Made by a program: the position numbers and the translations under genes
The notes under the pieces: generated by a model
The model's input: only the letters and a program-made list of their open reading frames with translations
What the model was told of the DNA's origin: nothing
Database searches by the model: none
NCBI GenBank assembly: GCA_026416585.1
Contig: JAOAEV010000067.1
Coordinates: 1 to 34,412 of the forward strand
DNA: 34,412 nucleotides
DNA from: Chlorobiota bacterium
Lineage (GTDB): Bacteria; Bacteroidota; Ignavibacteria; Kapaibacteriales; NICIL-2
Direction: 5' to 3'
In this document: one piece after another, positions 1 through 34,412 of the stretch
Layout: every line of letters begins with the position of its first letter
Position numbering within the stretch: the stretch's first letter is position 1

Positions 1-2133
1 ATCGAGAAGTTTTTCGATGTTCGCTTCGATTTGCTGCCTGCGGGGCGAGACCGCCACACGGCTATACCACGGCGTTCGCCGCAGCAGCATTCGCATCAGT
101 GCAGTCGGCGGCATTCGGATCGCAATCGCAAGAAGCTCGTCGAGCAACGCACGTGCATCGGCGATAGCACTGTTGCCATCATGTTCGACAAAACTGACCA
201 TCCGCTCATAGAGGGAGCCATGCGTCGGCGGAGTTGTTGCAATGAGGGTCAGTTGGCTATCGTCGAGACCGACAAACGGCGATCGAAGAAATGTCGCAAG
301 AGCGATGTCATCGTGACGGTTGTGCACTAACCGCAGGAATGCTGTCACGTCGAGAATTTCCTGCGTTCGGTAGAATCCACGACCGCTTTCGATGCGGAAT
401 GGAAGACCGGCTTGGCGCAATGCGCGCACATATGGCTCGAACGTACTAAACTTTCGCGCCAGTAGAACAATGTCTCGATACTGCACCGGTCGAAAGCCAC
501 CACGGACTCCGTCATCCCCGACGATATGTTCATCCCAAACCTGAAGTGGCTCGGCTGCCGTACAGTGCACAATGTGCCGCGCGACCAACGTTGCTTCGTC
601 TGTCTGCTCATCATCACTCGCGGAGATCAGCAGTGCAACTGCACTGGTAGGACATCTCTCCTCTGGTCGCGCCGTACAGAGTTCTTCGTAGCCAACATCA
701 TAGCCACGAGTACTCTCGGGCATTATCGAACGCATAACAGTATTGACCACTGCAACAAGCGCCGGCGTCATACGAAACGACGTTTGCAGTCGCACGTCTG
801 CACCAGCACCGCCTGCAGCAACGATGTCGTTCCGCGCACGCTCGAAGACGCGTACATCGGCACCGCGGAACCCATAGATGCTTTGCTTCGGATCGCCAAC
901 GATGAACAATTCCGGCACACCTTCGACCACATGCGGAAGCGGTATGAGCTTCTGAAGCAAGTCGTACTCGATGGGGTCGGTATCTTGAAATTCGTCAACG
1001 AGCACGTGCTGAATCTCACGAACAAGACGCTCACGGACCGTAGACACATCGAGTAACTTCACAGCCCGCCGTTGGAGATCATCCGGCCCGAAGGCTGCCA
1101 AGAGGTTCTTTTCTCGATCCATCCACAGCAGTGCTTCGCGAGCAAGTCGCTGGAGGAGGACTACAGCGTTCCATGCTTGGATTTCGATTTCCTGTGTTGT
1201 GTCTATTGCATGTTGGAGTACACGGCAGCGCTGAGTAGAACGTAGCAATTCTGTCGCGTTTGCCAGATACTTCCACGGCGAACGGAGCGAATCTGATGAA
1301 CGCTCGTGGAATATCCCCAACGCTTCACGTAGGATAGAACGCCATGGCGCATCTGCATCGAAGCGCCCGATGGTATGCACGCTCTGCTGAAGCTGGTCGA
1401 GGATACGTTCAACCTCTTCCAAAGGCGGCGACTTTTTGATTTTCGGTGGAAGTGACTGCTCATTCGCTTGCCACAACAGCCGCCGCCACAATGACAACTG
1501 GTCATCAGCAATTGCGCGCAGCGCAGAGCCAACGCGGAGGACGATCTCATCTGGCTCGGAACTATCAGCGAGCGACTCGATGTGTTGTGCATCACTAAGC
1601 ACCTGGTTGAGCGCATTCTCGAGAGTTTGGTAGGAACCAAACACCATCAGCAGATCCGCCACATCGTTGCGGCGGTGATCAGCAAGCCATTGCTCGACAG
1701 TGATGCGGATCGCATCCCGCATCAAACGTACAGTATCGGCAGCACTGAGTTCACCGAAGGTTGGTTCGATTCCTGCTTCGATTGGGAACCGGCGGAGCAG
1801 ACTGCTGCAGTAACTGTGGAACGTCGAAATGTGCGCTCCAATCAAGCGCTCGCGCAAGGTCCGCAGGTACAACAACTGATCGGGCTGCTGGGCTGCTTCA
1901 AAAAGCTGGTCAAGCCGCCGCGCTGTGCGGTCGAGCATTTCTGCGGCCGCTTTGCGCGTGAAAGTCATCGCGACGATACGCCGCACGTCGTACCCATCAA
2001 GCAGCAGCCGAACGTACCGCTCGACTAATACCCGGGTTTTGCCTGATCCCGCACTCGCGCGGACGATGAGCGGGCCATGCTGGCACACCGCGCGGCGTTG
2101 ATCGGCTGTCAGTGCTGAAGGCGGTACATACAC
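1..2133 (-). CDS. AddA/UvrD-like ATP-dependent DNA helicase (N-terminal part, runs off window)
   Basis: A superfamily 1A (UvrD/RecB class) helicase, expected to unwind DNA ends for recombination or repair. One unbroken frame gives 711 codons and continues past the left edge. Walker A is ASAGSGKT at residues 26-33, followed by TFTRKAAAEM (motif Ia). Near residue 377 comes the Walker B DEFQDTDP, and near 413 the motif GDPKQSIYGFRGAD. A QTSFR motif and an AddA-like 2B region (VLLARK, GRGFYRTQE) follow. Any C-terminal PD-(D/E)xK nuclease domain, which would separate AddA from plain UvrD, lies outside the window. The start is taken as GTG at 2133; no ATG is available before the Walker A, and no good ribosome-binding site is seen. 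The gene begins 18 bases after the rpoN stop and in the same frame, so it is probably cotranscribed. The family is certain; the AddA-versus-UvrD choice is tentative. Confidence 0.88.
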   Translation of the reverse strand, partial: MYVPPSALTADQRRAVCQHGPLIVRASAGSGKTRVLVERYVRLLLDGYDVRRIVAMTFTRKAAAEMLDRTARRLDQLFEAAQQPDQLLYLRTLRERLIGAHISTFHSYCSSLLRRFPIEAGIEPTFGELSAADTVRLMRDAIRITVEQWLADHRRNDVADLLMVFGSYQTLENALNQVLSDAQHIESLADSSEPDEIVLRVGSALRAIADDQLSLWRRLLWQANEQSLPPKIKKSPPLEEVERILDQLQQSVHTIGRFDADAPWRSILREALGIFHERSSDSLRSPWKYLANATELLRSTQRCRVLQHAIDTTQEIEIQAWNAVVLLQRLAREALLWMDREKNLLAAFGPDDLQRRAVKLLDVSTVRERLVREIQHVLVDEFQDTDPIEYDLLQKLIPLPHVVEGVPELFIVGDPKQSIYGFRGADVRVFERARNDIVAAGGAGADVRLQTSFRMTPALVAVVNTVMRSIMPESTRGYDVGYEELCTARPEERCPTSAVALLISASDDEQTDEATLVARHIVHCTAAEPLQVWDEHIVGDDGVRGGFRPVQYRDIVLLARKFSTFEPYVRALRQAGLPFRIESGRGFYRTQEILDVTAFLRLVHNRHDDIALATFLRSPFVGLDDSQLTLIATTPPTHGSLYERMVSFVEHDGNSAIADARALLDELLAIAIRMPPTALMRMLLRRTPWYSRVAVSPRRQQIEANIEKLLD

Positions 2134-2151
2134 AGAAACACAACCGGATGG

Positions 2152-3726
2152 TTATAACTGCCGGCGCAGGCGAGCTACAGGAATTTTCATTTGTTCGCGG
2201 TACTTGGCGACTGTCCGACGCGCAACATTGTAGCCGAGCTTTTTCAGCTCTTTGCTGATTTTGTCATCGCTGAGCGGTGCGTCCTTTGGTTCCTGAGCAA
2301 TAAGTTTTCGAATTGCGTCTTTGATGATGCGAGTGGAGACCTCTTCCCCATCGTCGGTTGTGAGTGCTTCGCTGAAAAAGTATCGTAGCTCGAAAATGCC
2401 ATAGTCTGTCTGGACATATTTGCCATTGACCACACGGCAGACCGTGGAAATATCCAGCCCAGTCTCATCAGCAACATCTTTGTAGATGAGAGGACGCAGT
2501 CCCGAAGGACCTTCCTCAAAGAATCGGCGCTGCAAATGGACGATTGCAGTCATGACTTTGAGCATGGTCGCTTTGCGTTGCTGGAGCGCTGTCAGCAAAA
2601 ACTTTGCATCTTCCCGTTTGCGGTGTAGCCACCGCCGCGCTTCCTGATTGCGCTCACGTTGGACTTGATGTCGAAGCTGATGATATGCCTGACTCAGCCG
2701 TAGTCGCGGCAGTGTTTCTTCGTTAAGTGAAATGAGAAGCTCGCCCGTTTCTTCGTCGCGCTCAACAATGAAGTCTGGGATGATCGTCAGTGCTGCCTCG
2801 CCGAGCGATCCACTACCGCCACCTGGTTTTGGGTTGAGACGACGAATAATCTCGACGGCATGACGCAGGTTCTCCTCGTCTGTACCGAGTTTAGCGGCAA
2901 TATCAGCATAGTGCTTGCGCGCTAAATCATCGAAAGCTTCTTTGAGCACGCGCAACGCCAAATTTTCATACTCGGTGCGATCGGGTTTGGCACGCAATTG
3001 AGCGATCAAACACTCCTGCAAGTTTCGGCTACCACAGCCAGGTGGGTCAAGCTCCTGAATTTGTTGGAGCACGTGCTCCGCTTGCACGAGGGTCAACAGG
3101 CGAAGATCGTCGTTTGGTTTGCCGGCACGTGCTCGTTCGTACATCAGCTCAGTGATCCGGTCATTAGCTTCATCGAGCACCTCTTTGAGGGGACGTCGCA
3201 AGTACCCGTCACCATCAAGGCTACCGATAATTTGTTCTGCCAGTATTTGTTCGGGCTGGTCGAGATCGAGAAACTGCACTTGCTCGAGCAATTCTTCCTC
3301 GAAACTCGGGACGTCGCGAATACGCTGGAAGAACGGTTCGTTTTCGTCATCACTATCAGACGCCCCCGGTTCCGCCTCTTTCCACAAGTCAGCGAAGTAA
3401 TCGAACGACTCTTGAGTGTCTGGTTCGTAGCCAAGTAACCGTTCTTCGAAAGCACTCTCGGTTCCAATCTCCGCTCCCGCCTCCTCAAATGCACGCTCTG
3501 TAGTTGCAGCTATATCCACAGCCTCGTCAGCAGGCGCAAGTATTTCCTCGCTCAGTGGTACTTCCTCATCACGAACAACCTCAAGAATAGGATTTTCTTC
3601 GAGTTCCTGTTGGATATACTGCTCCAATTGTAACGTTGGTAACTGAAGAAGCTTCAGGTACTGAATCTGCTGTGGTGTCAGCGTTTGTTGCAGCTTCGGA
3701 GATAATTCGAGTTTCAGTTTTGACAT
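2152..3726 (-). CDS. rpoN: RNA polymerase sigma-54 factor RpoN
   Basis: Alternative sigma factor that directs RNA polymerase to -24/-12 promoters and needs AAA+ activators to open DNA. The 524-residue protein has all three regions. Region I (residues 1-50) is Gln/Leu-rich, with LTPQQIQYLKLLQLPTLQLE. An acidic region II spans roughly 50-150. Region III holds the core-binding domain (QELDPPGCGSRNLQECL), the helix-turn-helix (DETGLDISTVCRVVNGK) and the C-terminal RpoN box ARRTVAKYREQMKIP. A longer reading from 3870 exists, but the ATG at 3726 has a GGAGGAG ribosome-binding site at ideal spacing and starts with the family's MSKLKLELSPK. The first 13 bases overlap the end of the upstream DUF3109 gene, suggesting coupled translation. 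No AAA+ activator gene and no convincing -24/-12 promoter were seen in the window. Confidence 0.97.
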   Translation of the reverse strand: MSKLKLELSPKLQQTLTPQQIQYLKLLQLPTLQLEQYIQQELEENPILEVVRDEEVPLSEEILAPADEAVDIAATTERAFEEAGAEIGTESAFEERLLGYEPDTQESFDYFADLWKEAEPGASDSDDENEPFFQRIRDVPSFEEELLEQVQFLDLDQPEQILAEQIIGSLDGDGYLRRPLKEVLDEANDRITELMYERARAGKPNDDLRLLTLVQAEHVLQQIQELDPPGCGSRNLQECLIAQLRAKPDRTEYENLALRVLKEAFDDLARKHYADIAAKLGTDEENLRHAVEIIRRLNPKPGGGSGSLGEAALTIIPDFIVERDEETGELLISLNEETLPRLRLSQAYHQLRHQVQRERNQEARRWLHRKREDAKFLLTALQQRKATMLKVMTAIVHLQRRFFEEGPSGLRPLIYKDVADETGLDISTVCRVVNGKYVQTDYGIFELRYFFSEALTTDDGEEVSTRIIKDAIRKLIAQEPKDAPLSDDKISKELKKLGYNVARRTVAKYREQMKIPVARLRRQL

Positions 3727-4304
3727 TTCTCCTCCGCTTCGGTAGTGGACAGACTCAGTGCATCTGCGTATCCAACCCACTGGTGCCCGAATGCACGGAC
3801 AAGCGCGGGGCGAACAGTATCGTAAACTGTTTGTCCGATGCACTGTCCATGTTTGATAGCAGGACGGCATTCGGGATACCGCTCGTAGCGAAGGCGTCCA
3901 GCATCATCGAGACGAACCGGGAAAAGCTGACACGACAGCGGCTTGAGAAAGTCGCTCTTTCCCTCGAGCCACGCCCGATGAAACGCGCACTGTGCCATAC
4001 CGTCGCGAATGATCGTGAAGATGCATTCTCTATCGCCGACAGTTGCGGTGAACCATTGACCATTTGGTCCACGCTCGGCAACGCCGACGCTGGCGATAAC
4101 TTGCTGTGCCTGCGGAGAAAGCAACTCTACGATCGTTGGAAGCAGGCGTTCAATGCGCGCACGCTCATCTGTACTCAGCGGTGCACCATAGCAACCCGGG
4201 ATCGTGCAGCATGCACCCTTGCATTGCGTGAGGTCGCAAGCAAAAGGTTCGGTGAAAATTTCTGCGGCGATCTCGACATCACCGACAGTAAACGTGTGTT
4301 CCAT
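3714..4304 (-). CDS. DUF3109 family cysteine-rich protein
   Basis: A 196-residue conserved protein of the DUF3109 family, common in Bacteroidota and relatives; its biochemical role is not established. The N-terminal cysteine cluster FACDLTQCKGACC and GCYGAPL is diagnostic. Further cysteines lie in RECIFTI, AQCAFHRAW and LSCQLFPVR, so a bound zinc ion or iron-sulfur cluster is likely (inference). The start is placed at ATG 4304, because MEHTFTVGDVEI aligns with the usual start shortly before the cysteine cluster. Upstream in-frame codons to 4445 would extend into the divergent gene. It overlaps rpoN by 13 bases, so the two are probably one transcript. It is divergent from the DJ-1 gene, with a 9-base inverted repeat between them. 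Confidence 0.88.
   Translation of the reverse strand: MEHTFTVGDVEIAAEIFTEPFACDLTQCKGACCTIPGCYGAPLSTDERARIERLLPTIVELLSPQAQQVIASVGVAERGPNGQWFTATVGDRECIFTIIRDGMAQCAFHRAWLEGKSDFLKPLSCQLFPVRLDDAGRLRYERYPECRPAIKHGQCIGQTVYDTVRPALVRAFGHQWVGYADALSLSTTEAEEKCQN
3729..3735 (-). promoter_or_regulatory. Strong ribosome-binding site of rpoN
   Basis: The minus strand reads GGAGGAG two bases before the ATG at 3726 (GGAGG core at about 5 bases). This settles the rpoN start and excludes the 48-codon upstream extension. The site lies inside the 3' end of the DUF3109 gene. Confidence 0.75.
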
Positions 4305-4343
4305 GCTGCTGTGGGTCGAACAAGCAATACGTTTCAAACGCAA

Positions 4344-4396
4344 ATTACACAACATGTTTGCATCAAATATGACCGTATTTTGGTGTATTGTGTAAT
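4344..4396. repeat. 9-base inverted repeat in a divergent intergenic region
   Basis: ATTACACAA at 4344-4352 and its exact reverse complement TTGTGTAAT at 4388-4396 are separated by 35 bases. They lie between the divergent DUF3109 (minus) and DJ-1 (plus) genes. The spacing is long for a hairpin but compatible with two half-sites for a regulator. It could also be chance. Confidence 0.4.
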
Positions 4397-4414
4397 GCTT
4401 CACCACAGCTGACA

Positions 4415-4966
4415 GTGGATATTTCTCTGCTTGTTCCGATCGCACATGGAACTGAAGAACTCGAAGCGGTTGCCATCGTGGATATTGCTCGGCGGGCGAG
4501 TTTCCGTGTTCGCATCGCGGGAGAAAGCGAGAACGTCATATGCTCGCGTGGTGTGCGAATTGCTCCGGATATTCTCTGGAGCGACCTTGATGACAGCGAG
4601 AATTACGACGCTGTTGTGCTTCCTGGCGGTACCAGCGGCGTCGAATGTTTCATGCGAAGCGACGATCTCCGCCACGTGGTTCGCCGACATGCAGCCGTTG
4701 GAGCGCTGATTGGCGCCATCTGCGCTGCACCGCTTGCATTACATCACTTTGGCGTTTTACCACACTCGTGCGTACTGACTAGCCATCCCTCTGTGGCGGA
4801 TCATTTACGTCAGTACAACTATCGCCACGACCGAGTCGTGCAATCAGGACGCATCGTAACCAGTCGTGGTGCGGGCACTGCGGTTGAGTTCGCGCTGGCA
4901 ATTGTCGCTACGTTAGCTGGAGAGGAACACGCACGCAACATCGCTAATCACATCATCGCTGTGTAA
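4415..4966 (+). CDS. DJ-1/PfpI (ThiJ) family protein
   Basis: A class I glutamine-amidotransferase-like protein of the DJ-1/YajL type; relatives act as chaperones, glyoxalases or putative deglycases in oxidative or carbonyl stress. The N-terminal strand and conserved Glu lie in PIAHGTEELEAV, with VVLPGGTSGVE midway. The nucleophile elbow GAICAAP carries the conserved Cys (about residue 103), followed by LTSHPSV and VTSRGAGTAVEFALA. Length from GTG 4415 is 183 residues, normal for the family. The alternative start TTG 4388 adds nine residues unlike the family and lies inside the inverted repeat, so GTG 4415 is preferred. The alpha/beta-hydrolase gene begins directly after its stop, so this gene probably heads an operon with pyruvate kinase. 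The exact enzymatic activity cannot be read from the sequence. Confidence 0.88.
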   Translation: MDISLLVPIAHGTEELEAVAIVDIARRASFRVRIAGESENVICSRGVRIAPDILWSDLDDSENYDAVVLPGGTSGVECFMRSDDLRHVVRRHAAVGALIGAICAAPLALHHFGVLPHSCVLTSHPSVADHLRQYNYRHDRVVQSGRIVTSRGAGTAVEFALAIVATLAGEEHARNIANHIIAV

Positions 4967-5806
4967 GTGGATACGATTCTCCACTGGTATCCCATCGGCA
5001 CGGCATGGCTGGGTATAGAGCACTACCCTGCATCCAACCAAAGCAACTCCACTGCTATTCTCGTCCATGGCTTCCGCGCCTGGCATCGGTGGGGATTTTT
5101 TCCATACATTGCTCGAACACTCAGCAGCTTCAACATTGCTACATCCGTCATTGCGCTACCATCAAGTGGGTACGGACCCGCGGGGTTTCAATATGAACTG
5201 TTTGCAACAGGAACAATTTCTACCGATTTGGAAGCGCTCAGATATGCACTCGATAACGTTCGGCGAGATAGCGAGCACGTAATTGGTATCGGACATTCTC
5301 GTGGCGCATTGCTTCTGGCACTGTGTCATTGGCAGCTCGATTGCCTGACAATGTGGTCACCTCCTCGCTACTTCGGACGCTGGTCCGATCGTCAACGTGC
5401 GGAATGGCGCTTGCGTGGTATGTTCAATGCTGGTTCACACCTTGAAACAGGCAAACCGCTCCTTCTGAACATCAGCTACCTTGACGACCTAGAGCAAAAC
5501 GATTACAATGCTCAGCTCGATCGCGCTCTTGTAGAGAGCAATACACCCACGTGCGTTATTGTCGGTCAGCAGGACATGGTGGCACCACCACGTCAAGCAG
5601 AAGAGTTGTTCGCAGTACTCCAAATGTCCAACCGTTGCTTGCGTATTATCCCTGGTGCTGGCCACACGTTCGGGATCTCTCACGGCTCGCCGATGCCCAC
5701 TCCTCCTCTGATGCAGGCACTTAATGCTACGCTCGAGTTTCTCCGGACATGCTGTCCACAGAGCGGTAACTTCGCTTCTAACGCAATAATCAATGGCACG
5801 CAATGA
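4967..5806 (+). CDS. alpha/beta-fold hydrolase
   Basis: A 279-residue cytoplasmic alpha/beta hydrolase with a complete catalytic triad: Ser111 in the nucleophile elbow GIGHSRGALL, Asp203 in VGQQDMVAPP and His233 in PGAGHTFG. The oxyanion-hole motif LVHGF lies at residues 32-36. No signal peptide is present. The GTG start immediately follows the DJ-1 stop, and the stop overlaps the pyruvate kinase ATG in an ATGA arrangement, so all three genes are probably translated from one message. The fold is clear; substrate (ester, peptide or lactone) cannot be inferred. Confidence 0.85.
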   Translation: MDTILHWYPIGTAWLGIEHYPASNQSNSTAILVHGFRAWHRWGFFPYIARTLSSFNIATSVIALPSSGYGPAGFQYELFATGTISTDLEALRYALDNVRRDSEHVIGIGHSRGALLLALCHWQLDCLTMWSPPRYFGRWSDRQRAEWRLRGMFNAGSHLETGKPLLLNISYLDDLEQNDYNAQLDRALVESNTPTCVIVGQQDMVAPPRQAEELFAVLQMSNRCLRIIPGAGHTFGISHGSPMPTPPLMQALNATLEFLRTCCPQSGNFASNAIINGTQ

Positions 5807-7260
5807 AAGCACCGCGTAATCTCACAGCCAAGACGAAAATTTTGTGCACTGTTGGTCCGGCAATCGGAACAGAAGAAAAACTCGTTGCCGCCATCACTGC
5901 TGGCGCGTCAGCATTCCGACTGAACATGAGTCACAGCACACATACCGTACATCGGCAGTACACTGCTGCAATTCGTGCCGCCGAAAAAATCACGGGCACA
6001 CACATTCCCATCATTGTTGATTTACAGGGTCCCAAACTTCGAGTCGGCGACCTTGGTGAGGGCATCTCGCTGATCGCAGGACGAGAAATCGTGTTGGCTG
6101 ACCCTGCAGTTGTGCGTCGGAAACGCCTGACAATGCCCGACGGCGCTGTTCCCATTGATTATCCTACACTGGTAAAAGACATTCGCCGTGGAGACACCAT
6201 CTTGTTTGACGATGGTTTGCTTTCAGTGAAAGTAATCGACGTGCGCGATCCGTTCGTCAAGGCTGTCGTAGTCAACGGCGGTTTACTCCGCTCGCGCAAG
6301 GGTATCAACCTACCCGGTGTGGCTGTATCGGCACCCAGCCTGACAGCAAAGGACCGTCGTGATCTTGATTTTGCGATTGCTGAAGGTGCCGACTATGTAG
6401 CAATCTCGTTTGTTCGATCGGCCAAGGACATCGAGCATGTGCGGCGATACCTGGCACAGCGGAATGCCGAAATCGGGGTCATTGCCAAGATTGAAAGACC
6501 CGAAGCAGTCGCCGACATCGAGAACATCGTCGCCGCCAGCGATGCAATCATGGTTGCACGCGGCGACTTGGGGGTTGAGATACCCGCTGCCCACGTACCA
6601 CTGGTGCAAAAGCGCATCATCACACGGTGCAACATTTACGGCAAACCGGTCATCACAGCTACGCAAATGCTCGAATCAATGGTGACCAACCCTCGTCCAA
6701 CACGTGCAGAAGCCAGTGACGTTGCTAATGCTGTTCTCGATGGCACCGATGTGGTCATGCTCAGTGCCGAAACAAGCGTCGGTGCCTATCCACTCGAAGC
6801 AATTGCAATGATGCGCACCATCTGTACCGAAGCAGAACGTGAACTGCTCAGCCATCGCCGACCTGCAGAGACCTATCAGCGCATTCCATCAGCAAGCACC
6901 GAGAACACCGATGCAATTGCCGCTGCAGCGGCACTTATTGCCGAAAATCGTCGAATTGACTGTATCGCAACATTGAGTTATTCGGGCGAAACCGCACGGC
7001 TGGTCGCCTCACGCCGTCCACGCAGCATCGTCTTGGCAGTGAGCACCGTCCCTTCCACCTTGCGGCGAGTCGGACTCTACTGGGGTGTCTATGGCATGAA
7101 GCTCGACGAGATTACGACCACTGACGAAACAATTGAACACATCAAAAAGCTACTTGTCGGCAAAGGTTTTTTCAGTAAGGGTGCTGCAGTACTTTTCACC
7201 ATTGGACGCCCACTGATAGCACGCTCACGGACAAATATGCTTTCGATCGAAACACTTTAG
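5803..7260 (+). CDS. pyk: Pyruvate kinase
   Basis: Catalyses phosphoenolpyruvate plus ADP to pyruvate plus ATP, the last step of glycolysis. The 485 residues match the bacterial family length. Visible motifs are KTKILCTVGPA near the N-terminus, RLNMSHS (residues 39-45), DLQGPKLRVG (73-82), GVIAKIERPEA with the catalytic Lys229 and metal ligand Glu231, and IMVARGDLGVEIP (249-261). TATQMLESM and the regulatory C-domain (SYSGETARLVASRRP) follow. The start ATG overlaps the stop of the upstream hydrolase by four bases. The stop overlaps the convergent DUF6544 gene by four bases, leaving no room for a terminator. Confidence 0.98.
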   Translation: MKAPRNLTAKTKILCTVGPAIGTEEKLVAAITAGASAFRLNMSHSTHTVHRQYTAAIRAAEKITGTHIPIIVDLQGPKLRVGDLGEGISLIAGREIVLADPAVVRRKRLTMPDGAVPIDYPTLVKDIRRGDTILFDDGLLSVKVIDVRDPFVKAVVVNGGLLRSRKGINLPGVAVSAPSLTAKDRRDLDFAIAEGADYVAISFVRSAKDIEHVRRYLAQRNAEIGVIAKIERPEAVADIENIVAASDAIMVARGDLGVEIPAAHVPLVQKRIITRCNIYGKPVITATQMLESMVTNPRPTRAEASDVANAVLDGTDVVMLSAETSVGAYPLEAIAMMRTICTEAERELLSHRRPAETYQRIPSASTENTDAIAAAAALIAENRRIDCIATLSYSGETARLVASRRPRSIVLAVSTVPSTLRRVGLYWGVYGMKLDEITTTDETIEHIKKLLVGKGFFSKGAAVLFTIGRPLIARSRTNMLSIETL

Positions 7261-8099
7261 CGGTAACGCACCGCAACAACACGCCGGCGCATGTACTCGA
7301 AATTGTCGCGGTCAAGATTCCACTCCAGTCGCACTTCCATCGGGATACGTACACCGCCGACTGTGCTCCAATCGGTGCAGTGCATTGTACATTGTTCGCG
7401 CTCGTAGCCGGTATCAGCATCGCGGTATTTGTCGAGCGTAACGATACGCTCGATGTCACCTTCAGGTGTAAAGTAGAAGTCAGCACGAATAGTGATACCG
7501 TCGTCGCGCAGCACTGCTCGTGCTGCATCCGGGCGATCGAGCGACTCCCACCGAAGCAATCCGCCAGGCAGCAATGATGTTGGGAACCAGACCGTTTCCA
7601 TGAGAACTCGAACAAGGAGTGCTTCATTAGCTTCCGGGCCATCAGGATCAAACAAGATCAACGCATTCCACAGCCTCATACTGCCACGACCAATTCCTGC
7701 TGCATAGAGTAGCTCGATGGTGTACCACCGCAGTGGTGAATACCACACGCGTGCATTCCACACCATTCCAGGCACAGTGCCGGTATATGTTCCGCGAGCG
7801 CGGAGCTTTCCCCACTTCGGATAGGCAAAGGAACGGAATTGCCCTTCCTCATAAATTTCAATCCACTCCGCTGGAGCTGCATCTCGTGAAATTGCACGCC
7901 GCAAATACCGCTGCACTGCGTCGGGCAATGACTCCAGCGGTTGCGGCACAAGCGTTTGCTGTCGCCGGCGCATCACCGCATCGTGAAGTCGTCGCAGTAG
8001 GAAGCGACGGCGCACGCGTGCAACTACCCATCCAACAACGATGATCACCACAACGATCCCTATAGCTGCTCCGATAATCAGCACGATTTTCGCCACCAT
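7257..8099 (-). CDS. DUF6544-like membrane-anchored protein
   Basis: A 280-residue protein with one N-terminal membrane segment (hydrophobic stretch IVLIIGAAIGIVVVIIVVGWVV, about residues 4-25) followed by basic residues. A soluble domain of unknown function follows. The segment LESLPDAVQRYLRR and the later WYSPLRWYTIELLYAAG and WFPTSLLP resemble the DUF6544 family. The start ATG 8099 has a GAGG site about six bases upstream; a TTG at 8135 would add twelve residues. The gene lies 48 bases after the AraC-type regulator and is likely the last gene of that unit. It converges on pyk with a four-base overlap. Function unknown. Confidence 0.75.
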   Translation of the reverse strand: MVAKIVLIIGAAIGIVVVIIVVGWVVARVRRRFLLRRLHDAVMRRRQQTLVPQPLESLPDAVQRYLRRAISRDAAPAEWIEIYEEGQFRSFAYPKWGKLRARGTYTGTVPGMVWNARVWYSPLRWYTIELLYAAGIGRGSMRLWNALILFDPDGPEANEALLVRVLMETVWFPTSLLPGGLLRWESLDRPDAARAVLRDDGITIRADFYFTPEGDIERIVTLDKYRDADTGYEREQCTMHCTDWSTVGGVRIPMEVRLEWNLDRDNFEYMRRRVVAVRYR

Positions 8100-8147
8100 T
8101 GCCTCATGTGAATCCGTGAAACGAACCGTCAACAAAAATGCATCGGT

Positions 8148-8720
8148 TCAAACTTCGTCAAGCGGACGACGTACTTTGTGATGCAGTGCACGAAATTGGC
8201 TCGCCGTCACGCCGGTTACTTGCTTGAACTGACTGGACAAGTGATGCACACTACTGTAACCAAGACGATAAGCAATCTCCGTCAGACTCAGTTCGCCATA
8301 AGTGATAAGCTCCTTGACCAACTCGATTTTTTGCTCAATGATGTAACGCTCGAGCGTTTTACCCACTATCTGTGAGAACAGTCTCGATAGCGCCGTGTAG
8401 CCAATGCCAAGGTGCTGTTCAAGATATTGCGACCAGACAATCCGTTCGAGCAGTTCTTCATCGCCATTGCGTAGTAGATCTATGATCGCTGCTTTAACAC
8501 GCTCGACAAGTATGCGACGGCGATCGTCGAGCAATTCGAAACCGAGCTCAGCAAGTTTTTTCGCAAGTTGCTGACGCTCGCTGTCGTCCAAGCGTCGCTG
8601 CAGCACTGCTTCACCCAGCCGAACAACCGTCGGCACAATCCCCATCGCGGTAAACACCTGTTCAACTGCCATGATGCACCGACGGCAGACCATGTTTTTG
8701 ATGATAAGCGTTTCGCTCAT
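8148..8720 (-). CDS. AraC-family regulator with N-terminal CxxC (HMA-like) domain
   Basis: A 190-residue transcription factor. The C-terminal half has the double helix-turn-helix of the AraC/XylS family: a first helix pair around GYTALSRLFSQIVG and a second, LTEIAYRLGYSSVHHLSSQF. The N-terminus, LIIKNMVCRRCIMAVEQVF, resembles a heavy-metal-associated (HMA) fold with Cys12 and Cys15. This suggests metal or redox sensing, which is inference. Proteins of this architecture are recurrent in Bacteroidota. ATG 8720 overlaps the TGA of the glycosyltransferase gene (ATGA); ATG 8729 is an alternative three codons upstream. Targets are unknown; the neighbouring cell-envelope genes are candidates. Confidence 0.82.
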   Translation of the reverse strand: MSETLIIKNMVCRRCIMAVEQVFTAMGIVPTVVRLGEAVLQRRLDDSERQQLAKKLAELGFELLDDRRRILVERVKAAIIDLLRNGDEELLERIVWSQYLEQHLGIGYTALSRLFSQIVGKTLERYIIEQKIELVKELITYGELSLTEIAYRLGYSSVHHLSSQFKQVTGVTASQFRALHHKVRRPLDEV

Positions 8721-9829
8721 CGTCGGCATAACTCCTCGACAAGCTGACGGATCGCAGGTTGCTGACGTTCGTAACAATACTGTCGTGCAGCACGGTCTGC
8801 CCACTGACGATACTGCGGTGCTGCAGCCAAGATACGTTCGAGTGTTGCAGCTAATTCTATTGCAGTCGCGGTCGTACTCATACACTCACCGAACGGAAAG
8901 CGCTCGAGTACTTCCGCAATGGCAGGTAAATCGCTGGCAATAACAGGCAAACGTGCCATTGCATACTCGAAGAGCTTATTCGGCAATGCCAGTTGGTAGC
9001 TGTGCGATAGCGGTTCAATCCAACACCACCCGACATCAGCCGATGCAGTCCACTGAAGCAGCTCATTGTATGGCACTGATCCGAGTAGATGTACGCGGTT
9101 GGCTACACCAAACCGTTTGGCATACTCCGTAATTGCACTGCCGAAGGAGCCGTCGCCAAGAATGCACAAATGCATCTGGGGAAGCAGCGCTATGGCTTCC
9201 ACGGCACGGAACAAACCTCGACCAGCCGTAAGAACTCCTTGGTAGAGTAAGATCACTTCGTCAGACTGAGTACAACAACTCTGGCGCAACCGGTTGTTAC
9301 GCTGCGGTTCAGCATAGAACGGCACATTCATCACAACAAGCGGACGAATCACCAATCCAAGGGAACGCACTAACTCATCAGCATCGCGCTCACCACTGAC
9401 GACGACACGATGTACCCATCGCACCAATACTCGTTCGTACAAAGACTGCAATCGTTGTGCGATTGGTCGCTTCGCAAGCGATGCAAGGCTACTGTACAAC
9501 TCCCGCGAATCATACACAACTCGCGCACCAGTGCACCATCGAAGAATAACGGCTGGAAGCAAGCAATAAACATCTGCTGCCCAAACAACCTTATACCGTT
9601 CTGATCTGGTTTGCCACAGAAACCTAACAACAAACAAAGCCCAACGCCACAACACGCGTCCATGGCTGGGGATAGCAACAGTGCGCCATACCCATTCCCT
9701 ATCAGCCGGTGGCAGTGCAAGATTCCACAGCACCACGTGGGCATAGGGAGCAAGCGTGCGACAGATATTAAGTGTACGCCCGTCGCGTGTAGCATCGGCA
9801 AAGGCGAGCACTGCAACGCGGCACGACAT
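8717..9829 (-). CDS. Glycosyltransferase family 4-like protein
   Basis: A 370-residue GT-B fold retaining glycosyltransferase, likely transferring a nucleotide-activated sugar to an envelope polysaccharide or glycolipid. The N-terminal Rossmann half includes VVWAADVYCLLPA and VVYDSRELYSS. The C-terminal donor-binding half has LLYQGVLTAGRGLFRAVEA, LCILGDGSFG and the acidic motif NKLFEYAMARLPVIASDLPA. ATG 9829 lies four bases after the GlmM-like stop; a TTG at 9853 would overlap that gene. It shares an ATGA overlap with the downstream regulator. Acceptor and donor cannot be told from the sequence. Confidence 0.88.
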   Translation of the reverse strand: MSCRVAVLAFADATRDGRTLNICRTLAPYAHVVLWNLALPPADREWVWRTVAIPSHGRVLWRWALFVVRFLWQTRSERYKVVWAADVYCLLPAVILRWCTGARVVYDSRELYSSLASLAKRPIAQRLQSLYERVLVRWVHRVVVSGERDADELVRSLGLVIRPLVVMNVPFYAEPQRNNRLRQSCCTQSDEVILLYQGVLTAGRGLFRAVEAIALLPQMHLCILGDGSFGSAITEYAKRFGVANRVHLLGSVPYNELLQWTASADVGWCWIEPLSHSYQLALPNKLFEYAMARLPVIASDLPAIAEVLERFPFGECMSTTATAIELAATLERILAAAPQYRQWADRAARQYCYERQQPAIRQLVEELCRR

Positions 9830-9833
9830 GGCG

Positions 9834-11192
9834 TTACGCTTCGACGGTGGCAATTATTTGTTCCACTCGATCGAGAAGCTCCTCTACTTGCTCGAGTGCC
9901 GGTGATTCAGCAATCATGCGAAGTATTGGCTCAGTGTTCGACGGTCGGACATGGAGCCAGTGATCATTCCACTCGAAACGAATGCCATCGCCTTCCCACA
10001 ACCGAGCACCATCGCCCATAGTTGCCACAAGCGCGGCACGGAGCACCGAAAAGTTGCCGTTCCAAGGGACTTTTCGTTTACGCATCTCTAACGGCTGATA
10101 AAGTGTGCGTTCGTCCCACTCGTCGTTGGATAGAGCAGTGCGAAGAGCCAGTACAAGCGCTGTTCCTACCAATGAGTCACGACCGTAGTGACACGCTGGA
10201 AAAATGACACCACCGCTACCCTCACCACCGATCACTGCTGCACTTGACCGCATAAGCTCAATGACATTGATTTCGCCGACCGCAGAACGCAACACCATCC
10301 CGCCATAGCGTGTGGCAACACGCTCGACCTGACTTGTCGTCGAAGCATTGACGACAACTGTTGCGTTTGGCATCTCTCGGAGCACAGATTCGACGGCGAG
10401 CACGATAGTTTTTTCTTCGTTGATGGGCATCCCAGAGCGATGGACGAGCACAAGGCGATCAGCGTCGGGGTCAACTGCAATACCGAGTGTAGCATTGTGC
10501 TCTGCAGTAGCTCGACACAGATCGTAGAGATGCTCCGGCAGCGGCTCTGGCAAATGAGGAAAAATGCCGCTACCATCGCAGTAGAGGGGCAATGGCTCAC
10601 CTCCGAGCCACTCGATCAAACGCGGAAGTGCTGATGAGCCACCAGCATTGACCGCGTCTATCACAACGCGCATATCAACGAACGCTCCTTGCGCACGCAA
10701 CCGCGCGATTAGCTCCACGGCGCCAAGTGCTGCCAGATGTTCTTCGATTGGATCGCTGTGCAGAGTAGCATGTCCCCGCTGGTGAGACCGTGCTACTTGT
10801 GGATAGTCGCTTCGTTGCCACAGATGTCGTGCACGTTCGGGCAACAGGAACACACCATCAGAATCAAGAAACTTGAGACCATTCCACTCAGCACTGTTAT
10901 GGGATGCAGTCACGATGACGCCACCCGCCAGATGATTACGCTCAACGATGATCTGCACTGTCGGTGTGGGGACACAGCCGAGATCAAGAACATCACGACC
11001 GCAGCAGCAGAGTTCCTCGATAGCTGCATCAGCAAGCACACGACCACCAAGTCGTCCGTCGAAGCCAATCGCGATCGGACCATGTGGTTGCATCTCCGCG
11101 AATGCTCGTACATGACGAGCGACAAGCTCTGCTGATAGTATGCCATCGGGGGTCGTCCCGCGCAATCCGGAAACTGAGCGAATCAGGGGCAT
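9834..11192 (-). CDS. glmM: Phosphoglucosamine mutase / phosphomannomutase (GlmM-like)
   Basis: An alpha-D-phosphohexomutase that interconverts hexose 6- and 1-phosphates; GlmM makes glucosamine-1-phosphate for UDP-GlcNAc, peptidoglycan and LPS. The four family signatures are present: the phosphoserine loop VTASHNS with Ser97, the magnesium site DPDADR at 241-246, the sugar-specificity loop GGEGSGG, and the phosphate-binding loop RPSNTEP at 416-422. Length (452) fits GlmM or PMM/PGM; the GEGSGG form favours GlmM-type enzymes but does not prove substrate. It starts directly after the ureohydrolase stop and is followed by a glycosyltransferase, consistent with a sugar-nucleotide role. Confidence 0.88.
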   Translation of the reverse strand: MPLIRSVSGLRGTTPDGILSAELVARHVRAFAEMQPHGPIAIGFDGRLGGRVLADAAIEELCCCGRDVLDLGCVPTPTVQIIVERNHLAGGVIVTASHNSAEWNGLKFLDSDGVFLLPERARHLWQRSDYPQVARSHQRGHATLHSDPIEEHLAALGAVELIARLRAQGAFVDMRVVIDAVNAGGSSALPRLIEWLGGEPLPLYCDGSGIFPHLPEPLPEHLYDLCRATAEHNATLGIAVDPDADRLVLVHRSGMPINEEKTIVLAVESVLREMPNATVVVNASTTSQVERVATRYGGMVLRSAVGEINVIELMRSSAAVIGGEGSGGVIFPACHYGRDSLVGTALVLALRTALSNDEWDERTLYQPLEMRKRKVPWNGNFSVLRAALVATMGDGARLWEGDGIRFEWNDHWLHVRPSNTEPILRMIAESPALEQVEELLDRVEQIIATVEA

Positions 11193-12167
11193 TCAGACTC
11201 GATGCGCAAATGTCCACAATACGTGAGCCGCAAAATAGGCAGCAAGACGCGCAGTACGACCATCGGTATCGTAACGAGGATTGACTTCGACGATATCAAC
11301 AACTCGACATGTCGATAAAGCTGCAATCTGTGTGATGATACGTGCCATTTGCTCCGGACAAAATCCATCGCTAACAGGAGCACTCACACCTGGTGCATAC
11401 GCAGATGCCAGCGCATCCACATCGAGTGACAAATGAACAGCATCGCACCGCTGAAGCTGGTCTTTGACCGCGGCGATTGCAGTTTCAATCCCTAAGCGAC
11501 GAATCGCATCAAGCATCCAGACGGTGTGTCCGTGCTTGAGGACGTAGGCCACATGATGTGCCGATGCAGCGAACGGCTGAATGCCGAATTCAACGAATGT
11601 ATGCAGATGGCAGGCAGGGTCCTCTAACAATTCCCGAAACGGAGAACCTGAATGGCTTCCCTCATCGGTGCGCGGACGAACGTCCAGATGGGCATCCACG
11701 TTGACAATGCCGAGTCGCTCCGACCGTGCACCAAGCGCACGTCCGTTCGGCAGAGCCGTATCATGTCCCCCACCGAAGACGACAACGGAGGCGCCCCAAT
11801 CGAGCAACAAACCGACTGCGCGCTGCTGTCGCACATGGATGTCTTCAAGTGTTGCTGCATCGGTTCGCAGAAGCCCGCAATCGAGAATGGGACAGTATGG
11901 AGGCAACGATTGATCGCCGATACTCGTTGTCAATTTCACGAGCGCGTTGTAGATCGCTGCAGGTGCATCGGCTGCTCCAGGCCGACCACCATTGCGACGA
12001 ACGCCCTCGTCCTGCGGAACGCCGAGCACCGCAAGGAAGGGAGCACCTCTATCGTCCCATTGCTCGAGAGGAATCAGATGGTCGGCGAAACGGCGGTCGT
12101 CTGCTTCGATCCGGTGAAAGGTCGGTCGTGTATGCGGCACACAGAGCGTTGCCAGCTCGTTGAGCAT
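11193..12167 (-). CDS. Arginase-superfamily ureohydrolase, formimidoylglutamase-like
   Basis: A binuclear-manganese hydrolase of the arginase/agmatinase/HutG superfamily. All metal ligands are visible: His135 in GGGHD, Asp158/His160/Asp162 in VNVDAHLDVR, and Asp249/Asp251 in LSLDVDAL. The segment HSGSPFREL after the second metal site is typical of formimidoylglutamase (HutG, histidine degradation) rather than arginase. No other histidine-degradation gene is in the window, so the substrate remains open (agmatine, arginine or guanidino acids). ATG 12167 has the site AAGGTGG seven bases upstream, and a TATTTTTG promoter-like element precedes it. It heads the ureohydrolase-GlmM-glycosyltransferase-AraC-DUF6544 unit. 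Confidence 0.87.
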   Translation of the reverse strand: MLNELATLCVPHTRPTFHRIEADDRRFADHLIPLEQWDDRGAPFLAVLGVPQDEGVRRNGGRPGAADAPAAIYNALVKLTTSIGDQSLPPYCPILDCGLLRTDAATLEDIHVRQQRAVGLLLDWGASVVVFGGGHDTALPNGRALGARSERLGIVNVDAHLDVRPRTDEGSHSGSPFRELLEDPACHLHTFVEFGIQPFAASAHHVAYVLKHGHTVWMLDAIRRLGIETAIAAVKDQLQRCDAVHLSLDVDALASAYAPGVSAPVSDGFCPEQMARIITQIAALSTCRVVDIVEVNPRYDTDGRTARLAAYFAAHVLWTFAHRV

Positions 12168-12195
12168 TGAGTCGCCACCTTCGATAGAATGCGAG

Positions 12196-12203
12196 CAAAA
12201 ATA
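12196..12203 (-). promoter_or_regulatory. Putative -7 promoter element (TATTTTTG) of the ureohydrolase unit
   Basis: The minus strand reads TATTTTTG, an exact match to the Bacteroidota -7 consensus TAnnTTTG. It ends 28 bases before the ATG at 12167, which would give a leader of about 23 bases. No convincing -33 TTTG is seen. The same octamer recurs before the DUF4286-paa unit. Confidence 0.4.
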
Positions 12204-12250
12204 GCTGCCTTTTCAACAGAATCAGCATGCCGAGACAGTTATATCGGTCG

Positions 12251-12258
12251 TAATTTCG
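12251..12258 (+). promoter_or_regulatory. Putative -7 promoter element (TAATTTCG) of thyA
   Basis: TAATTTCG fits the local pattern TAnnTTYG and lies 42 bases before the thyA ATG, back to back with the divergent element at 12196-12203. No clear -33 box. One mismatch to the published Bacteroidota consensus. Confidence 0.33.
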
Positions 12259-12300
12259 CCCGCAACAATATCTGCGTGTTGAACCGCTTCTTTACTCCGG

Positions 12301-13146
12301 ATGGTCGAGCCGATCGATCAGACAACCAGCACGAGTCATTGCAACCCAAACGAGGAACAGTACCTCGGCTTGTTGCGAACAATTCTCGAACACGGGAGCT
12401 CCCGGCCTGACCGCACTGGCGTCGGAACATTTTCCCTTTTCGGGTACCAAATGCGCTTTGACCTCCAGAAAGGATTCCCCCTCCTAACGACCAAGAAACT
12501 GCACATTCGCTCCATCATAACCGAACTTCTCTGGTTTCTGCGTGGTGACACTAATGTTGGCTATTTGCACGAGCACGGTGTCACAATCTGGGATGAGTGG
12601 GCCGACGAAGATGGCAACTTGGGTCCGATTTATGGTAAGCAGTGGCGTCGCTGGCAATCGCCAGACGGCCGCAGTATAGATCAGTTGGCAGCGGTTGTCG
12701 AAGAAATTCGTCGCAATCCGTACAGCAGGCGTTTAGTGGTTAGTGCATGGAATGTCGGCGAACTCGATCAGATGCGACTTGCACCGTGCCACGTGCTCTT
12801 TCAGTTCTATGTCGCCGGTGATCGCCTCTCATTGCAGCTATATCAGCGCTCAGCGGATGTTTTCTTGGGTGTGCCGTTCAATATCGCCTCCTATGCACTG
12901 CTGCTTTCGATGGTAGCGCACGTGTGTGGGCTTCGTCCTGCGGAATTTATCCACACACTTGGTGATGCGCACCTCTACCGGAATCATGTGGAGCAGGCAC
13001 GCGTGCAACTTGAGCGAACCCCATTTGAACCACCCACGCTGTGGATTGATTCCTCGGTGCACTCGCTCGACGATTTTCGTCACGACAGCATTGCATTTGT
13101 CAATTACCGCGCGCATCCGCACATCAAGGCGGATGTGGCAGTGTGA
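12301..13146 (+). CDS. thyA: Thymidylate synthase ThyA
   Basis: Methylates dUMP to dTMP using methylene-tetrahydrofolate. The 281 residues include the dUMP-binding [12 protein letters not shown] (residues 37-48), [10 protein letters not shown], the [11 protein letters not shown] loop, and the active-site motif [11 protein letters not shown] with nucleophile Cys163. [20 protein letters not shown] (Asp186, Asn194) and the C-terminal [10 protein letters not shown] follow. It is about 17 residues longer than the E. coli enzyme, mostly from the N-terminus ([12 protein letters not shown]). The ATG at 12301 is the first plausible start; its ribosome-binding site is weak. The stop overlaps the GTG start of the heptose kinase gene by four bases. 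Confidence 0.98.
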
Positions 13147-14207
13147 ATCTTCAGCCCGTCACATATATGGACGAACTTTCAATTGAGCGCTACCGGCAGT
13201 GGCTTGCCCAATTGCCAGACAAACACATCGCGGTCATCGGCGATCTAATGCTGGACCATTACTACCTTGGTTCGGTAACAAGAATCTCGCCGGAAGCACC
13301 GGTGCCTGTTGTCGAACTCGAACGCGAGACGTGTCGGCTGGGTGGTGCTGCTAACGTTGCACACAATCTTCGCACGCTTGGGGCGCAAGTGCTCCTGTGT
13401 GGTGTCGTTGGCAATGATAGCAACGGCGCGGAATTACTCCGACTGGCAGATGAACTGGGCATCGAGACAAAGGGCGTTATAACCGATGCAGAACGACCAA
13501 CGACAGTCAAAACCCGCGTCATTGGCAATTCGCAGCAACTCTTGCGCTTAGACCGCGAAGCGCGCGCACCGATCGGTGCTCGGATAGTTGAGCACATCAT
13601 GAGCGCGCTCGATCATACCCAAGGAATTGCTGCGGTGATTTTGGAAGACTACAATAAAGGCGTTCTCACCCCGGCGATCATCGAGCAGGTGATTGAATGG
13701 GCACGTCAACGGGCACTGCCTGTTCTTGTTGACCCGAAGATAGACAACTTTTTTGCCTATCGTGGCGCAACGGTCTTCAAGCCGAACCAAAAAGAAGCGC
13801 AGCAGGCGCTCGGTACAAGGCTCGATGCCGACGAAAGCATCGTCCGGGCGGCAGTGGAGTTGCTCCAGCGTTTGGAAGCAGAAACTGTGCTCATCACACT
13901 CGGAGCACGCGGCATGATGCTTGTCGAACGGAACAGCTTCCATCGGCACATTCCCTCGGTGGCACGACATGTGGCAGATGTGTCCGGGGCAGGTGATACT
14001 GTCGTTGCGACCTTGGCTGCAATGATGGTCGCGGGCGCACGTGTTTGGGAAGCTGCGACGGTCGCAAGCATTGCGGCCGGCGTCGTCTGCGGAGAGCCTG
14101 GAGTAGTACCAATCACGGCGTCGGCACTTACCAGCGCCATTGAGCGTTTCATTTCTTCTCGTACCCGATCGGAGATTGCTATCGAGCAGTCCGAAACGGG
14201 TAGTTAG
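13143..14207 (+). CDS. D-glycero-beta-D-manno-heptose-7-phosphate kinase (RfaE1/HldA)
   Basis: A PfkB-family kinase that phosphorylates heptose-7-phosphate at C1 in ADP-heptose synthesis for LPS core. Family features are [13 protein letters not shown] (31-43), [11 protein letters not shown], the substrate-binding [13 protein letters not shown] (about 64-76), FKPNQKEA, and the C-terminal catalytic [12 protein letters not shown] with base Asp285. At 354 residues it contains only the kinase half; the nucleotidyltransferase half of bifunctional HldE is absent, so a separate RfaE2 should exist elsewhere. The start is GTG 13143, overlapping the thyA TGA, with AAGGCGG upstream; ATG 13167 is the alternative. 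A ribokinase of other specificity is less likely. Confidence 0.9.
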
Positions 14208-14259
14208 GCATTCGGCACTGTAAATTGCATGTTTGTATCCTAAAACGTGTCATTATTTC

Positions 14260-14264
14260 GGAGG
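14260..14264 (+). promoter_or_regulatory. Ribosome-binding site fixing the secD TTG start
   Basis: GGAGG seven bases before TTG 14272. It supports a TTG initiation codon for secD, because no ATG or GTG lies near it and the encoded MKGKVGKLLTIIVP is the normal cytoplasmic-then-membrane start. Confidence 0.7.
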
Positions 14265-14271
14265 CTTACCC

Positions 14272-16296
14272 TTGAAAGGGAAAGTAGGTAAACTGCTGAC
14301 GATCATCGTACCGGTCGTTTTAGCTGTCTTTCTGCTCTACCCGACGTGGCGTTCGTACCAGATGGCAGCTGAACGTGCCACTCTCGATTCAGCGGCGCAG
14401 GTGCAATGGGACCAAGTCAACGGTGAGGATTTCCGTAAGGAAAAACTTCGCGCCCTCAAGCTCGGTCTTGACCTACGCGGCGGGATGTACGTCACGCTCG
14501 AAGTGGATGTTGTGCGCTTACTCGAAGAAGCTGCTGACCGTGCTGCGGTCGATGAAACCTTCGAGCGAGTTATCGAGGAAACACGGCGACAAGCCGAACA
14601 CAGCGACGAAGATGTACTTGACATCTTCCTGCGTACCTTCGATCGCATCGCACGCCCCCAAGGCAAGTCGCTTGTGACCTACTATGAGCTTGTGGATGTA
14701 CGCGACATTAGCGAAGAGCGTATCATCGAACGGCTCAAACGCGACATCAGCGAAGCAATCGACCAGGCATTGGAAGTCATCCGCCAGCGGATCGACAAGT
14801 TCGGCGTCACCGAACCAACTATTCAGAAGCAAGGCACTCGGCGCATTCTTCTAGAACTGCCCGGCGTGCAAGATGAGCGTGAAATGCGGCAACTGCTTCA
14901 GACAACTGCCCGGCTGGAGTTTAAGTTGCTCCGACACGGCACGGATATTCTCCACGCGTTTTTGAACATAGATCGTTATCTTGCTGGCAAGACATCGAGC
15001 GACTCTGCGCGTGTAGCCGACACCACAGCTGCAAAAGCATCATCTGCCACTCCCGACACCGCTGTCGCGAAAAAAACAGATACTGCTGCCAAGTCTGATC
15101 CCTATGCGGGCTTGTCCGACGAAGAAAAAGTCGCCAAGTTTCGTCGGGAGCATCCATTCATTTCGTTGTTTGCAGGTCAGGTCCTTATCGGTGAACGGTA
15201 CCAACCATTCGATATTGCCGAGGAAGTGATCCCAAAGCTTCCGTCGGATGCTGAGTTCACTTTTGTGACCACTGAGGACGGCAAGCGCCAATTGCAGTCA
15301 CTGCTGGCGCGCCCAGACATTCGCCGTATGCTCCCAGCCGATGCTGAAATTGCTTTCGGTGCAAAGCCTGAACGCGGCACCGAAAACACTCCCAACCGAA
15401 CCTATGGGATGTATGTTCTCAAGCGTGATCCAGAATTGACGGGCGATGTCGTTACCGATGCCTATGCCACGTTCGATCAGATGAGCAATCGCCCGATGGT
15501 ACTCATGTACATGAACAGCGAGGGATCCGAACGCTGGGCGAAAATAACCGGGGCGAACATCGGTAAACGCATTGCAATCGTGCTCGACGGTGAAGTGTAC
15601 AGTGCTCCTGTTGTGCGAAGCAAAATCACAGGCGGCAGCTCACAGATCGAAGGAATGGCAAACGTCGAAGAAGCTAAACTGCTGCAAATTGTTCTGAAAG
15701 CAGGTGCACTCAAAGCTCCAGTCAAGATTATTGAAGAACGGGTTGTTGGTCCGTCACTGGGTGAGGACTCGATTCGATCTGGTATCTCGGCAAGTCTAAT
15801 CGCCTTTGCACTCGTGGTACTTTTCATGGTGACCTACTACAGCCTCGGCGGTATGGTAGCAGTCATAGCAATGCTCATCAACGTAATGCTTAACCTCGGA
15901 ATTCTGGCAGGCTTTGGTGGAACACTTTCCCTTCCTGGCATTGCTGGGATTATTCTTACGCTCGCGATCGCTGTTGATGCCAACATCATCATTTTCGAGC
16001 GTATTCGAGAAGAGCTTCACCGCGGGCGAAGCCTGCGCGCGAGCATAGACGAAGGTTTCCGCCACGCACTGCCACCCATCATAGATTCGCATGTGACGAC
16101 CTTCTTGACCGGTTTGATTCTGTTTGTACTCGGCTACGGACCGATTCAAGGATTTGCTACAACGCTAATGATTGGTATTCTGACAACGCTCTTTACGAGC
16201 ATCCTGGTCTCGCGTGCCATTATTGATCTCTGGCTATCGCGTAGCCCCCAGGCACGTATCAGCTTTGGCGAAGTACTCCCTGCAACCCAAAGTTAA
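14272..16296 (+). CDS. secD: Protein translocase subunit SecD
   Basis: An RND-type inner-membrane subunit that, with SecF, uses proton motive force to pull secreted proteins through SecYEG. One membrane helix near the N-terminus (residues 8-24) is followed by LGLDLRGGMYV (64-74). A large periplasmic domain comes next, then five C-terminal helices containing IIFERIREELHRGRSLRASI. At 674 residues it is longer than E. coli SecD (615). Part of the excess is an Ala/Thr/Lys/Asp-rich segment at about residues 242-278 inside the periplasmic domain. It starts at TTG 14272. secF follows after 27 bases. Separate SecD and SecF contrast with the fused SecDF usual in Bacteroidota. Confidence 0.97.
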   Translation: MKGKVGKLLTIIVPVVLAVFLLYPTWRSYQMAAERATLDSAAQVQWDQVNGEDFRKEKLRALKLGLDLRGGMYVTLEVDVVRLLEEAADRAAVDETFERVIEETRRQAEHSDEDVLDIFLRTFDRIARPQGKSLVTYYELVDVRDISEERIIERLKRDISEAIDQALEVIRQRIDKFGVTEPTIQKQGTRRILLELPGVQDEREMRQLLQTTARLEFKLLRHGTDILHAFLNIDRYLAGKTSSDSARVADTTAAKASSATPDTAVAKKTDTAAKSDPYAGLSDEEKVAKFRREHPFISLFAGQVLIGERYQPFDIAEEVIPKLPSDAEFTFVTTEDGKRQLQSLLARPDIRRMLPADAEIAFGAKPERGTENTPNRTYGMYVLKRDPELTGDVVTDAYATFDQMSNRPMVLMYMNSEGSERWAKITGANIGKRIAIVLDGEVYSAPVVRSKITGGSSQIEGMANVEEAKLLQIVLKAGALKAPVKIIEERVVGPSLGEDSIRSGISASLIAFALVVLFMVTYYSLGGMVAVIAMLINVMLNLGILAGFGGTLSLPGIAGIILTLAIAVDANIIIFERIREELHRGRSLRASIDEGFRHALPPIIDSHVTTFLTGLILFVLGYGPIQGFATTLMIGILTTLFTSILVSRAIIDLWLSRSPQARISFGEVLPATQS

Positions 16297-16323
16297 CAAC
16301 AACCACTGTGCATTGAGTCAGCA

Positions 16324-17295
16324 ATGGAATTGTTCGGTAAAACCAACATTGACTTTCTTGGTAAACGACGTATCTTTTTGGTCGTCTCGCTTGCTATCAA
16401 TGTGATCGGCTTGGTGCTCCTCCTCTTTGGTGGTTTGCGCCTGGGCATCGATTTCCAAGGTGGCACCGAGGTTGCCATTCGTTTCAGCGCTGAGCAACAT
16501 ACCGATGCGGTACGGGCTGCTGTTGCGAAAGCCGGTTTCCAGAATGCAGAAATCAAATCTTACGGTAAAGCCAACGAGTTTCTCATTCGTGTCCCTGAGA
16601 TCGGCGGTCAAGGCGAACAATCATCTTCCTCCCGCATCACCAGCGGATTGCGAGCGGCTTTCCCGAATCAAGCGGTGACGGTGCTCAAGGAAGACCGCAT
16701 CGGACCAAAAATTGGCAGCGAGCTTCGCACAAAAGCAGTAATCGCTGTATTACTGGCAATTGTGGGTATCCTGCTCTACATCGCGTTTCGCTTCGAGTTC
16801 ATATACGGCTTGGGCGCTGTTGTCGCGCTGGTGCACGATGTATTTGTTGCGCTGACCTTTGTACTCATCGGGCAGAAGCTGGAATTTCTCAATCTCGAAT
16901 TCAATCAAGGCGTACTTGCAGCGCTGCTGACGGTCGTTGGCTTTTCGATCAATGATACAGTGATCATTTTCGATCGCATCCGGGAGAATCGAGAGAAACA
17001 TAAAGGCATGGCACTGGTACCAATGATGAACCTTTCGATCAACGAGACGCTGAGTCGCACGATCAATACGGTGCTCACGGTCGTGCTTGTACTTGCGACA
17101 TTGCTTGCCCTCGGTGGCGAAGTGTTGCACGGTTTTTCGTTTACCATGTTGATCGGGATCATCACTGGTACATACTCGTCTATTTACATTGCAAGTGCAT
17201 TTGTTGTGTGGTACACCGAACGCATCAAGAAAGAGCCAGTCGAAAGTGTTGAAAGTCGGCAGCCGAAGATTCTCCGTGCACTCAAAGAAGCCTGA
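16324..17295 (+). CDS. secF: Protein translocase subunit SecF
   Basis: Partner of SecD in the SecDF translocation motor. The 323 residues have the family layout: a first helix (residues 16-37), LGIDFQGGTEVAIRF, a periplasmic domain, then a cluster of helices beginning AVIAVLLAIVGILLYIAF. The cluster includes FSINDTVIIFDRIRENREK and TRTINTVLTVVLVLATLLALGG-type segments. The ATG at 16324 is 27 bases after secD. A STAS-domain gene follows after three bases, so secD, secF, the STAS gene and purA are probably cotranscribed. Confidence 0.97.
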   Translation: MELFGKTNIDFLGKRRIFLVVSLAINVIGLVLLLFGGLRLGIDFQGGTEVAIRFSAEQHTDAVRAAVAKAGFQNAEIKSYGKANEFLIRVPEIGGQGEQSSSSRITSGLRAAFPNQAVTVLKEDRIGPKIGSELRTKAVIAVLLAIVGILLYIAFRFEFIYGLGAVVALVHDVFVALTFVLIGQKLEFLNLEFNQGVLAALLTVVGFSINDTVIIFDRIRENREKHKGMALVPMMNLSINETLSRTINTVLTVVLVLATLLALGGEVLHGFSFTMLIGIITGTYSSIYIASAFVVWYTERIKKEPVESVESRQPKILRALKEA

Positions 17296-17298
17296 GTA

Positions 17299-18886
<1,588 letters not shown>

Positions 18887-18889
<3 letters not shown>

Positions 18890-18894
18890 TTTCG
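18887..18894 (+). promoter_or_regulatory. Putative -7 promoter element (TAGTTTCG) of the C39 exporter
   Basis: TAGTTTCG fits TAnnTTYG and ends 30 bases before ATG 18925; its TAG is also the purA stop codon. No -33 box is evident. Could be coincidence in this short 35-base gap. Confidence 0.3.
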
Positions 18895-18924
18895 CTGCCA
18901 ACGTGAGCAGAACAGTTTGAACGC

Positions 18925-21114
18925 ATGCGACGACTAACCAAAGCAAGTTTCCCGTTCCTCAAACAGCGCGACGACAGCGAGTGCGGTACCACGTGTCTTG
19001 CCATGATCCTGCAGTGGTATGGTATTGACGACGTCCAGGCAGCACTGCGGGAAATTGCCGGCGTTTGGACATACGGTACCGATCTGCTGACGCTTGCACG
19101 AACCGCGGAACGCTTCGGCTTTCGTGCCGAGGGTGTGCGCATGCGCTACGAGCACTTGCTACAGGTGCCCCTGCCGCTTATCGCGCACTATCGCGGCAAC
19201 CACTTCGTGGTGGTCTATCGTGCAAACAATACCCATGTGTGGATTGCTGATCCTGCAATCGGTAAGGAAAAACTCACGCAGGAGGAATTCACCGCACGCT
19301 GGAATGGCATCGCTCTACTGCTCGAGCCATCTGCAGCATTGCACCCGCATGCAGACATTCTCGACATCATCGAGCGCTATCGCCAGCACCAGCGAACATT
19401 CGCTCAACTGATTTGGGGGCTTGTTCGCGAACGATTTCGCCGCCCGATTCTGGAAATTCTCCTGGCATCTTTCCTTTTAGCGCTGATGGGATTAGCACTA
19501 CCGCTGTTTACCCAGAGCATCATCGACAACGTACTGGTCGTCGGCAATAATGCGCTCTTAGTCGCTCTCGCTGTGGGAATGAGCATTATTGTCGTCATGC
19601 AGTTGGCACTGACCTATGTGCGGCAGGTGCTGTTGGCGCAGACACGTATCGAGTTTGAGTACGAATTTTTTGCACGCTTTTTTGAGCGGATGCTGAATTT
19701 GAGCCAGCGGTACTTCGACGCGCACAAGCGAGAGGATTTTATCCAACGCTTTCAGGAAAATATCAAACTTCGCAGCTTACTTTCCAGCGGTACGGTGCAA
19801 GCATTGCTCGATGTTGTGCTCGTACTTGTGCTGACCCCTATACTATGGTTTTACCATGCAGGACTTGGTGCCATTGCAACGGCAGTTGTGGTATTGTTTG
19901 CACTGACGACCGCTCTGTTTACGCCACGGTTGCGGACACTGCAGAACAAAGTTTTTGCCGAAAATGCTCGCACAATGGGTGCATTCCTCGATACACTGTT
20001 GGGGATGACCACCATCAAGCTGTTGGTGGCTGAGCTGCCCCGTCTTTGGCAATGGCGTGGAATTTACAAGTACACGCTCAACAAAGTGCATCGCACGATG
20101 CTTACGCAGGCGAGCATGAGCATCGTACTGCGCTCGCTGGTTGTGCTCGGTCAAGTTGCTATCTACTGGATCGGTGCTTGGATCAGTGCCGATGGAAGTC
20201 TCAGCGTTGGGCAGTACGTGTCGTTCATCGCCATTTTTGGGATTGTTCTCAACGCTTCGAACTCAATTGGTGAATTGTGGACCGTGCTGACTGAGTTAGG
20301 GGTCACCTTTGCACGGCTCGGTGACGTCTTACTCCAAGAGCCAGAAATCACCGATAGCGAGCAGCTACAACCGATGCCACCGCAGGCAGATATCTCTTTA
20401 CTCGATGTCAGCTTTGCATACACACCCCAATCGCCACCGGTTCTCCGCGGTATTTCTCTATGTATCCCCTACGGGTCACGTATCGGGATCGTTGGACGGA
20501 ACGGTTCCGGCAAGACGACGCTGGCAAAATTGCTCGTTCGACTCTACGACACATACACCGGCTCAATTACTATCGGTGGAATGGAGCTACGCTCAATTCA
20601 CCCATCGTCGCTTCGCAGGCACGTAGCGATGCTCCCTCAAGAACCGTACATTTTCGACGGCACCATCGCCGAGAACATCGCAATTGCCAAGCCCGACGCG
20701 ACAATGGATGAAATCGTCTGGGCTGCTCAGCAAGCAGAGTTACATGCGGATGTACAACGCTTCTATTTGGGCTACCATCAACGCGTTGGCAATTCTGGTG
20801 CGCAGCTATCCGGGGGGCAGCGTCTCAAGCTTGCGCTATCGCGCATCTTCCTTTCTAATGCCTCCATCTTGATACTCGATGAAGCCAGCAGCGCCCTCGA
20901 TGCCGTCAGCGAAGAGCGTATCATGCGAAACCTTTACGAGCATTTCACCGGGCGAACGATTATTTCAATTGCACACCGCATGACTACGTTGCAACATGTC
21001 GAGCGAATTTTGGTCCTTGATCGAGGTGAACTGGTCGAAGAAGGAACACACCGTGAATTGCTCGACCGACAGGGGCTATACTACCAGTTTCTGCGGACGT
21101 ACGTCGAGCTGTAA
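18925..21114 (+). CDS. Peptidase C39-containing ABC transporter (bacteriocin-type exporter)
   Basis: A 729-residue exporter with three domains. An N-terminal C39 peptidase cuts double-glycine leaders: Gln14 and Cys20 in KQRDDSECGTTCLA, His93 in GNHFVVVYRA, and Asp109 in WIADPAIG, so the catalytic set is complete. A six-helix ABC membrane domain spans about 170-470. The nucleotide-binding domain has Walker A GRNGSGKT (about 524-531), LSGGQ (about 628), ILILDEASSALD and the H-loop IAHR. These proteins cleave and export peptides or lead type I secretion. No precursor peptide with a GG leader, no HlyD-type adaptor and no TolC gene is visible nearby. ATG 18925 is 35 bases after purA. Confidence 0.95.
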   Translation: MRRLTKASFPFLKQRDDSECGTTCLAMILQWYGIDDVQAALREIAGVWTYGTDLLTLARTAERFGFRAEGVRMRYEHLLQVPLPLIAHYRGNHFVVVYRANNTHVWIADPAIGKEKLTQEEFTARWNGIALLLEPSAALHPHADILDIIERYRQHQRTFAQLIWGLVRERFRRPILEILLASFLLALMGLALPLFTQSIIDNVLVVGNNALLVALAVGMSIIVVMQLALTYVRQVLLAQTRIEFEYEFFARFFERMLNLSQRYFDAHKREDFIQRFQENIKLRSLLSSGTVQALLDVVLVLVLTPILWFYHAGLGAIATAVVVLFALTTALFTPRLRTLQNKVFAENARTMGAFLDTLLGMTTIKLLVAELPRLWQWRGIYKYTLNKVHRTMLTQASMSIVLRSLVVLGQVAIYWIGAWISADGSLSVGQYVSFIAIFGIVLNASNSIGELWTVLTELGVTFARLGDVLLQEPEITDSEQLQPMPPQADISLLDVSFAYTPQSPPVLRGISLCIPYGSRIGIVGRNGSGKTTLAKLLVRLYDTYTGSITIGGMELRSIHPSSLRRHVAMLPQEPYIFDGTIAENIAIAKPDATMDEIVWAAQQAELHADVQRFYLGYHQRVGNSGAQLSGGQRLKLALSRIFLSNASILILDEASSALDAVSEERIMRNLYEHFTGRTIISIAHRMTTLQHVERILVLDRGELVEEGTHRELLDRQGLYYQFLRTYVEL

Positions 21115-21144
21115 GCTGCCGCAAGCCAGTAGCAATACTGCCCC

Positions 21145-21152
21145 TATTTTCG
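21145..21152 (+). promoter_or_regulatory. Putative -7 promoter element (TATTTTCG) of the Nramp gene
   Basis: TATTTTCG fits TAnnTTYG and ends 29 bases before ATG 21182, implying a leader of about 25 bases. The same octamer occurs before the DUF2795 gene. No -33 TTTG seen. Confidence 0.35.
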
Positions 21153-21181
21153 CACGGTATAGTCCGTTTTCTCGATAACTG

Positions 21182-23074
21182 ATGGAATATTACCGGCGTG
21201 ACCACTTGGCAAGCGAGCACGTATCGCTGCCTGAAGTCCATCGAAGCGTGACAATACCTCAGACAGTGACCGGATGGAAACGATTACTCGCGTTTCTGGG
21301 TCCGGCATACCTTGTCAGCGTCGGATATATGGACCCCGGCAACTGGGCAACCGATCTGGAAGGTGGAGCCCGTTTCGGGTATTCTCTCCTGTGGGTGTTG
21401 CTGCTGGCAAATTTGATCGCATTGCTTGTGCAGACATTAGCAGCGCGGCTGGGCATTGCCAGCGGCCGAGATTTAGCGCAAGCATGTCGAGAGCAATATC
21501 CACGCCCAGTTGCATTCGCCCTATGGGTATTAGCAGAAATCGCGATTGCTGCGTGTGACTTGGCAGAACTTCTCGGTACCGCAATTGGATTGCATCTGCT
21601 GTTCGGCATACCGACTCTTGTTGGTGTCGTGATCACGGGTGCCGATTCCCTGCTGCTGCTGGCGATTCAGAATCTTGGGATTCGAAAGTTCGAGGCATTC
21701 ATCCTATCGCTGGTGTTCATCGTGGGTATGTGCTTTGTAGCGGAGTTGATCTTCGCCCAACCATCTGCTGCGCATATTGCGGCAGGCTTCATCCCTAACT
21801 TACCCGATGCTGCACTCTATGTTGCGCTTGGCATGATTGGTGCAACGGTGATGCCGCACAACCTGTATCTCCACTCTGCGCTGGTTCAGACACGAGCCTA
21901 CGACGAAACAGAATCAGGAAAGCGCCAAGCATGCCGCTACAACTTCGCCGATACTGCCATTGCACTCAATGCTGCATTTTTTGTGAATGCAGCAATCCTC
22001 ATTTTAGCAGCAGCCGTCTTTCACGCCCGTGGCATCGAGGTAACAGAATTAGAGCAGGCGCATGCCCTCCTTGCACCATTACTTGGTACCACGTTAGCCA
22101 GTACCGCCTTTGCCGTCGCACTCCTGGCCGCCGGTCAGAGCTCCACACTGACTGGTACACTCGCTGGGCAAATCGTCATGGAAGGGTTTATTCGCCTCCG
22201 TCTTCGCCCGATCGTGCGCCGCCTTATTACACGAGCAATTGCAATCGTCCCCGCCGTCGTTGTTCTGCTAACCACTGGGGAACACGGTACGTACCAGCTG
22301 CTGATCTTGAGCCAAGTCATACTGAGTCTCCAGCTGCCATTTGCAATCATACCGCTGGTGCATTTTACTTCCAGCCGCCACCTCATGGGTGCATTAGCGA
22401 ATCCCCTGTGGGTTCGGATACTCGGTTGGATTGCAGCATCGATTGTGGTGGTGCTCAATATCCGACTGGCACTTACAACTCTTTCGGCGTGGATTGTCAC
22501 CAGCCACTCGGTACTGCTCGACATCGTTGTGCTCATCGGTGCAATCGCGTTAGCAATTCTGCTGGGTGCAACACTGCTGATCCCAATTCTTCGGCGGTGG
22601 CGACATGTACCGACTCCATCATGGCATCATGTTTTGGCGGCTGTTGAATCTGCTCTCAACTCACACCCGCAATACCGCACGATCGCTGCCGCCATTGCAC
22701 ACGACGAGAAAGACCCCCTCGTGATGCAACATGCCGTTGCATTAGCACGGGAGCATAATGCACGGGTAGTGTTACTGCACGTCGTCGAAGGCGCGGTCGG
22801 AACCGTGTATCCAACTGCATATGACGCCGAAGCACGGGCCGACGAAGCATATCTAACGGACCTGTGCCGCTCGATTGCCGATCGTGGCGTTGAATGCACA
22901 AGCCTCATCGGTTATGGGAACGTCCCCCGCGAGCTGGTACGGATGGTTCGTCAGTGTGGTGCTGACATTCTGATTATGGGTGGGCACCGCCATCGAGGCT
23001 TGAGTGACGTGTTGTTCGGTGCAACAATTTCGCCCGTGCGTCACTCGCTGGATATTCCCGTTGTGATTGTCTAA
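21182..23074 (+). CDS. Nramp-family divalent metal transporter fused to a UspA domain
   Basis: A proton-coupled importer of manganese or iron (Nramp/MntH) in the inner membrane, with a C-terminal universal-stress domain. Helix 1 has the metal-binding DPGN (51-54). Helix 6 has [13 protein letters not shown] with Ala221 and Met224; the Met marks transition-metal rather than magnesium or aluminium transport. The Nramp core ends near residue 480. Residues from about 510 form the Usp domain ([37 protein letters not shown]). The Usp ATP motif G-x2-G-x9-G(S/T) is altered: Arg replaces the second Gly and Ala the final Ser/Thr, so ATP binding is doubtful. ATG 21182 is the family-consistent start. Confidence 0.92.
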
Positions 23075-23091
23075 AAACGGAGGCGGCTACG

Positions 23092-23415
23092 ATGCGATTT
23101 GGCTTTCGCCGCCCCTCTCTTCGCAAACGTATTGCCGCTCGAACCTCATGGAAACGCTATGTTCGTCACTCTATGGGGTTGAAAGTGCCCCGTGGATGGA
23201 GCTGGTTGACCAATCCGCGCCGTACAGTGTACAACCGCATCTACACACGAACAACCCGTCCGACCTGCGTTATCGTATTGCTTATAGTGACAATGCTTCT
23301 TGCTGTAGCCTTTATTGGTGCATGGACACTCGTTGGCGTTGCGACTGCAACCAGCGCTAAGGGAGAACTGAAGGCGGTTGCCACCAAGCAACGATATGTG
23401 CCGGCTTCGGAATGA
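23092..23415 (+). CDS. Small basic single-pass membrane protein, unknown function
   Basis: A 107-residue protein whose first half is strikingly basic (RFGFRRPSLRKRIAARTSWK) with a central pattern GWSWLTNPRRTVYNRIYTRTT-like that recalls short conserved proteins of unknown role. A membrane helix follows at about residues 62-88 (VIVLLIVTMLLAVAFIG), with a short outer tail. It has a clear GGAGG site (23079-23083) eight bases before ATG 23092 and starts 17 bases after the Nramp gene, so it is very likely translated and cotranscribed. Its last 59 coding bases overlap the convergent methyltransferase gene. No function is assigned. Confidence 0.7.
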   Translation: MRFGFRRPSLRKRIAARTSWKRYVRHSMGLKVPRGWSWLTNPRRTVYNRIYTRTTRPTCVIVLLIVTMLLAVAFIGAWTLVGVATATSAKGELKAVATKQRYVPASE

Positions 23416-24238
23416 TACGATTGGCAAGCGCATCCACAGCACGCCAGAGCCAATGTGGAAGAATCCCCAGCACAACATGGGTGCGCAGAAGCGTCAGTGC
23501 TTTGTTACCGAAGATTTCGTATCCAAACTGCGTACCCGGCAAATACTGCCCAAGCCGGTGCTCATCGAAACTGTTCAGATGGGCGTGTATCGGTGTCGGG
23601 CGGTTACAGTGGATGCACAGCACATAGCGAATGCGTTCCCGGTAGGGAGTCGATACGATAACACGCCCACCAGCTCGAACAACGCGCAGCATTTCTTCGA
23701 GCGCGCGTTCAGGTTCCGGCAGGTGTTCAATGACCTCAGAGGCAACGACACAGTCGAACGTTGCATCAGCAAAGGGAATGCGTTCGGAAAGTGCAACAAC
23801 CGCGACATGGTGCTGATCGGGGGTTTGCTCCAATGAACGCTGGGGATTCCGCCGATTCGCATCAAGCGAACACACCGCAACACCTCGTGGGACGAGAGTT
23901 TTTGCAAGCCATCCATTTCCACAACCGACATCGAGCACAACCTGTGCAGAGCGTGGGATACGCCGTAAAATCGCTTCGCGCAATCGGCGTTCGTCATGCG
24001 CAGTTGCTCGATCCCGCTCTTCAAAGTAGTCAAATAGCTCTGCATCACGCTGATAATGTTCGGCGAAATGACGTTCGACTTCGCTCAGGCGGCGCGGCAA
24101 AAAAATTGGAACATTCCCTTCGACTTCGATGATCTCCCCGCTGGATGTGCGCAATGTGCCATCGGCATCCCACATCAATAGCTCGCCTGTGTCAGGGTGA
24201 CGCAATCGGTTCGCTAACGGGTGTCCCAACCAGCGCAT
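23357..24238 (-). CDS. Class I SAM-dependent methyltransferase
   Basis: A 293-residue methyltransferase of the Methyltransf_11/UbiG type. An N-terminal Trm112-like segment (HPDTGELLMWDADGTL, VEGNVPIFLP; about residues 14-50) precedes the Rossmann domain. SAM motif I is VVLDVGCGNGW at 100-110. The acidic residue ending strand 2 lies in CSLDAN, and the post-motif region is FDCVVASEVIEHLPEPERAL. ATG 24238 shares its A with the TGA of the outer-membrane protein gene (TGATG), which points to coupling; a GTG at 24271 is less likely. The 3' end overlaps the small basic protein gene by 59 bases. Substrate unknown; similar proteins modify lipids, quinones or glycans. Confidence 0.88.
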   Translation of the reverse strand: MRWLGHPLANRLRHPDTGELLMWDADGTLRTSSGEIIEVEGNVPIFLPRRLSEVERHFAEHYQRDAELFDYFEERDRATAHDERRLREAILRRIPRSAQVVLDVGCGNGWLAKTLVPRGVAVCSLDANRRNPQRSLEQTPDQHHVAVVALSERIPFADATFDCVVASEVIEHLPEPERALEEMLRVVRAGGRVIVSTPYRERIRYVLCIHCNRPTPIHAHLNSFDEHRLGQYLPGTQFGYEIFGNKALTLLRTHVVLGILPHWLWRAVDALANRIIPKPAHIVAWWQPPSVLP

Positions 24239-25890
24239 CAATATCCCAAGCGAAGTTGGACCCACCACCACCAGCGATCCAGTGGCATATTACCACCTGT
24301 GCGCAGCACGTACTCGGCTCGGATGTCAACAAATACATTGACGATTGGTTCGAGGGAAATCCACGCTTGAAAATGCCGTGTATGACTGACATTGCCACGT
24401 AAAAAGCGATTGCCAACTGCAAAGGGTTCCGGCAAGGCATCACCATCACCACGTGTGGCATCACCTCCGACATTTCCCACCGGTACCGCGACTGCTGTGC
24501 CTGGCACCAATGCTGTGAGAATGCGCCCAGCACTATCGAGCCAATTTTCGCCCCACCGAAGGTAATCAAATCGTGCAGCAAAACGCAGTCGGGGCGCCAG
24601 CCACAAAATTCCTGCAAGCGTCCAGCGGTCGCTATTGGGTTGCTGCAATGCACCGAGGATCTCCCCCTGCGAGGTCCACGAATTGACAATCGTTCGATGC
24701 GAGTACACAAAAGGATTGATACGAACGTACTCGCCGACGACGATTACAGGCGTAGCACCTGAGCCGAGCCGCTGTGCTAATCCGATTTGCCAGGCATACT
24801 TGTTGTTGTTGCCGTGTGCACTTGTATCGGTCAGTGTGCTGAACGAGATGTCATCGGCGAGGATAGTGCCATACACCAGCATTCCGTCAAGCGGTCGCCA
24901 TGCTGTTTCGACGGCGAGCAAGGAATTGTCGCGTTCGTTGCGTTCTGTGCTCGTCAAACCTGACGACACGTAAAAACCAAGCGGATTCAAGTAGCTGATA
25001 TCAAGGCCGCGTCCGGAGTACACTATAGCATCGGAAATTGCTACCGATACTCGATCGGCAGGATCGAATTGCACGCGGTGAGCAGCAACGAACTTTGTCG
25101 GAACATCTCGACCAGTGATATCGCTGCCAATAGCGGCACCGTGGAGGTAGCTAAAACGCACACTCCCATATCGCACATCCACCAGCAGATGATCCAGGAG
25201 CGGTTGATTCACTGAGAGTAACAAACCACCGAGCGGTGAATACCCCCACCCGACGACATCACGACCGATTCGTATCCGTCCGAGAGAGCCTTCATGCTGT
25301 AAAGCGCCAATTGTGCGGTCGTAGAACGAACGTTGATCAAGAAAAAGCCGCTGCGCACGAGCCATGTCGGGATCAGTTATTGCGACTCGGTAGGGATCGC
25401 CTCGGAAAAGCGCACCGTTCGCAAGATCAAGCACAAAGCTCCAATGGCTCGCTATCTGTCCAATTGCGCGCAGACTGAGCCGCCCAGTAGCTAACATTTC
25501 GCTGGCATTCCACTGAAGCAAGCCACCTCGCCCATAACCAGATGCATCCACTCGGACGGCGATGACACTATCACGCACGGTAGCAAGTGCACGTCGTCCG
25601 CTCAGGTGTGAGGGCATCTGCCAGCTCAACCGTGTCGTATCGCCCAGTGGTGCATAGTATGCACGCACGTACCGGCAAAATGTATCGAGCGCTGTCGGAT
25701 GAAAAAACAACTCGCCCAACCGCGGCGGCAGCACGCTCGCACTACCTATCGAACGTTCACCATTGAGCATTTGCAACAAGAGGAGATCCCCGCTGGTTGG
25801 TTCATTGCTCATGTCGGCATTTTGTGCATGCACAACGATGCTGACTACCAGAAGCATGCAAACTGCTTTTGCAACATGCCTACTCGGCAT
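24238..25890 (-). CDS. Outer-membrane beta-barrel protein (Wzi/capsule-assembly-like)
   Basis: A 550-residue exported protein. The signal peptide is basic then hydrophobic (VAKAVCMLLVVSIVVHAQ), with likely cleavage near residue 23. The remainder is rich in alternating polar and hydrophobic strands with aromatic ends (SLRAIGQIASHWSFVLDL, RIRIGRDVVGWGYSPLGG, LLVDVRYGSVRFSYLHGA) and ends with aromatic WWWWVQLRLGY. This is typical of outer-membrane barrels closed by a C-terminal aromatic residue. The GWGYSPLGG and LDISYLNPLGFY segments recall the capsule-assembly Wzi family, but this is tentative. ATG 25890 overlaps the fabF end by 11 bases; TTG 25932 is an unlikely alternative. Confidence 0.8.
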   Translation of the reverse strand: MPSRHVAKAVCMLLVVSIVVHAQNADMSNEPTSGDLLLLQMLNGERSIGSASVLPPRLGELFFHPTALDTFCRYVRAYYAPLGDTTRLSWQMPSHLSGRRALATVRDSVIAVRVDASGYGRGGLLQWNASEMLATGRLSLRAIGQIASHWSFVLDLANGALFRGDPYRVAITDPDMARAQRLFLDQRSFYDRTIGALQHEGSLGRIRIGRDVVGWGYSPLGGLLLSVNQPLLDHLLVDVRYGSVRFSYLHGAAIGSDITGRDVPTKFVAAHRVQFDPADRVSVAISDAIVYSGRGLDISYLNPLGFYVSSGLTSTERNERDNSLLAVETAWRPLDGMLVYGTILADDISFSTLTDTSAHGNNNKYAWQIGLAQRLGSGATPVIVVGEYVRINPFVYSHRTIVNSWTSQGEILGALQQPNSDRWTLAGILWLAPRLRFAARFDYLRWGENWLDSAGRILTALVPGTAVAVPVGNVGGDATRGDGDALPEPFAVGNRFLRGNVSHTRHFQAWISLEPIVNVFVDIRAEYVLRTGGNMPLDRWWWWVQLRLGY

Positions 25891-27127
25891 AACGACAGAA
25901 TGCAATGATGGCGTTGTGTCCTCCGAAACCAAACGTGTTACTGAGCGCTACTTCAATTCGACGCCCGCGCGCGCCGTGATCGGTCACATCGAGCCGTGGA
26001 TCAACGTCTGGGTCGCGTTCGGTGATATTGATTGTCGGTGGTACGGTTTGGTGAAGGATTGCCAACACCGTTGCAATCGCTTCGATGGCACCGGCAGCAC
26101 CGAGTAGATGACCGGTCATGGATTTGGTGGCACTTGTGCTGAGTCGCTCGACGTAGTCACCAAAAAAGTCCACGATTGCCTTTGCTTCGGCTGGATCGCC
26201 GACGGGGGTCGAGGTTGCGTGCAAGTTGATATAGTCCACATCCGATGGTTGCAAGCCGGCTTCACGCAAGCACTCGGTGAGTGCAAGTTTGATACCGATA
26301 CCCTCGGGATGTCCTGCCGTGATGTGGTAGGCATCGGCGGTTGCACCCGTACCGACAACTTCAGCATAAATGCGAGCACCGCGTCGGCGTGCATGTTCGA
26401 GTTCTTCGAGTAGTAATGCTCCTGCTCCTTCACCAAGGACGAAGCCATCGCGATTACGATCGAATGGTCGTGATGCGCTCTGCGGTGAATCGTTTCGTTC
26501 CGACAGTGCTTTCATCGCACCAAAGCCGCCAATCGCCGATGGCGTTACCGATGCTTCCGACCCACCAGCAATAATTGCATCGGCTTTGCCGAGTCGAATG
26601 TAATTGAACGCTTCGATGATGCTGTGTGATGACGACGCACACGCCGAAACAGCACAAAAGTTTGGTCCACGAAATCCATACCGGATCGAGATCAGACCAG
26701 CAGCCATATCACTGATCATCTTCGGGATAAATAGCGGACTAAAACGCGGAGTGCCATCTCCGCAATAGTAGCCACCAATTTGCTCTTCGAGCGTGACCAA
26801 ACCGCCGATACCGGAGGACCAAATAACACCGATTCGGTCACGATCGACACGATTAAGATCGAGTTGAGCGGCGGTGATGCATTCGTGGGCAGCAGCCAAG
26901 GCATATTGGCAAAAAGGATCGGTGCGTGACACTTCGCGTTTATCCATCACAGACAGCGGATCAAATCCCTTGACTTCGCAGGCAAACTGCGTGCGGAATT
27001 TCGACGCATCGAACCGTGTGATCGGACCAGCGCCACTTCTGCCGGCGCGCAGCCCTTCCCAGTATTCAGCTACGGAATTGCCGATTGGCGTCAGTGCACC
27101 AAGACCGGTGATGACAACTCGTCGCAT
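25880..27127 (-). CDS. fabF: Beta-ketoacyl-[acyl-carrier-protein] synthase II
   Basis: Condenses malonyl-ACP with acyl-ACP in fatty-acid elongation. The thiolase-fold protein of about 415 residues has the catalytic Cys163 in VSACASSSHS, His303 in NLHATSTPVGD, and Lys335/His340 in TKSMTGHLLGAAG. The gatekeeper NTFGFGGHNA is near the C-terminus. The start MRRVVITGLGALTP at ATG 27127 fits the family; ATG 27160 would add eleven residues. A near-promoter TATTCTTG at 27166-27173 would favour the shorter form. No acpP, fabD or fabG is adjacent; instead the outer-membrane protein gene overlaps its end, so this copy sits outside a fab cluster. Confidence 0.96.
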   Translation of the reverse strand: MRRVVITGLGALTPIGNSVAEYWEGLRAGRSGAGPITRFDASKFRTQFACEVKGFDPLSVMDKREVSRTDPFCQYALAAAHECITAAQLDLNRVDRDRIGVIWSSGIGGLVTLEEQIGGYYCGDGTPRFSPLFIPKMISDMAAGLISIRYGFRGPNFCAVSACASSSHSIIEAFNYIRLGKADAIIAGGSEASVTPSAIGGFGAMKALSERNDSPQSASRPFDRNRDGFVLGEGAGALLLEELEHARRRGARIYAEVVGTGATADAYHITAGHPEGIGIKLALTECLREAGLQPSDVDYINLHATSTPVGDPAEAKAIVDFFGDYVERLSTSATKSMTGHLLGAAGAIEAIATVLAILHQTVPPTINITERDPDVDPRLDVTDHGARGRRIEVALSNTFGFGGHNAIIAFCRYAE

Positions 27128-27190
27128 AGATGCATTCAGTTTGTTTTTCAAGTACGACATGTCTGCAAGAATACAAAACGCAGGCAGAAG

Positions 27191-27736
27191 CTATCGCGAG
27201 CGCGCGGTGAAGAGCAATAGCAGCGTCGTTGCCACCGACGCTACAACGATCACGGGTTCGAGCACATCATCCCACAGCGAGCGCGGTGGCGACGGAACAG
27301 GGCTCGATGTGAGCTCCGATCGCGGCAGCTCGACACGCAGTATCTCCTCACGTGCCAGCGTATCTGTGTGCTGATATGTAGTGCGGTATGTTTCCTCTGG
27401 ACCCAGGGCACGCAAGTCAACGGTGATGGTTCGCACCAGCATATCGCGCTGCGTCGGATGAAGAGCATATCGTACAGCACAATCAGCAATCGCGACGACA
27501 CAGCGCGCGTCATCAGCAACAGTTTTCCCCATCGCCATCCACTTTTCGACCACCAGCCAACGAGCCACCGATCGGTACGGCACAACAGCAATCGTGTCAC
27601 AGCGGACGGAAGGCGCCAGCTCGTGGACTGCATACGCAACCATCGAATCAAGCAACAAAAAGTTCGTGCGCACTTGTGCAGTGGCCAGCCCTACTGCCAA
27701 AACCCACACCGCCACAATCGATATTGAGCGATTCAT
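27191..27736 (-). CDS. Secreted or envelope-anchored protein of unknown function
   Basis: A 181-residue protein not recognised as a known family. The N-terminus is a typical signal peptide (ISIVAVWVLAVGLATAQ). The middle alternates short strands (CDTIAVVPYRSVARWLVVEK, VRTITVDLRALG). A Pro/Ser-rich linker (SSPVPSPPRS) leads to a C-terminal hydrophobic helix (EPVIVVASVATTLLLLF) with a basic end TARSR. It would therefore cross the inner membrane at its C-terminus with the body in the periplasm. ATG 27736 has AAAGGA six bases upstream. It follows the DUF3108 gene by ten bases, so the two exported proteins may work together (inference). Confidence 0.75.
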   Translation of the reverse strand: MNRSISIVAVWVLAVGLATAQVRTNFLLLDSMVAYAVHELAPSVRCDTIAVVPYRSVARWLVVEKWMAMGKTVADDARCVVAIADCAVRYALHPTQRDMLVRTITVDLRALGPEETYRTTYQHTDTLAREEILRVELPRSELTSSPVPSPPRSLWDDVLEPVIVVASVATTLLLLFTARSR

Positions 27737-27746
27737 CGCCAGTCCT

Positions 27747-28544
27747 TTAGCGACTATCAGGTGATGTAATGCGCGCGGAGAGCGGACCCCGCAGACCGCT
27801 GTAACCGGTTAACTCTGCATCGATCGTGCCGATCGGAATTTTCGTGCTTACTTTGACGGGGATTTTGCGATCGTCGTCACTGAGCCAAATGAGAATGCGC
27901 CCTTCGCTCTTGAACAAACCACCCTCACGAATAAGTGGTTCAACCACAATACAGCGAAACGTTCCTGCTGCAACCTCGATGGTCTGTCGCCCCAGAATGC
28001 GCACACCAAGATCGTAGGTCTGCCGATCGAAAAAATTCTGCAATTGCACAATCGCTCCCTTCTGGTACGAACGCAAATCGAGCGTACGCACGTAATAAAA
28101 CGCCGAAACGATGTCGTGCACATAGGGTGGAGTATCGAACGTTCCCTCGGTGGTAATTGCTTTTCGGTTACGTTGATCGAATCGAGCGCTGAAATCACGA
28201 CGGAAATTGCCCTCGCGAATGTGTTGCTCGAACTCCCATGGAAAAATACCTGCCACATCGAGCACGGTCCGGTAGCGATCACGCACGCGGTAGAGCCAGT
28301 CAAGTGATTCCAGCGAGCGCACCTCAAACCAGATATCGTAGCAGGGACGTCCCTCATGATAGATTGGCTCCGGCGCGATTTGAAAATAGGCGCGTCCAGC
28401 CGTGATGAACTTGTACCCAACACGAAATTCAAGTCGCTCACCATACCCAAATGCCTCGTTCGGCACATAACGAAATTCCTCCCCAGCCGGCAGGGGAAGG
28501 ATGGAAAGCGCTAAGGTAGCTACGCAGCTCGCAATGCGTTTCAT
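27747..28544 (-). CDS. DUF3108 domain exported protein
   Basis: A 265-residue protein with a signal peptide (MKRIASCVATLALSILPLPAG) followed by a DUF3108 domain. The beta-rich repeat pattern includes GYGERLEFRVGYKFITAG, WFEVRSLESLDWLYRVRDR, and the C-terminal WLSDDDRKIPVKVSTKIPIG with IDAELTGY, all typical of the family. DUF3108 proteins are periplasmic or outer-membrane linked, with no defined activity. ATG 28544 is chosen because the signal peptide starts there; ATG 28565 and a reading from 28613 are alternatives, the latter overlapping the transporter gene. It lies 38 bases after the AEC transporter and ten bases before the next secreted protein. Confidence 0.85.
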   Translation of the reverse strand: MKRIASCVATLALSILPLPAGEEFRYVPNEAFGYGERLEFRVGYKFITAGRAYFQIAPEPIYHEGRPCYDIWFEVRSLESLDWLYRVRDRYRTVLDVAGIFPWEFEQHIREGNFRRDFSARFDQRNRKAITTEGTFDTPPYVHDIVSAFYYVRTLDLRSYQKGAIVQLQNFFDRQTYDLGVRILGRQTIEVAAGTFRCIVVEPLIREGGLFKSEGRILIWLSDDDRKIPVKVSTKIPIGTIDAELTGYSGLRGPLSARITSPDSR

Positions 28545-28582
28545 GGGAAAACCAGTTGTGAACATACGCAATGACGCGGGAC

Positions 28583-29512
28583 TTAGCCGAGCATTGAACC
28601 GATGCCCCACCACAACGGCAGCGTCGCAGTACTGGCAACTGTCGTCAGCGCAATAGCTGCGGCGACGTATTCAACATCGAGTCGGTAGCGCTCTGCAACC
28701 ACAAGGGTCAGCATCATTGTCGGCATTGCTGCTTCGAGTAGGGCTGCACGAAATGTTGTCCCGTGCAGACCAATAGCCAATCCAATGCACAACACCAGCA
28801 GCGGCGATACCAACAGCTTTAGTCCTGCAACCGGAACAAGCTCACGCCAGTAGCGAAGATACTCCCACCGAAGCGACAGTCCCAATACAAACATCATCAG
28901 TGGCATGACAGCGCTCGACAAGACAATCAAAACACGTTCGGCGGCCAGAGGCACCGTGATACCACTTGCACCTGCTGCAATACCGAGCACAGCAGTCCAC
29001 AGTGGCGGTACTGCTGCCAGTTTGCGTACTACCGATCCAGTCTGTACAGTACCGCCTGATCCTGATGCAGCAATGAATACACCGAGTGTCCACAGCAACG
29101 GTGTCGAAGCAGCAAAGTCGTAGAGCACAGCGACAAACACAGTTTCTCCGCTGAGCGTCGCCACAAGAATCGGGATACCAAGGTACGTTACGTTTCCCCA
29201 TGCCGCCGACAGTAGTGCTGCCGCATACCGTGATGGATCAAGATGCACACTCCAACGTAACACAATATGTGCAAGTGCTACTGTCCCCGCGATACCGGTA
29301 CTTGCGACAAGCGGAATTTGCCAGAGCACCTCACCAAACGGAGCACGTACCATCGAGCGGAAAGTGAGCGCTGGCAATAAGACATAGAACACAACAGTAG
29401 TGATGTAACGCCTAACAATCTCGGGCGACCACTGCCGAGCAACTGCACGCCAGGCAATACCTGCCCCAACAAAGCCAACGAGTATTACACTATCCACGGC
29501 ACCACACGACAA
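28583..29512 (-). CDS. AEC-family (auxin efflux carrier-like) transporter
   Basis: A 309-residue integral membrane protein with about ten hydrophobic helices in two halves, matching the AEC/PF03547 family of anion or malate-type exporters. Visible features are VVFYVLLPALTFRSMV in helix 2, ALLSAAWGNVTYLGIPIL with the family's N-x3-G-x-P motif, and SSAVMPLMMFVLGLSL before the second half. AAMPTMMLTLVVAERY lies near the end. TTG 29512 has an AGGAGG site (29524-29529) eleven bases upstream; GTG 29497 would also be possible. Substrate unknown; family members carry dicarboxylates or related acids. Confidence 0.85.
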   Translation of the reverse strand: MSCGAVDSVILVGFVGAGIAWRAVARQWSPEIVRRYITTVVFYVLLPALTFRSMVRAPFGEVLWQIPLVASTGIAGTVALAHIVLRWSVHLDPSRYAAALLSAAWGNVTYLGIPILVATLSGETVFVAVLYDFAASTPLLWTLGVFIAASGSGGTVQTGSVVRKLAAVPPLWTAVLGIAAGASGITVPLAAERVLIVLSSAVMPLMMFVLGLSLRWEYLRYWRELVPVAGLKLLVSPLLVLCIGLAIGLHGTTFRAALLEAAMPTMMLTLVVAERYRLDVEYVAAAIALTTVASTATLPLWWGIGSMLG

Positions 29513-29597
29513 ATGGCACGCCCCCTCCTATCGGTCACCTGCCCAGTGAAATTAGCCATCTGCACAGAGAAAATGTACTGACGACAATTATTCACAT

Positions 29598-29614
29598 GCT
29601 GCATAGCATGCAGC
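29598..29614 (-). repeat. Perfect 7-base hairpin just after the DUF2795 stop
   Basis: GCTGCAT-AGC-ATGCAGC on the plus strand: a 7-base stem with a 3-base loop, touching the DUF2795 TGA. No T-run follows, so an intrinsic terminator is not claimed. It could stabilise the 3' end or cause pausing. Confidence 0.35.
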
Positions 29615-29857
29615 TCAGGTGAAGATGTCAGGGCTTTCGTCTTCGTCCTCGTCACTAAAGTAATAGGACTCGCTGTCGTACTCGGGCCAGATATCCTCGA
29701 TGCTTTCGTAGAGCACATCACTATCTTCCAGTTCCATCAAATTGTCGAGGACTTGTTGCGGTGCCCCGGTACGATTTGCGTAGTCGAGCAGTTCTTCTTT
29801 GGTTGCCGGCCACGGCGCATCTTCCAGGTACTTTGCCAGTTCCGGAGTCCAAAACAT
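29615..29857 (-). CDS. DUF2795 family small acidic protein
   Basis: An 80-residue cytoplasmic protein with a DUF2795 domain across residues 1-60: MFWTPELAKYLEDAPWPATK, EELLDYANRTGAP, VLDNLMELED and ESIEDIWPEY. The tail DSESYYFSDEDEDESPD is strongly acidic. Role unknown. ATG 29857 has the site GGAGGT (29861-29866) four bases upstream. A TATTTTCG element at 29909-29916 suggests its own promoter. Genes on both sides are on the same strand, about 90-100 bases away. Confidence 0.92.
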   Translation of the reverse strand: MFWTPELAKYLEDAPWPATKEELLDYANRTGAPQQVLDNLMELEDSDVLYESIEDIWPEYDSESYYFSDEDEDESPDIFT

Positions 29858-29908
29858 AGCACCTCCGATTGAGAGTAAAACCAGCGTATCTGTATCGAAA
29901 AACGGGCG

Positions 29909-29916
29909 CGAAAATA
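29909..29916 (-). promoter_or_regulatory. Putative -7 promoter element (TATTTTCG) of the DUF2795 gene
   Basis: The minus strand reads TATTTTCG, 51 bases before ATG 29857, in the 92-base gap behind the thiamine pyrophosphokinase gene. Same octamer as before the Nramp gene. No -33 box. Confidence 0.33.
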
Positions 29917-29949
29917 GTGCTGGTGTGCGAAAACGAGAGCCTGCCTCTG

Positions 29950-30603
29950 CTATTGTAGCGAATTGGCAGCTTTATCGCGCCACGGGGCAAACGCATCATA
30001 GAACACCAGAACGCTCCCTTGGTGGACGACAATCTCGACCGCTTCGCTTCGAGAACGATTGCGTGCTCCTTCGCGTCTGCCCAGTTCCAAATACTCATCA
30101 TCGAGTTCCCAGAGCAAGCCACGTGTGGTCAGGCGTGCTCTCGGCTGCGGTACAAGCGAAATCAATTCATTAGGCTTAGTGGGAAGCACAAGTGATGTAT
30201 GCACAGGATGACCGATGCGACCAGCGTCATACACCTCCAGTGGTATAACCTCGCTATATCGCAGGAATACGCTCCAATTATTTAGCGTATGTTCAAGCTC
30301 CCCACCGTTCATTCCGACAATTACAAAGCTATCGGCGCCCCATTCCAGACCAAACTGCAGCGCTTTCTCAAAATCATTCGAGTCTTGATTAGGCACGTGC
30401 ACGATATGAGAACCCGGGAATGCCGATTCTGGCTGTGGCAGACAGCGAAATGAATCAAGATCCCCGACGATGACGTGCGGCACGACTCCACGTTCAAGTA
30501 ATTGCCACGCAGAGCCATCGGCTGCGATAACCCTATCAAAGCGAAGCTTTTCTAGCTCATGTCGCGGTGGCATAGTACCACTCAAACTCAGCAAGGCACG
30601 CAT
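29950..30603 (-). CDS. thiN: Thiamine pyrophosphokinase
   Basis: Transfers pyrophosphate from ATP to thiamine, giving the cofactor thiamine diphosphate. The 217-residue protein has the family motifs AADGSAWQLL (28-37), PHVIVGDLDSF (42-52) and NQDSNDFEKAL (72-82), which bind metal and ATP. IVGMNGGELEHTLNN follows, and the C-terminal beta-domain contains TTRGLLWEL, the thiamine-binding side. It starts at ATG 30603. It lies 65 bases after lpxH on the same strand. No thiamine-biosynthesis genes or TPP riboswitch were seen in the gap, so it likely serves salvage as a housekeeping gene. Confidence 0.92.
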   Translation of the reverse strand: MRALLSLSGTMPPRHELEKLRFDRVIAADGSAWQLLERGVVPHVIVGDLDSFRCLPQPESAFPGSHIVHVPNQDSNDFEKALQFGLEWGADSFVIVGMNGGELEHTLNNWSVFLRYSEVIPLEVYDAGRIGHPVHTSLVLPTKPNELISLVPQPRARLTTRGLLWELDDEYLELGRREGARNRSRSEAVEIVVHQGSVLVFYDAFAPWRDKAANSLQ

Positions 30604-30668
30604 AGCGTTAGTATCTCGTTCGGTTGAAACGACGTTAGTGCTGCATGCGCTCGTGTAAAGGCATCGTA

Positions 30669-31439
30669 CTACTTGTCATGCTCAGAGCGTGCCGACACAA
30701 CTAACGCGCAAACATCGGTCAGCTGAAACCTCTCACCGTCGAAAATCCCAACCAATGGAGTCGAACCAATCCAATCACCGAGATTGACGTAGTAGCCGTA
30801 TCGAGAGCCTCGGGCGACTTCGACATAAGCGCTGCGGTGACTGTGCCCCATCACGACATAGTCGAACCCATCGTCGCAAATTTTTTTGCGGGCAAATTCT
30901 TCTAGGCTATCGCCTGTTCCATACTCGCGTACAGACGAGTAGTGGCGACTTTTTTTTGATGAGAGCGCAGCAAGACCAATCCCGATATCCGGATGAACCC
31001 ATCGATACGCAGCATTTGCAAGTTTACTGCGTAAGACAGCACGGAGCAACAGGTACCCTCGATCGCCGGCGACCTTGCCATCGCCGTGCGCGATGTAGAA
31101 TCGCTTGCCGTCAATCGTTCGCTCCACGTCCGACCAATGAATGGTAATGCCCAAGTCTTGTTCGAAAAAATCCCTGTGTCCGAAATCGTGATTGCCAACG
31201 ATGTATTCAACGTTAGCACCACGCCGACGGAAGCGGTCGAACGCAGCAATGGTACGGAAGAACTCCCGCGGTATTGCCCTGCGATACTCGAACCAGTAAT
31301 CGAAGATATCACCGACAACAAAAAGCGTCTGTGCTCGTGGTGCGATTGCATCCAATAGCGCAATGAACAGCTCTTCACGAGGCTGCCACTGCGTGCGCTC
31401 CCCATAACCCAAATGAACGTCCGATACAAAGTACACCAT
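30669..31439 (-). CDS. lpxH: UDP-2,3-diacylglucosamine diphosphatase (LpxH-like)
   Basis: A calcineurin-like phosphoesterase that cleaves UDP-2,3-diacylglucosamine to lipid X in lipid A synthesis. Metal-binding motifs are in order: SDVHLG (Asp7, His9), VVGDIFDYWFEY (Asp44, Asp47), VGNHDFG (Asn83, His84), YIAHGDGKV (His118) and MGHSHR (His199, His201). The DYWFEY and HGDG segments are characteristic of LpxH and its LpxH2-type relatives. At 256 residues it fits. The ATG lies three bases after the FAH-family gene, which ties it to the paa-like operon. A general UDP-sugar pyrophosphatase cannot be excluded. Confidence 0.92.
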   Translation of the reverse strand: MVYFVSDVHLGYGERTQWQPREELFIALLDAIAPRAQTLFVVGDIFDYWFEYRRAIPREFFRTIAAFDRFRRRGANVEYIVGNHDFGHRDFFEQDLGITIHWSDVERTIDGKRFYIAHGDGKVAGDRGYLLLRAVLRSKLANAAYRWVHPDIGIGLAALSSKKSRHYSSVREYGTGDSLEEFARKKICDDGFDYVVMGHSHRSAYVEVARGSRYGYYVNLGDWIGSTPLVGIFDGERFQLTDVCALVVSARSEHDK

Positions 31440-31442
31440 CGC

Positions 31443-32117
31443 TTACGCAGGAGCAACCACAACATCAAGCTGGGCGTAATCTCCCAGCCATGCATGAACA
31501 ACATCATTTTCTGACAATTGACCCACACCAGATGGCGTACCAGTAAAAAGCACATCACCCGGTTGGAGCACGAACCACCGAGACAGATACTCGAGCAACT
31601 CGGGGATACTCCATATCATCGAGCGAGGACAACCGCGTTGCCGAATCACACTATTCACCGACAAGCCAAACTCTACCTCATCAATGCTTGCGATGGAGTC
31701 AGCAGGCACAAACGGAGATATCGGTGCACTCGTAGCAAAGCCTTTGGCAATCGCCCACGGCAGACCATGATGCTTTGCACGCGATTGGAGATCCCGCAAC
31801 GTGACATCAATCCCAACCGCATAGGCAGCAATTGCTGCTCGGGCCTCGTCAAGGTTTGCACGATAGAGATGCTCACCGATGAGCACAACAACTTCTACTT
31901 CGTGGTGGAGAACGTGTCCAGCTTCTGGTGGTCTGATAGCTGCTCCGTTGGAGATGTACGCCGTCGGCGGTTTGAGAAACACGATCGGTTCTTGTGGCGG
32001 AGCAGCATTCATCTCGCGCGCGTGGTCAGCATAATTACGCCCAATGCAATAGATCGTTCCGAGAGGCACGTGTCGCCCATTGGCGAACTCGATTGTTGGT
32101 CCGAACTGCGCGTTCAT
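31443..32117 (-). CDS. Fumarylacetoacetate hydrolase family protein
   Basis: A 224-residue FAH-fold hydrolase or decarboxylase acting on C-C bonds of oxo-acids; near relatives include acylpyruvases and oxaloacetate decarboxylases (YcgM/FAHD1 group). The metal site is HHEVEVVVLIG (Glu73, Glu75) and Asp104 in GIDVTLRDLQ. Other motifs are YCIGRNYADHAREM, FLKPPTAY and the C-terminal GDVLFTGTPSGVG. ATG 32117 overlaps the paaD TGA (ATGA), indicating coupled translation with the phenylacetate genes. A role in aromatic acid breakdown is plausible but inferred from context; the longer start at 32153 lies inside paaD. Confidence 0.9.
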   Translation of the reverse strand: MNAQFGPTIEFANGRHVPLGTIYCIGRNYADHAREMNAAPPQEPIVFLKPPTAYISNGAAIRPPEAGHVLHHEVEVVVLIGEHLYRANLDEARAAIAAYAVGIDVTLRDLQSRAKHHGLPWAIAKGFATSAPISPFVPADSIASIDEVEFGLSVNSVIRQRGCPRSMIWSIPELLEYLSRWFVLQPGDVLFTGTPSGVGQLSENDVVHAWLGDYAQLDVVVAPA

Positions 32118-32611
32118 CCAATAGCTTTGAATTGCTCGAATGCTTGGTGACAATCATTGCAGTAGTAGATCGCGCGGCAGAGTGCCGGTCCAAACGGGGA
32201 TCGCAACACGGTATGAGAGCTGCCACAGTATGGGCACTGCGCATTGAGCAGAATGTCTGGCTCGAACTCTCCCTCGAAGCGCGGTGGTGGTGCGAACCCG
32301 ATCTCAGCAAGAGCCTGGCGTCCACGTTCACTCAGCCGGTTTGACGACCACGGCGTTGCGTAGTCCACGATAACCTCGACATTGGCGATAGAAAGTGCCG
32401 ACAGCCGATGGGCAATCGCCGTGCGTATCGCGTCCAATGCTGGGCACCCTACAAATGTGGGTGTAATCGTAACAGCAACTCGACTGTCGGAAATGGTGAC
32501 ATCCGTGACAATCCCCATATCCACGATCGAAAGCACAGGAATTTCTGGATCATGGACATCTTCCAGTGCAGCATATACCATTTCGTGGGTAAGCATCGTT
32601 GCAGGCTTCAT
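32114..32611 (-). CDS. paaD: Phenylacetyl-CoA epoxidase subunit PaaD
   Basis: A MIP18/DUF59-type protein thought to help assemble the metal centre of the PaaABCE ring-1,2-epoxidase. The N-terminal domain has LEDVHDPEIPVLSIVDMGIV and FVGCPALDAIR. A C-terminal zinc ribbon has Cys pairs in QCPYCGS and YYCNDCHQAF. At 165 residues it equals E. coli PaaD. ATG 32611 lies one base after the paaC stop; earlier ATGs overlap paaC. The presence of the zinc ribbon separates PaaD from SufT-type DUF59 proteins. Confidence 0.93.
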   Translation of the reverse strand: MKPATMLTHEMVYAALEDVHDPEIPVLSIVDMGIVTDVTISDSRVAVTITPTFVGCPALDAIRTAIAHRLSALSIANVEVIVDYATPWSSNRLSERGRQALAEIGFAPPPRFEGEFEPDILLNAQCPYCGSSHTVLRSPFGPALCRAIYYCNDCHQAFEQFKAIG

Positions 32612-32612
32612 G

Positions 32613-33374
32613 TTACCACTCGGCATCAGGATCGAGGCGAAACACAATGGTCATTTCATCCAGCAACGGCTGGAAATGTTCTGTGTGGTAGCCACGACGT
32701 CCGCCCACGGTAGGCTCAAGCGCCTCAATTGAGGGCACGCGGTAACCCGACGACTCGAGAACAGGAACGATATCGTCGAGCCATCGGGAGCGAATAGCGT
32801 TCTCGCCAGGAAAAATGCCACTACGCCAGAGTTCATCATCGTAGGGGCTTGGTTCGAACATGCCCAGAGCATATGGCATAAGAAGATCGAGTGCTGCCTG
32901 CATCCGTGCCCGACTTTCATCGGTACCTTCACTACCGAGTAATCGCAGCCATGTATTGGCATGAAACACGTGGTACTTGATCTCTCCTCGCACTTTGTTT
33001 GCAAGCTCCGCTAATGGTTTGTATGCACTTTCGCGGAGAGCTTCATAGCGTACACGCTCAGCATAGTCGAACAGTGCATGTCGCATCAGTGCAACGGCAT
33101 AATCCTGCGTTGGTAATTCAACCAAGTGGCAGCAGCGATACTGATGCTCCTGGCGCATGAATGCCATGTGATCAGGCTTGGGATGCCCTAACTGGTGTAA
33201 GAGGGTATAGAGCGCCAACGCATGACCAATCTTGTCCTGTGCAATCGAAGAAAATGCGATATCTTCTTCGAGAATCGGCGCAAGTCCTGTCCACTCGCTA
33301 TTGCGGTGTCCATAAATAAGCGCATCGTCAGCCATCCGGACGAGCAAGTCTTCTAAAGCTGCACGGTGTTCCAT
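32613..33374 (-). CDS. paaC: Phenylacetyl-CoA epoxidase structural subunit PaaC
   Basis: The ferritin-like non-catalytic partner of PaaA in the phenylacetyl-CoA epoxidase. The 253-residue helical protein shows DDALIYGHRNSEWTG, EEDIAFSSIAQDKIGHA, YAERVRYEAL, VRGEIKYHVFHANTWLRLL and the C-terminal GRRGYHTEHFQPLLDEM, all typical of PaaC. ATG 33374 follows the paaB stop by two bases, and paaD follows its stop by one base. PaaA and PaaC are related folds, but length and the GRRGYHTE end favour PaaC. Confidence 0.95.
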   Translation of the reverse strand: MEHRAALEDLLVRMADDALIYGHRNSEWTGLAPILEEDIAFSSIAQDKIGHALALYTLLHQLGHPKPDHMAFMRQEHQYRCCHLVELPTQDYAVALMRHALFDYAERVRYEALRESAYKPLAELANKVRGEIKYHVFHANTWLRLLGSEGTDESRARMQAALDLLMPYALGMFEPSPYDDELWRSGIFPGENAIRSRWLDDIVPVLESSGYRVPSIEALEPTVGGRRGYHTEHFQPLLDEMTIVFRLDPDAEW

Positions 33375-33376
33375 TG

Positions 33377-33793
33377 TTACTCGGATTGTTGCTGCTGCGA
33401 TTGTTCCTGCTGGATGCGTTGCTTCCACGCCAAGATTTTCTGCATTACTTTATAGCCACTGGCGTCGCGATAGTCTTTTTCCGGCGTTGTGGCGAACAGA
33501 TCCGCATCGTCCGGCGAAAAAGCGATAACCTCGCTGGTTTTGACGACCCACAAGTTGACACATTGTGAGCGACGCGCATACTGTTCCTTGGCAAAGACCA
33601 TCGCCATCTCCGCATTCGGTGCATGAATACTCCCGACGTGGATATGCCGTGCTCCACTTTTTGCTTGATGGAACACCTCGAATGTTTGTAAATGCGAGCC
33701 TTCCGGGACACCTACGAACGGCTCCTGCTCTGTCGGTATTGCCAATCGCGTCACACGTGGATCGAGCGATTGGAGCGTCACATCACGGCTCAT
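33377..33793 (-). CDS. paaB: Phenylacetyl-CoA epoxidase subunit PaaB
   Basis: A small subunit that bridges PaaA-PaaC heterodimers. The core EVFHQAKSGARHIHVGSIHA, AKEQYARR and LWVVKTSEVIA is diagnostic. At 138 residues it exceeds the roughly 95-residue proteobacterial form through an N-terminal extension (residues 1-38, SLDPRVTRL) seen in Bacteroidota-type PaaB, plus a Gln-rich end. ATG 33793 overlaps the DUF4286 stop (ATGA). The gene that normally precedes paaB, paaA, is absent here. Confidence 0.95.
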   Translation of the reverse strand: MSRDVTLQSLDPRVTRLAIPTEQEPFVGVPEGSHLQTFEVFHQAKSGARHIHVGSIHAPNAEMAMVFAKEQYARRSQCVNLWVVKTSEVIAFSPDDADLFATTPEKDYRDASGYKVMQKILAWKQRIQQEQSQQQQSE

Positions 33794-34128
33794 GCGTTCG
33801 GCTTCGATTGTTCAACTTGGTTCCATGACTTTGTCTCCATGACCATTCTCTCAATAGTGACTACACCACCGTATCTGGCGTTGTGCGCAGCCTGCAGGAC
33901 AGGTGCAAAATCTTTCCGGTATTGTTCATACAGCTCCAACGACGGACAGTAATACTGCACGCAATACTGCACCGCCCCCTCACATGCTGGCTCCATGACT
34001 CGAGCAACATCCACGTGTGTAAACATCTCCGTGTTCACCACGTCACGGATATGCTCATCCATCATCCACGTAATCCATTCATCCTCGAACGCGACCGGCA
34101 CAGTGCAGAGCACCTGATAGATGATCAT
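33790..34128 (-). CDS. DUF4286 family protein
   Basis: A 112-residue ferredoxin-like-fold protein of the DUF4286 family, without known activity. Family features are the start MIIYQVLCTVP, WITWMMDEHIRDV, YCVQYYCPSLELYEQYRKDF and APVLQAAHNARYGG. ATG 34128 gives the normal MIIY start; TTG 34140 is an alternative. The stop overlaps the paaB start, so it appears to head the paa operon, with a promoter-like TATTTTTG at 34149-34156. Its location before paaB is unusual and suggests a link to that pathway (inference). Confidence 0.88.
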   Translation of the reverse strand: MIIYQVLCTVPVAFEDEWITWMMDEHIRDVVNTEMFTHVDVARVMEPACEGAVQYCVQYYCPSLELYEQYRKDFAPVLQAAHNARYGGVVTIERMVMETKSWNQVEQSKPNA

Positions 34129-34148
34129 CGGACTCGACAAAAACCGTA

Positions 34149-34156
34149 CAAAAATA
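34149..34156 (-). promoter_or_regulatory. Putative -7 promoter element (TATTTTTG) of the DUF4286-paa operon
   Basis: The minus strand reads TATTTTTG in an AT-rich 67-base gap, 20 bases before ATG 34128. It matches TAnnTTTG and is identical to the element before the ureohydrolase gene. A TTTG lies upstream but only 13 bases away, too close for a standard -33 box. Confidence 0.4.
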
Positions 34157-34195
34157 AGAGTAACTTGTGCAAATTATTGTACATAAAAGCATGCA

Positions 34196-34412
34196 TCAAC
34201 GCATGTCGAGAACCTCCACACCGGGAGGAACATTGAATTGGAATATATCGCTGCGTGTCAGTGGATCTATTCGCAATGAACGAATTTGCCACTGTTCCTG
34301 ACCACCAGAGTGTTCCACAACGATCGCTGCAAGCTTTTGTTTGCGAAACTCCAACACGATCCGACGGACACCGTAGAGAGTTTTCTCGCTCGGCAGGAGA
34401 ATTACTCGATTG
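34196..34412 (-). CDS. lolA: Outer-membrane lipoprotein carrier LolA (C-terminal end only)
   Basis: The last 71 codons of a gene entering from the right edge. The translated end includes SEKTLYGVRRIVLEF, LRIDPLTRSDIFQFNVPPG and the final GVEVLDMR. The F-x-F-x-x-P-x-GVEV-D ending is characteristic of LolA, the periplasmic chaperone carrying lipoproteins to the outer membrane. The start and signal peptide lie outside the window. The gap to DUF4286 is 67 bases with a promoter-like element, so the next operon is probably independent. Confidence 0.75.
   Translation of the reverse strand, partial: NRVILLPSEKTLYGVRRIVLEFRKQKLAAIVVEHSGGQEQWQIRSLRIDPLTRSDIFQFNVPPGVEVLDMR

Follow-up and report, generated by a model that had tools for sequence, protein, structure and literature searches.

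The locus described here raises the question of how paaB, paaC and paaD could serve a functional enzyme when paaA, which codes for the catalytic subunit, is not among their neighbours. The window, i.e. the whole stretch of DNA analysed (34,412 nt), corresponds to the complete contig C21, and both paaA and paaE are missing from it, as had been noticed earlier. On its minus strand, the gene order DUF4286-paaB-paaC-paaD-FAH-lpxH is intact and closely packed according to Pfam, NCBIfam and the sequence itself, and the matches to both databases (Table 1) bear out the intactness of PaaB, PaaC and PaaD. The translational linkage proposed in the earlier note applies to the DUF4286/paaB and paaD/FAH junctions, where stop and start overlap as ATGA (the first of these overlaps, already reported, is read directly in the sequence), while the remaining junctions are close and free of overlap, with gaps of 2 nt (paaB-paaC), 1 nt (paaC-paaD) and 3 nt (FAH-lpxH). 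The FAH and lpxH-like genes do follow downstream, but the lolA named next to DUF4286 is a weak, contig-cut match; a longer LolA-like homologue occupies the same place in the same-genus relative G005. The promoter-like element claimed before DUF4286 was not confirmed: a sigma-70-type scan of positions 30500-34412, which does not cover Bacteroidota-type promoters, returned no site on the minus strand and three on the plus strand, compared with 3.5 expected by chance.

Table 1. Genes at the paaBCD end of the window, with their database matches
Feature	Position	Strand	Remarks
LolA-like gene, C-terminal piece	34196-34411	-	cut by contig end; NCBIfam lolA 26.4 bits (cut-off 112); upstream neighbour
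DUF4286 gene (PF14114), 112 aa	33790-34128	-	Pfam 83.3 bits (cut-off 25.8); first of the packed run
paaB, bridging subunit	33377-33793	-	Pfam PaaB 96.1 bits (over cut-off); TIGR02157 83.7 bits, just under 85.45
paaC, structural subunit	32613-33374	-	TIGR02158 232.5 bits (cut-off 133.35); matches solved PaaC chains
paaD, DUF59 and zinc-ribbon assembly factor	32114-32611	-	TIGR02159 155.9 bits (cut-off 108.15); Zn_ribbon_PaaD
FAA-hydrolase-family (FAH) enzyme	31443-32117	-	PF01557 179.2 bits; nearest NCBIfam model PRK10691, under cut-off
lpxH-like phosphoesterase	30669-31439	-	Metallophos; both LpxH models under cut-off

The description of the operon as lacking catalytic paaA is correct for the operon but not for the genome. 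A paaA gene is located on contig C32, at the edge of which it is about 40 residues short; its product scores 440.8 bits against the TIGR02156 cut-off of 280 and aligns with E. coli PaaA structures over 280 residues. The genome has two PF05138 genes, of which one is PaaA and the other PaaC. The best explanation, to which a probability of roughly 70% can be assigned, is that the host has a dispersed aerobic phenylacetyl-CoA pathway, with PaaA acting in trans and a PaaN/PacL-type dehydrogenase replacing PaaZ. In this view, a di-iron phenylacetyl-CoA epoxidase would draw its bridging, structural and assembly proteins from the paaB, paaC and paaD genes of the window and its catalytic PaaA from the unlinked C32 locus; the subunits would assemble in trans, with phenylacetyl-CoA as the probable substrate. 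A PaaG-like crotonase (C22) may then isomerise the epoxide, and a stand-alone aldehyde dehydrogenase of the PaaN/PacL type (C25), rather than the fused PaaZ, may oxidise the opened product; the PaaF-like hydratase encoded next to the PaaG-like gene may act in the lower pathway. This explanation is supported by the C32 PaaA, which exceeds its cut-off and keeps ten catalytic residues, and by the co-occurrence of PaaG-like and PaaN proteins with one branch of PaaA.

This branch was delimited in a phylum sample of 395 genomes as PaaA at least 72% identical (37 genomes), the other branch being 51-61% identical (86 genomes); five genomes are intermediates and 263 are without PaaA. The tree separates the branches with a support of 100/98 alone and 100/100 with the intermediates. 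The branch is conserved across Kapabacteria and scattered Bacteroidota, its PaaA are 50-56% identical to that of E. coli, and it is apparently an unstudied lineage of its family; literature searches that paired Kapabacteria with phenylacetate, or Chitinophaga with PaaA and phenylacetate, returned nothing. PaaZ over the cut-off was found in none of the 37 branch genomes and in 83 of the 86 genomes of the other branch, and the best TIGR02278 match in the host (100.1 bits, cut-off 562.8) covers the dehydrogenase part only. Strong PaaN (542-648 bits) occurs in 32 of the 37 branch genomes (in 21 over the curated cut-off), and elsewhere in 0/5 intermediates, 1/14 chosen other-branch genomes and 0/16 chosen genomes without PaaA. 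The host copy, cut by the end of C25, reaches 560.7 bits (cut-off 578.75; next best family 63 bits), and the same-genus copies score 560-569 bits. Five branch genomes (G179, G212, G252, G311 and G342) have neither PaaZ nor PaaN, which weakens the proposed pathway. A PaaG-like protein of at least 236 bits, a threshold chosen after the data had been seen, accompanies the branch in 37/37 genomes vs 4/263 without PaaA. All these branch proteins (236-284 bits) lie under the PaaG cut-off of 345.15, which is passed in five of the 395 genomes and is also missed by most PaaG of the other branch. A search of the host genome for paaG and paaZ, as the earlier note had suggested, yielded no PaaZ over the cut-off and a PaaG-like crotonase on C22, for which PaaG is the best NCBIfam model (about 256 bits). 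The adjoining PaaF-like crotonase scores 304.2 bits (cut-off 371), and both crotonases give 178-179 bits for the alternative-type oxepin-CoA hydrolase model (cut-off 300). The position of the host PaaG-like, PaaF-like and PaaN proteins under their NCBIfam cut-offs also weakens the explanation. The neighbours of PaaN did not point to the oxepin hydrolase, as no neighbour family recurred in more than 3 of 20 loci.

The supposition that paaE, like paaA, is encoded elsewhere was not borne out, as neither PaaE nor PaaK exceeds its cut-off anywhere in the host genome, and this too counts against the explanation. PaaE over the cut-off was found in 0 of 61 compared genomes, among which some families, the host's not being one of them, have full-length PaaE-like proteins under it. 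We infer an electron donor for the predicted epoxidase; the host has a 2Fe-2S ferredoxin and a flavin reductase that, as separate proteins, match the halves of PaaE, the ferredoxin match being unspecific because its gene lies beside Fe-S assembly genes. PaaK over the cut-off was absent from all 395 phylum genomes, and the best match to its model in branch genomes is no better than E 5.5e-12. Its absence from the host says little, since most genomes of the phylum that carry PaaZ likewise have a weak PaaK match or none; with matches over 500 bits in only 7 of the 86 other-branch genomes, it was dropped as a mark of the branch.

The residues of PaaA bear on the substrate. The catalytic residues were taken from section 7 of PMC4498308, and ten of them (ligands, lysine bridge and substrate residues, all but Leu286) could be placed; they are identical in 112/112 branch rows of the alignment, in which the host PaaA is counted twice. 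The di-iron ligands E42, E72, H75, D126, E155 and H158 are thus kept throughout, as are Phe108, Lys103 and the lysine bridge. Seventeen positions are specific to the branch, several of them near iron ligands in sequence, and branch-specific positions occur in PaaC as well. At positions 46, 77, 78 and 127, which adjoin ligands or lie close to them, the branch has other residues than each of the 28 other-branch rows, E. coli among them, and this weakens the preferred explanation. The use of PaaN does not account for these differences: three proteobacterial PaaA from PaaN-bearing plasmids group in the E. coli branch of the tree and keep the E. coli letters at these positions, except for one Q at 46. 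These changes, the clean separation of the branch, the lack of PaaZ and the PaaG-like scores, low as they also are in most of the other branch, would fit an epoxidase acting on a different aryl- or acyl-CoA, e.g. hydroxyphenylacetyl- or indoleacetyl-CoA, with adapted PaaG-like and PaaN-like enzymes. However, the retained Phe108, Lys103, lysine bridge and iron ligands speak against such a change, and so does the TetR gene beside paaA outside Kapabacteria, given that in Thermus thermophilus the TetR protein PaaR heads paaABCD and is reported to have phenylacetyl-CoA as its effector (PMC6651687). It is rather unlikely that a second PaaABCD lineage with a remodelled active site attacks a non-phenylacetyl aryl-CoA and opens an unrecognised oxygen-dependent route.

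The second alternative of the earlier note, in which PaaB, PaaC and PaaD do another job without PaaA, could be suggested by the packing of paaBCD with DUF4286, FAH and lpxH rather than with paaA. It is very improbable, considering that 47 of the 51 genomes with a PF05138 match (61 compared) have both PaaA and PaaC, that the four with a single PF05138 gene (G034, G048, G053 and G060) are assemblies of 320-570 contigs, and that branch-specific positions are found in both proteins. Separation of the two genes is common: outside family f3, paaA and paaC are within 2 kb of each other in 13 of 44 genomes with both and not in 31. An assembly or binning artefact, which the 131 contigs of the host genome and the contig-edge position of paaA might suggest, is hardly credible and is excluded for the genus, as is linkage of paaA in close relatives masked by rearrangement in assembly, by the single-contig same-genus genomes G004 and G005, in which paaA and paaC lie 51 kb and more than 0.8 Mb apart, and the ABC-transporter genes (named NatB and NatA by eye) beside paaA on C32 are its neighbours in each of the four same-genus relatives that have paaA. 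The split is genuine for the genus.

The linkage of DUF4286 to paaB is not peculiar to this genome, as had been considered earlier. Of the five same-genus relatives, G001, G003, G004 and G005 share it, as does G007, which belongs to a different genus; the remaining relative, G002 (86% complete), matches neither PF05138 nor DUF4286. Among the genomes compared, this linkage is limited to the host's family. In the 29 genomes of other families that have DUF4286, it is single-copy and either shares no contig with paaC or is separated from it by more than 30 kb, and for this reason its role as a part of the enzyme was rejected as the default. The single-sequence structure model of DUF4286 is poor (pLDDT 55.4), and the search for solved homologues gave none at E 1 or better. 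The FAH gene follows paaD in the same four same-genus relatives, and a 43% identical homologue stands beside paaB, on the opposite strand, in G009 of family f3; a functional link of FAH may therefore exist. It is nevertheless more likely that both genes came to lie here through rearrangement than that they encode parts of the enzyme.

These results have consequences for genomic surveys. A 2026 survey puts paaA and paaC forward as robust markers by which the phenylacetate pathway can be recognised in genomes, and describes them as rarely found outside the ligase context; words starting with Bacteroid or Chlorobi do not occur in its main text (PMC13186573). The branch described here carries paaA and paaC without PaaZ and without a strong PaaK match, and since paaA is, moreover, often unlinked in Kapabacteria, surveys based on gene context could miss or misread it. 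If the lineage did act on another substrate, the presence of paaA and paaC would not mark phenylacetate degradation. The branch also poses a testable question, namely if substrate choice is affected by the residue changes close to the di-iron site.

Compared with known systems, the Kapabacteria case represents a known enzyme family with an apparently uncharacterised PaaA branch, without the usual ring-opening partner in the sampled genomes. The 1,2-phenylacetyl-CoA epoxidase PaaABC(D)E of E. coli and Klebsiella has the same subunit families and the ten listed PaaA residues, but in the host paaA is unlinked from paaBCD, no PaaE exceeds the cut-off and PaaA belongs to a separate branch. In the Thermus operon (TTHA0973-0968), TetR directly precedes paaA and no paaE lies between, as in many branch loci outside Kapabacteria; the operon carries, however, a bifunctional aldehyde dehydrogenase, in contrast to the branch. 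The best solved match of the TetR protein encoded beside branch paaA outside Kapabacteria is 3vpr, which we take to be Thermus PfmR and hence not PaaR itself. PaaN is encoded within the paa clusters of Azospirillum B510 and plasmid pSTY, and the stretches shown there carry no annotated paaZ; in the Rhizobium case among the plasmids, paaA and the PaaN gene are about 20 kb apart in a record without annotation. According to two sources (PMC9007349, PMC7497051), many bacteria keep dehydrogenase and hydratase separate. Although the host genes are scattered and the three PaaA tested from PaaN-bearing plasmids are of the E. coli branch, the PaaN/PacL-type pathways of Azoarcus, Paraburkholderia bryophila and Pseudomonas VLB120 resemble most of the branch in having a separate dehydrogenase of the PaaN type and a PaaG-like isomerase, with no PaaZ found.

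The genome containing the window (2.06 Mb in 131 contigs, 97.6% complete, 3.3% contaminated; the window spans all of contig C21) is that of a Candidatus Kapaibacterium, judging from its PaaA, which is 96-97% identical to PaaA of four named Kapabacteria/Chlorobiota MAGs. On the minus strand, the end of a LolA-like gene is followed by DUF4286, paaB, paaC, paaD, an FAA-hydrolase-family (FAH) gene and an lpxH-like gene. As read from the sequence, the run from DUF4286 to lpxH has two ATGA overlaps, and from paaB to lpxH the remaining junctions are gaps of 1-3 nt. The earlier note had reported that paaA and paaE are missing from the window, and indeed neither is present in C21. Of its two alternatives, the one placing both genes elsewhere proved right for paaA. 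A search of the genome with PF05138, the Pfam model matching PaaA and PaaC, returned PaaC in the window and one further gene, PaaA, on another contig; the model searches for PaaE, and likewise for PaaK, gave nothing above cut-off. The PaaA frame overruns the start of its contig, and its 290 aa fall about 40 residues short of the 329 in the same-genus genomes G001 and G005. The absence of paaA from the operon thus needs no unusual explanation, the genome carrying the catalytic gene at another place.

The split might have been an assembly rearrangement; however, paaA and paaC are also apart in two single-contig genomes of the same genus, by 51 kb in G004 and by 1.29 Mb in G005 (0.87 Mb the other way round if circular). 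In G001, G003, G004 and G005, two ABC-transporter genes, named NatB and NatA by eye, adjoin paaA, and DUF4286-paaB-C-D-FAH-lpxH stands at a separate place; the fifth same-genus genome (G002, 86% complete) gave no PF05138 match. Such a match was obtained in 51 of the 61 genomes examined. Three of these belong to family f3 and carry the other, E. coli-type PaaA branch, four have only one of the two genes (G034, G048, G053, G060), and the remaining 44 have both, at most 2 kb apart in 13 and farther in 31 (on separate contigs in 25 and on a single one in 6). Since linked paaABCD is seen outside the order too, the split looks derived.

Coordinates and scores of the features discussed
Feature	Location	Score (cut-off), bits	Remark
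PaaA, window genome	C32:2-814	440.8 (280, TIGR02156)	contig-cut
PaaG-like crotonase, window genome	C22:29268-30032	255.8 (345.15)	
PaaN (PacL-type dehydrogenase), window genome	C25:4-1653	560.7 and 559.6 in two scans (578.75)	contig-cut
2Fe-2S ferredoxin	L074:6496-8049 (G000:C78), with neighbouring genes		resembles C-terminal part of PaaE
FAH homologue	L056:6800-7999 (G009, family f3), with paaB		43% identical to window FAH
PaaC match	G050:C35:92896-93657		one TGA stop within matched stretch
PaaC match	G008:C1:74928-75698		one TGA stop within matched stretch
Distant PaaA-like gene	G097:C3:213022-214633 (family f14), with PaaG-like crotonase		32-34% identical
Distant PaaA-like gene	G299:C15:108645-110291 (family f14), with PaaG-like crotonase		32-34% identical
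~470-aa protein	L097:11262-12677		membrane protein by eye

Nor is DUF4286 beside paaB a peculiarity of this genome, as had been considered, the link recurring in the same four relatives and, with 176 nt between the two genes, in G007 of another genus; in G006, DUF4286 and the PaaC start lie on one contig in matching order. DUF4286 occurs once each in 36 of the 61 genomes, and in the 29 outside the window family it is on a contig other than that of paaC or more than 30 kb away. Among the loci compared, FAH directly follows paaD in the window genus only. The FAH homologue of G009, which carries the other PaaA branch, adjoins paaB on the opposite strand and echoes this neighbourhood.

Two separate proteins of the window genome match the halves of PaaE: a flavin reductase, and a ferredoxin whose gene adjoins Fe-S assembly genes. 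The L074 ferredoxin, a possible general electron donor, neighbours a SUF-associated DUF59 protein and two proteins judged by eye, one NifU-like and the other an Rrf2-like regulator. Across the 61 genomes, full-length PaaE-like proteins above 250 bits were found in families f2, f3, f8, f9 and one f7 genome; none reaches the cut-off of 420.8 and none is in f1. G022, G032 and G037 have such a protein, yet no PF05138 match. PaaZ exceeds its cut-off in 3/61, all f3. A PaaF-like crotonase (304.2 bits vs cut-off 371) adjoins the PaaG-like gene of the window genome, and a second crotonase usually does so in Kapabacteria loci. The pathway of this genome looks PaaN-type.

PaaA of the window genome is matched in 132 of 395 phylum genomes, 37 at 72-100% identity (this branch), 92 at 51-64% and 3 at 32-34%. 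The tree places five of the 92 between the two branches (G064, G078, G112, G129, G281), and the partial G291, a congener of G112, was grouped with them; this leaves 86 at 51-61%, assigned to the other branch by identity, the tree including 27 Bacteroidota-phylum sequences of that branch. PaaZ passed its cut-off in 0/37, 0/6 intermediates and 83/86, and in none of the three distant cases or the 263 genomes without PaaA; of the three exceptions, G171 and G245 lack it and G276 has a 286-bit fragment. A PaaG-like protein of at least 236 bits, a threshold chosen after the data were seen, occurs in 37/37 of this branch and in 4/263 without PaaA (G148, G313, G406, G416). PaaN was found in 32/37 (21 above its cut-off and 11 scoring 542-577 bits), being missing in G179, G212, G252, G311 and G342, and in 0/5 intermediates, 1/14 chosen of the 86 (G214, also with PaaZ) and 0/16 chosen of the 263. 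PaaK exceeds 500 bits in 7/86 of the other branch and passes its cut-off in 0/395; its presence does not discriminate the branches. Genus g106 holds both, G214 having E. coli-type PaaA with PaaZ, PaaN and a strong PaaK-like match, and G128 and G415 this branch with PaaN and without PaaZ. The distant f14 genes adjoin a PaaG-like crotonase, in genomes without PaaZ over cut-off. Among plasmid records, 216 had a PaaA match, none at least 60% identical to PaaA of the window genome.

In the PaaA tree, which has 93 rows and is unrooted (midpoint drawing), a single group (100/98) holds the 57 rows of this branch, the own sequence twice. Together with the five intermediates these rows are set apart (100/100) from E. 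coli, from the 27 rows of the Bacteroidota phylum and from three proteobacterial PaaA whose plasmids carry PaaN. The residue check used eleven PaaA residues listed in section 7 of PMC4498308. Ten are invariant in our alignment (112 rows of this branch, the own sequence twice, 28 of the other including E. coli, 5 intermediates); Leu286 was left out, as it is not leucine in the E. coli numbering used and the column may be misnumbered. The branches are told apart by seventeen positions (the main letter of each branch in at least 85% of its own rows and in fewer than 5% of the other's), which include 46, 51, 59, 77, 78, 127, 136, 193 and 194. Because these are near ligand or bridge residues 42, 49, 75 and 126 in sequence, they may line the ring pocket. 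At most of the seventeen, PaaA of Azospirillum B510, VLB120 and a Rhizobium (PaaN on plasmid) agrees with the other branch; at 164 and 296 the Rhizobium sequence agrees with this branch. Branch-specific positions were found in PaaC as well. At the position of window PaaC residue 48, mostly Lys in this branch, all five intermediates (L202-L206) have Glu, making a motif like E72/H75 of PaaA, and it is possible that PaaC retains part of a metal site at this place. No description of a PaaZ-less PaaA branch was found in the open literature searched, and the sharp pairing of one PaaA branch with PaaZ absence and changed near-di-iron residues is a point worth following.

A ~470-aa protein family was seen in 11 Bacteroidota loci (L093, L095, L097, L099, L107, L113, L123, L129, L134, L135, L148); its gene sits between paaB and paaC in L093 and L097, eight others have a gap of similar size there, and no NCBIfam model matched the copy of L097. 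Outside Kapabacteria, the common layout of this branch is TetR-paaA-B-C-D. A TetR gene lies within 2.5 kb upstream of paaA in 48 of the 79 genome-collection loci that have room for one, a set that includes Kapabacteria records. Of the 11 phylum-sample loci of this branch, 10 have it, in nine cases overlapping or no more than 200 nt away and in one case 918 nt away. In the 22 order-sample loci, of which three belong to the other branch, none was found. Locus L196, of the other branch, combines TetR, a PaaE-like gene that at 415.5 bits narrowly misses the cut-off, paaA-B-C-D and also a PaaG-like gene. The best solved-structure match of the paaA-adjoining TetR is 3vpr, annotated 'TetR family', which we take to be Thermus PfmR. 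In Thermus, according to PMC6651687, TTHA0973 (PaaR) heads paaABCD and a bifunctional dehydrogenase. The arrangement of this branch outside Kapabacteria, with TetR often before paaA-B-C-D, may be compared with that PaaR-headed paaABCD.
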